This document shows, one piece after another, positions 1 through 42,865 of a stretch of DNA of 42,865 nucleotides; the stretch's first letter is position 1; each line of letters begins with the position of its first letter. The DNA is from a virus, in the IMG/VR virus record IMGVR_UViG_3300048930_001204, positions 1 to 42,865 of that record; one strand, 5' to 3'. Below the pieces are notes generated by a model, which saw nothing but the letters and a program-made list of their open reading frames with translations, was not told the DNA's origin and did not search any database. Both the position numbers and the translations under genes were made by a program.

Positions 1-126
1 CATACAGAGTCGAGCAGGAGGGCTGCTATCCTACTGATCCACTTCTAGCCACAGTATACAGGTCAGTGAAATCAAGCATTGACACGAGGACAATCACCAG
101 GCGCTTCAAGAGGCTTTGCGAGACTG
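1..126. repeat. Terminal overlap, left copy
   Basis: These 126 bases are identical to 42730-42855. The repeat lies inside the integrase coding sequence and restores an intact reading frame when the ends are joined. It is therefore best read as the overlap of a circular assembly graph, not as a phage terminal repeat. Confidence 0.9.
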
Positions 127-332
127 CAGGCTTGGATTCAAGGCTGTACTCCTCTCACAGCGCAAGGCATACAGTCATAACAAAAATGTTCTTGGATGGC
201 CTGCCTTCAGTTGTCGTGAAGAATTTTGCCCGACATCAAAGCTTAGTGACCACGCAGAAGTACTTTTCAAAGCTTGAGCAGAGTGTTGATGCTGCTAAGT
301 CCTTAAACTTTTTCGACATTAAAGAAGGATAG
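3..332 (+). CDS. int: Tyrosine recombinase (integrase), C-terminal part
   Basis: This is the 3' end of the integrase gene that begins at 42066 and crosses the contig junction. The segment encodes residues 223-331 of the joined 331-residue protein. It carries the tyrosine-recombinase box II: H274-x-x-R277 in SSHSARHT, then H300 and the nucleophile Y309 in ARHQSLVTTQKYF. Together with R172 and a lysine near 202 from the other half, the catalytic set is complete. The family catalyses site-specific integration and excision of phage DNA at att sites. The protein should be intact in the circular genome. Its apparent truncation is only where the contig was cut. Confidence 0.93.
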   Translation, partial: YRVEQEGCYPTDPLLATVYRSVKSSIDTRTITRRFKRLCETAGLDSRLYSSHSARHTVITKMFLDGLPSVVVKNFARHQSLVTTQKYFSKLEQSVDAAKSLNFFDIKEG

Positions 333-361
333 AATGAGAGTTCTTTGAATCCTTTTTGCTC

Positions 362-390
362 TTCACAGCGTCTAGACGTGCGTATATACT
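362..390 (+). promoter_or_regulatory. Sigma70-type early promoter with palindrome in spacer
   Basis: A -35 box TTCACA (362-367) and a -10 box TATACT (385-390) are separated by 17 bases, and each differs from consensus at one position. The spacer contains the perfect 10-base palindrome CGTCTAGACG (369-378), an obvious operator position. The site lies just downstream of the integrase stop and reads toward the 450 gene and the ribbon-helix-helix gene. Confidence 0.65.
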
Positions 391-412
391 GAACAAACGA
401 AGTCTACAGGAA

Positions 413-448
413 CGGCAATTCTTGCAGGCTGATATCAAATGGGGGACT
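413..448 (+). promoter_or_regulatory. Two-part leader element CGGCAAT ... GGGGGACT (copy 1)
   Basis: CGGCAAT (413-419) is followed 21 bases later by GGGGGACT (441-448), one base before the ATG at 450. The G-run can pair with the anti-Shine-Dalgarno CCUCC through one G-U pair, so it probably acts as the ribosome site. GCAA and TTGC around 416-425 can form a small hairpin. The same pair of motifs recurs at 1481, 19853 and 41283. Confidence 0.5.
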
Positions 449-449
449 A

Positions 450-635
450 ATGAACCAAGGCTATATCGCTCAAAGAATCGCAGCATCATCAGACGAATGC
501 ATCCTCGAGATGCTCAAGCTCATGGGCCAGGACAACGACACAGAGACGGTCTTCATCAGATGCCTTCTCTGCCAGGAATATCTCACAAGGCACAAGGAAA
601 ATGTTGAAAAAGAAATCCAATCAAAATTCAGCTAA
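450..635 (+). CDS. Small conserved-context protein of unknown function
   Basis: The product is 61 residues and appears helical, with a cysteine pair near residues 38-41 (CLLCQEY). I do not recognise a family. The ATG is chosen because GGGGGACT ends one base upstream and a good promoter lies at 362-390. It is the first gene of a two-gene unit, and its end overlaps the ribbon-helix-helix gene by 35 bases in another frame. The overlapping frame at 356-607 has no ribosome site and is not supported. Confidence 0.6.
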   Translation: MNQGYIAQRIAASSDECILEMLKLMGQDNDTETVFIRCLLCQEYLTRHKENVEKEIQSKFS

Positions 636-774
636 GCGCATGAAGGCTTTTCGACTCTCCAAGAGGACCATTGACCTCCTGGAGAAGCTTTCGAAGAAGT
701 ATGAAGAGGACAAGACGGCTGTCCTCGAGCGCTTGATTGCGGAGAGGGCTGCAGTTGAGTTCAAGGCCAAGTGA
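601..774 (+). CDS. Ribbon-helix-helix (Arc/MetJ-type) regulator
   Basis: The 57-residue product has a basic N-terminal tail, then a beta strand MKAFRLS (14-20), helix A (21-34) and helix B (38-50). This is the ribbon-helix-helix pattern of phage and antitoxin repressors such as Arc, in which a strand from each monomer enters the DNA major groove. The ATG at 601 is preceded by AAGGA; an internal ATG at 640 lacks a ribosome site but would keep the fold. By position it is the likely ligand of the palindrome CGTCTAGACG in its own promoter, which is inference. It ends one base from the convergent gene at 776. Confidence 0.7.
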   Translation: MLKKKSNQNSAKRMKAFRLSKRTIDLLEKLSKKYEEDKTAVLERLIAERAAVEFKAK

Positions 775-775
775 C

Positions 776-1225
776 TCACTCGAGGGACTTCATCACAATT
801 CGCGCTTCGTTGTCTTTGGAAAATTCAATATAGACATGGAAGCGAGCACGAATGAGGGCTCCAAAGGCGTTCTGCGAGTCGACCTCTCCCTTGACGTTGA
901 AGGCGCAGTCTTTTGAGGGGTCCCTGTACTCTTTCATTTTCACAAACTTCGCAGAGCCTGGAGACTTCAGGTTCTTACTGACCGACTCCATGGCAAGCTG
1001 CTTCACTTCAAGCTTATGCGAAAATGGGCATCGAACCTCCTCAGCAATTTCTTCGGGAGTCTTGGGCGTAGGCTCGTAAGTAGAACAGTATCCCACGATC
1101 AAAAACAGCAACACCAAGCCAGTCAAACAGCCTCTCGCTGACCTCTTGTTTTCTGCGTCTTTTCTGGCCTTAACGCGGAATTCTTCCTCGGCTTTTATCC
1201 TTGCTTTTTCTTCGTCTGTCAGCAT
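776..1225 (-). CDS. Membrane-anchored protein with LKSPxSAKF...VDxQNxFG domain
   Basis: The 149-residue product has a charged N-terminal helix (1-30), one transmembrane segment (about 33-49) and a soluble C-terminal domain. That domain has the motifs LKSPGSAKF (86-94) and VDSQNAFG (115-122), followed by a strand-rich end. I recognise this motif pair from many small bacterial and phage membrane proteins of unknown role, often with a zinc ribbon in place of this charged N-terminus. It is the only leftward gene in the left third and stands alone, which suggests expression from the prophage or an accessory moron role. The function is not known. Confidence 0.75.
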   Translation of the reverse strand: MLTDEEKARIKAEEEFRVKARKDAENKRSARGCLTGLVLLFLIVGYCSTYEPTPKTPEEIAEEVRCPFSHKLEVKQLAMESVSKNLKSPGSAKFVKMKEYRDPSKDCAFNVKGEVDSQNAFGALIRARFHVYIEFSKDNEARIVMKSLE

Positions 1226-1442
1226 AGCAAAAAACTTTTTTTATCAAACTTCACTTTTTATATTCCCATATCTTCTGATTTTGTATATAGATTGGAAGAA
1301 ACTTTTTGAGGCTTATCTGACATGCCTTTTCAGTCAAAAAGAACCGTCCTTCTCTAAATTTCTTATAAGAGAAGACCTTAATGACCGATAAGAACACATT
1401 TCAGACACAGTCCAAAAAGTTCCAAGTAGTTAATTAGGCAAT

Positions 1443-1470
1443 AAAAAAGCCAGTCTTTTGGACTGGCTTT
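1443..1470 (-). terminator. Hairpin with leftward U-tract
   Basis: AAAGCCAGTC (1446-1455) and GACTGGCTTT (1461-1470) form a perfect 10-base-pair stem with a 5-base loop. On the leftward strand the stem is followed by six Ts (1448-1443), as in an intrinsic terminator. Rightward there are only three Ts. It could insulate the leftward gene, or act as part of the following leader. Confidence 0.55.
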
Positions 1471-1480
1471 GCAAACTGGA

Positions 1481-1561
1481 CGGCAATCCCTGACAGGGAA
1501 AATGGGGGACTAATCCCAAAACCTGTCAGCCTCGCGAGAGGAGTTTGCGCTTTTAAGCAAA
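1481..1561 (+). promoter_or_regulatory. Folded 5' leader of the regulator gene (leader element copy 2)
   Basis: CGGCAAT (1481-1487) and GGGGGACT (1504-1511) repeat the two-part element, but here no start codon follows the G-run. Three hairpins can form in series: CTGACAGG (1490-1497) with CCTGTCAG (1522-1529); CCTC-GCGA-GAGG with a GNRA loop (1530-1541); and TTTGC (1544-1548) with GCAAA (1557-1561). The only good Shine-Dalgarno, AGGAG (1539-1543), is partly in the second hairpin, with the third hairpin between it and the ATG at 1566. This arrangement suggests translational control. It matches no riboswitch class I recognise. Confidence 0.5.
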
Positions 1562-1565
1562 GCAA

Positions 1566-1865
1566 ATGGAACTCTATCACAAAACAAGCGACTTTCGCAA
1601 CGGCGATATCTTAATCCGTCCACGCTTCACAAAGCTGAGACCATTGAGAAAGCAAAGAGGATTGACGCTCGTCGAGCTCTCCTCTCTCTGCCTCCTCCCA
1701 CAATCAACTCTCTCAGACATCGAGAACGGCAAACGAGTCGACATGCTCGGTCGCAATCTCGTGTCTCTCTGTCATGCGCTGGGCGTAGACCCTACGTACT
1801 TTTACGAAATCGATCTTCGTGATTCTTCGAAGAAAACAAACAAAAAAATGAGGAGGACTATATGA
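1566..1865 (+). CDS. XRE/Cro-CI family DNA-binding regulator
   Basis: The 99-residue product has a helix-turn-helix at residues about 25-80: RPLRKQRGLTLVELSSL, then LPQSTLSDIENGK as the recognition helix region, then a typical ALGVDPTYF segment. The N-terminal 20 residues and the basic C-terminal tail (KKTNKKMRR) lie outside the fold. Such proteins act as dimeric repressors or Cro-like switches. There is no peptidase domain of the LexA/CI type, so induction would not be by self-cleavage. The gene heads the rightward recombination operon and its leader is highly folded. The next gene starts inside its stop codon. Confidence 0.75.
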   Translation: MELYHKTSDFRNGDILIRPRFTKLRPLRKQRGLTLVELSSLCLLPQSTLSDIENGKRVDMLGRNLVSLCHALGVDPTYFYEIDLRDSSKKTNKKMRRTI

Positions 1866-1984
1866 GGCAATTCAAAGACTACATCTCGAAAGAGGAAGCG
1901 AGTGACATCGCGTTCAAAGTGACGTTCGGTTGGACGATGCTGCTGATCGTCGGGTACTTCGTCGGACGAATCGTTGTTGGGTAA
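1862..1984 (+). CDS. 40-residue single-pass membrane microprotein
   Basis: The ATG overlaps the preceding TGA (ATGA) and follows AGGAGGACT. The product has a charged N-terminus (MRQFKDYISKEEASD) and one hydrophobic segment of about 20 residues (residues 20-39), ending in GRIVVG. No family is recognised. The strong ribosome site and coupling support translation. Confidence 0.6.
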   Translation: MRQFKDYISKEEASDIAFKVTFGWTMLLIVGYFVGRIVVG

Positions 1985-2014
1985 TTAACAAACAAAACTG
2001 AGGGAGTTTTGAAA

Positions 2015-2881
2015 ATGGAAAATCAAACAAAAGAAATCGAGCAAGTTGAGTGGAAGCCAGGAATACACAAGGGAGTCAGTGAGGAGGTCTATCACGAGAC
2101 ATTCCCAGGAGTTTCACACCACGACTTGCTGAGCTTCGAAATATCGCCAGCACATTTGGTCTACGCAAAGGCCACGCACTCAGAGCAGACAGATGCAATG
2201 AAGCTTGGGTCAGCTTTGCACTGCGCACTCCTTGAGCCAGAACGCTTTGCTGAGAAGTATGTCGGACTTCCAGAGGATTATGATGGCAGAAAGAAAATGG
2301 GCATCGCGCTCAAGCAAGGACTCCTGGAGCAAGGCTTCAAAGAAGAGAACATCTTGAAGCACAATGACATGCTGACCATCCACTCAATAAGAGCTTCAAT
2401 TTTCCAGGACAAGGTTGTCAGAGCTCTTTTCGACAATAATGACGGCACAGAAATCACGCTCTTTTGGCAAGACAAGGAGACAGGGATCTTCTGCAGAGGA
2501 CGAGTTGATTTGATCGCGACAAAGTACGGCGTAGGTCTTGACCTCAAGAGTGCACAAAGAGGAGAGGCAAGGTCATCGCGATTCACACGCGAGATTGAGA
2601 CTCGTCTTTACTATCGACAGGCTGCTCACTATTTGGACGGCATGAGAGCTCTCGGGCTTGACGTCAACAAGTTTCTCTTCTTGGTCGTTGAAAAGGTTGG
2701 TCCTTTCGCGCATCGAGTTTTTGAGCTGTCACAAGATTTTCTCGCTATTGGACGCGCAGAAAATCGCTCTTTGCTCAACGCTTATGCTGAGTGCTTAGAC
2801 GCAGACAAGTGGCCAGCGTATCCAGATACCATCGAGATGATCTCTCCTTCTCCTTACCTTCAGAACAAGGTGACGGCGTGA
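2015..2881 (+). CDS. RecE-like PD-(D/E)XK 5'-3' exonuclease
   Basis: The 288-residue product has the motif series of phage exodeoxyribonuclease VIII-type nucleases: H69 in KLGSALHCALLEP, E146, D165 in GRVDLIA, the D177-L-K179 catalytic core in VGLDLKSAQ, and the Y-Y-x-Q-x-x-x-Y motif at 199-206. These enzymes resect double-stranded DNA to leave 3' overhangs for annealing-type recombination. The ATG at 2015 is preferred because GGGAG lies eight bases upstream; a TTG at 2009 is also in frame. The partner annealing protein follows after a microprotein gene, matching the usual exonuclease-annealase operon. Confidence 0.82.
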   Translation: MENQTKEIEQVEWKPGIHKGVSEEVYHETFPGVSHHDLLSFEISPAHLVYAKATHSEQTDAMKLGSALHCALLEPERFAEKYVGLPEDYDGRKKMGIALKQGLLEQGFKEENILKHNDMLTIHSIRASIFQDKVVRALFDNNDGTEITLFWQDKETGIFCRGRVDLIATKYGVGLDLKSAQRGEARSSRFTREIETRLYYRQAAHYLDGMRALGLDVNKFLFLVVEKVGPFAHRVFELSQDFLAIGRAENRSLLNAYAECLDADKWPAYPDTIEMISPSPYLQNKVTA

Positions 2882-2970
2882 TCACTCCATGGCAATTCGA
2901 GCGGCTGCTCGTAAGGTTGGCCGTGATTCTCGCCTTGGCGCTTTGCCTTGGCGGCATACTAACAAAATGA
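2878..2970 (+). CDS. 30-residue hydrophobic microprotein
   Basis: A GTG start overlaps the exonuclease stop (GTGA), with AAGGTGA just upstream. After an amphipathic start (MITPWQFERLLVRL), residues 14-28 are hydrophobic (AVILALALCLGGIL). It is too short to assign a family. Position and ribosome site make translation plausible. Confidence 0.45.
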   Translation: MITPWQFERLLVRLAVILALALCLGGILTK

Positions 2971-2979
2971 GGGGACAAA

Positions 2980-3945
2980 ATGGACATAATAAACGCAGAC
3001 GGATTTGAAGGTGGCTCACCTTCTTTGATGCCATCAGACGTCGGAGCTCTTGCAGTTGCAGAGCGAGAAAAGCAGGAAATTCAGAGCGCAATTGCGATTG
3101 CAAAGCGATTTCCTCGAAATGAAAAAGAAGCATACACGCGAGCAATGAAGGCCATGGACAGGCCAAGGGCTGCAGAGCTTGCGAGATACGTCTTCCCACG
3201 AGGGAACAAGAACATCACAGGGCCGTCTGTCGCTCTTGCTCGAGAAATTGCAAAGCGATGGGGAAACATTCGCTCAGGCTTTCGTGTGGTCGAAATCACT
3301 GCGGACTTCGTGCACTTGAAGGGATATGCGCACGACCTCGAAACGAATGCATACTTTGAAATCGAAGACCGTTTCGAGCGACTCGTGCAGCGCAAGGTGT
3401 ACGAAGGGAGTCGAGGTGTCACCAAGTGGGTATCTCCTGACGAGCGAGACCTCAGAGAGCTCATCAATCGTCGCGGAGCGCTATGCGAAAGAAACTGCGT
3501 CCTCAAAGCAATCCCATCAGACGTGATCGAAGACTGCCTTGACGCAGCAAGCGAAACACTTCGCAAGCTTGCAGACAAGGAGCTCGGGACGAATCGAGAG
3601 GAAACGATTCGCAAGCTCTGCCTCAGCTTCGACAGGATTGGAGTCTCAGTGTCAGACCTTGAGGACTGGCTTGGGAACACAGTTGATCAAATCGACGAGC
3701 TGCAGCTTGGCGACTTGCGTGGAATTTTCGCAAGTATCAAGGACGGTCAGATTCGCATTTCTGACGTTTTCAACGCGAAAAAGCAGGACTCAGCACCAAA
3801 AGAGAGCTCTCTGAACGCCATCATTGGCGCACCAGAAGAGACCAAGGAGCAAAAGAAATGGAAGAAGAAAGACAAGTCTGCGAGCGATGCGGAGCAACAA
3901 TCAAACGAGTCAAGCGAAGCAACGAGCGTGGAAGCTGGTGGGTAG
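2980..3945 (+). CDS. Probable single-strand annealing recombinase (RecT-like role)
   Basis: The 321-residue product opens with the segment EIQSAIAIAKRFPRNEKEAY, then YVFPRGNKNITGPSVALARE and a WGNI motif near residue 92. I know this pattern from a phage protein family regularly encoded beside PD-(D/E)XK exonucleases and annotated as annealing or recombination protein. The central part has strand-rich and conserved RRGALCERNCVL segments. The last 60 residues are charged and low in complexity. The ATG follows GAGGGGAC. Adjacency to the RecE-like gene supports a joint role in recombination or replication-dependent circularisation. The role is from family context, not from visible catalytic residues. 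Confidence 0.6.
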   Translation: MDIINADGFEGGSPSLMPSDVGALAVAEREKQEIQSAIAIAKRFPRNEKEAYTRAMKAMDRPRAAELARYVFPRGNKNITGPSVALAREIAKRWGNIRSGFRVVEITADFVHLKGYAHDLETNAYFEIEDRFERLVQRKVYEGSRGVTKWVSPDERDLRELINRRGALCERNCVLKAIPSDVIEDCLDAASETLRKLADKELGTNREETIRKLCLSFDRIGVSVSDLEDWLGNTVDQIDELQLGDLRGIFASIKDGQIRISDVFNAKKQDSAPKESSLNAIIGAPEETKEQKKWKKKDKSASDAEQQSNESSEATSVEAGG

Positions 3946-4103
3946 ACGTGAAGCCTCTGAGCTTCTTCGAAGTCGAGCAGGGGGAGCTTCTTGTCGTCGA
4001 CGGCGAAAGATACCTCAGAGGCGAGAAGGTTGACTTCTCACAAAGAAAACTCCTCGGGCATCGCATACACGACTGCTCAAGGAATACGAAGGAGGCGAAA
4101 TGA
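3858..4103 (+). CDS. Small zinc-ribbon protein
   Basis: The 81-residue product has C8-x-x-C11 (CERCG) at the N-terminus and a closing H71-x-C73 near the end, enough for one zinc ion. Similar CxxC...HxxC proteins are common in phage early regions. A second one in this genome starts at 9035. The ATG has AAGGAG nine bases upstream. The gene overlaps the 3' end of the annealing-protein gene by 88 bases in another frame, in the low-complexity tail of that protein. Confidence 0.65.
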   Translation: MEEERQVCERCGATIKRVKRSNERGSWWVDVKPLSFFEVEQGELLVVDGERYLRGEKVDFSQRKLLGHRIHDCSRNTKEAK

Positions 4104-4369
4104 AGGCATTACAAAAACAAGAAGAGTTCGAAGGCATGGAAGAGCCAGGAGATTTGGTCCTTGCTCTCGATGAACCAGACCTCTTCTCAGTCGAAGTGGT
4201 TGTGAAGTTGAAGGGACTAAGAGAAGGAGCGAAGGCAGAGACGGTCTCTCTCCTGAGCTTGCCAGAATGTCCAAGCGAAAGGGTTCTGGAGATGATTCAA
4301 CTTGCGTTCAAGGCGAAGTACGGCCAAGCAAAGTTGAAGGCAATAGTGGGTGAGCAGATTGAGTTTTAG
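4100..4369 (+). CDS. Hypothetical early protein, 89 residues
   Basis: The gene starts with ATGA overlap on the zinc-ribbon gene, behind AGGAGG. The product has an acidic N-terminus and an alpha/beta middle, with the segment PECPSERVLEMIQLAFKAKYG looking helical. No family is recognised. It lies within the recombination-replication operon. Confidence 0.6.
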   Translation: MKALQKQEEFEGMEEPGDLVLALDEPDLFSVEVVVKLKGLREGAKAETVSLLSLPECPSERVLEMIQLAFKAKYGQAKLKAIVGEQIEF

Positions 4370-4392
4370 GCTGGTTTTTCAGGGGGTTCGTC

Positions 4393-4683
4393 GTGACTTT
4401 AGTGAACAAGATGAAACAGAGGCGCGATGGACTCCCTGACGGTCCTGACAGGTATCCAAACAGCTCGTGTGAATACATATTTTTTCGAAACATTCATCTC
4501 TGCAGGTATCAGGCTTTCCTCAGACAAAGGGAGCGTATTCTCCAGTTAGAAATAGAAGAAGAGAAGGACCCTGAGAACAAACAAATTAAAATCGCAAAGC
4601 TTCACGAGGTCGAGCGTATGTTGATCTTCTTGGTCATGGACATCGGCAAGCATGAGAAGTCTGCTGGGGGTGATTATGAGTAG
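4393..4683 (+). CDS. Hypothetical protein with C-terminal coiled coil
   Basis: The 96-residue product starts at GTG with GGGGG ten bases upstream; an ATG at 4411 is an alternative. Residues 40-80 (RQRERILQLEIEEEKDPE and following) are strongly helical and charged. The last bases overlap the start of the replication protein gene (ATGAGTAG), which suggests coupled expression. The function is unknown. Confidence 0.6.
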   Translation: MTLVNKMKQRRDGLPDGPDRYPNSSCEYIFFRNIHLCRYQAFLRQRERILQLEIEEEKDPENKQIKIAKLHEVERMLIFLVMDIGKHEKSAGGDYE

Positions 4684-5683
4684 GCCATCGAAGAAAGGCT
4701 TGGAATATTTTCCTCTCGACGTCGACTTCTTCGCAGACGACAAGATTGACGTGTTGCTTTATCAACATGGACCCCTTGGAGTTCTTTTCTATATCGAGAT
4801 GCTCTGTCGAACGTACCGAGTCGGAGCCTGCTACAAGTGGGATGATCGTTTCTTCGGGTTTCTTCAGAGGAAACTAGGAGGAAATGAGGAAGAAATCAGA
4901 GGAATCATGAAGACCTGTTTGGAGGTCGGACTCTTTGACAAGGAAGTCTTTGAAAATACAGGCTTTTTGACTTCAAAAGGCATACAGAAAAGGTTCTTCG
5001 ATGTGCTCTCAATGGCGCGTCGTGTTGAGCAAGATTTGCCTGATGGGGTCCTCCTTCTTAAGAAAAGATCTAAAGAAAAAGAAATACAAAGAGAAAGTAA
5101 AGTAAAGGAAAGCTCTCGGGTTTCCTCAGAAGAAACCAGAGTAAACTCGGAAGAAACCCGAAGAAATAAAATCCAAGCCATCACTGTCGCAGAAGTTGAA
5201 AAATCAGACCTGACCACAAATACCGACCACGTCGATTTCGACGATTTTGCCACCGAGATTGAAAGATACATAGAGGGTCTAGGGGTTACCTTATCCGAAC
5301 CTGAGAAAATTGAACTGAGGGGCATTTTCGGCGCTTTGCAAGAAATCAACTCTCAAGAGCTCGCTGAGACAAACCTTTGGGTCATCGAGCACAAGAGACC
5401 CATGAAAAAATATCCGCACATTTGGTTGACGATTCAACAGCTCCACCAGATTTGGAAATCGTACATCCAAGCAGGTCTTCGTCCAGGCATCGACTTCCCA
5501 AAAATCTTTCTCGAGGTCGAGAGCAAGCTTGCCAAGAAAGCTCGTTGGGAGCTCGAGCGCGTCGACGCTTTCTCATGGCTCATTGGCTGGGCGCTTAAGC
5601 AAGCAACTGATCAACTCACTTCTGAGCAAAGGCTGGTGAACACAAAGGAAGCATCACTTCGCTACGGCTCGGCAATGCGTTGA
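4676..5683 (+). CDS. Lin1244/Lin1753 and DnaD-like replication protein
   Basis: The 335-residue product begins with the pattern GLEYFPLDVDFFADDKID...GPLGVLFYIEMLCRTYR. This is the Lin1244/Lin1753-like winged-helix N-terminal domain (about residues 5-120) of phage replication initiators. A charged linker with imperfect repeats (SSEETRVNSEETRR) follows at about 150-175. The C-terminal half is helical and resembles the DnaD-like part. Such proteins bind the phage origin and help load helicase. The ATG at 4676 overlaps the preceding stop and follows GGGGGTGA. No separate helicase loader or helicase gene is visible, so the phage probably recruits host replication enzymes. Confidence 0.7.
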   Translation: MSRPSKKGLEYFPLDVDFFADDKIDVLLYQHGPLGVLFYIEMLCRTYRVGACYKWDDRFFGFLQRKLGGNEEEIRGIMKTCLEVGLFDKEVFENTGFLTSKGIQKRFFDVLSMARRVEQDLPDGVLLLKKRSKEKEIQRESKVKESSRVSSEETRVNSEETRRNKIQAITVAEVEKSDLTTNTDHVDFDDFATEIERYIEGLGVTLSEPEKIELRGIFGALQEINSQELAETNLWVIEHKRPMKKYPHIWLTIQQLHQIWKSYIQAGLRPGIDFPKIFLEVESKLAKKARWELERVDAFSWLIGWALKQATDQLTSEQRLVNTKEASLRYGSAMR

Positions 5684-5708
5684 ATTTGACTGAAAAAATA
5701 GGGGACTT

Positions 5709-6167
5709 ATGAGTTTTAACAATCAAGGAGAGACGGCAAAAAGGTCGATCATTTTGAGCGGCATTTTCCCAGATTTGAAATCAATCTCAGAGGCTGGAGA
5801 CGGTTGTCCAAACCTTCCTCCCTCGCATGGAATTGACTCGATGAGAGCAATCGACAAAGCAGAAAGCGACTGGACGGAACGCGAAAAAAAGAAGTTCTAC
5901 AAAGCGACTGATGGCCATGTCGTGTACATCATGCGCAATCCAAACGTGGCTGAAGTTGTGACAAAAAAGAATCAAGTTTTTGTGCAACGGATCAAGCCAG
6001 TCGCGGTCGCGAAAGTAGCAGGCGGCAACGCTGTCAGAGGCTACGAATACGAAATCTTGAACCAGGAGTTTCTTGACAGAAATAACATTCGAACCTTCGG
6101 CTCTCCCACGACTCGCTCGAGCGCTCCTGGTTCAAGTTTTACTTCACAAGCAGGGGAGGCGTTTTGA
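5709..6167 (+). CDS. Hypothetical early protein, 152 residues
   Basis: The ATG follows GGGGACTT. The middle of the protein (residues 75-115) alternates hydrophobic and charged residues as in a small beta sheet (HVVYIMRNPNVAEVV, then VFVQRIKPVAVAKV). The C-terminal 25 residues are Ser/Thr/Gly-rich and probably disordered. The layout, a compact sheet followed by an acidic or Ser-rich tail, is vaguely like single-strand DNA-binding proteins, but I see no diagnostic OB-fold motif. The function is unknown. Confidence 0.6.
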   Translation: MSFNNQGETAKRSIILSGIFPDLKSISEAGDGCPNLPPSHGIDSMRAIDKAESDWTEREKKKFYKATDGHVVYIMRNPNVAEVVTKKNQVFVQRIKPVAVAKVAGGNAVRGYEYEILNQEFLDRNNIRTFGSPTTRSSAPGSSFTSQAGEAF

Positions 6168-6168
6168 C

Positions 6169-6549
6169 ATGGATATCGGCATGGACAACGGAGCAGGACG
6201 AAACGTGAAGAGGGACGATTCTTGGTATGCAGCGAGGCTGCAGGACATGGGCGTACCTCGTGAGACGGTTGCAAAGTTTCTTGAGTACAAAAACAGAAAT
6301 CTTTCTGTCTGGTTGGACTTTGAAGCTGAGACGCTCAAGGCAATCGAGCAGAACGAACATGTCACAGCAAAGGGCATTGCTGAAAGGGTTCGAGAGCTCT
6401 GGAAGAATCAAGGCACTTCGAACGGCAAACAGCACGCAATTTGCAACACTTGGATCTCGTATTTTGCTCGAGTTTTCATGCTCAAACATGCTGATAAGGC
6501 TCCCCATTATAAGTATTTTAAAACGAATCCTGTGAAGGGGGTCCGGTGA
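6169..6549 (+). CDS. Hypothetical protein, 126 residues
   Basis: The ATG at 6169 is chosen over an upstream in-frame start because GGGGAGG lies about ten bases before it and the upstream start overlaps the previous gene by 95 bases. The product is mostly helical, with DDSWYAARLQDMGVPRETVA and VTAKGIAERVRELWKNQG segments that look like DNA-binding or interaction helices. It is coupled to the next gene by a GTGA overlap. No family is recognised. Confidence 0.6.
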   Translation: MDIGMDNGAGRNVKRDDSWYAARLQDMGVPRETVAKFLEYKNRNLSVWLDFEAETLKAIEQNEHVTAKGIAERVRELWKNQGTSNGKQHAICNTWISYFARVFMLKHADKAPHYKYFKTNPVKGVR

Positions 6550-7121
6550 AGAAATCTGACATGACATACAAGCAGCTCGTCGAGCACTATGTGAACTCAT
6601 CGACCATGGAGCTCATCATCGAGCGAGACCGTGAAGGGTGGAGGCGTATACGCATCATCATTCAAGGAGAGCTTGAGGTCCTTCCAATCTTGAAGAACAC
6701 AAAGCAGATGGCGGTTGTCAAAGGTCGTCCAATCATCACTTCAAACAAAGACACGAAAGCGAAAATCTCGGCTCTGGACATCCTGTACAGAAGGCACAAG
6801 TCAAAGATTGAACAGTATGACGGTCTCTCAGTGGTGGTCGTGCTGATGTCTGTCAAGCAAAGAGCAGACAGAGTCTCAGTTCAGGAGACGATTCAAGACT
6901 GGCTCGAGCCACACGACAAAGCAGTCGGACGACAGAAAAGCAAGTCGAGGGAGAGGGGCTGGGGCGTTGGCATTTACAAGAGCGACAAGGACGCAATTGG
7001 CATGTGTTTTCGTCAGTCAGACATTTCCTACTTCTGGGAAGGAGCAGAGATTTGGGTGATGAAAGAACGAGGCTTGATGTCAGGAGCGTTCTCACATTTC
7101 AGGGAGAGTTTCGATGATTGA
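6546..7121 (+). CDS. Possible RusA-like Holliday-junction resolvase
   Basis: The 191-residue product has KGRPIIT (59-65), a hydrophobic strand GLSVVVVLMSV (93-103) and acidic residues D108, D118 and D124 in the spacing RADR...QDWL...HDKAV. In RusA, a KGRP-like start and the DxDN...D...DD cluster form the metal-binding site that resolves four-way junctions. The cluster here is thinner than in the type protein, so the assignment is tentative. A resolvase would fit after the exonuclease, annealing and replication genes. The GTG start overlaps the previous stop. Confidence 0.4.
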   Translation: MKKSDMTYKQLVEHYVNSSTMELIIERDREGWRRIRIIIQGELEVLPILKNTKQMAVVKGRPIITSNKDTKAKISALDILYRRHKSKIEQYDGLSVVVVLMSVKQRADRVSVQETIQDWLEPHDKAVGRQKSKSRERGWGVGIYKSDKDAIGMCFRQSDISYFWEGAEIWVMKERGLMSGAFSHFRESFDD

Positions 7122-7428
7122 GATTGATGAAGAGAGACAGTCAGGAGTTCCGTATCCTCTGCGGTGTTTTTATGCGCGATTCCTTGAGATTGCGTTTGAA
7201 GACCTTAAAAAAGACGGCAACTTTGGGACAAAGGGCTCAGAATCTCCGACGAGCAGGATTGTCAGAATCACGCACGCTCGCAGGAACTTGGAGGACTGGT
7301 TTTTTCGTGACGGCTATCAGCCTGAGTCAATAACGGTTGCACAAGTCTGCGACATTTTGAATCTCTCGCTGTCAGCTGTTCGGAAAATGGCAAGAGAAAT
7401 AATTCAGAAAAATAGGGGGACACCATGA
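7114..7428 (+). CDS. Small protein with C-terminal helix-turn-helix
   Basis: The 104-residue product ends with SITVAQVCDILNLSLSAVRK, a good helix-turn-helix (about residues 72-97). The N-terminal half contains an aromatic helix (LRCFYARFLEIAFEDL). It closes the replication block, a place where phages often encode a late-gene or antitermination regulator. That role is inference from position. The start overlaps the previous gene by eight bases. Confidence 0.6.
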   Translation: MIEIDEERQSGVPYPLRCFYARFLEIAFEDLKKDGNFGTKGSESPTSRIVRITHARRNLEDWFFRDGYQPESITVAQVCDILNLSLSAVRKMAREIIQKNRGTP

Positions 7429-7586
7429 AGAAGACGATGATGCTGGTCGCTGTCCTCTCTTTGCTCGCTGCATGCCAGAGCCACAAGGTTGGCTTTGTCT
7501 ACGAGTACGGAGATCAAGCGGTCGGAATAACTAAAATTGAAAGTCAAAGCAACAACAAGAATATTGGAATTGGAGGTGTGCAATGA
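7425..7586 (+). CDS. Short phage lipoprotein, 53 residues
   Basis: A signal sequence MKKTMMLVAVLSLLAAC carries a lipobox (LLAAC, cysteine 17), so the mature protein of about 37 residues should be lipid-anchored outside the cytoplasmic membrane. The rest is polar and ends in Gly/Asn-rich sequence. The gene overlaps both neighbours by ATGA and follows GGGGGAC. Short phage lipoproteins often act in superinfection exclusion or as outer spanins. Its place in the early operon, far from the lysis genes, favours exclusion, but this is inference. Confidence 0.65.
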   Translation: MKKTMMLVAVLSLLAACQSHKVGFVYEYGDQAVGITKIESQSNNKNIGIGGVQ

Positions 7587-8002
7587 AAGAGAGATTTATG
7601 CTTTGTGCGCTTATTGCGCTGATGACTGGTTGCGGAGGTGTTGACATTGGGAACAGTTCGAAGGCCAGTGAAGACGACAACAGCGTTGATATTGACATCG
7701 CTCAAAATGGTGAAGCAGCGGCAGATTGTCCGTCAAGCTTACTCTGGAAGCCTGTCAGCGAATCTGATGGCAAGCTCGTCGTCTTATTCCCAAGTGAATT
7801 TGATGAAGAGTTCGAAAGCGTTTCAGTGATGAGCGCTGAAGGAGAGATTGAGCAAGGAATTTTCGCAGGGTTTACGAACGGCGACAGACAGACATGGCGC
7901 TTTTCGAAAGAAGGTGGCGAATACACTGGAGTCGTTGAAGTACAGACAGAAAGTGAAAGCTGCTCGGTCGTCGTAAGCGATCCAGCGGAAAGAAATGACT
8001 AG
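7583..8002 (+). CDS. Phage lipoprotein, 139 residues
   Basis: The signal peptide MKERFMLCALIALMTGC has a lipobox (MTGC, cysteine 17), followed by a Gly/Ser/Asp-rich tether to about residue 50. The C-terminal domain is a small beta domain with two cysteines (C49 and one near 128) that could form a disulfide. It is translationally coupled to the shorter lipoprotein upstream, so the two may work as a pair at the cell surface. I do not recognise the domain. Confidence 0.65.
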   Translation: MKERFMLCALIALMTGCGGVDIGNSSKASEDDNSVDIDIAQNGEAAADCPSSLLWKPVSESDGKLVVLFPSEFDEEFESVSVMSAEGEIEQGIFAGFTNGDRQTWRFSKEGGEYTGVVEVQTESESCSVVVSDPAERND

Positions 8003-8029
8003 AAAAAGCAAAAAAATGAGGGACTGAAA

Positions 8030-8332
8030 ATGAAAATTGATTGGAACCGTAGAGACGTAAGTATTCGCAAAGTTGAAAACGGATACCTTCTTGGAAAGCG
8101 AAGTCGCGGATTTAGCGACACAGCAGAAGAGGAGACTTTTTTCGCAACTCCTGCTGATCTCGTCCTCAAGCTTTTGAGGCTTGAGGATGAGAAAAGCGGT
8201 TCTTTGGTAGCAACTCACGAAGACGTCAGAGAGATCATGACTCAGATGGCCTTTCTTCATTCTGAGCTTTGCAAGAAGGAAGCTGAGAAGCTGACAGAGA
8301 GCAAGAAAGAAGAAGAGGTGCTCTTTATATGA
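8030..8332 (+). CDS. Hypothetical protein, 100 residues
   Basis: The ATG follows GAGGGACT. The N-terminal half looks like a small sheet (VSIRKVENGYLLGKRSRGF). The C-terminal half is a long charged helix (FLHSELCKKEAEKLTESKKE). The gene is coupled by ATGA to the following microprotein. The function is unknown. Confidence 0.6.
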   Translation: MKIDWNRRDVSIRKVENGYLLGKRSRGFSDTAEEETFFATPADLVLKLLRLEDEKSGSLVATHEDVREIMTQMAFLHSELCKKEAEKLTESKKEEEVLFI

Positions 8333-8499
8333 ACATAAACGAAGCGAGTGAACACATGGACAAAGAGTGGCAACTTTTTTATCTCAGAAAGCGCTTTGCT
8401 GAAGAGAGGAAGTTTAAGCAGATGTATCGACAGGGAATGTGGGTCTGTTTTGCAGGCTGGGTTCTGACGGCGATCCTTTATTTTATTTTTGTCAGGTGA
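8329..8499 (+). CDS. 56-residue tail-anchored membrane microprotein
   Basis: The first 36 residues are charged and helical (LRKRFAEERKFKQMYRQ). Residues 37-55 form one hydrophobic segment (MWVCFAGWVLTAILYFIFV) ending the protein, so it should be anchored by its C-terminus. The start overlaps the previous stop. No family is recognised. Confidence 0.55.
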   Translation: MNINEASEHMDKEWQLFYLRKRFAEERKFKQMYRQGMWVCFAGWVLTAILYFIFVR

Positions 8500-8506
8500 G
8501 GTTTTT

Positions 8507-8785
8507 ATGGAAAAGACTGAAGGGACCGGATTTCTCGGGGAGGGTGACCTCCCCATGTTACTCACAAGTTCTTATTGGCTGAAGTGGGATGATGACGAGT
8601 GGGTCAATCCTTTTCTGAGTCTTAAACTATTCATCAACGAACCGAGCTTCGCAGATTTTTTTGAAGTCTCTCTCTGGAGTATGGGAGGCCAAGAGGTCTC
8701 TCTGTACAAGAGCTTCAAAGAATATGCTGAGGCGCATGAATTCGCACTTAGATTCATTAAGAACTCAGGAGGTCTCTATGTCTGA
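8507..8785 (+). CDS. Hypothetical protein, 92 residues
   Basis: The ATG at 8507 is favoured over the upstream GTG by the AGGTGAGG site. The protein is rich in aromatic residues and has a sheet-like middle (FADFFEVSLWS, then GQEVSLYKSFKEYAEAHEFA). It overlaps the next gene by eight bases. No family is recognised. Confidence 0.55.
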   Translation: MEKTEGTGFLGEGDLPMLLTSSYWLKWDDDEWVNPFLSLKLFINEPSFADFFEVSLWSMGGQEVSLYKSFKEYAEAHEFALRFIKNSGGLYV

Positions 8786-9038
8786 AGCAATCGAAGACTT
8801 GAAAGCTCTGAGGGAGATTCAGAAAGAGGAGAAGTGGAAGCAGTACCATGAAACCCTCGACATCCTTCAAAGAGTTGATGGCTTGGGTTTTGAAGTTGTC
8901 AACGCAAATCTTGGGCACGTTCGCGTGGAAGGGCACTTCGACTTTTGGCCTACCACAGGGAAATGGGTGAGCAAAAGGATAGGGAAAAAAGGGATTGGTC
9001 TGGGTGAATTGTTTAAGGCTATCGAGGAGGACTTGTGA
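8778..9038 (+). CDS. Small DUF-like protein, 86 residues
   Basis: The ATG follows GGAGGT. After an N-terminal helix, the segment GFEVVNANLGHVRVEGHFDF then WPTTGKWVSKRIGKKGIG has the pattern of small phage proteins with a two-strand core and a basic loop. A similar pattern occurs in phage proteins annotated only as hypothetical. It is coupled to the zinc-ribbon gene by GTGA overlap. Confidence 0.55.
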   Translation: MSEAIEDLKALREIQKEEKWKQYHETLDILQRVDGLGFEVVNANLGHVRVEGHFDFWPTTGKWVSKRIGKKGIGLGELFKAIEEDL

Positions 9039-9262
9039 GCACATGCAGAAGTTGCGGCCAGAAAATCGAGTGGGTGACGCTGTTTAGTGGCAAGAAACAT
9101 CCTGTCGATCCTGAAGCAGTGCATGCGAAAGAGTGCGACGACGGCACAAAGCTTGTCACTGAAGAAGGTGAGGTTGTGACGGTTGAAGCAGGAGATGATT
9201 TTTATGGCCATATTTCGCATTTCGCGACGTGTCCTGATGCAGATAAGTGGAGGAAAAAATGA
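9035..9262 (+). CDS. Small zinc-ribbon protein
   Basis: The 75-residue product has C4-x-x-C7, then IEWVTLFSGKKHPVDPE, and closes with H62-x3-C66 (HFATCP). This CxxC ... GKxxPVD ... H-x3-CP pattern is common in small phage proteins and should bind one zinc ion. The function is unknown. The GTG start overlaps the previous stop. Confidence 0.68.
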   Translation: MSTCRSCGQKIEWVTLFSGKKHPVDPEAVHAKECDDGTKLVTEEGEVVTVEAGDDFYGHISHFATCPDADKWRKK

Positions 9263-9471
9263 GCGGCTTTGATAACGACTACAGAGAAGAGCACGAGATT
9301 GAAGAGTTGAGCGTATACGAGCGATTTTCTCAAGCACTTAAGGAAGTTGACTGGTTGGAAGACTCAGAAAAGGACGTGATCATGTTGATTGTGGATAACG
9401 CAAGAATTCTCAGAGGTAAAGGCGCAGGCTATTCGCTGGGAATCATGGACTCAATAAAGGAGGGGAAATGA
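9259..9471 (+). CDS. Hypothetical acidic protein, 70 residues
   Basis: The ATG at 9259 lies just behind GTGGAGG. The product is acidic and mostly helical (YREEHEIEELSVYERFSQAL). It is coupled by ATGA to the next gene. No family is recognised. Confidence 0.5.
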   Translation: MSGFDNDYREEHEIEELSVYERFSQALKEVDWLEDSEKDVIMLIVDNARILRGKGAGYSLGIMDSIKEGK

Positions 9472-9716
9472 GAGAATTATCACTGGAAGAATGGTATTTC
9501 GAGCTCTTCCTCTGGCAGTACGCAAGGAGCGACTCTTTCACGTCGATGCTTTTCGACTTGATAGGGAAGGCAGACGAGCACAACAGGAGAAGGATTTGGG
9601 TTGCTTTTCCCAAGGCCGTCTTTGCCTGGGAATGTTGGTACTTCTCAGGAGACCCTGAAAAGTTCTTCAGAGATCAAGGTTGTTTTGACAAGTGGAGACA
9701 GGGAGGTATTTCGTGA
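9468..9716 (+). CDS. Hypothetical protein, 82 residues
   Basis: The product is rich in Trp, Phe and Tyr (WYFELFLWQYARSDSF and WECWYFSGDPEKFFRDQGCF). It has no transmembrane segment and no motif I recognise. The start follows AAAGGAGGGG. Its last bases contain the ribosome site of the glycoside hydrolase gene, so the two are coupled. Confidence 0.55.
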   Translation: MRELSLEEWYFELFLWQYARSDSFTSMLFDLIGKADEHNRRRIWVAFPKAVFAWECWYFSGDPEKFFRDQGCFDKWRQGGIS

Positions 9717-10597
9717 GAGGTTTCAATCTAGGCATCCACAGTCCAGGCTATGCGCAGATCCTCTGCAGAAAGTACAGAGACATGGGCTGCAACACAATCA
9801 GGTATCAGCTTGTCTCAGTAGACGCAGAGGTCATCACGAATCGCAGCAAGTACGTGGCATGGCTGGATAAGCAGGTCACGAACATGCTGACGGTCATCGA
9901 TGCGAGTCATGGCCTTGGTCTGCAGTTCTTGGTCGACTTTCACACTCCTTTTGGCGGCGTTGTGCAGCACATACCTGGAAAGCCTCCAGTGCACCACGTT
10001 TTCCTTTCCAAGGAGCATGAAGAGCTCTGGGTTGAAGACGTGGAGTACATTGGTGGGTCAATTGAAGCCATGCCAGGAGTCTTTGGCTTCGAAGTTATGA
10101 ACGAGCCACACTGTGGAGTGCTGCGTTATTCAAAATTCTTGAAGAAGCACAGGGAATTCCTCGCGAATTGTACAACAAAACCCAAGTACATCTCGTCAGT
10201 ATACGGAGAACCAAAGCTGCTGGACTATCTCCCGAAAATGGGGAAGGGCTTCATGCAGACGGCGCACTTCTGGCCTGCTCCAATATCGTTGATCGGAGCA
10301 GGTGGATTCGTGGCAAAAGGAAACGAGGCTCGAATCATTGAGAATGGCTCGCATCTCGTCAGTCTGCGGCATGTCATAGAAAAGTCAAAGCCAAGAAAAA
10401 AAGTATTACTTGGAGAGCTCGGGTGCACCAGAGGCATCGGCGACGCTCTGCAAGTGGAATACATGCGAAAAGCTCTCAAGTATTGCCTGAGAAAGAAAAT
10501 TGACGTGCTTGTTCATGGCGAGGCTGGAAATCCTGCTTATGGCTATGAGCAGACAGGAGTGCTTGAGGTTGTGGCTGAGGTGTTTGGGGATAATTAG
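9713..10597 (+). CDS. GH5-type (clan A) glycoside hydrolase, cytosolic
   Basis: The 294-residue product has the TIM-barrel landmarks of glycoside hydrolase family 5: R30 (NTIRYQ), H77 (LVDFHTP), the acid/base N130-E131 (EVMNEP), H185 (TAHFW) and the nucleophile E235 (LLGELGC). Family members hydrolyse beta-glycosidic bonds with retention. There is no signal peptide or carbohydrate-binding module, so it would act inside the cell or after lysis. GTG at 9713 is chosen because GGGAGGT lies six bases upstream and the start overlaps the previous stop; a GTG at 9692 has no ribosome site. The substrate cannot be read from sequence. A hydrolase within a block of tiny early genes is unusual. Confidence 0.72.
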   Translation: MRGFNLGIHSPGYAQILCRKYRDMGCNTIRYQLVSVDAEVITNRSKYVAWLDKQVTNMLTVIDASHGLGLQFLVDFHTPFGGVVQHIPGKPPVHHVFLSKEHEELWVEDVEYIGGSIEAMPGVFGFEVMNEPHCGVLRYSKFLKKHREFLANCTTKPKYISSVYGEPKLLDYLPKMGKGFMQTAHFWPAPISLIGAGGFVAKGNEARIIENGSHLVSLRHVIEKSKPRKKVLLGELGCTRGIGDALQVEYMRKALKYCLRKKIDVLVHGEAGNPAYGYEQTGVLEVVAEVFGDN

Positions 10598-10607
10598 AGG
10601 AAGCAAA

Positions 10608-10781
10608 ATGGATATAAGAATCGAAATCGACGAGATTGAAGCAAGAAGGACTCTCACTTTGCGCGAGAAAGCTGGGATCAAAATCCTGATACTACTTTTC
10701 AGGGTTATCTACCCAGCGAAGTATGCGCATCAAGGAGACAACTTTTTCAAGGACTTACTCAACGGCGTGGAGGGCAAATGA
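10608..10781 (+). CDS. Hypothetical protein with amphipathic helix, 57 residues
   Basis: The ATG at 10608 follows AGAGGAAG. The start MDIRIEIDEIEARRTLTLRE is charged, and the middle (GIKILILLFRVIYPAKYA) is hydrophobic and may associate with the membrane. It is coupled to the next gene by ATGA. The function is unknown. Confidence 0.5.
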   Translation: MDIRIEIDEIEARRTLTLREKAGIKILILLFRVIYPAKYAHQGDNFFKDLLNGVEGK

Positions 10782-11017
10782 AAGTGAAAACAATGTTACA
10801 AGACAAAAGAGAGATCCATGGGCTGCATTTAGACAACTGCGAAATCTGGGTCGGTGCTCAAGGTGTAACTGCGATCAAGGCTTATGGTGAAAACGGCATG
10901 CACTGTGATATCCCATGGTTCGCAATCTACAGAGAAGGCTCAGACGAAGTTCATACAAGAATAAATGCGGCCAGTGTTGATGGAATCATTTATCACAAGA
11001 AGGACGGTGAGCAATGA
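10778..11017 (+). CDS. Hypothetical protein, 79 residues
   Basis: This is a compact, mainly beta-looking small protein (NCEIWVGAQGVTAIKAYG, then HCDIPWFAIYREG), with overlap to both neighbours. No family is recognised. Confidence 0.5.
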   Translation: MKVKTMLQDKREIHGLHLDNCEIWVGAQGVTAIKAYGENGMHCDIPWFAIYREGSDEVHTRINAASVDGIIYHKKDGEQ

Positions 11018-11322
11018 GAAAAGACGAAGCGCAAAAACTCTTTGAATTGCACGGAGGTCGAGAAGGCATTGCAGAACGCGTGCTAGAAATAGCCAGAGAG
11101 ATTGTTGAAACGGACTCATACAAGCGAGCAATCGCAGGCGCAGGACAGATTGCTCTATACGCAGAGATAAGCAAAAAGGCTGATGACTATTGGGGCGAGA
11201 TGGTGCGCAGGGGAGAAGGGCCAGAAATGAGAGTTCTGTACTATGCTGCTCCAAAGTTCAAGCTTTTGGCAGACGCCAGAATTGATTTTGTCGAATTAGA
11301 AAGACGCATGGAGAAGGTATGA
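11014..11322 (+). CDS. Hypothetical protein, 102 residues
   Basis: The product is helical, with a long N-terminal helix bundle pattern (HGGREGIAERVLEIAREIVE). The ATG overlaps the previous stop. No known motif is seen. Confidence 0.5.
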   Translation: MRKDEAQKLFELHGGREGIAERVLEIAREIVETDSYKRAIAGAGQIALYAEISKKADDYWGEMVRRGEGPEMRVLYYAAPKFKLLADARIDFVELERRMEKV

Positions 11323-11600
11323 AAAGAATCTCTGAATTGGCTCTCGATTTCACTGACTCGCTCAAGTTCAGCGATACAGAAAGAGTCACAGTCCATGGAA
11401 GGATGATGATCAGCGCATCGCAAGCGGTGGCGATTGGATTCATGGAGGGGGCGAATACGGTGATTGAGGAGATCAAAAGATGGTCAGACGGCGCAAAGTT
11501 CAAAATATACACAAACCCTGGCTGCATCGATCAGATGGGCTGGATGGTGCTGCATGATTATCTTGTCAGCAAGCTTGATGAAATGAAGGGGGAAGAATGA
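11319..11600 (+). CDS. Hypothetical protein, 93 residues
   Basis: The N-terminal segment RISELALDFTDSLKFSDTE and the small residue-rich ISASQAVAIGFMEGA suggest a helical fold. The gene is coupled by ATGA on both sides. No family is recognised. Confidence 0.5.
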   Translation: MKRISELALDFTDSLKFSDTERVTVHGRMMISASQAVAIGFMEGANTVIEEIKRWSDGAKFKIYTNPGCIDQMGWMVLHDYLVSKLDEMKGEE

Positions 11601-11719
11601 AAGAATGTTATTGCCATATATGTGGGGAAAAGTTGGAAGGCTATCATGATTATGATGATCGGTTCTGCGACAAGGACGAGTGCCAACAAGAGGCAAGGTC
11701 TACAGAGAGAGAAGAATAG
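11597..11719 (+). CDS. 40-residue zinc-finger-like microprotein
   Basis: The product has C6-x-x-C9 (CHIC) and C24-x4-C29 (CDKDEC) separated by 14 residues. This four-cysteine layout could bind one zinc ion in a treble-clef or ribbon fold. It is coupled by ATGA to the previous gene. It is the last gene before the folded RNA region. Confidence 0.55.
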   Translation: MKECYCHICGEKLEGYHDYDDRFCDKDECQQEARSTEREE

Positions 11720-11724
11720 ATTTA

Positions 11725-11796
11725 GCGCGGAGCCTTTCCTGAGGCTGTAGGCTTGCTGGGTAGTTGTTACCGCAACTACCCAGACGCGCACTTTTT
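11725..11796 (+). ncRNA. Candidate folded RNA with three-way junction and terminator-like end
   Basis: A closing stem GCGCG (11725-11729) with CGCGC (11785-11789) encloses two hairpins: AGCCT (11731-11735) with AGGCT (11742-11746), and a perfect 11-base-pair stem CTGGGTAGTTG (11756-11766) with CAACTACCCAG (11773-11783) around the loop TTACCG. Five Ts (11792-11796) follow. It occupies the only sizeable gap in the accessory operon. It could be a terminator with an elaborate base, or a structured regulatory or processed RNA. No known class is recognised. Confidence 0.5.
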
Positions 11797-11825
11797 AAGT
11801 ACGTAAAATGGGTGAAGGGGGAGAA

Positions 11826-12059
11826 ATGAAGGGAAACATCGTGGAGTGGGTAACGTGCACATTATCAGCAGACAAGCCAGACTATATTTTTGAGGTAGCA
11901 ATAAACGCTCGTGAAATAGACAAGATGCAACATGAAACATTTCTAGGATTGTTCGTGTACAAAAAAGACAAATGGCGGTTTCTCAACGAGTTGCGAGAGA
12001 GGATAGCAGATGAAGTGCTTGAGCAGTTAAGGAAAGCAAATCAGAGGTGGGAAGAATGA
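11826..12059 (+). CDS. Hypothetical protein, 77 residues
   Basis: The ATG at 11826 follows GGGGGAGAA; the in-frame ATG at 11808 lacks spacing for a ribosome site. The product has a sheet-like N-terminal half and a helical C-terminal half (RFLNELRERIADEVLEQLRK). It is the first gene after the folded RNA and overlaps the next gene. Confidence 0.55.
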   Translation: MKGNIVEWVTCTLSADKPDYIFEVAINAREIDKMQHETFLGLFVYKKDKWRFLNELRERIADEVLEQLRKANQRWEE

Positions 12060-12202
12060 ACTGTGATCGATTTTTCGGACTTGCTGCAATCGCATTGCTT
12101 TTTTTATGGCTCACTTTTTGGGGTTATGTAATTGCGAACAGAAGGGACACGAAAGAATGGTGGGCAAGAAGACCAAGGTGGAAGGACTACAAGAACAGAT
12201 GA
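12056..12202 (+). CDS. 48-residue single-pass membrane microprotein
   Basis: Residues 6-27 form one hydrophobic segment (FFGLAAIALLFLWLTFWGYV). The remainder is strongly basic and Trp-rich (EWWARRPRWKDYKNR), expected to stay in the cytoplasm. The start overlaps the previous stop. It directly precedes the nucleotidyltransferase-fold gene. Confidence 0.55.
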   Translation: MNCDRFFGLAAIALLFLWLTFWGYVIANRRDTKEWWARRPRWKDYKNR

Positions 12203-12212
12203 AGGGGGAGAA

Positions 12213-12575
12213 ATGAGCGAGGATATTTTCAAGCGGTGCTTTTTAACAGGCTCGCGAGTTTACGGTACTCCCACGCCAGAGAGCGATATTGATTTAGTGG
12301 TGCTAGTAGACAAAGAAACAGCCGATTTTTTGTGGGCCAATACCGATCAAAATTCTCAGTCAGTAAGATATGGGAACTTGAATTTGATTGTATTTACAAA
12401 TGAATATGTATTTCTTGAATGGCTGAAGGTCACGCAAATACTAATAGGGAAAAAGCCAGTAACAAGAGAGGATGCTATAGCGGAATTTAATAAAAGTGGA
12501 TTCACAGATTATCCCACAAGGCTAATGAGCGAAGGGCATCTAGTGGTAGAAGAGATGAAAAGGGAAGTAATATGA
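12213..12575 (+). CDS. Nucleotidyltransferase-fold protein, third acidic residue replaced
   Basis: The 120-residue product has the polymerase-beta-type signature G13-S14-x3-G18 followed by D25-x-D27 (TGSRVYGTPTPESDIDLVVL). In active enzymes a third carboxylate sits on a later strand in an h[DE]h pattern. Here the matching strand reads LNLIVF, with N57 in that place. The fold is therefore clear but catalysis is doubtful, unless another residue substitutes. The family transfers nucleotides to proteins, RNA or small molecules, and includes MNT antitoxins that act with HEPN partners. No HEPN protein is seen nearby. ATG at 12213 is chosen for its GGGGGAG site. Membrane microproteins flank it on both sides. 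Confidence 0.7.
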   Translation: MSEDIFKRCFLTGSRVYGTPTPESDIDLVVLVDKETADFLWANTDQNSQSVRYGNLNLIVFTNEYVFLEWLKVTQILIGKKPVTREDAIAEFNKSGFTDYPTRLMSEGHLVVEEMKREVI

Positions 12576-12712
12576 GCGATCCTTTTGGCTTTGGTCGCGG
12601 TCCAGACCTAACTTGGTTGTATGCCATTTTGCTCGCGCTCGGAGTGCTGAATTTCATAGGCATAATTGCACAGGCGTTCTTATGGTGCATGCAGCACATT
12701 AGATTTGTTTAG
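12572..12712 (+). CDS. 46-residue single-pass membrane microprotein
   Basis: After a Gly-rich start (MSDPFGFGRGPDLTW), residues 15-39 are hydrophobic (LYAILLALGVLNFIGIIAQA). The ATG overlaps the nucleotidyltransferase stop, so the two are probably translated together. No family is recognised. Confidence 0.5.
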   Translation: MSDPFGFGRGPDLTWLYAILLALGVLNFIGIIAQAFLWCMQHIRFV

Positions 12713-12723
12713 AGGGTGAGATT

Positions 12724-12828
12724 ATGAAGCCACTGACACGCAGAGCCTTTCTCTTCGGACTTTTCACATTCCACAAGCCAGTACTCTCTCGGCGCTGGCT
12801 TGAACTTTCAAAACTTAAATACGGGTGA
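12724..12828 (+). CDS. 34-residue basic microprotein
   Basis: The ATG follows AGAGGGTGAG. The sequence MKPLTRRAFLFGLFTF resembles the start of a twin-arginine signal (RRAFLFG), but there is nothing to export and the consensus is incomplete. Its stop region supplies the GGGTGAGG ribosome site of the next gene. It may be a leader peptide. Confidence 0.35.
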   Translation: MKPLTRRAFLFGLFTFHKPVLSRRWLELSKLKYG

Positions 12829-12835
12829 GGCACAA

Positions 12836-13594
12836 ATGCATACGTCACAATTCAGCGAGCTATTCGAGAACAGAGATATTGTCATCATTGGAGGATCTCC
12901 CAATGTAGAAATACCAGAGGACTTTGAAGAGCCTTTCATTATTGGCACGAATCAGCACAAGCAAGGAGAATTCGATTTCGTTGGCATGGTGTGCTGCGCA
13001 TGTGCTCCGGCAATGGAAGATCTCTGGACTGAGCGCATGGAGTTCCTCGCGATACCTAAACAGGCACAATATCGAGACCAGTACATTGAAGTGGCAAGGC
13101 GCAAGAAGGTCAGGTCAATCGTTGATTACCCTATTGAAATCACAATCCCAAGCGGCAAGTGTAAAGACTATCAAGACGAGTGGGCTCACAGTCTACTGAG
13201 AAGACTCAAGTGCAGGCCATTCACAGGTATATATACCAGTGAATGGATCATGAAGTACCCTTTCAGGAGGCTTCACTTGACAGGGTTCTCTTTCTACTAC
13301 TCAAGCCAGAGGCAGGCTTTCCCGATTCGCAAAGGGAATCATCATATACGCCAGCAGATGGAGCTCTTGCGCGAGTACTACATGGCAGATGACAGAATCT
13401 CAGCAGACACCACACTTGAGGTCATTCTTTATGAAGGGGTTAAGTGGCCACCATATTCTCTCAGCTATCACGACATAGTCGGCAAGGTGACAGAGTTCGA
13501 TGAGCGTGAGACGACCACAGTGTGGAAGGAGGTGCCTTACTCGAAGCATGCTTTCTTTTCTGATGCTGATAAAAATAAGGTGATAAGTATTTGA
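12836..13594 (+). CDS. Rossmann-like protein, possibly glycosyltransferase-29-like
   Basis: The 252-residue product starts with a strand and glycine loop, RDIVIIGGSPNVEIPEDF, followed by FIIGTNQHKQGEFDFVGMV, and later has RLHLTGFSFYY. This series (nucleotide-binding strand, an asparagine-containing second strand, and a late TGF motif) resembles family 29 sialyltransferase-like proteins found in phages, in which a CMP-sugar binds the first loop. Length fits a minimal single domain. The diagnostic sialyl motifs are not certain, so this is a weak call. ATG at 12836 follows GGGTGAGG. Confidence 0.35.
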   Translation: MHTSQFSELFENRDIVIIGGSPNVEIPEDFEEPFIIGTNQHKQGEFDFVGMVCCACAPAMEDLWTERMEFLAIPKQAQYRDQYIEVARRKKVRSIVDYPIEITIPSGKCKDYQDEWAHSLLRRLKCRPFTGIYTSEWIMKYPFRRLHLTGFSFYYSSQRQAFPIRKGNHHIRQQMELLREYYMADDRISADTTLEVILYEGVKWPPYSLSYHDIVGKVTEFDERETTTVWKEVPYSKHAFFSDADKNKVISI

Positions 13595-13605
13595 GGAAAT
13601 CAAAT
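13589..13605. promoter_or_regulatory. Operator-like palindrome upstream of the Cro-like gene
   Basis: ATTTGA (13589-13594) and TCAAAT (13600-13605) form a perfect inverted repeat with a 5-base spacer. They are nested inside AAGGT (13578-13582) and ACCTT (13613-13617). The 17-base unit lies 19 bases before the Cro-like start codon and fits a dimeric helix-turn-helix operator. Autoregulation is inference. Confidence 0.45.
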
Positions 13606-13623
13606 TTCTGATACCTTACTCAC

Positions 13624-13857
13624 ATGAGCAAAAGACACCAAAGATTCAGCGCAATGGTCGAAGGAGTGAGAGACGCAGTGGAGCTTGTCGGAGGACAACG
13701 CGAGCTGTCACGTATCCTGGGAAGGACGCAGCCTGCTGTCTCAAACTGGCTGTACAATGGAGTCCCTGACTCTGAAGCAGAGAAGTTTGAGGAGCTCTTC
13801 GGCATACCAGCTGAGAAGGTGAAACGTACCACAATCAAGGCGCTGCGTGGGGAGTGA
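13624..13857 (+). CDS. YdaS/Cro-like helix-turn-helix regulator
   Basis: The 77-residue product has the pattern DAVELVGGQRELSRILGRTQ then PAVSNWLYNGVPDSEAEKFEELFGIP. This is the YdaS/Cro-type helix-turn-helix in which QPAVSNWL is the recognition helix. Such proteins are Cro-like repressors or regulators. It sits exactly between the accessory operon and the HNH-terminase block, so it may control the switch to late expression. It overlaps the next gene by 11 bases. Confidence 0.75.
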   Translation: MSKRHQRFSAMVEGVRDAVELVGGQRELSRILGRTQPAVSNWLYNGVPDSEAEKFEELFGIPAEKVKRTTIKALRGE

Positions 13858-14788
13858 GGCCAAGAGGTTCTGCAACTTCCCTCAATGCAGTGCGCTGATA
13901 TCAGGAGCGTCAAGGTATTGTGACAAGCACAACAGGGAGAAGGGCAAGAAGTTTTATGGTGAGCTTTTCAAGAAGGGAAAGAAGAACACGGAAAGAGCTG
14001 ATCCTTTCTACTCATCCAGGAAGTGGCTGGCATTACGTGCAGCAAAGGTGAGGTCGAACCCTATATGCGAACACTGCAACAAGAAGCTCACACAGGAAGT
14101 TCATCACATCAAACCCATCAAGGAGTATCCACATCTGAAGCTGAACAGGGACAACGTCGTGTGTCTTTGCCGTTCATGTCACTTCAAAGAGACAACAAAG
14201 GAAGTGAAGGAGAGGAAGGCGCAAATGAGCAATGAGGCTTTGTGGTTCCCTACTGTCAAAGGCAAGCAGTTCAGAGGAGCTGTGACAGTGGTATATCATC
14301 CTCCTTTCCTCGAGGTTTCTGACTTACTGGACGCAGTAACACCAGAGAAAGACCACGGCATTCTCATATCGTTTGACGCAATCTTTCGCGCAGTAGGAAT
14401 GCGACCGCTGAATCCAGTAAAGACATACGCTGGACACTTAAGGAGCCAAGCAATCAAGCTACTCACTGAAGAGCAGTACCCCATCGCATGCGTGATCACT
14501 GCAACAAGGATGGACGCAGAGAAGAGAAGTGAGTACGCAAGCGCAGGTGCACGCATCATTGTTGTCAACTGTGACAAGAAGCATGTCGAGGATATTGTGC
14601 TCGATTGTCCAAGCCTTGGACGTCAAGGTGTTGCAATCATCCAGGAATGGTTCGAGCAGTACAAGCGCGCAGCCTGTGACAACGTGGTCGATGTACAAAG
14701 TGAATCAGTGAACGTCGATGACTTCATACGCACGCAAAGCTTTCCAATTTTCAGAGGTGATTTATCTCTTACAGGTGCGAGCCTATGA
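13847..14788 (+). CDS. HNH endonuclease fused to a P-loop-kinase-like domain without Walker A
   Basis: The 313-residue product has three parts. Residues 9-28 form a C-x4-C ... C-x2-H zinc motif. Residues about 53-115 are an HNH nuclease: C74-x-x-C77, H86-H87, N100/N103, C108-x-x-C111, H112. Residues about 143-275 follow the order of a phage nucleotide-kinase-like AAA domain: strand VTVVY, then ILISFDAI, then CVITATRMDAEKR, then ARIIVVNC. The loop after VVY should be GPPGSGK[ST] but reads HPPFLEVS, so nucleotide binding is probably lost. HNH proteins beside terminase, as in HK97, assist DNA cleavage at packaging. The GTG start has only a weak ribosome site and relies on coupling. Confidence 0.72.
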   Translation: MGSEAKRFCNFPQCSALISGASRYCDKHNREKGKKFYGELFKKGKKNTERADPFYSSRKWLALRAAKVRSNPICEHCNKKLTQEVHHIKPIKEYPHLKLNRDNVVCLCRSCHFKETTKEVKERKAQMSNEALWFPTVKGKQFRGAVTVVYHPPFLEVSDLLDAVTPEKDHGILISFDAIFRAVGMRPLNPVKTYAGHLRSQAIKLLTEEQYPIACVITATRMDAEKRSEYASAGARIIVVNCDKKHVEDIVLDCPSLGRQGVAIIQEWFEQYKRAACDNVVDVQSESVNVDDFIRTQSFPIFRGDLSLTGASL

Positions 14789-14991
14789 GCAACGTGTTTG
14801 ATTTCATTTCAAATGTAGGGGGGAGGGAGATCTTGACGTCTGGGGGCCATAGCCTTCGTCGCGGGGAGGAGTTTGTACAGCGCCGCAAGTATAAGAAAAT
14901 CAGGGGGTTAGCTCATTTTCCGATCATTTCTAAAAATTCAATGTTTTTGGGTAGTTACGAAACGCGAAAAAACAATCCTGAATCGTTTTAA
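14785..14991 (+). CDS. Doubtful 68-residue open frame
   Basis: An ATG overlaps the HNH stop (ATGA) and gives 68 residues rich in Gly, Arg and Ser. I see no domain and no clear ribosome site. The DNA is G-rich at first and A/T-rich later, and the place is where cos would be expected. It may be a short coupled gene or non-coding packaging DNA. Confidence 0.3.
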   Translation: MSNVFDFISNVGGREILTSGGHSLRRGEEFVQRRKYKKIRGLAHFPIISKNSMFLGSYETRKNNPESF

Positions 14992-15037
14992 TATGTTGCA
15001 AGGATAAAATAAAAATCATGAATGTTGTAAAGGAGTT
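14805..15037. other. Candidate cos/packaging region
   Basis: In HK97-like phages cos lies between the HNH gene and terS. This stretch has G-runs at about 14817-14828, 14839-14845 and 14870-14876, a GACGTC palindrome near 14834, then an A/T-rich part (about 14925-15025). That is compatible with nuclease and binding sites. No overhang can be read directly, and the circular assembly hides the ends. Confidence 0.3.
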
Positions 15038-15043
15038 ATGACC

Positions 15044-15535
15044 ATGGGAACGCGAGGACCAAAGCCACTTCCAACTGCGCTGAGAATTCTCAACGGCAAT
15101 GCAGCACACAGACCTTTGCCGAAAAATGAACCCAAGCCAGAGAAGTTGAAAAACACGAAACCTCCTTTCGAGCTCACGGAGAGAGGAAAGAAAATCTGGA
15201 AAACAATTTCGAAAAGACTTGAGGTTTGCGGTCTGCTGACAAACATCGACCTCAACGCGCTGATGAGATACTGCGACATTTTTGACAAGTGGCTTCTCGC
15301 AAAGGAGATGTACGACACGAAAGGAAGTTATTACGAAGTTTTCAACGGTGGAAAATCTTGCGGATATGCCAAGGCTCCATGGGCTGTCGAGTATCGTGGT
15401 TTTCTGCGTGAGCTGCTGAGACTCGAGGGAGAGTTCGGAATGACACCAAGCGCAAGAACAAGGATACAACTTGAAGTCACTGAGAAGAAGCAAGATGAAT
15501 TCGACCAGTTTTTAAGCAAGCGAGCTCGTGGATGA
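15044..15535 (+). CDS. terS: Terminase small subunit, P27 family
   Basis: The 163-residue product begins MGTRGPKPLPTALRILNGN, the hallmark of P27-type small terminases, followed by KPPFELTERGKKIWKTI. The small subunit binds the packaging site and presents DNA to the large subunit. GGAG (15032-15035) is eight bases before the ATG at 15044 and only two before the ATG at 15038, so 15044 is preferred. It overlaps terL by eight bases. Confidence 0.88.
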   Translation: MGTRGPKPLPTALRILNGNAAHRPLPKNEPKPEKLKNTKPPFELTERGKKIWKTISKRLEVCGLLTNIDLNALMRYCDIFDKWLLAKEMYDTKGSYYEVFNGGKSCGYAKAPWAVEYRGFLRELLRLEGEFGMTPSARTRIQLEVTEKKQDEFDQFLSKRARG

Positions 15536-17288
15536 GAGAGACAGGCTTTGGCAGAGAAAGCCAGAAGATTATGGGGAGATGTGGCGACTCACAATTGAGC
15601 GACAGCATCGTGACTTGGAGACAGGCGGCGACCGTGGTCTCGTATGGGATGAAGACGCTGCAGATCACGTCTGCGAGTTCTTTCGCAAGTACTTAAGGCA
15701 CAGCAAAGGCAAGAAGTGGAGCGGTGCTCCTTTCGATTTGGAGCACTCCCAGGAGTTCCACAGGATTCGTCCAGTCTTTGGATGGAGGAAACCAGCGTTC
15801 AAGTGGGACAAGACAAAGCCTTTTGACTGGGACAAGCATCCGTATGACCCTGCAAAATGGGTGAGGAGGTTCAATGTCGCGTATGTTCAGCTTCCAAAAG
15901 GTACTGGGAAGAGCACGGAAGCTGCAGGAATAGGCTCGTATTTACTCCATGAAGGAGAGCCTGCAGCGGAAGTTTACAGCGCAGGAGCCAAGAAAGAGCA
16001 GGCAAAGCTCGTCCACGAAGAAGCAAAGCGCATGCACGAGAGCTCTCCAAGCCTTTCTCGTCGTGTGAATATAGTCAGAGACAACATCTCAGTCCCTGAT
16101 ACATACAGCAAATGGGAGTGCTTCTCGAAGCAAGCGCAAGGTCAGGACGGCGTGTCTCCACATGGAGCGATTGCTGACGAGATCCATCAGTGGAGCTGGT
16201 CAGGGAAGGAGATCCTGGACATCTTGATTGAATCAGCGAGAACGAAGAGGACCGATCCTCTCATCTGGCTCATCACGACTGCAGGAGACAACAAGTTCTC
16301 CCTCTGTTACGAGTACAGGCTTTATGCAGAAAAGGTGCTCAGAGGCATCATTCAAGATGATTCCTTCTTTGCTATGATATGCGAACCGTCTCGAGCTGAG
16401 CTTGACTCGTTGGGCTGGGACAGTCCACGTCTTGCGTATCTTGTGAATCCTGGGATTGGTCTCACAGTTGAAGAGTATAAGGTTGAGGACTCTATCAACG
16501 AGGCGAAAGCGTCAAGCCTGTCGAAAACAAAATACCAAAGATATCGACTCAACATGTGGGTTGGAGAGCAAGCAGACAAAATGCTTGACTTCGAGAAGTT
16601 CTCAGATCCAGCAGGAAGGCCATGGAAGCCTGGATTGGTTGGGAAGAAGTGTATTTTAGGGCTCGACATGTCCAACTCTCGCGATATCACGGCACTCACG
16701 GCGATTTTTCCTGATGTAGCAAAGGATCAATTCTACTCCCTGACATGGTACTGGGTTCCAAAAGACAACGTCCAAAAGCGCGTGGAAAAGGACAATGTGC
16801 CGTATGACAGATGGATTGAGGATGGATTTTTGAATGCTTGTGACGGCGCATGGGTCGACTACAAGGAGATCATGAACAAGATTCTTGAACTGCATGAAGT
16901 TTTCGACGTGGAAGGTGTTCTCATGGACGCATGGAACACAGGCCAGCTTGCTCAAGAGCTCATCGATGACCACGACGTCAAGGTGATAAGGGTCTCGCAA
17001 GGCATTCTCGCATTGAATGACGCGTGCAAGTTCATGCAAAGAGTCATTCTGACCAAGCGAATCATTCCAGAATACAATCCTGTCACTGAGTGGATGGTGT
17101 CAAACTGTATTGCGAAACAAGATCCAGATGGCAACATCAAACCTGATAAGAATAAAAGCGAAGAGAAAATCGACTTCGTCTCTGCTTTCGTGACTGCAGC
17201 CACCATGTTGGTACGAAATAAGGCGACGGAAGAAAAAACATTTATTTATGACACGCAAGAATTGGGAGTTCTGAAAAATATAGTATAA
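15528..17288 (+). CDS. terL: Terminase large subunit, ATPase-nuclease
   Basis: The 586-residue product has the packaging ATPase with Walker A PKGTGKST (123-130) and Walker B IADE (215-218). The nuclease domain starts at the strand CILGLDMS with D380 and a second acidic residue D386. Conserved terminase_1-type segments include YQRYRLNMWVGE. The enzyme translocates DNA into the prohead and cuts it to genome length. A GTG start overlaps the terS stop. A sigma70-like promoter is embedded over its last codons. Length is normal for the family. Confidence 0.92.
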   Translation: MDERDRLWQRKPEDYGEMWRLTIERQHRDLETGGDRGLVWDEDAADHVCEFFRKYLRHSKGKKWSGAPFDLEHSQEFHRIRPVFGWRKPAFKWDKTKPFDWDKHPYDPAKWVRRFNVAYVQLPKGTGKSTEAAGIGSYLLHEGEPAAEVYSAGAKKEQAKLVHEEAKRMHESSPSLSRRVNIVRDNISVPDTYSKWECFSKQAQGQDGVSPHGAIADEIHQWSWSGKEILDILIESARTKRTDPLIWLITTAGDNKFSLCYEYRLYAEKVLRGIIQDDSFFAMICEPSRAELDSLGWDSPRLAYLVNPGIGLTVEEYKVEDSINEAKASSLSKTKYQRYRLNMWVGEQADKMLDFEKFSDPAGRPWKPGLVGKKCILGLDMSNSRDITALTAIFPDVAKDQFYSLTWYWVPKDNVQKRVEKDNVPYDRWIEDGFLNACDGAWVDYKEIMNKILELHEVFDVEGVLMDAWNTGQLAQELIDDHDVKVIRVSQGILALNDACKFMQRVILTKRIIPEYNPVTEWMVSNCIAKQDPDGNIKPDKNKSEEKIDFVSAFVTAATMLVRNKATEEKTFIYDTQELGVLKNIV

Positions 17289-17289
17289 T
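17262..17289 (+). promoter_or_regulatory. Sigma70-type promoter at the end of terL
   Basis: TTGGGA (17262-17267) and a perfect TATAAT (17284-17289) are 16 bases apart and overlap the terL stop codon. Transcription would start near 17296, only about 35 bases before a strong terminator. This predicts a short RNA and a minor read-through into the portal gene. Confidence 0.55.
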
Positions 17290-17295
17290 GCCAGC

Positions 17296-17369
17296 GAATC
17301 CTTACGAGGTTCAGCTTCCTGAGCTACGGTCGCCACTTCAATCCCTCATTTTGAGGTGGCGGCTTTTTT
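17296..17369 (+). ncRNA. Candidate small RNA between terL and portal
   Basis: The distance from the predicted start to the end of the T-tract is about 75 bases. The first half can form a small hairpin (TTCAG-CTTC-CTGAG near 17310) and the second half is the terminator stem. There is no coding potential. It could be a trans-acting phage small RNA or simply a terminated leader for the head genes. Confidence 0.4.
17331..17369 (+). terminator. Intrinsic terminator after terL
   Basis: CGCCACTTCAA (17331-17341) pairs with TTGAGGTGGCG (17351-17361), 11 base pairs with one G-U, around a 9-base loop. GC and six Ts follow (17364-17369). It would end the terminase transcript before the structural genes. 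Confidence 0.75.
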
Positions 17370-17384
17370 CTATAGCGAAAAAAC

Positions 17385-19001
17385 GTGCGAATATTTCCGA
17401 ACCTGTTTAAGAAAAGAAATACACCAGGACCTCTGGACCCTTTCTGGTATAAGCAAAACCCAGTCCCTGGAAGCGCAGTGAAGACATACAGTCCTCAAGC
17501 ATTGAACAGAATTGCTGCAGTGCACGCATGCAAGCAAGCGATCAAAGAATCAATCGCCATGCTTCCTCTTCGTGTCTACGAGAAGAAAGACACAAGGACA
17601 GTTGAAGAAGTTTCTGATCATCCTGTCGCAAAATTATTCAAGCAAGGACCAAACGAGTACTCAGATGGCATGCAGTTCAAGGAGGCGATGATCGATGCGT
17701 GCCTCGACTATGGGAACAGCTATGCGAAGATAGACGCGACGAGAGCAGGAGTTCCTCAGCGCATGGTGTTTCTTGATCCTGCGCTCACAAAGCCTGAGCT
17801 TGATGAGACAGGAAGACTTTCTTTCAAGACATATTTGAACAACGGTCAGGAAACGAGATACAAATCTGAGGAGATTCTTCACTTCACGATCAATTCAAGG
17901 GACGGGATCATTGGACGCTCTCCAATGGTGACAGCTGCAGACGCATTCAACTTCTCGAAATCTGTCAGCGATCATGGATTGAAGTACTTCGAGAACGGCA
18001 CTTTCATCGACTTTGTGCTGGAGACAGAGCATTTCTTTGAGAAAGATGAGCAGAGAAAGAACTTTCTCAAGCGATTCCATGAGTGGTACTCAGAAATGGG
18101 ACATGACACAGTGCTCCTCGAGCAAGGCGTCAAGCTTAAGCCAATCAACACGACGAACAGAGAAGCGCAGTTCATTGAGTCAGTGGACCTTTCTGCATAT
18201 CAAATCGCGCAAATATACCGAGTCCCTCCTGTTTTTGTTCAGATGATGGACAAGGGCATGACTTTCGCGAGCGTGGAACAGCTCGCGATTTTCTTTGTTC
18301 AGTACACGATACAGCCATGGGCAACAAGACTCGAGCACGCAATCAATCGTCAGCTCTTGGAGCGCTTTGGAGAGATAAGTACGTTTGCAAGGTTCAATGT
18401 CAACGCTCTTCTCCGTGGTGACATGCAGGCACAGACACAAACGCTCTGCATGCGCGTGCAAAGTGGTCTGCTCTCAATCAACGAAGCTCGCCAGCTTGAT
18501 GACAGGAACCCGATTGAAGGTGGCGACGTCTATTTGATACCGACAAACAATCTCTCTCCTGTCACAGAGCTTGGCGAAGAGCAGGAAGAGGAACCTCTGG
18601 AGTCAGATGAAGAGGAAACCAAAGAAGAAGGAACGAAGAGTGCAGAAAAGAAAGCGGCCACATTTCAGCGGATCATTGCTGACACCTTCGAGCGCTGTAC
18701 AAATAAGGAGCTCAAGGCGCTAGGGTCTGCAGCGAAAAGAGAAGGCTTGATGAAGTGGGTTGAAGAGTTTTACGTGAAGCACACTCAATTTATGAAAAAA
18801 GCTTTCTTACCAATAGCGGAAAGCCTTGGACATGGTGAACAGGAAGCGCTGAAGGTCGCTGATTATTACGTTTCAAAGAGAGCTTTTGACATTTCTCAGG
18901 CTGTAGCAGCTGGAGACAGCTCTTGTGTGACGAATCCGTTGAGCAGTACTGAGGCCGATCAATATATCAACGAAATTGTGAGAATTCTTGACGGAGAATG
19001 A
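17385..19001 (+). CDS. Portal protein, HK97 family
   Basis: The 538-residue product has the HK97-type portal pattern: ALNRIAAVHACKQAIKESIAMLPLRVY near residue 40, LFKQGPNEYSDGMQF and DYGNSYAKI, then YRVPPVFVQMM and the FASVEQLAIFFVQYTIQPW segment. The protein forms the dodecameric ring through which DNA enters. An acidic linker (about 399-420) leads to an extra 115-residue helical C-terminal part, longer than the minimal family core. GTG at 17385 is the only start after an in-frame stop, and no Shine-Dalgarno is visible, which is odd for a highly used gene. Confidence 0.9.
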   Translation: MRIFPNLFKKRNTPGPLDPFWYKQNPVPGSAVKTYSPQALNRIAAVHACKQAIKESIAMLPLRVYEKKDTRTVEEVSDHPVAKLFKQGPNEYSDGMQFKEAMIDACLDYGNSYAKIDATRAGVPQRMVFLDPALTKPELDETGRLSFKTYLNNGQETRYKSEEILHFTINSRDGIIGRSPMVTAADAFNFSKSVSDHGLKYFENGTFIDFVLETEHFFEKDEQRKNFLKRFHEWYSEMGHDTVLLEQGVKLKPINTTNREAQFIESVDLSAYQIAQIYRVPPVFVQMMDKGMTFASVEQLAIFFVQYTIQPWATRLEHAINRQLLERFGEISTFARFNVNALLRGDMQAQTQTLCMRVQSGLLSINEARQLDDRNPIEGGDVYLIPTNNLSPVTELGEEQEEEPLESDEEETKEEGTKSAEKKAATFQRIIADTFERCTNKELKALGSAAKREGLMKWVEEFYVKHTQFMKKAFLPIAESLGHGEQEALKVADYYVSKRAFDISQAVAAGDSSCVTNPLSSTEADQYINEIVRILDGE

Positions 19002-19003
19002 AC

Positions 19004-19690
19004 ATGGAAAGACAACTGAGAATCTGTGAGCTTAGGGCATCAGCAGAAAAAGAACAGGAGAACAAGCTCATTGGCCATGCTGCAGTATTCGGCCAGGTTG
19101 GAGATGGGTACTTCTTCACAGAAGAGATTGCTCGTGGTGCTTTTGAAGTAACTTTGAAAGATAAGCGCGAAAAATTCGCAATTTTCAATCATAATTGGGA
19201 CTTTCCACTGGCTTCGACAGAAAAAGGACTCGTTTTGAAGGAAGATGAAGAAGGTCTTTACACCGAAATCGAGCCAACAGCGACGCAATACGGCAAGGAT
19301 CTCATCGAAAATGTGAGGGCTGGAATCGTCAAAAAGATGAGCTTTGGCTTCGAAATCATCAGAGAAGAGTACCAGTCTCCCAAGGAAAAGGACGACATTC
19401 CTCATTTTATCATCAGAGAAGTGAAGCTTTATGAAGTTTCTCCTGTCGTTTTACCTTTCTATGACGGCACAGACCTCTCACTTGCTGGTAAAATGGCGTC
19501 TCGCTCTGCAATCTTACTTGGGGAGCCACCAAGAGACCGCTCTCAAGAGTGGATGCAGCGCATGCAAACAAGTCTTGAAGAGAGAATGCGCAAGGCTGGT
19601 GCTGATAAAAATCAAGTTCAAACAACTCTGAGAGCTCTTCACGAAAAGCGAGCAAGAGAAATTGAGATTCTGCAAAATTTCCCTGCATAA
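19004..19690 (+). CDS. Prohead maturation protease, HK97 (U35) family
   Basis: The 228-residue product has LIGHAAVFG near the N-terminus, H63 in FNHNWDFPLAST, S113 in KKMSFGF and E144 in KLYEVSPVVLPFY. These are the family landmarks, with His and Ser as the catalytic pair. The protease cleaves the scaffold-like delta domain from the capsid protein. ATG at 19004 is preferred over 18998 because GGAG lies seven bases upstream of it and only one base upstream of the other. The C-terminal 60 residues are helical. Confidence 0.88.
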   Translation: MERQLRICELRASAEKEQENKLIGHAAVFGQVGDGYFFTEEIARGAFEVTLKDKREKFAIFNHNWDFPLASTEKGLVLKEDEEGLYTEIEPTATQYGKDLIENVRAGIVKKMSFGFEIIREEYQSPKEKDDIPHFIIREVKLYEVSPVVLPFYDGTDLSLAGKMASRSAILLGEPPRDRSQEWMQRMQTSLEERMRKAGADKNQVQTTLRALHEKRAREIEILQNFPA

Positions 19691-19886
19691 GTTTTTGAGC
19701 AATCTCAAATCAGGTGTAAAAAGTACACATGACAGCAAACATCCAGTCCATTGACTGGCTCTCTGTTGTTATTTTCCAGAGCGGCTCGCTCGAGCTCCGC
19801 AGACCGTCAAATCGACGGAAAACAATCGTATTACAAAAAATTCGGCTTTTTTCGGCAAGAAAGAGCTGCTTTTGGGGGACTAAAAC
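19691..19886 (+). promoter_or_regulatory. Leader of the major capsid gene (leader element copy 4)
   Basis: This 196-base gap holds no supported gene. It contains a CCGTC-GACGG hairpin (near 19804-19818), then CGGCAA (19853-19858) and GGGGGACT (19874-19881), the two-part element, six bases before the capsid ATG. I find no convincing -35/-10 pair, so the gap may act mainly on mRNA stability and translation. Confidence 0.5.
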
Positions 19887-21236
19887 ATGCTTAAGAAACT
19901 ACAGGAACGCTTGATCAAAATCGGCGCGTCCATGAAAACGATGAATGACGGGCTCATTCAGGCAGACGGAACCGTCCGTTCTTTCACTGAAGATGAGCAA
20001 AAAGAGTGGGACAAGCTCAAGGCTGAGTCTGATGAAGTGAAAGCTGCAATTGAGCGTCAAAAAGAAATCGAAGCCAATGAACAGCGAGCACGCGAGCTTG
20101 GATCAGTTGCTGAACCAACTCAAATCCAGGTGACTCGTGAGCATAACCACAACGAGAAAGGCGAGTACCGAGGATTTGCAACTCTTGGAGAACAACTTCG
20201 AGCGGTTGTGATGGAAGAAACTCCAACTCTCAGAAAAGACCCTCGTCTTGCTGAACTTCAAAGAAGCCTTCAAGCACGACTTGAGAAGAGAGCTCCTTCT
20301 GGTGCCAACACTCTCGTTGGTTCTGAAGGTGGTTTCATGCTTCAGACTGACTTCTCCCAGGAAATCATGGACAAGTCGATTGAAGGCGCAACGCTTGCAA
20401 GTCGATGCTCTGTTTTTGAGCTTTCTGAAGGTGCAAACGAAGTTGAAATCACGATGCTTGACGAAACCAGTCGCAAGAATGGCTATCGATTCGGCGGTCT
20501 TCGTTCTCATTGGCGAGCTGAAGGAGAGACAGTTGCCTCTTCCTTCCCAAAACTCCGTCAAGAGCGCTGCAGAGCTGAAGGGCTTGATGTCATTGCTTAC
20601 GTCACTGACGAGCAAAGCAGAAGCCTTGCATACTTGAACAAGCTTGCTGAGCTTGCTCCAAAAGAAATTGGCTTCGTCATTGATGACGCCATTTATGCTG
20701 GAGACGGTGCAGGAAAGCCTCTTGGAGTGCTCAACTCACCTGCTCTGATCACTGTATCAGCTGAAGGTGGTCAAGCAGCTGACACTGTGAAGTATGCAAA
20801 CATTTCAAAGATGAAAGCACGCTTGTTTGCTGGCTCTCGTCCCAAGTTCGAAGTGTTCGCTCACCTTGATGTTGAAGCACAGCTTGAGCAGATGGTACTT
20901 GCAGGAGCCTCTTCAGACGTTCCTGTTTGGTTGCCAGCAGGTGGAGCAGCTGATCGTCCTTATGATCGGCTCTTCGGTCGTCCATTGAACTACATCGAGC
21001 AAGCAAAAGCTCTTGGAGATGTCGGAGATATTCTCTTCGCTGACTTCTCTCAGTACGCACTTGTTCGCAAGGGTGGAGTTGAAGCTGCAGAATCGATCCA
21101 CGTCCGATTCCTCTATCACGAGAAGACCTTCCGGTTCTCTGTGGCAGTGAATGGATTCTCGATGTGGGATTCTGCTCTGACAGACTACAACGGCAGCCAA
21201 ACACGGTCACCATTTGTGACTCTCGCGGCTCGATAA
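19887..21236 (+). CDS. Major capsid protein, HK97 fold
   Basis: The 449-residue product starts with a charged coiled-coil delta domain (about 1-130: SFTEDEQKEWDKLKAESDEV), which the upstream protease should remove. The HK97 fold follows: GANTLVGSEGGFMLQTDFSQEIM, the E-loop region GYRFGGLRSHWRAEGE, and the spine and A-domain segments IDDAIYAGDGAGKPLGVLNS and YDRLFGRPLNYIEQA. These match phage_capsid family landmarks. The strong GGGGGACT site fits high expression. Whether it forms HK97-type crosslinks cannot be read from sequence. Confidence 0.93.
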   Translation: MLKKLQERLIKIGASMKTMNDGLIQADGTVRSFTEDEQKEWDKLKAESDEVKAAIERQKEIEANEQRARELGSVAEPTQIQVTREHNHNEKGEYRGFATLGEQLRAVVMEETPTLRKDPRLAELQRSLQARLEKRAPSGANTLVGSEGGFMLQTDFSQEIMDKSIEGATLASRCSVFELSEGANEVEITMLDETSRKNGYRFGGLRSHWRAEGETVASSFPKLRQERCRAEGLDVIAYVTDEQSRSLAYLNKLAELAPKEIGFVIDDAIYAGDGAGKPLGVLNSPALITVSAEGGQAADTVKYANISKMKARLFAGSRPKFEVFAHLDVEAQLEQMVLAGASSDVPVWLPAGGAADRPYDRLFGRPLNYIEQAKALGDVGDILFADFSQYALVRKGGVEAAESIHVRFLYHEKTFRFSVAVNGFSMWDSALTDYNGSQTRSPFVTLAAR

Positions 21237-21245
21237 TTTGGGAAA

Positions 21246-21285
21246 GCTCTTGTTGAAGGGTTCTCTGAATTCCTTCAACAAGAGC
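21246..21285 (+). other. Perfect 14-base-pair hairpin after the capsid gene
   Basis: GCTCTTGTTGAAGG (21246-21259) and CCTTCAACAAGAGC (21272-21285) pair without mismatch around a 12-base loop. No T-tract follows, so it is not a typical intrinsic terminator. It may protect the capsid mRNA 3' end or lower downstream expression. Confidence 0.7.
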
Positions 21286-21309
21286 CTCCTGTAATAAAGG
21301 AAATGAAAA

Positions 21310-21798
21310 ATGAGTAATAAGATTCTTGAAGAAGTAAAAGTGATTCCTCTCGTCGCTCCAAAAGCAGACTTGTATGCAACAAGCGTGACGACTCCAGAAA
21401 TTAACGCAGGCAAGTATGGGAAAGTGACTTTCGTCATTGACCAGATCACTGCAGGCACAAACACAGGTGACGCTGTTGTGACCATTGAAGCTTGCTCTGA
21501 TGTAAGTGGAACAGGCGCAGAAGCGATTCCTTTCACGTATTTTGCAAACGAAAGCGCTGGCTCATCTGATGATCTCGGAGCACGCCAGACTGCGACAGCT
21601 GCAGGGTTCACCACGACAGCCAACAAGACAGCGATGTACTTTTGTGAGGTTGATGGAGCGGCTCTTCCTGCTGGCAAGAATTTCGTGCGTCTCAAAGCTA
21701 CTGAGGACACGAACGATCCTGTCACAGGCTCAATTTTCGCGCTCGTGCAGGGCCGATACGTTGGCAATCCAGACACTCTTCCTTCGGCTCTTAGCTAA
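21310..21798 (+). CDS. Putative capsid accessory or decoration protein
   Basis: The 162-residue product is Ala/Thr/Gly-rich and beta-like (GKYGKVTFVIDQITAGTNTG, then TAMYFCEVDG), with no signal peptide. Its place right after the capsid gene is where head decoration or head fibre proteins are usually encoded. I do not recognise a specific family. The ATG lies behind AAAGGAAA. Confidence 0.6.
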   Translation: MSNKILEEVKVIPLVAPKADLYATSVTTPEINAGKYGKVTFVIDQITAGTNTGDAVVTIEACSDVSGTGAEAIPFTYFANESAGSSDDLGARQTATAAGFTTTANKTAMYFCEVDGAALPAGKNFVRLKATEDTNDPVTGSIFALVQGRYVGNPDTLPSALS

Positions 21799-22061
21799 TG
21801 GCACGAGTTAGGTTGATCGCGCTTAGCGATCTAGAGGTTAAAGACTGCGGGGCAGTCCCTTCGGGGACTGCCTTCTCAGTCGAAATGCGTGACGCGCTTC
21901 GATTGGTTGGAGAAAAGAAAGCTGAGTACTTCATCCAGGCGATGGCAAAAAAAAGGATAGAGACGCGAAAAGATGGCTCTCAAGATAGTAACACCAGCAG
22001 CAAGCGAGGCAGTGCTCACAAGCGACGCGAAAGCACACTTGAGAGTGACCTTCAACGATGA
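21798..22061 (+). CDS. Small hypothetical protein in the head block
   Basis: This 87-residue frame starts in the previous stop (TAATG). Its first 58 residues look ordered (RVRLIALSDLEVKDCGAVPS). The last 30 are Ser/Lys/Arg-rich and overlap the connector gene by 89 bases. An ultra-stable UUCG hairpin lies inside it. It could be a true short gene or part of a regulatory gap. Confidence 0.45.
   Translation: MARVRLIALSDLEVKDCGAVPSGTAFSVEMRDALRLVGEKKAEYFIQAMAKKRIETRKDGSQDSNTSSKRGSAHKRRESTLESDLQR
21851..21872 (+). other. Perfect 9-base-pair hairpin with UUCG tetraloop
   Basis: GGCAGTCCC (21851-21859), TTCG, GGGACTGCC (21864-21872) form a C(UUCG)G-capped stem, one of the most stable RNA hairpins known. 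It is followed by TTCTC, only a weak U-tract. It lies between capsid accessory and connector genes and may tune their ratio. Confidence 0.75.
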
Positions 22062-22542
22062 CGATGGGTACATCGCAGGGTTGGTTGCTGCGACGACAAA
22101 CGTCGTCGAAGCCATGCTCAATCGCGCATTGATCACGCAGACATGGAAGAAAAGTCATGATTTCTTTCCTTCAGAGCGTGAAATCGCTCTTCCAAGAGCT
22201 CCTTTGGCGTCAGTGACCTGGGTCAAGTATTACGACACAGCAGGGAGCCTTCAGACCCTTTCCTCTTCCCTTTACCACGTCGACACAGAGAGCGAGCCAG
22301 GGCGAATTGTCCTTGCAGATGGTCAGAGCTGGCCATCCACACAAGTTCGTCCCAATGCAGTCCAGATTCAATATGTCGCAGGTTATGGAGACGACGACAC
22401 GGCAATCCCTGCGCAATTGAAGCTGGGGATCAAGAACCTAGTGAGCCACTGGTACACGAATCGGGAATCAGTTGGCGCGATTGAAATCGCAAAAGTTCCT
22501 CAGACGCTCGAATACTTACTCATGCCATGGAAGGTGTATTGA
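21973..22542 (+). CDS. Head-tail connector, HK97 gp6-like
   Basis: The 189-residue product begins ALKIVTPAASEAVLTSDAKAHLRV, the standard start of gp6-like connectors. It has the later LPRAPLASVTWVKYYDTAG and a helical end with AQLKLGIKNLVSHWY. Gp6-like proteins form a ring under the portal that passes DNA to the tail. The stop overlaps the next start (TGATG). Confidence 0.85.
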   Translation: MALKIVTPAASEAVLTSDAKAHLRVTFNDDDGYIAGLVAATTNVVEAMLNRALITQTWKKSHDFFPSEREIALPRAPLASVTWVKYYDTAGSLQTLSSSLYHVDTESEPGRIVLADGQSWPSTQVRPNAVQIQYVAGYGDDDTAIPAQLKLGIKNLVSHWYTNRESVGAIEIAKVPQTLEYLLMPWKVY

Positions 22543-22859
22543 TGCTGCCAGGAAGGAGGGACAGAAAGATTGTGATTGAGCGCGACATGGGCACAGCAGC
22601 CAATGCTCTCAACGAAGCTGTCCCTGTTTGGACATCCTGGAAGACTGTTTGGGCTGAGAAAGTCGAAGCTCGAGGGGCTGAGATGTTGGCATTCGATAGG
22701 AAGGTCAACTCAAGGATTGCAACTTTCAAATGTCCTTTCATCGAGGGGCTGACTCCAACTGACAGAGTCAACGAAGGTGGAACCATTTGGAACATCATCG
22801 CTCAATCGGAGATAGGGCGACGAGTAGGAACAGAAATTGTTGCTGAGATTGTGGACTGA
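22542..22859 (+). CDS. Head-tail adaptor (Phage_H_T_join type)
   Basis: The 105-residue product has the family pattern GRRDRKIVIER...WTSWKTVWAEKVEARGAE...VTPTDRV-like FIEGLTPTDRV. Such adaptors close the portal-connector stack. ATG at 22542 is preferred because AAGG is eight bases upstream and it forms TGATG with the connector stop. Confidence 0.82.
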   Translation: MLPGRRDRKIVIERDMGTAANALNEAVPVWTSWKTVWAEKVEARGAEMLAFDRKVNSRIATFKCPFIEGLTPTDRVNEGGTIWNIIAQSEIGRRVGTEIVAEIVD

Positions 22860-22861
22860 TT

Positions 22862-23284
22862 ATGAGAACGAGACGAGGCAGACTGGCAGGGAGTGCAGGC
22901 GTCATTGGCGTCAAGCTCGTCACTGATAAGCTCGACAAGCTCGGCGAGAAGATGCGCATACGCATTGAACGGAAGGCAGTCAAGAAGGCCGTGCAGCCAA
23001 TATATGACGCGGCCATTGGCAAGGTCCCTGTCGGCGATACAGGGCAGCTCGCAGAGTCAATCAAGATTGCAACACAGAAGCAGGAGAACGGCAGGATTGC
23101 AGGTCTTGTGCAAAGTAAAGCTCCACACGCTCACCTTGTTGAGCTTGGATTCACACACTGGAAAAACAACAAAGAAGTGCCTGGCCAGGCTTTTTTGACG
23201 CCAGCATTTGATGAAAATTTGAGACAAGCGGAAAGCATTTTTGTTCAAGAAGTGAATAGTGAATTGGAGATGCTCGGAAAATGA
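22862..23284 (+). CDS. HK97 gp10-like neck/tail terminator protein
   Basis: The 140-residue product has a basic start, then the long helix KLGEKMRIRIERKAVKKAVQ, GDTGQLAESI, and the characteristic APHAHLVELGFTHW...QAFLTPAFDENL. This matches the HK97 gp10 family, which works at the head-tail joint. It overlaps the next gene by four bases. Confidence 0.85.
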   Translation: MRTRRGRLAGSAGVIGVKLVTDKLDKLGEKMRIRIERKAVKKAVQPIYDAAIGKVPVGDTGQLAESIKIATQKQENGRIAGLVQSKAPHAHLVELGFTHWKNNKEVPGQAFLTPAFDENLRQAESIFVQEVNSELEMLGK

Positions 23285-23667
23285 TCGACGACGGACTTGC
23301 AACGAAATTGCTCGCAACGACGGCGATCACAAGCTTGGTTTCAACGAGGATTTATCCAGTGAGAGCAGAACAGGATTCTCCTGCTCCTCTCTTGGTATTC
23401 TCGAAGGTGAGCGCTTCTGACAGAAGAGTTCATCACTCTGGGAAGACACCAGCGGCAAGAAGTGTCTTTCGGTTCTCATGCGTCGGTAGAACGGCGCTTG
23501 AGGCCAAGAATATCGGAGATGCTGTGAGAGTAACTTTTCACGGCTTCAAAGGGGCAATGGGTAGTGACTCGGTGATATTGGCGAGAGTGCTGAATGAGGT
23601 CGACATCGACGATAGAGATCTCGGCATTGCGTCAATTGTAGACATCGAGTTTTTTCATAAAGAATAG
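23281..23667 (+). CDS. Tail completion protein (DUF3168/gp17-like)
   Basis: The 128-residue product has ATTAITSLVSTRIYPVRAEQ then PAPLLVFSKVSASD and FSCVGRTALEAKNIGDAV, the pattern of DUF3168 proteins that cap the tail tube at the head side. It lies in the usual position, just before the major tail gene. Confidence 0.8.
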   Translation: MIDDGLATKLLATTAITSLVSTRIYPVRAEQDSPAPLLVFSKVSASDRRVHHSGKTPAARSVFRFSCVGRTALEAKNIGDAVRVTFHGFKGAMGSDSVILARVLNEVDIDDRDLGIASIVDIEFFHKE

Positions 23668-23678
23668 GGGGACTATAT

Positions 23679-24101
23679 ATGGCAGTAGTAGAAACGGCGG
23701 CGCATGGCGCAGTGCTTAAAATTGGGAACGTGGCATCTCCAACAGCATTTGCCACGATTGAAGGCATCCACAACGGACCAGAAGGCGGTGGCTGGGCAGC
23801 ACGAGTGATTGAAGCAATTCACCACTCTTCAACTGTAGTGAAGAAGAAAGCGTCTTTCCTTGACCTTCCTGATCTCACGTTTTCGATTTATTTCGACAGC
23901 GCAGACACGGTTCATGGGACGCTTCAAACGGCAGCTCAAGCAAAGACTGTGAAGAAATTCGAATACACCATGACTGACACAGGTGGTCAGATCATGACCT
24001 TCGACGGCGTAGTGACAAACTTCACTTTCAGCAACAATCCTGAAGAGTGGAACGTCGCAAACGTGACTGTCTCCTTCTTCGGTGCTCCTGTTGTTTCATA
24101 A
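23679..24101 (+). CDS. Major tail tube protein
   Basis: The 140-residue product has KIGNVASPTAFATIEGIHNG near the start and a long beta-hairpin region, then EWNVANVTVSFFGAPVV at the end, typical of siphophage tube proteins of the TP901-1/GTA type. GGGGGACT precedes the ATG, again marking a highly expressed gene. The tail chaperones and tape measure follow directly. Confidence 0.85.
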   Translation: MAVVETAAHGAVLKIGNVASPTAFATIEGIHNGPEGGGWAARVIEAIHHSSTVVKKKASFLDLPDLTFSIYFDSADTVHGTLQTAAQAKTVKKFEYTMTDTGGQIMTFDGVVTNFTFSNNPEEWNVANVTVSFFGAPVVS

Positions 24102-24113
24102 TTTGGAGGCTTA

Positions 24114-24530
24114 ATGAGCAATGAGGACAAAGCCTTTCTCGATGATTTGACAATCAACATTCTGGGAGGAGAGCAGAAAGTCAAGCTTTCGATGTACTCG
24201 ATTTGGCAAGCCAAGAAATTGACTGGCAAGTCGTTGATGCGTCGCATGGACATTGACCTCTCTGATCCAGAACTGATGATTCCTTTCATCTGGGCAATGA
24301 TAATTGAAGAGCAGCCAAAATTTGATGGAACGATTCTTGGGGCTGGTGCTCCAGACAAGAAAGTTCAAGAAATTTTGCGCACCATAGCAAGGGAACTGAA
24401 CACAGGCGAAAAGATTCAAGGCGCTGCAAAAGTTTTCTATGAAGCTCTTGATCGCTGCTTCGCTCTCCCCGAACAAGCTACCCCAGGGGAGAGTGAGCCA
24501 GCATCTGAGGAGGCGTCAGAAAAAAACTGA
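24114..24530 (+). CDS. Tail assembly chaperone, short form (gpG-like)
   Basis: The 138-residue product is helical, with a C-terminal acidic Ser/Glu tail (PGESEPASEEASEKN). Position between tube and tape measure defines it as the first tail chaperone. The reading frame ends at a slippery heptamer, so a fraction of ribosomes should make a 242-residue fusion with the next frame. The chaperones coat the tape measure during tail assembly and are not in the virion. Confidence 0.85.
   Translation: MSNEDKAFLDDLTINILGGEQKVKLSMYSIWQAKKLTGKSLMRRMDIDLSDPELMIPFIWAMIIEEQPKFDGTILGAGAPDKKVQEILRTIARELNTGEKIQGAAKVFYEALDRCFALPEQATPGESEPASEEASEKN
24521..24527 (+). promoter_or_regulatory. Programmed -1 frameshift site A-AAA-AAC
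   Basis: The heptamer fits X-XXY-YYZ in the zero frame (GAA AAA AAC TGA), directly before the stop. A -1 slip gives AAA AAA CTG ACA and continues into the downstream frame without a stop to 24838. Such sites are known in the tail genes of lambda and many siphophages. Confidence 0.85.
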
Positions 24531-24841
24531 CAGAGTGGGACTTCTTGGAGCTTCAAGCCTTTGCGCTTGTGGACCTTGGAGTCTCACACAGTACCTTCAA
24601 AAGCATGACGCCAGCTCAATTCTTCTCAGCTTACAAGCGAGTGAAGGAGAGGCAGAAGGCAGAAGACTATCGAACAGGACTGATCACGTGCGTCATGAGG
24701 AAGCTCATGGGGGACAAGAAAGCAGAACCGTTCGACTTCTTTCCTGAGCATAAGCAGGACAAGAAAAAATCATCTGCACAAAGGCGCAGAGAGTTTCAGC
24801 AGCAGCTACTTGCGGCGGCGCAGGCAGCAAAACGGAGTTGA
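24527..24841 (+). CDS. Tail assembly chaperone extension (gpT-like, by -1 frameshift)
   Basis: The frame is open from the slippery site and encodes 104 residues: LTEWDFLELQAFALVDLGVS, then a helical basic part ending QQQLLAAAQAAKRS. There is no good independent start (the earliest is a TTG at 24545), which supports expression only as a fusion of 138 plus 104 residues. The extension binds the tube protein in the lambda system; the same is assumed here. Confidence 0.82.
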   Translation: MTEWDFLELQAFALVDLGVSHSTFKSMTPAQFFSAYKRVKERQKAEDYRTGLITCVMRKLMGDKKAEPFDFFPEHKQDKKKSSAQRRREFQQQLLAAAQAAKRS

Positions 24842-24847
24842 GAAACA

Positions 24848-27800
24848 GTGGCAAAGACTATCCTTCTCAGAGGTATTGAAGTCGTCTTCGGAGCAGACGT
24901 CACGGGCTTTGAGAAGGGCTTGAAGTCAGTCACGAAGTCTCTCGATACGTTTCAAAACAAGGCAAGAAGCGTTGTTGACACCACTGTCAAAGTGCTTGCA
25001 CCAATTGGAGCAACACTTGTCAAAGTCGGCATGGACTTCGACAATGCAAATGCTCAAATCAGAAGGTCTGTTTCTGCGACAGAGACTGAGCTTGATAGCC
25101 TTTCCAAGTCTCTTCGAAATGTATACGCGACTGATGACGCTTCATTCAAAGAGGTGAGCACAACGCTCGAGGGGCTTTATCAGAGTTTCAGACAAACAGG
25201 CGCACCACTCGAGCAGATAACCAGGACCGTCCTTGACATGAATGATGTCTTTGGAGACTCAGCTCCAAAGGTGTCAGAGCTTGAGAAGGTCTTCAAGGCT
25301 TGGAATCTCACAATACAAGGCTCTGAAGCTGCGTTGAATCTTGCCTCTGCAGCGAGCAGGCAGACAGGCGCTGACTTTGGCGAGCTGATCGGAGCTCTTG
25401 GAGATGGCAAGAAGGTCTTCGACGCTCTCGGGCTCTCCTTCGCTGAGTCCACAGCGCTCCTTGCATCCTTCGAAAAGCAAGGAATGAGCACTGGACAAGT
25501 GCTTGCTGGTCTCAAGAAGGGCGTCCAGTTCTCACTTGCGAAAGGTCAAAACCCAGCAGAAATATTTCGAGAGATACTTGCAGCATCTCAGGACGCAGCA
25601 CGAGCGCAAGAAGTATACAACAAGACAGTCGAGTTTGCAGGGACAAAGGTTGGTCCACTCTTCGCAAAATCCATATTGGCAAACAAGATAAGCCTTGACG
25701 AGTTCACGGCAACTCTCATGAATACCGATGAGACAATCGGTGGAGTCGCAGAGCAAACAGCAACATTTCAAGAGAAGCTTGCAGGACTCAAGAACGCTGC
25801 TGTCTCATCTCTTATTCCCATCGGAGAAGTACTTCTTGAGTACGTAACGCCGGCCATCAAGCAATTCACAGCTGAGATTCGGTCCTGGGCTCCTGATATC
25901 GCTGCTGGGCTTTATGCTGTAGAGGCGAAGTTTTATGAGTGGCAGGCAAGGCTCCTGCTTAATACTGCGCAATTTGCTTCTCAACTCAATCAGATGATCG
26001 TGAGCGTCACTGGCAGGACTGGTGCGAACGCGACACAAGAAATTGATGGGATGATCAATGCGGCGAGCGAGTTGACAAACAAGGTCATTGAGCTGCGAAA
26101 CAAAGCTTCTCAAGTCAAGGGTGACATCGCAAAAGGACTTGAAGCACCAATACAGGATTCGGTCGACAAAGCTGAGCTTCTGAGAAAGAAGTTTGAGCAA
26201 GAAATTCCAATCGCAGTCGGTAAGACAGGAGAGGCTGCGGAGAAAGTTACAGAGAAGACTTTTGGAACAGAAGCAGCAAAGAAGTATGGGGATGGGTTCG
26301 ACTCTGCGTTCTCAGAAGAAATCACAGGCGGTGACTACGAACAATCACTCACGAATGCGCATGAGAACAGCATCAACGCATATACAAGCTTGTTCGAGAA
26401 CGCAATCACTGGTGTCACCTTTGACCTCGAAGACTCATTGAAACAGGTTGCAGTTGGTTTCGCTGCTGAAATTGCTGCCTCTCTCTCGAAGGGTTTTGAT
26501 GTCGGTTTGGACTTCAGCTCTCCCCAAGGACTCGGCTCTTCGTTGGCAAAAGGGCTTGGCGAAAACCTTCTTGGCGGTGTGACTGGCTCGGGTAGCATTT
26601 TCGAAGGCTTGAAAATGTCAGCGCTCGGGCTCGAAGGTCCTATGACAGAGGCTCAAGCAGCAACGGCAGGACTTGCATCATCTGCAGGAATTGCAGCTGC
26701 AGCACTTGGAGGCGCGGCGCTTACTTTCAAAGGAATTCGCGATGCGTTTCGTGGCGTAGAAGACAACTCTTCACTTGGCATGGCTTCACGCGCTCAAGCA
26801 GCATTCACGACAGGCGGCTTCTCAGAAATTGCAAGGCTTTTCTCAGGTGGTGGCAAGAAAGACCCAGAAGCTAATGCGCGAGAGGCGTTTGCAAATAAGC
26901 TCTCTGACCTCATCAGACAGATTGATGGGATAATGATCAACGCTTCAGATGGTCAGGCAAAGCTTGAATCAATCGACATCTTTGGCGGTCGCGACAAGTT
27001 CGATCCAGGGAAGGGAGGCTTTGACTTCCTGCAGTCGCTCGATGCTGAAGCTCAGAATGTCTTCACAGGCTTGGGGACGGCGTTCAAAGAAATCTTTGAG
27101 ATTAAAGACTCAGACGGCGCACAGTTTGGAGCGATCCTCTCTGAAAACCTCCTGGGAGATATAGACAACGCAAGACTCCTTGTTCAACAGCTTGGGCTTG
27201 ATTTTGACACATTGAAAGATGCGGTTCTGAAAACTGCTCTCGATGGATCAATCTCTTGGCTTGAGTTCAACTCAACGGTTGCAGGACTCTCAAGCGCTTT
27301 CGAGCCTGGACTCGCTGCAGTCGGAGCAGTTGGAGAAGCGCTCGACGAGCTCAAGAATTCAAGCGGTCGAGGTTTCAAGGCTGTGAAGTCTGTCAAGGAT
27401 ATTGCGCAAGAGGCTCTTGAAGCAGGCGCGAAATCCATGGAGGACTTCCGTGCGCAGTTAGTAGCAAACGGAGCCTCAGCAGAGGAAGCACAGCAGATTC
27501 TTGACGCTGCAGCTGGTCGTGGAGTCACAAGCCTTGAGCAGCTTGCAGGCGCATCAGACGAGCTTGCAGGGTCAATCGCTGGAGACCTCGAGGCGATGGG
27601 CTTTGGGTACAAGCAACTCTCTGAAGACGTGTTGAGCGTCAAGAGCGCTCTTGATCAGATTAACCAGGTCGAGCTCAAAGCCAAGGACCTCGTGGTCAAC
27701 GTCAAGGTGAACGATCCAAAGGGAGCAATTGACGGACAAATCGAGTCCTCTGCAATGTCGAGCTCAACAACAGAATCTCCAATCACTCGGAGTTATAGTC

Positions 27801-28024
27801 ACGGAGGAGTCTCCAACTCGGTGTCTGTTCGTCAGGCTCGCATGCGTTCAATCGGCGTCAATAACCCTGGAGGAGGAGTTGGCACGACTTACAACATCGA
27901 CGCAAGAGGAGCAGACGCAGGAGTCGAAAGAAGAATAATTTCAGCGCTTCAAGCAGTCGAGGACAGAGCTGTGAGACGCTCAGTCAACGCCATGGTTGAA
28001 GGAAGATCCAGAGGGAGGTACTAG
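24848..28024 (+). CDS. Tape measure protein
   Basis: The 1058-residue product is long, Ala/Ser-rich and mostly helical, with a hydrophobic stretch near residues 600-620 (GLASSAGIAAAALGGAALTF) as usual for the part that enters the host membrane. The N-terminal third carries tape-measure-family segments (LRNVYATDDASFKEVSTTLEGL, then MNDVFGDSAPKVSEL). It sets tail length; by the usual relation of about 0.15 nm per residue, a tail of roughly 160 nm is expected. A GTG start follows GGAG by nine bases. No lysozyme-like domain is evident. Confidence 0.88.
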   Translation: MAKTILLRGIEVVFGADVTGFEKGLKSVTKSLDTFQNKARSVVDTTVKVLAPIGATLVKVGMDFDNANAQIRRSVSATETELDSLSKSLRNVYATDDASFKEVSTTLEGLYQSFRQTGAPLEQITRTVLDMNDVFGDSAPKVSELEKVFKAWNLTIQGSEAALNLASAASRQTGADFGELIGALGDGKKVFDALGLSFAESTALLASFEKQGMSTGQVLAGLKKGVQFSLAKGQNPAEIFREILAASQDAARAQEVYNKTVEFAGTKVGPLFAKSILANKISLDEFTATLMNTDETIGGVAEQTATFQEKLAGLKNAAVSSLIPIGEVLLEYVTPAIKQFTAEIRSWAPDIAAGLYAVEAKFYEWQARLLLNTAQFASQLNQMIVSVTGRTGANATQEIDGMINAASELTNKVIELRNKASQVKGDIAKGLEAPIQDSVDKAELLRKKFEQEIPIAVGKTGEAAEKVTEKTFGTEAAKKYGDGFDSAFSEEITGGDYEQSLTNAHENSINAYTSLFENAITGVTFDLEDSLKQVAVGFAAEIAASLSKGFDVGLDFSSPQGLGSSLAKGLGENLLGGVTGSGSIFEGLKMSALGLEGPMTEAQAATAGLASSAGIAAAALGGAALTFKGIRDAFRGVEDNSSLGMASRAQAAFTTGGFSEIARLFSGGGKKDPEANAREAFANKLSDLIRQIDGIMINASDGQAKLESIDIFGGRDKFDPGKGGFDFLQSLDAEAQNVFTGLGTAFKEIFEIKDSDGAQFGAILSENLLGDIDNARLLVQQLGLDFDTLKDAVLKTALDGSISWLEFNSTVAGLSSAFEPGLAAVGAVGEALDELKNSSGRGFKAVKSVKDIAQEALEAGAKSMEDFRAQLVANGASAEEAQQILDAAAGRGVTSLEQLAGASDELAGSIAGDLEAMGFGYKQLSEDVLSVKSALDQINQVELKAKDLVVNVKVNDPKGAIDGQIESSAMSSSTTESPITRSYSHGGVSNSVSVRQARMRSIGVNNPGGGVGTTYNIDARGADAGVERRIISALQAVEDRAVRRSVNAMVEGRSRGRY

Positions 28025-28629
28025 TGGCAATTTCTTATCCTTTAACGCCACCAACAGACTGGACTCACTCTTTTGTGAAGTGGGGGATGAACAATCTTTC
28101 AGGAGTTGGGGTTTCACCTTACACAGGACAACAGCAGATTCATGATTGGACTGCAGACTTCTGGGACATTGAAGTGTCTTTTGACCCAATGACTCGAGAG
28201 GAAGCAGCTCCCTGGATTGCGTTCATGGCTCAGCTTCGTGGGTCGATTGGGACATTTCGATATGGCGACATTCTGACAGCGACGGCGCAGGGAAGTCCAA
28301 GCGGCACTGCTCGCGTCATGGGAGCAAATCAGACTGGCCTTGAGCTCATCACTGATGGCTGGCCAATCTCGACTCTTGTTCTCAAGAAGGGTGACAAGAT
28401 TCAAATTGACAATGCACTTTATGTCATCACAGCAGACGCGACAACGAACGGCTCTGGGGTTGTGACTCTCGACATTTGGCCACAAATTAGGGGACATGCT
28501 GACAACTCTGTGATCACGTACACGAATGCAAAAGGGCTTTTCAGGCTCGTGCAAGGGTCAGAAGTCGCTGAAGAGATTGGCAGAAGTGGATTTTGGAACC
28601 TGTCTTTCAGAGCGGTGGAGGCTCTTTAA
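28024..28629 (+). CDS. Distal tail-type protein
   Basis: The 201-residue product has SPYTGQQQIHDWTADFWDIE, EAAPWIAFMAQLRGSIGTF and LFRLVQG...FWNLSFRAVEAL. This pattern occurs in a phage tail family encoded just before DUF2163-like proteins. It likely forms the hub ring at the tail end. GTG overlaps the tape-measure stop, with GGGAGGT upstream. Confidence 0.75.
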   Translation: MAISYPLTPPTDWTHSFVKWGMNNLSGVGVSPYTGQQQIHDWTADFWDIEVSFDPMTREEAAPWIAFMAQLRGSIGTFRYGDILTATAQGSPSGTARVMGANQTGLELITDGWPISTLVLKKGDKIQIDNALYVITADATTNGSGVVTLDIWPQIRGHADNSVITYTNAKGLFRLVQGSEVAEEIGRSGFWNLSFRAVEAL

Positions 28630-29240
28630 TGTCAAGCAGGGATCTCTCAGCAGGGCTTGAAGCAGAATTGACGGCCACACTGGTTCGTCCGTTTTTTCTG
28701 TTCGAGTGCGTAGTTGATTCCACGACTCTTCGGTATTGCACTCTCCCGAGAAATGTTTCTTGGAATTCGCAAACGTGGCTGGGCAATGGATTCTTGAGGT
28801 CAATAGGAAGAGCAAGAGAGAGCGACAGAGTCGGAGCAGAAGGCGCTGAAGTGTATCTCGCAGGAGAGCCAAGCGCACTTGTTGCACTTGCTCTTGATGA
28901 ATTCAGACAGAACAAAGCTGCAACAATTTACTTTGGGCTCTTGAATTCTTCCTGGGCAGTCATCGCAGATCCTTATGCATTATACAGCGGAGTGGTCGAC
29001 TCGGTTGAGCTTCAGGATTCTGTGGAGCAGGCAGTTATCAGAATCACGCTAGAAAACAAGATGATAAACCAGAACAAAGCTGCAGGGCTCAGGTATACTG
29101 CAGAAGCGCAGGAGTCCATGTTTGCTGGTGATTTGGGCTTTGAGTACATGCTGCAGCTTCAGGACTGGTCTGGGTACTGGGGCAAGAAGCGAAGAGCCAA
29201 GAAAGGAAAGAGGAACAGGAGAAACGTCAATGTCTCGTGA
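28629..29240 (+). CDS. Tail tip protein, DUF2163-like
   Basis: The 203-residue product starts SSRDLSAGLEAELTATLVRP and has FECVVDSTTLRYCT, then a late DWSGYWGKKRRAKK tail that is strongly basic. The position after the distal tail protein and the pattern of an N-terminal sheet domain fit DUF2163/GTA-type tail tip proteins. ATG at 28629 has GGAGG seven bases upstream. It overlaps the next gene by 11 bases. Confidence 0.65.
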   Translation: MSSRDLSAGLEAELTATLVRPFFLFECVVDSTTLRYCTLPRNVSWNSQTWLGNGFLRSIGRARESDRVGAEGAEVYLAGEPSALVALALDEFRQNKAATIYFGLLNSSWAVIADPYALYSGVVDSVELQDSVEQAVIRITLENKMINQNKAAGLRYTAEAQESMFAGDLGFEYMLQLQDWSGYWGKKRRAKKGKRNRRNVNVS

Positions 29241-32200
29241 AACTCCACTCATTGGAGATCCACCAAAGGTCGCTGACAAAATAAAGATCTCGAGAGACGA
29301 GGTCCTTTCTTTCTTGTCGAAGGTCAACAGGCCAGTCAACAAGAACACCAAACGCTGGGCAAGGGGGGAGCTGAGGAGGCGAAAAGAGAGGCAATCTCTC
29401 CCTCGAGGTCGTGACCTTTCCTTCTCGCAGTCTGACGCAGCAAGGCAGATAATATATGGGCGCATGCGCTTTGGTGGGATCATCTCCTTTCTGCACGTCA
29501 CAGAAAACAAGAGCAGGCTGAACATCGTTGTTACTGTGGCAGGCCATGAAATTCAAGAAATTGAAGAGCTTTACCTCGACGGAAATTTGATTGAGTTCGG
29601 ACTTGGCAACGCAGCATCACCTTCAGATCCAAGATGGTCACTCTCTGGGACAAGACCAGATGGGACGACGATCTCAGAATACAACGGCAAAGTCTTCATG
29701 GCTGCAGACCGTACAGGAGCAGACTCTCAGACTGTGCAGTCAGATTTCAATACTCTCATGCCAACATATTGGACAAGCGATCACAGACAGAGAGGCTGCG
29801 CTCATGTGGCCATCATCTGTGTCTGGAATGCAGTGGCCTTTGCTGAGGACTTCCCAGAAATCGAGTTCGTCGGAAAAGGGAAAAAGGTTTACGATCCACG
29901 GACGGCCACGACGGTATACTCAAACAACGCAGCGCTCTGCATTGCAGATGTCTTGATGAGTTCACGCTATGGCCTTGGATGCTCCTTGTCTGAGCTTGAC
30001 ACGTCGACAAACGTCGGAGGGCTTCAGTGGGCTGCTGATATCTGTGACGAGAACGTGACTTTGGCAGCTGGTGGAACAGAAGACCGGTACACTGTGAATG
30101 CTGTCTTTGACATGGATATGACTCCAGACGAAATCATTGAAGACATGCTCTCTGCAATGGGTGGACACATTCATTGGAGCGGTGGGAAATGGAGATTCTT
30201 CCCAGCAAAATACATCACTCCAAGCTTGACACTCACTGACGATGATTTGCGCGGTCCTGTCAATGTCGAAACTGTTCTTTCTAGGGCAGACAATTTCAAC
30301 TGCATCAGAGGAGAGTTCGTTTCAGCTGACAACAAGTTTGAGACAACGGACTTTCCTCCAATCAAACTGACCTCAGCAATCACGCTCGACAACAATGTGG
30401 AGTCCTGGGAGGATATCACCTTGCCATGCACCACATCGCCAGCCACAGCTCAAAGGCTCGCCATGATTGCTCTGCGAAGACAAAGAGAAGCTCTTCGTGT
30501 CTCAGCTCCTTTCTCTTTGAAAGCTTTCGGACTTATCCCTGGGGATACTGTCATGCTCACTCTTGCGAGATATGGCTGGACGTCAAAGGTTTTTGAAGTT
30601 CAAGAAGTTGAGTTCTACGCAGAGGAGAGAAACCTTGATCTCGTTGTCGAGCTGCAGCTGCGTGAGACTTCGACGTCAGTGTACAGCTGGGACGAGACTC
30701 AAGATGAGCAGAACTTCAAGCCAAGTCCAAACACAGCACTCCCTGATCCTTTCGTGGCTTTACCTCCAACAGGTCTGACGCTCGAGAGTGGAACCGATCA
30801 ACTTATCATCCAGGGAGATGGGTCAATCGTCACTCGTCTGAAAATAAGCTGGACACTTCCAGCAGACGCAATGGTGACAGAAGGTGGGAAAATTGAGATT
30901 CAACTCAAGACAACAGCAGCAACGAAGTGGCAGACAGTCGCTCTGGTTGATGGTAACTCAGAAGAATTCTACTACGTTGGACCAAAGGACGGTGTACCCA
31001 TTGACGCGCGTATTCGCTCAATGAATGCTCTGCGAGCGTATTCCTCATGGGTTACACAAACCAACTACACAATCCTCGGAAAGACAGAGCCACCAGATGA
31101 CGTGACAAACTTCCAGGCGACGCTTGAAGAGTTCGGCATACGGCTCACCTGGGATGAAATCGATGATGTTGACGTTCTCGATTATGAGATACGTGTTGGA
31201 GCGAGTTGGGGCTCGTCATCTCTGATTGGACGAGTGGCTGGAGACTCATACCTCTGGAAAGTGAACACTGCAGGCACTTACAATCTCATGATCAAGGCGA
31301 GGGATACAACGCGAAACTACAGCACCAATGCTGCAGTGGAGAGCGTAGTCATCGCAGCACCAAGCGCTCCTGGGCTATCGTACACAATCGAAGGAGGAGA
31401 CCTCGTCCTTGCATGGACTGCTCCAAGCTCTGACTTTCCTGTCAAGGAATATCGAGTGAGCTACGGCGCGACCTATGGATCAAGCACTGCAGTTTTGACT
31501 GTCTCAGCTCTCAAAACCAAGATACGAGTCGACTGGTCAGGCTCAAGGACTTGGTGGGTCGTCGCTATTGATAACGCAGGCAATGCAGGCACTCCAGACG
31601 ACGTCAGTGTCTCGATAACAGTGCCAAGCGTGGTCCAAGGGCTTATCGCGAAAACTGTTGACAACAATATTCTGCTCGACTGGACAGACCCAAGCTCTCA
31701 CACTCTGCCAATTGATTATTATAAGGTTTACAAAGGCGCGACATTCGGGGCTGCTGTTCTACTCGGGACAGTGGGAGGAACCTTTGCCACTTATATCGAA
31801 ACCATAGGCGCTGAATACAAATATTGGGTGACGGCGGTCGATACTGCAGGAAATGAAGGGGCAGAGTCAAGCGTGACAAGAATTGTCCTGAATCCTCCTG
31901 ACTACATTATCGAAGCAGATCAAATCATTGACCCAGAAGATCCAGACTCCACGCTCACGGACGCATATCCTCTTGGTGATGGGGTCTCTTTCTATGCTCC
32001 AATTGATGCGACGGAGACCTGGGAGGATCACTTCATAAACAACTCGGCGAGCACTTTCCAGGACCTGATTGACGATGGATACAGCTTGTATCTTGAGCCT
32101 GGGACAGGTGGCACAGGGTCCATGGTTTTTGAGTATGACCTCGGGCAAGTACTGCCTCAACAGATTGTCACGGTCTCATACTCCAAAACTGACATGACTG

Positions 32201-32637
32201 GGATCACGACGGTCACAGTGAAAATTGCTTACAAGGAAGACATCGGGGACCCATGGACTGAAGAAACTGCCTCGCAAGTTTTCGCGCAAAACTTTCGATA
32301 TGTTAGAATCACACTTGAGATTGTCGCATCAGGGCCAGGTGATATTGCTCTGATTGAAAATGTCAATCTCAAAATCGATGTTAAGAAACAGACAGACTCA
32401 GGGACATACACAATCACCTCTTCAGGTGGAACTGTGGTGAATTTCAATCTTTCATTCCTTGAGGTTCAATCTGTTAGCGTAAACGCTCAAGGCTCAACGT
32501 CGATTTATGCTGTTCGGGATTTCGCAGGGGGAACGAACCCGACTGGCTTCACTGTTCGGCATTTCAACAATGCAGGGACAGAGCAATCGAGTGGCACAGG
32601 AACATGGACAGCGGAGGGAATCGTTAATGTAGTTTAA
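29230..32637 (+). CDS. Tail tip attachment protein with FN3 modules (gpJ-like)
   Basis: The 1135-residue product has YGRMRFGGIISFLHV and LNIVVTVAGHEIQEIEELYL (about 75-115), as in host-specificity proteins of the lambda J/GTA type. A Phage-tail_3-like region follows (LCIADVLMSSRYGLGC, MTPDEIIEDMLSAMGGHIHW). Four fibronectin-III-like modules lie at about 511-618, 619-708, 709-796 and 797-885, with repeated GATYGSS/GATFGAA and AxDxxGNxG motifs. The C-terminal 250 residues form a beta-rich region that probably meets the receptor. ATG at 29230 follows AGGAGA by seven bases, so the longer upstream frame is not used. Confidence 0.85.
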   Translation: MSRETPLIGDPPKVADKIKISRDEVLSFLSKVNRPVNKNTKRWARGELRRRKERQSLPRGRDLSFSQSDAARQIIYGRMRFGGIISFLHVTENKSRLNIVVTVAGHEIQEIEELYLDGNLIEFGLGNAASPSDPRWSLSGTRPDGTTISEYNGKVFMAADRTGADSQTVQSDFNTLMPTYWTSDHRQRGCAHVAIICVWNAVAFAEDFPEIEFVGKGKKVYDPRTATTVYSNNAALCIADVLMSSRYGLGCSLSELDTSTNVGGLQWAADICDENVTLAAGGTEDRYTVNAVFDMDMTPDEIIEDMLSAMGGHIHWSGGKWRFFPAKYITPSLTLTDDDLRGPVNVETVLSRADNFNCIRGEFVSADNKFETTDFPPIKLTSAITLDNNVESWEDITLPCTTSPATAQRLAMIALRRQREALRVSAPFSLKAFGLIPGDTVMLTLARYGWTSKVFEVQEVEFYAEERNLDLVVELQLRETSTSVYSWDETQDEQNFKPSPNTALPDPFVALPPTGLTLESGTDQLIIQGDGSIVTRLKISWTLPADAMVTEGGKIEIQLKTTAATKWQTVALVDGNSEEFYYVGPKDGVPIDARIRSMNALRAYSSWVTQTNYTILGKTEPPDDVTNFQATLEEFGIRLTWDEIDDVDVLDYEIRVGASWGSSSLIGRVAGDSYLWKVNTAGTYNLMIKARDTTRNYSTNAAVESVVIAAPSAPGLSYTIEGGDLVLAWTAPSSDFPVKEYRVSYGATYGSSTAVLTVSALKTKIRVDWSGSRTWWVVAIDNAGNAGTPDDVSVSITVPSVVQGLIAKTVDNNILLDWTDPSSHTLPIDYYKVYKGATFGAAVLLGTVGGTFATYIETIGAEYKYWVTAVDTAGNEGAESSVTRIVLNPPDYIIEADQIIDPEDPDSTLTDAYPLGDGVSFYAPIDATETWEDHFINNSASTFQDLIDDGYSLYLEPGTGGTGSMVFEYDLGQVLPQQIVTVSYSKTDMTGITTVTVKIAYKEDIGDPWTEETASQVFAQNFRYVRITLEIVASGPGDIALIENVNLKIDVKKQTDSGTYTITSSGGTVVNFNLSFLEVQSVSVNAQGSTSIYAVRDFAGGTNPTGFTVRHFNNAGTEQSSGTGTWTAEGIVNVV

Positions 32638-32648
32638 CGGCTCCTCGC

Positions 32649-33731
32649 ATGGCAAACTGGAACAATCCGACACTGACGTCGACATACACTGACGTTCTGA
32701 CGGAGTTGAAGAATCGAGATTTGTCCGTCGCAAAGATGGACTACTCTGCTGACTCCAATGTCCCCACGGACGTTGTCAGATACAACACTTCTGACAACTC
32801 ATGGGAGAGGTGGAACGGTTCTTCATGGGCTGACTTAGGGATTCACGCGCTTCTTGCTTATCTTGCTGAGAACGAGACTGTCACAGGGCAGTGGACATTT
32901 GATGCAGCAACAACATTTGACGACACAACACTTTTCAATGGGAACGCATCTTTCGCTGCTGACATAGTCACAACAGCAACTGAGGCATTGCTGCGCTCTA
33001 ATACATCTGACACAGACGACGACAAGTCCGTCGCGCTTACAGGCGCGGGCGCTCTTGCTGTAACGCGCGGATCTGCGATACGATCAAACGGAAATGAGCA
33101 CGCAACGCGCCCGGGTATGCTTGAGCTTTACGGTGGCAATGTCACTGGCGGTGATATCAATTTTTATATTGCGAACGCTTCCAAAGCTCTTTCAATTGCT
33201 TATGCGTCAGGAAATACAGTTTCAGAATATCAAGTCAGACAAAAGGCTGGAACTTCCTCGAACTATTCTGCTCTTTCTGGGATATTCATCAGCGACACTC
33301 TTGGCAATAGTGGCAACACAGCAGGTTCGTCAGGTGTTGCAATCAAGTCATGTGCAATCCCTGCAAATACCCTTGCGACAAATGGTGAGAAGTTGTGTGT
33401 CAAGGCGTTTGGAGCTTTCTCCTCAAGCGGCAGCACGAACAAAAGGCTGCGTCTTCGCTGGGCAGGAGTGGACATTTGGGACTCTGGTGGATTGACCATT
33501 GTGACCCAGCAGTGGTGGATTGAAGCAATGATCATCAGGTCATCAAGCTCCAATGCTGCTTGTTTCCTTAGATACACAAACAGCGCAGGCGCTATTGTTG
33601 TCACCTCCATAAACATCACAACAACTTTCAGCAACTCGAACAATTTGCAAGTTCTAGGAGGTGGCACGCTTGCAGACGATGTCACGGCTTACATGCTTAC
33701 TGCTGATTATATACCCTTAAACCCCAACTAG
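32649..33731 (+). CDS. Tail fibre-like protein
   Basis: The 360-residue product has an N-terminal VRYNTSDNSWERWNGSSW motif and VTGQWTFDAATTFDD, both common in phage fibres and tip proteins. The C-terminal part is a Ser/Thr/Asn-rich beta region. It likely forms side fibres or a trimeric tip. No chaperone or cleavage domain is seen. Confidence 0.65.
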   Translation: MANWNNPTLTSTYTDVLTELKNRDLSVAKMDYSADSNVPTDVVRYNTSDNSWERWNGSSWADLGIHALLAYLAENETVTGQWTFDAATTFDDTTLFNGNASFAADIVTTATEALLRSNTSDTDDDKSVALTGAGALAVTRGSAIRSNGNEHATRPGMLELYGGNVTGGDINFYIANASKALSIAYASGNTVSEYQVRQKAGTSSNYSALSGIFISDTLGNSGNTAGSSGVAIKSCAIPANTLATNGEKLCVKAFGAFSSSGSTNKRLRLRWAGVDIWDSGGLTIVTQQWWIEAMIIRSSSSNAACFLRYTNSAGAIVVTSINITTTFSNSNNLQVLGGGTLADDVTAYMLTADYIPLNPN

Positions 33732-33737
33732 GAGCCT

Positions 33738-33923
33738 ATGAGTAACGAAAAAGCCATTGAAGCATTGAAACATGCAATTTTGATGCTAGGGAGCTTGAAA
33801 ATTGAAGCTGCTGAATCGGGAAGAATAGTCCAGATATTTAATGCATTAAACTTTTCACTGAAAGATCTCGAAGGAGCCAAGTCTGAAAAATCTGAAGCTT
33901 TAACTGAAAAAGTGGACGCTTGA
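33738..33923 (+). CDS. Small helical protein, 61 residues
   Basis: The ATG follows AGGAG. The product is a pair of amphipathic helices with no transmembrane part (KAIEALKHAILMLGSLKIEA). It lies directly before the lysis genes and may be an antiholin-like or structural partner. That is only positional inference. Confidence 0.5.
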   Translation: MSNEKAIEALKHAILMLGSLKIEAAESGRIVQIFNALNFSLKDLEGAKSEKSEALTEKVDA

Positions 33924-33924
33924 A

Positions 33925-34173
33925 ATGAACGAAGAAACGCTCTCCCTTGTAAAGTTTGCAATCGAGATTTTCAGCTTTCTTGCTGCAGGTCTTTATGCGG
34001 TCAACAAGCTGACAGTGCGGCATGAGTTGCTCGCTGAAAAGCTGGACAGAGTGAGCGACAAGATTGAAACGCTTTGCGAGGCCATCACTGACCTCTCAAA
34101 GACACAACATGATCACAACGTGCGACTTGTGAAGCTTGAAGCGGTATTGGACAAAAACTACAGGGTGAACTAA
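33925..34173 (+). CDS. Putative holin or lysis-associated membrane protein
   Basis: The 82-residue product has one N-terminal transmembrane helix (about 8-27, FAIEIFSFLAAGLYAVNKL) and a charged coiled coil (residues 30-75). The layout resembles XhlA-type or type III-like holin partners. It is one base before the endolysin gene. The endolysin has no signal peptide, so a holin is required, and this is the best candidate. Confidence 0.55.
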   Translation: MNEETLSLVKFAIEIFSFLAAGLYAVNKLTVRHELLAEKLDRVSDKIETLCEAITDLSKTQHDHNVRLVKLEAVLDKNYRVN

Positions 34174-34704
34174 GTGCTGAGCTTATTGTCAAAAGAAGCA
34201 AGAAGGGTTCGCAAGCTGCGAAACGCGATCACTTATTATTCGCATTTTCACAAAATCGATCCAGACCTCATTGCTTCGATCATCTACTGTGAGAGCAGAG
34301 GGGAGCCAAGAGCGTACAGATTTGAGCCTGGATTTTTCGAGCGATACATACAAGGAAAGCCAGTTGGAGACATTCCAGGATATTGGCCTCCTCAGAATCT
34401 TGTCTCACGTGAAACAGAAGCGATGGCGCGATCCACTTCCTGGGGGGTCATGCAGGTCATGGGGCAGGTCGCAAGAGAGCACGGATATCGAGGCGACTAT
34501 CTCCACGAACTGACTGACATCAGGGAGTCGATCAAGTACGGCACTGAAAAGCTTGGAAAGTGTCTCAAGCGGTCAGGGAATTTAAGGGAGGCCATCGCTC
34601 GATATAACGGCGACATACACTCTGAAGCAGCGCAGAAGTACGCTCAAAAAGTCTTGGCAGTTCTAAATACAAAACAATTTCAGGCAATATGGGAAGAAAA
34701 ATGA
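34174..34704 (+). CDS. Endolysin, lytic transglycosylase (SLT) fold
   Basis: The 176-residue product has the SLT motifs: catalytic E40-S41 in IIYCESRGEP, GVMQ (91-94) in SWGVMQVM, and the closing ARYNGD (142-147). These enzymes cut peptidoglycan between MurNAc and GlcNAc with formation of a 1,6-anhydro end. There is no secretion signal or cell-wall domain. The insertion between motifs 1 and 2 (about 45-85) is longer than in minimal SLT domains. A GTG start follows AGGGTG. Confidence 0.85.
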   Translation: MLSLLSKEARRVRKLRNAITYYSHFHKIDPDLIASIIYCESRGEPRAYRFEPGFFERYIQGKPVGDIPGYWPPQNLVSRETEAMARSTSWGVMQVMGQVAREHGYRGDYLHELTDIRESIKYGTEKLGKCLKRSGNLREAIARYNGDIHSEAAQKYAQKVLAVLNTKQFQAIWEEK

Positions 34705-34707
34705 TCC

Positions 34708-34950
34708 TTGCATCTTTCATTTTTTTTTCTTGTTCATGCAACGGGGTGCACGACGCTGGGACTTGCAGTCCCTGCGAATATCCCAACAAGCCTTCCAATC
34801 GCGAGATTCAGGACACAGGGGGCCGTCGTGTCTTTGTCTATAACGACCAAAATAATCGATCACGAGGAGTCAGGAATCTTTCTTGTGATCAGTGGGTATT
34901 TTCAGCCACAGGAGAGGTATGACGTCAGGAGATTGCGCAATCATAATTGA
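34708..34950 (+). CDS. Putative lipoprotein with uncertain frame (possible outer spanin)
   Basis: This frame gives 80 residues with a hydrophobic start and the lipobox-like HATGC, then a beta-like body (GAVVSLSITTKIIDH, then GIFLVISGYF). Its only start is a TTG. A second frame from the well-placed ATG at 34701 (overlapping the endolysin stop) gives 73 Cys-rich residues to 34922. The two frames meet at nine Ts (34720-34728). Losing one T would join the good ATG to the lipobox frame. It may be a sequence error, true slippage, or two nested genes as in Rz/Rz1. Confidence 0.45.
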   Translation: MHLSFFFLVHATGCTTLGLAVPANIPTSLPIARFRTQGAVVSLSITTKIIDHEESGIFLVISGYFQPQERYDVRRLRNHN

Positions 34951-35257
34951 CAGAGGTGGAGTCTTCCAAGTCGCATTTCGTCTTCGTGATGAGAATCGAG
35001 ATCCAGTTGACCTGACGAACGCTGTGGCAGAATTTCAGATCAAACCTGACTATGATGACCCTGCAACGATTGATCTTGATAGCGAAAACCAAAGCTCTCA
35101 AGTGGTCATCGATCAAGACACGTCTTTGGTCACTGTCAGCTTGACGAGCACGCAGACTGCTTTGCTCACTGCTTCTTCATACGTCTTTCGATTCAACACC
35201 ATTTCGAACGGTCAGACAAGTCGCTGGGTTCGTGGAACTGTAACTGTGAAGGATTAG
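34919..35257 (+). CDS. Small beta-sandwich virion protein
   Basis: The 112-residue product begins CAIIIDRGGVFQVAFRLRDE, then PVDLTNAVAEFQIKPD, a pattern seen in BppU/LtfC-type beta-sandwich domains at the base of phage fibres. ATG at 34919 follows GGAGAGG. It probably anchors fibres. Confidence 0.5.
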   Translation: MTSGDCAIIIDRGGVFQVAFRLRDENRDPVDLTNAVAEFQIKPDYDDPATIDLDSENQSSQVVIDQDTSLVTVSLTSTQTALLTASSYVFRFNTISNGQTSRWVRGTVTVKD

Positions 35258-35521
35258 ATGAACACGGTCATTGTATCACCAACAGAAAACATCGTGACGG
35301 TACATCCGAGCGAGTCCGTTGTGGAAGTCATTCAGACAAACGTCTCACTCGAAGTGATCACTCCAGGGATCCAAGGACCAGCACCAACAGGGACCACACT
35401 CGGCGACCTCGCCACAATTTCAAGCCTTGCAGATGACGACAGGATGTTGATTTTCGACGCGAGCGAGAATCTGACAAGGGCGGTGAGGCTTGATGCGTTG
35501 AAAGTATATTTTAATTCATAG
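35258..35521 (+). CDS. Small virion-associated protein, 87 residues
   Basis: An N-terminal beta part with Val-rich strands (TVIVSPTENIVTVHPSESVV) leads to GIQGPAPTG and a segment ATISSLADDDRMLIFDASE. That last segment is like the short repeats at the start of many phage fibres. It is directly adjacent to the previous gene. Confidence 0.55.
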   Translation: MNTVIVSPTENIVTVHPSESVVEVIQTNVSLEVITPGIQGPAPTGTTLGDLATISSLADDDRMLIFDASENLTRAVRLDALKVYFNS

Positions 35522-35531
35522 GAGATGAGAA

Positions 35532-35909
35532 ATGGCAAAATACACGCACGACGATGTGATGGACGCTGCGGCGAACTACATCAAAAACAACTGCACAAGA
35601 GTCACTCTCTGTGACGGTCAGCCAACTACGTACACAGAAGCAAATGCAACATTTGCACTTGCAGACGTGACAGTGTCAGGGACTGATTTCACTGTCGCGA
35701 ACGGAACGACCTCAGGAAGAAAGGTGACTTTCGCAGGCAAAACAGGCGTGACGGTTGATGCTAACGGTGACGGAGACCATGTTGCTTACCTTGATGTGGC
35801 CAACTCAAAGCTCTTGCACGTGACGACTGTGTCTTCTCCGCAGACGGTATACGCTGGGAATACATGCAACATCGGCTCACAAGAAATTGAATTTGGAGAT
35901 CCAACATAA
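35532..35909 (+). CDS. Small phage structural protein, 125 residues
   Basis: The pattern THDDVMDAAANYIKNNCTRV then LCDGQPTTYTEANATFALAD is familiar from a widely distributed phage protein encoded near tail fibres. Its role is not defined. The remainder is beta-rich and Thr/Gly-rich. GGAG precedes the ATG. Confidence 0.65.
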   Translation: MAKYTHDDVMDAAANYIKNNCTRVTLCDGQPTTYTEANATFALADVTVSGTDFTVANGTTSGRKVTFAGKTGVTVDANGDGDHVAYLDVANSKLLHVTTVSSPQTVYAGNTCNIGSQEIEFGDPT

Positions 35910-35910
35910 T

Positions 35911-36888
35911 ATGTTCAAGAAACTTGTTGCGGCATTATGTCTGATTCTCGTCTTTGCGTCTCAGGGCTTGGGGGAGTATCGTCAGGCTCAAGTAGGCACA
36001 AAGATATATGAAACCAAGGAAGCTTTTCCGATTGGTTTTTATGACATTTCGCATTACCCAAGCATGGACGCGAGGCGACTGGATGCCATGCGTGAGATGA
36101 AGCGCATGGGTGCTGACTACATGGCAGCAACAATTGACTCAGGAGACAAGGCCACGATTGATCTCGCAGAAGCATTGAATCTTGGGTTGGCTCTCGAGTA
36201 CAACTCTGATGCAGCTGGAGTTCTTGAAGCCTTCAAGAACTCTCCTGTCATCTTTGCTCATATACCTGGGGACGATGTTGACTCAAGGTTCGCAAGCGCT
36301 GCTCAGTATAAGGTCGAAGATGCAAAATACAGAGCCTTGCGCGGTGACTTGCTTACGATTGCCAGCGTTGGCTATGCATCAAACTTCAGCAAGTTCGCTG
36401 GAGTTTCTGACAAGACTGGCCAACAATGCTATCCAATTGACGGCGAGCCTCTTGCAGCTGTTCCATACTGCTACAACAGGGCAAAGGTGGCAACGACAGC
36501 CAAGAATGTTCCACTCCTTGCTCATGTTCAGACCATGAAGTGGTCAGGTCGACGATACCCAACTCCTCAAGAAATTGACGTGATGGCTTGGGGTGCAGTG
36601 ATACTTGGCGCAAATGAGATCTTGTTTTACGCATATTTTGATTATAACAAATCAAATCAGCGCACGAACACAGACCTTTCGACGCAGCCAGCTATCAGAG
36701 AGAAGCTCAAGCAATTCATTGAAAAGCTGAGGACGCTTCAGCATTTCTTCATATTTGGAACTCGAAGCGCTGTGACGAGCTCGAGTGGTATGGTTGGAAC
36801 GTGGGATTATCCTGCCTTGAAAAGGAGCTTGGATATTCGAGTGACTTATTCCACAAAAATGGTGTCTATAACAGAGAAAGCTTTGTAA
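35911..36888 (+). CDS. Secreted TIM-barrel-like protein, possible glycoside hydrolase
   Basis: The 325-residue product has a clear signal peptide (MFKKLVAALCLILVFASQGLG). It then shows alternating strands and helices like a TIM barrel: FPIGFYDISHYPSMDARRLD, GADYMAATID, LGLALEYNSD, VIFAHIPGDDVDSR, LLTIASVG, VPLLAHVQTM, GANEILFYAY. The DD in GDDVD is where clan-A glycosidases often have the DEP or NEP acid. No certain catalytic pair is visible. A signal peptide on a gene in the fibre region is unusual. It may be a virion-independent depolymerase or a surface-modifying enzyme. Confidence 0.5.
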   Translation: MFKKLVAALCLILVFASQGLGEYRQAQVGTKIYETKEAFPIGFYDISHYPSMDARRLDAMREMKRMGADYMAATIDSGDKATIDLAEALNLGLALEYNSDAAGVLEAFKNSPVIFAHIPGDDVDSRFASAAQYKVEDAKYRALRGDLLTIASVGYASNFSKFAGVSDKTGQQCYPIDGEPLAAVPYCYNRAKVATTAKNVPLLAHVQTMKWSGRRYPTPQEIDVMAWGAVILGANEILFYAYFDYNKSNQRTNTDLSTQPAIREKLKQFIEKLRTLQHFFIFGTRSAVTSSSGMVGTWDYPALKRSLDIRVTYSTKMVSITEKAL

Positions 36889-36891
36889 ACA

Positions 36892-38814
36892 ATGGCAACA
36901 AGAGAGAAGACAATCGAGTATGCATGGCCAATGTACACTTCAGGCATTGCAGACGCTACGCTGACCTCCATCGGCTCGATCACTCTTTACTGTCCCGAGG
37001 CGGCTGATTCCGGTGTCACCTTCACTTCTGTCACTGTGGACGTTGGCTTTCAAGACATAGTGACGGCCACAGGTGGCACAATAAATGAGCTAAGATGCGC
37101 GCTGACTCTCTCTGGTGCATCAGCTTCAACAGTCACGGAGACTGACGATCTACTGAACACAGGCGAGAATCTTGGCGGCATTGTTGGACCGTTTGATTTC
37201 ACTTCTTATTTCAATTCAAACTTTGGCTCCGGCTCTTCAAAGTCCTGTCAATGTGATTTATATTTTGACCAGTCCACGGGTACGACGCTCGGAATGCGAA
37301 ACTGCACTGCGATTGTGCGCATGACTTACACGTATGACGATACAGACACAACGCAGATCAAAACTGTCAGACTCCCTCTTGAGTCCCTTGTTGGCACTCT
37401 TTCCACAACGGCAGGAAGCGAGATTGGAACAAATCAAATCCCTGTGCTTGACACAGTGTTACCAGAGGACAGTGTTACGATTCGCGATTACTTTTTTGTG
37501 ATTGAAGGCAATACCGGAGCGACAAACACAACAGACTTCACAGTCAGCTATCGAATTGACTCAGAAGCAAATGCAAGTTTTGGCGTACAGGAGGCGGCTC
37601 TTCAGTCTTTGGTTTTCATGCGATGGGTGATTGATCGCAAAAGTAGTATACCGACGACCAACTCGACTCACTCATTCAGGCTCTGGAGCTCCACAGCGAG
37701 ACTCAATCATGTTTCAATCACGCTCCATGTCACCTATGAATTTGACGCGAGCACAAGCACAAAAGTCCTCAACTCAATTTTAATTCCATATAATTGTGTT
37801 GACCCTATTGGCAGAACAACAGCGTCAGAAGAAACTCGGATAAGCAAGCAGATTTCGATTCAAGAGCCTGGAACTATCACGATGAGGCAATCGGCGATTC
37901 GACATTACTTTATGGCACAGGACACAGTGTCAGGGTTCGCGATTGCTTGCGGAAGTCAAAGCGCGAGAACATACACGCATGTGGGAGGGCAGGTTTCAGG
38001 CGGCTATTGCATGCAGCAACGCATTGACTCAGGAGGAGCTCAAGGCGCGGCTCTTACTCTTGCAAGGGGCTTCAACACACTTACAGTTGACATACTAGTG
38101 ACAGACACCACAGACGAAGTCACGCTGAATTCCGGCGTGATAATTCTAAACTATGAAAGTGACGTGCATGGTGATGGGGTAGGAGCGCACGCTCACACGG
38201 TTTTCAAATACATGGAAGGCTTCAACGCAGGTCTTGTTGACTACAAACAGATCGCAGACTTCGCGTTTTCAATACCTGAGTCTAGCTACTATTTGATTGA
38301 CGCTGGGCTTGAGTTTAATTACTGGATTTCAAATGCGCTCAATGGCTTTTCTGTTCTCATGCAGGTACAAAGCGGAGAGGGAATTGGTTCAGGGTATTAT
38401 CAAGTCCACGCAAGCACATACATAGGGGACGCAGAAAGGTGCTGTCATGTGGTTTATATTTCTGCAATTGAATTTCTCAATCGCTATCCCAGCGATCCGA
38501 GGGACCTATGTGACATTGAAACTGCAAGAGACTTCCTTCTTTATTCTCCCACACTAGCAGGTTACGGAGCTTTATTTTTTGCAACATACCACTCAATCTC
38601 CTATGACATCGCAGGAGATATTTCAGACAGCGACGGCGGCTCTGTAACGATTACAGCGCACAGAACGGACACAGGAGAAAAAGTTGGGTCAACTTCACGC
38701 ACAGGAGATGGCGCATATTCAATCACGTGGTACGACAACACAGTGGATGTTTTTGCGACAGCGTACGAAGACGCAACACACAAAGGGCGCAGCGATAATG
38801 ACGTGGCGACATAA
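36892..38814 (+). CDS. Large beta-rich virion or fibre protein
   Basis: The 640-residue product has three similar beta-rich stretches, each with a TIRDYFFVIEG- or TMRQSAIRHYF-like turn. The C-terminal module (about 570-640) is carboxypeptidase-regulatory-like (AGDISDSDGGSVTITAHR, then TGDGAYSITWYD). Similar modules cap phage surface proteins. The cysteine content is fairly high. It starts three bases after the previous stop. Confidence 0.55.
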   Translation: MATREKTIEYAWPMYTSGIADATLTSIGSITLYCPEAADSGVTFTSVTVDVGFQDIVTATGGTINELRCALTLSGASASTVTETDDLLNTGENLGGIVGPFDFTSYFNSNFGSGSSKSCQCDLYFDQSTGTTLGMRNCTAIVRMTYTYDDTDTTQIKTVRLPLESLVGTLSTTAGSEIGTNQIPVLDTVLPEDSVTIRDYFFVIEGNTGATNTTDFTVSYRIDSEANASFGVQEAALQSLVFMRWVIDRKSSIPTTNSTHSFRLWSSTARLNHVSITLHVTYEFDASTSTKVLNSILIPYNCVDPIGRTTASEETRISKQISIQEPGTITMRQSAIRHYFMAQDTVSGFAIACGSQSARTYTHVGGQVSGGYCMQQRIDSGGAQGAALTLARGFNTLTVDILVTDTTDEVTLNSGVIILNYESDVHGDGVGAHAHTVFKYMEGFNAGLVDYKQIADFAFSIPESSYYLIDAGLEFNYWISNALNGFSVLMQVQSGEGIGSGYYQVHASTYIGDAERCCHVVYISAIEFLNRYPSDPRDLCDIETARDFLLYSPTLAGYGALFFATYHSISYDIAGDISDSDGGSVTITAHRTDTGEKVGSTSRTGDGAYSITWYDNTVDVFATAYEDATHKGRSDNDVAT

Positions 38815-38825
38815 CAGGAGGGGAA

Positions 38826-40220
38826 GTGGCGTTTGACATTTCGCTCTCTTCGACAGCCACGGGGTTCGATATCTCGCTCAGTCAGAGCACGGTTGTTGAT
38901 TTTATCCTAAACAACGCATTTCACGCGCAGACCTCAAGCTCAAGCGCTTTTTCACAGACTCAGTCAGTTGACGCAAACGATGCAAGCCACGCACAAACGA
39001 GCAGCTCACCAGTAGTCACGCAAGTTCAAAGCGTAGATGCAAACGACGCTTTCCATACTCAAACAGCCACACAATCAACAATCTCACAGGCGCATGCTAT
39101 TGACACAGCAGACGCATTTCACGCGCAAACAGCTAGTCAGAGCAGTCTCTCACAGGTTCAAATCCTTGACCCAAGCGACGCGACTCATGCGCAAAGCTCG
39201 AGCTCTCCTTCTATATCTCAGAGCCAGGTGCTCTCATCGAGCAATGCTTTCCATGCACAGACAAGCTCCTCGCCAGTTGTCACGGTTGCTGTTGATATTG
39301 AGCTCAATGACAGCTTTCATGCGCAGACGGCGAGCTCTCCCTCTATTGGCCAGAATCAGGTCCTGTCTGTCAATAACGCGAGCCACTCGCAAACGTCCAC
39401 GTCTCCAAGCATATCGCAAGGGCAACAGATCAACGTCGAGGATGCGTTTCATCCTCAAACTTCATCTGCAGCCACCATCTCACAGATCCAGTCTGTTGAA
39501 CCACAAGACGCAATCCATGAACAGATCTCGAGCTCTCCTTCCATAACGCAGACTCATCCAGTAGACCTAGACGATGCCTTTCATCCACAGACTGCCTCAG
39601 AAATAGACATAAACAGCAATGTAACTTTCTCGCCTGAGAATGCGTTCCACGCACAAACCTCGAGCTCTCCTGCAATCTCACAGACTCAATCAGTTGACTT
39701 GTCTGATGCTACACATGCACAGACATCAAGCTCTGTCTCCATAACGCAGGCGCAAGTCATTGACATCAGCGACGCCATCCATGGCCAGACATCCACGAGT
39801 CCAGTCATTTCACAAGTTCAAGCAGTCGAGGCTGAAAACGCATTTCATCCTCAAACGTCTTCAGAGCCATCAATCAGCACTGAGATCACTTTCAATCTTG
39901 ACAATGCCTTTCATGGCCAGACCTCAAGCTCCTGCGCAACTTCTCAAGTGCACATCATCGACGGTGAGGACTCTTTCCATGATCAGATCTCAAGTTCTCC
40001 GAGTCTGAGCCAGCTGCAAATCATTCTTCTTGATGAGTCAATTCACTCACAAACTGCAAGCTCTGTGATTCTTGAGCAGCTGCAGTTGATTTTTGTTGAC
40101 GACGCATTTCACCAACAAACAGCGTCACAGATAAGTGTTCAGATCATCGAAGACCTCGGATTCTTGATGATAGGAGAGACCTTTCTGCAGATCAGCAAGG
40201 GGCAAGGCTTGGAGCTTTAA
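38826..40220 (+). CDS. Repeat protein with nineteen HxQT-type 22-residue units
   Basis: The 464-residue product has a short N-terminal segment (1-28), nineteen tandem units of 22 residues (the last shorter) and a 20-residue tail. The unit reads roughly [ND]-A-[FST]-H-A-Q-T-[SA]-S-S-P-x-I-S-Q-x-Q-x-[VI]-D-x. The His and the Gln two residues later are kept in all nineteen units. Similar DATHAQT-type repeats occur in other phage surface proteins. The regular period suggests a beta-solenoid fibre with His and Gln stacked along one face. A GTG start has the strong site AGGAGGGGA. Confidence 0.75.
   Translation: MAFDISLSSTATGFDISLSQSTVVDFILNNAFHAQTSSSSAFSQTQSVDANDASHAQTSSSPVVTQVQSVDANDAFHTQTATQSTISQAHAIDTADAFHAQTASQSSLSQVQILDPSDATHAQSSSSPSISQSQVLSSSNAFHAQTSSSPVVTVAVDIELNDSFHAQTASSPSIGQNQVLSVNNASHSQTSTSPSISQGQQINVEDAFHPQTSSAATISQIQSVEPQDAIHEQISSSPSITQTHPVDLDDAFHPQTASEIDINSNVTFSPENAFHAQTSSSPAISQTQSVDLSDATHAQTSSSVSITQAQVIDISDAIHGQTSTSPVISQVQAVEAENAFHPQTSSEPSISTEITFNLDNAFHGQTSSSCATSQVHIIDGEDSFHDQISSSPSLSQLQIILLDESIHSQTASSVILEQLQLIFVDDAFHQQTASQISVQIIEDLGFLMIGETFLQISKGQGLEL
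38910..40157 (+). repeat. Tandem 66-base coding repeat, 19 units
   Basis: The units are 66 bases each. They have diverged strongly in DNA while keeping the protein motif, so selection acts on the protein. The number of units could vary between relatives by recombination. Confidence 0.8.
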
Positions 40221-40226
40221 TTTCAC

Positions 40227-40246
40227 TATTTCGCACTTGCGAAGTA
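40227..40246. promoter_or_regulatory. Operator-like palindrome before the CI-like gene
   Basis: TATTTCGC (40227-40234) and GCGAAGTA (40239-40246) form an inverted repeat with one mismatch and a 4-base spacer. The core TTCGC-ACTT-GCGAA is perfect. It lies just upstream of the XRE start, a fitting place for autoregulation. Confidence 0.5.
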
Positions 40247-40264
40247 TTGAGTACAGTCCCTGGC

Positions 40265-40474
40265 ATGGGGATTTTGAAACAGAAAAGAGAGAAGACAGGG
40301 CTGTCAATTCAGGAGCTCGCTGACAGGGTAGGGGTGAAAAAGTCCACGGTTGCGTCATACGAGAAAGAGTTGCCACTGAATAAGCAGTTCGTGGCATATC
40401 TCCTGACCTTGAGCCAAGCGCTCGACCTATCTCCAAAGGCTTTCAAAGAGCTGTGCGAGCGCTTGGTGAAGTGA
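40265..40474 (+). CDS. XRE/CI-like DNA-binding protein, 69 residues
   Basis: The product is almost entirely one helix-turn-helix domain: LKQKREKTGLSIQELADRVG, then VKKSTVASYEK as recognition helix. A fully single-domain regulator of this size is Cro-like or antitoxin-like. ATG at 40265 lacks a Shine-Dalgarno; a TTG at 40247 is the alternative. A leaderless transcript, as for lambda cI, is possible. It is convergent with the leftward cassette (stop codons adjoin at 40474/40475). Confidence 0.7.
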   Translation: MGILKQKREKTGLSIQELADRVGVKKSTVASYEKELPLNKQFVAYLLTLSQALDLSPKAFKELCERLVK

Positions 40475-40711
40475 TCATCTTTCCCACTGGTCTGCTGGGA
40501 CTGTAGGTCCTTGGCTAATGGTCGGGAAAGTCTCGACGATGGGCTTGCCATCTTTGCCGACGTCTATCTTGACGAGCTCGACTCCTCCACTCTTGCCTCC
40601 TCCCGATCCTTTTCTCGGTATGACATCGCACACCATGAGCAGCGAGATTGCAGCCACTCCGAAAAAAACACCAGAAAACCATGCTCCTATCTTGTTGGGA
40701 TTGCCGTCCAT
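40475..40711 (-). CDS. Membrane protein of the leftward cassette, 78 residues
   Basis: One transmembrane segment (about residues 10-29, GAWFSGVFFGVAAISLLMVC) is followed by a Gly/Lys-rich periplasm-like linker (PRKGSGGGKSGG) and a short beta segment. AGGAG lies nine bases before its ATG. It is the last gene of the cassette. Together with the upstream lipoprotein it could form an inner-outer membrane pair, as in spanins or exclusion systems. Confidence 0.6.
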   Translation of the reverse strand: MDGNPNKIGAWFSGVFFGVAAISLLMVCDVIPRKGSGGGKSGGVELVKIDVGKDGKPIVETFPTISQGPTVPADQWER

Positions 40712-40714
40712 TTT

Positions 40715-40783
40715 TTATACTCCTGTGAATTTTGATATAATTAAAAGCATCACGAAACCAAAGAGGATTGCTTGCGCTGTCAT
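40715..40783 (-). CDS. 22-residue transmembrane microprotein
   Basis: The whole peptide, MTAQAILFGFVMLLIISKFTGV, is one membrane helix. AAGGAGG, an ideal Shine-Dalgarno, is four bases before its ATG. The ATG overlaps the lipoprotein stop (ATGA). Its stop is three bases before the start of the 78-residue membrane protein. Such strong signals on a very short frame argue for true expression. Confidence 0.55.
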   Translation of the reverse strand: MTAQAILFGFVMLLIISKFTGV

Positions 40784-41049
40784 TCTGCCTCCTTATACTT
40801 GAGCTGATAGATCATCACTTTCGACTCTGTCTGCTTGTCAAGCGATTGCCAGGCACTTCCTCTGACATTTGGACTGTCTTTGGCAATCTGTGCCTGAGAT
40901 GCTTGCATCTGCGACCACGCGAGAATACCTTGCGCGTCTCCTTCTATCTTGATCCTGCCTGCGTCTCCTGAAGCCAGAATCTCCGTTGTGGAGCAGTTGC
41001 AAAGACATGAGGCACTTAGTACGAGCATTGCGGTCAATTTCCATTTCAT
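40780..41049 (-). CDS. Lipoprotein of the leftward cassette, 89 residues
   Basis: The signal sequence MKWKLTAMLVLSASCLCNC carries a lipobox (LSASC or LCNC). The mature part is polar and helical (ILAWSQMQASQAQIAKDSPN). ATG at 41049 is chosen over an upstream in-frame ATG at 41079 because AAAGGAAAGG lies just before it. First gene of the leftward cassette. Expression against the direction of all virion genes suggests use in the lysogen. Confidence 0.65.
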   Translation of the reverse strand: MKWKLTAMLVLSASCLCNCSTTEILASGDAGRIKIEGDAQGILAWSQMQASQAQIAKDSPNVRGSAWQSLDKQTESKVMIYQLKYKEAE

Positions 41050-41320
41050 AACCTTTCCTTTTATAACCTGAGCGTTCATTCGCTCCGGTTGAATAGATGC
41101 CTTTCGTGCGTATATCGGTACGGCTTAAGATAGAAAAAAAGCTGAAATCTCTGTTTTTCTGATAATGATCAAGGGTTCCCTGTACTTATATCGGTACGAT
41201 AAAAAAGCGCGGTCAATAACCTCGTTTGATGTCGTAAGTTTTTGAGCTTCCCTCTTTCAGCTGTACAATCGCCATGCGTGGACGGCAATCGGCGCAACTA
41301 CAAAAAATCGGGGGACTTTT
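41050..41320. promoter_or_regulatory. Divergent regulatory gap with direct repeats
   Basis: This 271-base gap separates the leftward lipoprotein from the rightward gene at 41321. TATATCGGTACG occurs at 41112-41123 and 41187-41198, 75 bases apart and in the same orientation. The first copy is preceded by CGTGCG; the 11-mer CGTGCGTATAT (41106-41116) recurs at 377-387 in the early promoter. GAGCG-CGCTC (about 41070-41085) can form a hairpin in the leftward mRNA. CGGCAAT (41283-41289) and GGGGGACT (41310-41317) form leader element copy 5. Repressor operators or integrase arm sites are possible readings. Confidence 0.55.
41242..41269 (+). promoter_or_regulatory. Sigma70-type promoter for the 41321 gene
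   Basis: TTGAGC (41242-41247) and TACAAT (41264-41269) are 16 bases apart. Transcription would start near 41276 and directly enter the CGGCAAT ... GGGGGACT leader. Confidence 0.55.
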
Positions 41321-41623
41321 ATGTTCAACTCACTTAAAACATGGATTGTGAAGCTGTTTGCTGGGACGTGGCTCAAGAAATTTCTGCGAGACTCACTCTT
41401 GGTGATTTCGACATATCTCATGGCTTCAGACGCATCGATATGCGCAGAGACAGAAATCTGCAAAGACCTCGCGCAGTGGCTTGGTGAGGCGTCTCCAATT
41501 ATCGTCGAAAGAGCCATCGAGATCATCATGTTCTTGATCTCCTTGCTCATGAAACTGTCTGCAGGGAAAGCAGAGAGCGTTGGTCGTAAAGTTTTGGAAG
41601 AGCAAAAAGAAGCGAAAAAATAG
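41321..41623 (+). CDS. Small membrane-associated protein, 100 residues
   Basis: The N-terminal part is amphipathic and basic (TWIVKLFAGTWLKKFLRDS), the middle is polar with two cysteines, and residues about 62-80 are hydrophobic (ERAIEIIMFLISLLMKL), before a charged tail. It could be a holin-like or exclusion protein. Its own promoter and strong leader, and its place beside the integration block, favour an early or lysogenic role. Confidence 0.55.
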   Translation: MFNSLKTWIVKLFAGTWLKKFLRDSLLVISTYLMASDASICAETEICKDLAQWLGEASPIIVERAIEIIMFLISLLMKLSAGKAESVGRKVLEEQKEAKK

Positions 41624-41635
41624 GCTTTCAAGCCT

Positions 41636-41665
41636 GTGTCATTATAATATCGATTCTGCTATAAT
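41636..41665 (+). promoter_or_regulatory. Extended -10 promoter of the integrase operon
   Basis: TGCTATAAT (41657-41665) is a perfect extended -10 element. GTGTCA (41636-41641) is a possible -35 at 18 bases. The palindrome AGGCTT-TC-AAGCCT (41622-41635) lies immediately upstream and may be an operator or a weak terminator of the preceding gene. Confidence 0.6.
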
Positions 41666-41686
41666 CCCCTTAAAATGAGGTGAGGG

Positions 41687-42073
41687 ATGAGCAGCAATCT
41701 GGTTCGACTCAACGAAATAATCTCAAATAAGCAGCATTCTGTTGAGCTGCTCAGGCAGGAGTACAATCAAGGCTTGGCAGAGCTTGAAGCACTTGAAGCT
41801 CTTGCGGAGATTCGTCGTGCTAACTTCGGTGCGGTCGACATCACTGCTCTTCTTGAATTCGTAAAAGAAAGAGATCCAAAGATTGCCGACGTGATGTTGC
41901 GAGCGCAGTCTCTCAAGATAGTCAAGGGTGAGGTTCGTGCGTTTGTACGTCAGCGCGACTTTGCAGACTGGAAGATTTTCCGTCATTCGATTGAAAAGTA
42001 TTGTTCTGAGTTCGCTCAGCGCACGCTTTCTCTCGCTCTTAAGACTATCGATGAGGATGAGCTAAATGGATGA
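41687..42073 (+). CDS. Coiled-coil protein coupled to the integrase
   Basis: The 128-residue product has a long N-terminal coiled coil (residues 5-50, RLNEIISNKQHSVELLRQEY) and a helical remainder with VKERDPKIADVML. The stop overlaps the integrase start by eight bases (ATGGATGA), so the two are made together. It is not a typical excisionase. It may be an integrase accessory factor, which is inference from coupling. Confidence 0.6.
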   Translation: MSSNLVRLNEIISNKQHSVELLRQEYNQGLAELEALEALAEIRRANFGAVDITALLEFVKERDPKIADVMLRAQSLKIVKGEVRAFVRQRDFADWKIFRHSIEKYCSEFAQRTLSLALKTIDEDELNG

Positions 42074-42855
42074 CCCAGGAAGACTGTGGGAGCTCATAGC
42101 AATATATTTGAAACAGAGGGCTCTGAGGTCTCAAAAAGTATATCTCAAGACGCTTGAATACTTCTGCGAGGTTGTTGGGATCTCAATGGGGACAGACGCA
42201 GGGGCGCAGCGGTTCCTTGCTGTCTCAGCTTTTGACGTCGAGAAGTTCTTGCATGCAATCAAAAATCGAGACGGCGTGCCTCCCAGGGAAGAGATAGGAT
42301 CAAAGAAGCAGATAGGAAGCTGGAAAGCAAGCAAGAGCACAATCTCTCTGAAAATCTGCGTGATGAAAGCGATATACAACGAGTTGGTTGCAGACGGCTA
42401 TCTGCAGAGAAGTCCGTTTCGACACGTAAGGACGCCAGAGCGAGACGAAGAGCGTCGCCAGATAACATACGCAATTCCCATTGAGAAGGTGACGGACCTC
42501 TTCGATGCTTGCGAGCACGACACGCGCTCAGGGTTCTTGGACAGAGCGATTCTGGCTCTCCTGTTTGGAGGAGGTTTAAGGGTAGGGGAGTTGGCTCGCA
42601 TAAGGGTCTGCGACCTCAATCGCTCCGCTGGTGGCGTTGTATTCGCTCGGCTCAGAGAAACGAAGGGCAAGGCAGACGTCGATCAATCCCTTGCTGGCTG
42701 GGCTGGCAAAATACTCATGGACTGGAAGACATACAGAGTCGAGCAGGAGGGCTGCTATCCTACTGATCCACTTCTAGCCACAGTATACAGGTCAGTGAAA
42801 TCAAGCATTGACACGAGGACAATCACCAGGCGCTTCAAGAGGCTTTGCGAGACTG
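42066..42855 (+). CDS. int: Tyrosine recombinase (integrase), N-terminal part
   Basis: This is the 5' part of the gene completed at 3-332. Residues 1-120 are the core-binding SAM-like domain, with STISLKICVMKAIYNELVAD. The catalytic domain starts near 135, with box I R172 in FGGGLRVGELARI and the lysine of the beta hairpin at about 200-202 (ETKGKAD). The open frame runs to the contig end; bases from 42856 are adapter. Joined length is 331 residues, normal for the family. Confidence 0.92.
42730..42855. repeat. Terminal overlap, right copy
   Basis: This copy is identical to 1-126. It should be removed when the genome is circularised. Confidence 0.9.
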
Positions 42856-42865
42856 AGATCGGAAG
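42856..42865. other. Sequencing adapter remnant
   Basis: AGATCGGAAG equals the first ten bases of the Illumina TruSeq adapter. It replaces the expected continuation (CAGGCTTGGA at 127-136), so it is not phage DNA. Confidence 0.92.

Follow-up and report, generated by a model that had tools for sequence, protein, structure and literature searches.

The known superinfection exclusion systems are mostly single proteins. Small phage lipoproteins known to cause exclusion include Llp of T5, whose gene lies beside the receptor-binding gene (PMC9586334), the BF23-type Llp (PMC4728585), Lpp021 and Lpp010 of the mEp coliphages, whose genes lie inside the structural cluster (PMC11893012), and Ltp of S. 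thermophilus phages, whose gene adjoins int (PMC3952083). The locus that we analysed is a cassette of three genes. Like T5 Llp and the receptor-blocking Cor of the T1 family, its gene 1 encodes a small phage lipoprotein (mature part ~60-75 aa) near tail receptor-binding genes, but sequence similarity between those proteins and gene 1 was not found, and the cassette is a dedicated operon, read leftward, with two further membrane proteins of small size. Ltp of S. thermophilus TP-J34, described as a possible moron, also comes from a lipoprotein gene near the integrase of a temperate siphovirus; however, it is 142 aa long and binds the tape measure protein through repeat domains, which gene 1 lacks. 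The cited exclusion lipoproteins all act without a 22-aa partner, unlike the cassette. We detected no homology to any exclusion lipoprotein in Pfam, PHROGs, NCBIfam, PADLOC or PDB, or by tblastn against INPHARED.

The window, which is the whole stretch of DNA analysed (42,865 nucleotides), is the entire IMG/VR record IMGVR_UViG_3300048930_001204. Positions 1-126 are repeated directly at 42730-42855, and the start of an Illumina adapter, AGATCGGAAG, follows this second copy and runs to the end of the window at 42865. From the 126-nt end repeat and the adapter we conclude that the record represents a whole phage genome, circular (or permuted, terminally redundant) and 42,729 bp long; leftover adapter at the record end masks the circularity. 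Because the genome is complete, its gene inventory is full and its integrase is intact: the first part at 42066-42855 (+ strand) continues over the junction of the circle at 127-332, which gives 331 aa. The record is the genome of a temperate siphovirus, with terminase, portal, protease, major capsid, tape measure and J-like tip genes, recombination and replication genes, and HTH regulators. The initial annotation had treated the locus as part of a prophage. A temperate phage with a whole integrase is indeed present, but as a circular phage genome with no chromosome around it. The closest phage, L002 (terminase 87% identical), is represented by a 5-kb fragment without the cassette region. Besides L002, the terminase search returned distant relatives alone (<=40%) in GTDB and IMG/VR, and a host search of ~1,190 genomes from three phyla gave no relative closer than 40%.

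All three leftward reading frames described in the initial annotation are present. Gene 1 (40780-41049, - strand) encodes a lipoprotein precursor of 89 aa, with lysines at K2 and K4, a hydrophobic core and a PROSITE-type lipobox, LSAS-C15. Cleavage is predicted before C15, leaving a mature part of 75 aa in which an acidic residue at +2 is absent; a later site, CLC-N-C19, misfits the usual rule. Its start codon is preceded by a Shine-Dalgarno sequence (AAAAGGAAAGG-ATG), and an alternative start is possible 10 codons upstream, at 41079. A single-sequence AlphaFold model of gene 1 has a strand-helix-strand-strand order at a pLDDT of 61; with this low-confidence model, Foldseek gave no matches at E<=0.001, and the best viral ones were unnamed phage proteins at E 0.04.

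Gene 2 (40715-40783, - strand) encodes a 22-aa peptide, MTAQAILFGFVMLLIISKFTGV, consisting of one hydrophobic helix. Its frame overlaps the stop of the lipoprotein gene as had been noted, the TGA at 40782-40780 and the ATG at 40783-40781 forming ATGA. The strong Shine-Dalgarno sequence reported for this middle gene is a 7/7 match, AAGGAGG, with four bases between it and the start codon (AAGGAGG-CAGA-ATG). In the whole genome, on either strand, gene 2 is the only frame of 15-40 codons whose ATG is preceded by AAGGAGG. Three nucleotides separate its stop from the next ATG, at 40711, where gene 3 begins (40475-40711, - strand; Shine-Dalgarno ACAGGAGT-ATG). Gene 3 encodes a 78-aa membrane protein with one helix. 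In its model (single sequence, no alignment, pLDDT 66), an N-terminal membrane helix at residues 5-29 is followed by a Gly-rich linker and a short beta hairpin, with no coiled coil and no second helix.

We measured coding potential as a codon log-odds score, for which wrong frames served as the control (mean -0.25, sd 0.15). Gene 3 scores 0.20, and gene 2, whose codon usage resembles that of the phage's own genes, scores 0.24, a value reached by 0.8% of 22-codon control windows. Gene 1 scores 0.03, reached by 1.7% of controls, and other wrong-strand ORFs reach about 0.05. By this measure genes 2 and 3 are well supported and gene 1 weakly.

With the tail genes on one side and the integrase on the other, the cassette runs leftward, against all virion genes, as the initial annotation had noted. 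The stop codon of gene 3 stands back to back with that of a convergent gene for an XRE-type HTH protein (40247-40474, + strand; PF01381, 5.3e-9). On the other side, the divergent neighbour (41321-41623, + strand) encodes a 100-aa protein with hydrophobic stretches that is holin-like by eye only; it had no family match in profile searches and no IMG/VR relative in a peptide-pattern scan. The cassette is not the sole leftward candidate: a fourth gene, at 776-1225 (- strand) on the far side of the integrase, would encode a 149-aa one-helix membrane protein that matches uncharacterised phage families (phrog_13160, 1.7e-12).

The gene next to the cassette, at 38826-40220, encodes a 464-aa protein made of repeats of ~27 residues with cores of the form (A/S)(F/T/S)H(A/P)QT(A/S)S. 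The 640-aa tail-region protein at 36892-38814 has tblastn relatives in only two phage records, from a 735-kb uncultured huge phage, to which it is 29% identical over its full length; peptide-pattern scans of IMG/VR found no relatives of this protein or of the integrase. Within the run of virion genes, positions 35887-36888 encode a protein of 333 aa that has an apparent signal peptide and matches no family.

The divergent intergenic region between the cassette and gene 41321 spans 271 nt (41050-41320; 42.8% GC) and contains two operator-like direct repeats of 17 nt, GTGCGTATATCGGTACG at 41106-41122 and GTACTTATATCGGTACG at 41182-41198, the second of which is an imperfect palindrome, GTAC-N8-GTAC. 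The copies share the 12-mer TATATCGGTACG, which occurs nowhere else in the genome with two mismatches allowed. Copy 2 overlaps the -10 side of a candidate leftward promoter (TTGACC at 41216-41211, TATAAG at 41190-41185), which is non-consensus because its spacing is 20; a scan for consensus promoters listed no leftward promoter. The repeats look like operators of a local regulator, for which the adjacent XRE protein would be the natural candidate. The 17-nt repeat is missing from the early region and is therefore unlikely to serve as an operator of the main prophage repressor. The repeats could equally hold the cassette off in the lysogen.

The right end of this region carries one copy of a leader motif, which consists of CGGCAA, mostly placed in the loop of a hairpin, then a spacer of 15-22 nt and GGGGGACT. 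Its copies at 413-448, 1481-1511, 19853-19881 and 41283-41317 precede ORF 450, the HTH gene at 1566, the major capsid gene at 19887 and gene 41321, respectively. The motif is present at four of the five GGGGGACT sites, and random rotations reach even two in just 0.13% of trials. Before the capsid gene of L002 (4744-4772) it is identical at 29 of 29 positions. It has no Rfam match, and no Rfam family reached the gathering threshold in the window; a match in the region to a piece of a human lncRNA fell far under the gathering score and was discarded. In gene 3, the start codon is followed at 40699-40710 (- strand) by the same GGA-CGGCAA-UCC hairpin that the leader motif has; it agrees with the copy at 1477 over 14 nt, and the GGGGGACT part is absent. 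We set aside a long-range RNA pairing between the gene 3 start and the gene 41321 leader, as we estimate that ~0.1 such 12-nt matches would be expected in this stretch by chance. The copy near the HTH gene 1566 lies in a region 5' of that gene (1445-1549) that has a terminator-like hairpin and strongly structured RNA; the folding energy of positions 1430-1570 is -54 kcal/mol (z -5.1).

Searches of IMG/VR, INPHARED, Pfam, PHROGs, NCBIfam, PADLOC, PDB and the fetched prophages gave no relative for any of the three cassette proteins. Peptide-pattern scans of IMG/VR with the lipoprotein and the 78-aa protein were likewise negative, as were searches for the lipoprotein alone in PLSDB and across the whole records of 12 host genomes. 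In a whole-record search of 38 viral and phage records, the 78-aa protein had no match, and the lone match of the lipoprotein, a 31-residue stretch of a 55-aa frame at E 0.006, is chance-like, as are the weak profile matches from fetched loci. We also scanned 2.4 Mb of fetched phage and prophage DNA, a small sample, with a script for the order 'lipoprotein, membrane ORF of <=45 aa, membrane ORF', and it returned this locus only. On this evidence the cassette is a group of orphan genes, for which the proposed role is plausible and unproven.

A place next to the integrase, opposed to the late genes, is usual for accessory genes. The location of the cassette between tail genes and integrase, its own orientation and promoter region, and the envelope targeting of all its products together suggest an accessory operon of the lysogen. 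The ATGA overlap, the tight spacing and the good ribosome-binding sites support a single operon, and the gene-like codon usage of genes 2 and 3, the 17-nt repeat unique to the promoter region, the adjacent XRE gene and the separate lysis genes also count in favour of the accessory reading. Counting against it are the lack of homology to any exclusion protein, the non-consensus leftward promoter, and the absence of a 22-aa partner from the cited exclusion lipoproteins. The cassette probably alters or protects the host cell envelope, although its job there is a guess. Exclusion is the leading guess because it is the best documented accessory role of small phage lipoproteins (PMC9586334, PMC4728585, PMC11893012, PMC3952083). 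Gene 1 shares with Llp, Cor and Ltp a lipoprotein signal with a lipobox, here at C15 with N-terminal K2 and K4. We give a probability of roughly 40% to an autonomous accessory ('moron') operon whose envelope lipoprotein most likely serves superinfection exclusion. The initial interpretation, superinfection exclusion or another host-protecting system, is supported in part, namely for an envelope cassette that is transcribed separately in a temperate phage, next to the integrase and opposed to the late genes; its expression in the lysogen, surface-exposed lipoprotein, exclusion role and three-protein partnership are putative.

Under the exclusion reading, the cassette would be transcribed leftward from its own regulated promoter, presumably in the lysogen, where accessory genes are typically expressed (PMC7067206), and perhaps under the control of the adjacent XRE protein. 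The gene 1 product would be cleaved by signal peptidase II, and the resulting small lipoprotein would stay in the envelope, in the outer membrane if the host is diderm, with the products of genes 2 and 3 located in the inner membrane. The lipoprotein would be the effector, with the two small membrane proteins perhaps cooperating as helpers or stabilisers. The changed host envelope would then cause related phages to fail at adsorption or injection.

One alternative is that the cassette is a spanin-like lysis pair, in which the lipoprotein is the o-spanin and the 78-aa protein the i-spanin, and the two bridge the envelope at lysis. In minimal outline, spanins pair an outer-membrane-type lipoprotein with a small membrane protein of one helix, as in the two-component Rz/Rz1 systems, and in a distant relative, L003 (J protein 26% identical), a spanin-like overlapping pair also lies on the other strand from J. 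Both spanin genes that are separated and spanins lacking a strong coiled coil are on record (PMC6139136). However, the cassette differs from Rz/Rz1 in gene order, in strand and in its extra 22-aa gene, which has no role in spanins. The mature part of gene 1, with one proline, lacks the proline-rich character that o-spanins often have. The model of gene 3 (single sequence, pLDDT 66) shows a Gly-rich linker and hairpin instead of the helical, usually coiled-coil periplasmic domain of an N-in/C-out i-spanin. The cassette also has its own promoter region on the strand opposite to the late genes, 5.6 kb from the SLT lysin module, where co-expression with the lysis genes would be expected of spanins. 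That rightward module (33925-34922, + strand) comprises an 82-aa membrane and coiled-coil protein that is weakly XhlA-like, an SLT transglycosylase at 34174-34704 (+ strand; PF01464, 2.2e-11) and a Cys-rich lipoprotein candidate at 34689-34922 (+ strand), whose coding status is uncertain given a poor codon score. In other words, the module already has a membrane/coiled-coil protein and a lipoprotein candidate, and a complete genome leaves no room for a further lysis gene beyond the window. A spanin role for the cassette is therefore unneeded and its likelihood is lowered; we consider it unlikely.

Lysogenic conversion of the envelope might instead serve stress or serum resistance, adhesion or the like rather than exclusion, an explanation that we consider as unlikely as the spanin one. 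The same logic of location applies, an accessory gene by the late genes of a temperate phage, and the model is lambda Bor, an accessory lipoprotein whose gene lies beside late genes and is active in the prophage (PMC7067206). Bor comes from one gene, whereas the cassette has three and no Pfam match: neither Lambda_Bor (PF06291) nor any other family matched at E<=1. Moreover, the sequence predicts no phenotype for such a conversion.

A more doubtful proposal concerns the 22-aa frame, which might be no gene at all, its Shine-Dalgarno sequence serving translational coupling or arising by chance, so that the cassette would have two genes. Twenty-two codons make a short frame, but no other short ORF in the 42.7 kb, with both strands considered, is led by AAGGAGG, its product is fully hydrophobic, its codon score is gene-like, and it has the ATGA and 3-nt junctions at its two sides. 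It is very improbable that the peptide instead acts as a hydrophobic toxin, type I toxin-like or an abortive-infection effector, that the flanking proteins restrain or trigger: in size and hydrophobicity it resembles peptides of the Ibs/TisB type, but it has a strong Shine-Dalgarno sequence and operon coupling, Rfam gave no family at the gathering threshold in the window that could supply the antisense RNA by which type I toxins are controlled, and a toxin translated this tightly would require a strong antidote.

Accessory envelope genes as such are already known; the three-part composition of this cassette turned up at no other place in the 2.4 Mb of phage DNA fetched, a small sample. Annotation easily overlooks small phage lipoproteins and tiny membrane peptides. 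The exclusion reading has a bolder form, which we regard as quite unlikely, in which the cassette encodes a three-part exclusion complex and the 22-residue peptide is an essential subunit joining the outer-membrane lipoprotein to the inner-membrane partner. If true, such a complex would be unlike the known single-protein exclusion systems, and a 22-residue peptide working in exclusion would be a new type of subunit for superinfection exclusion.
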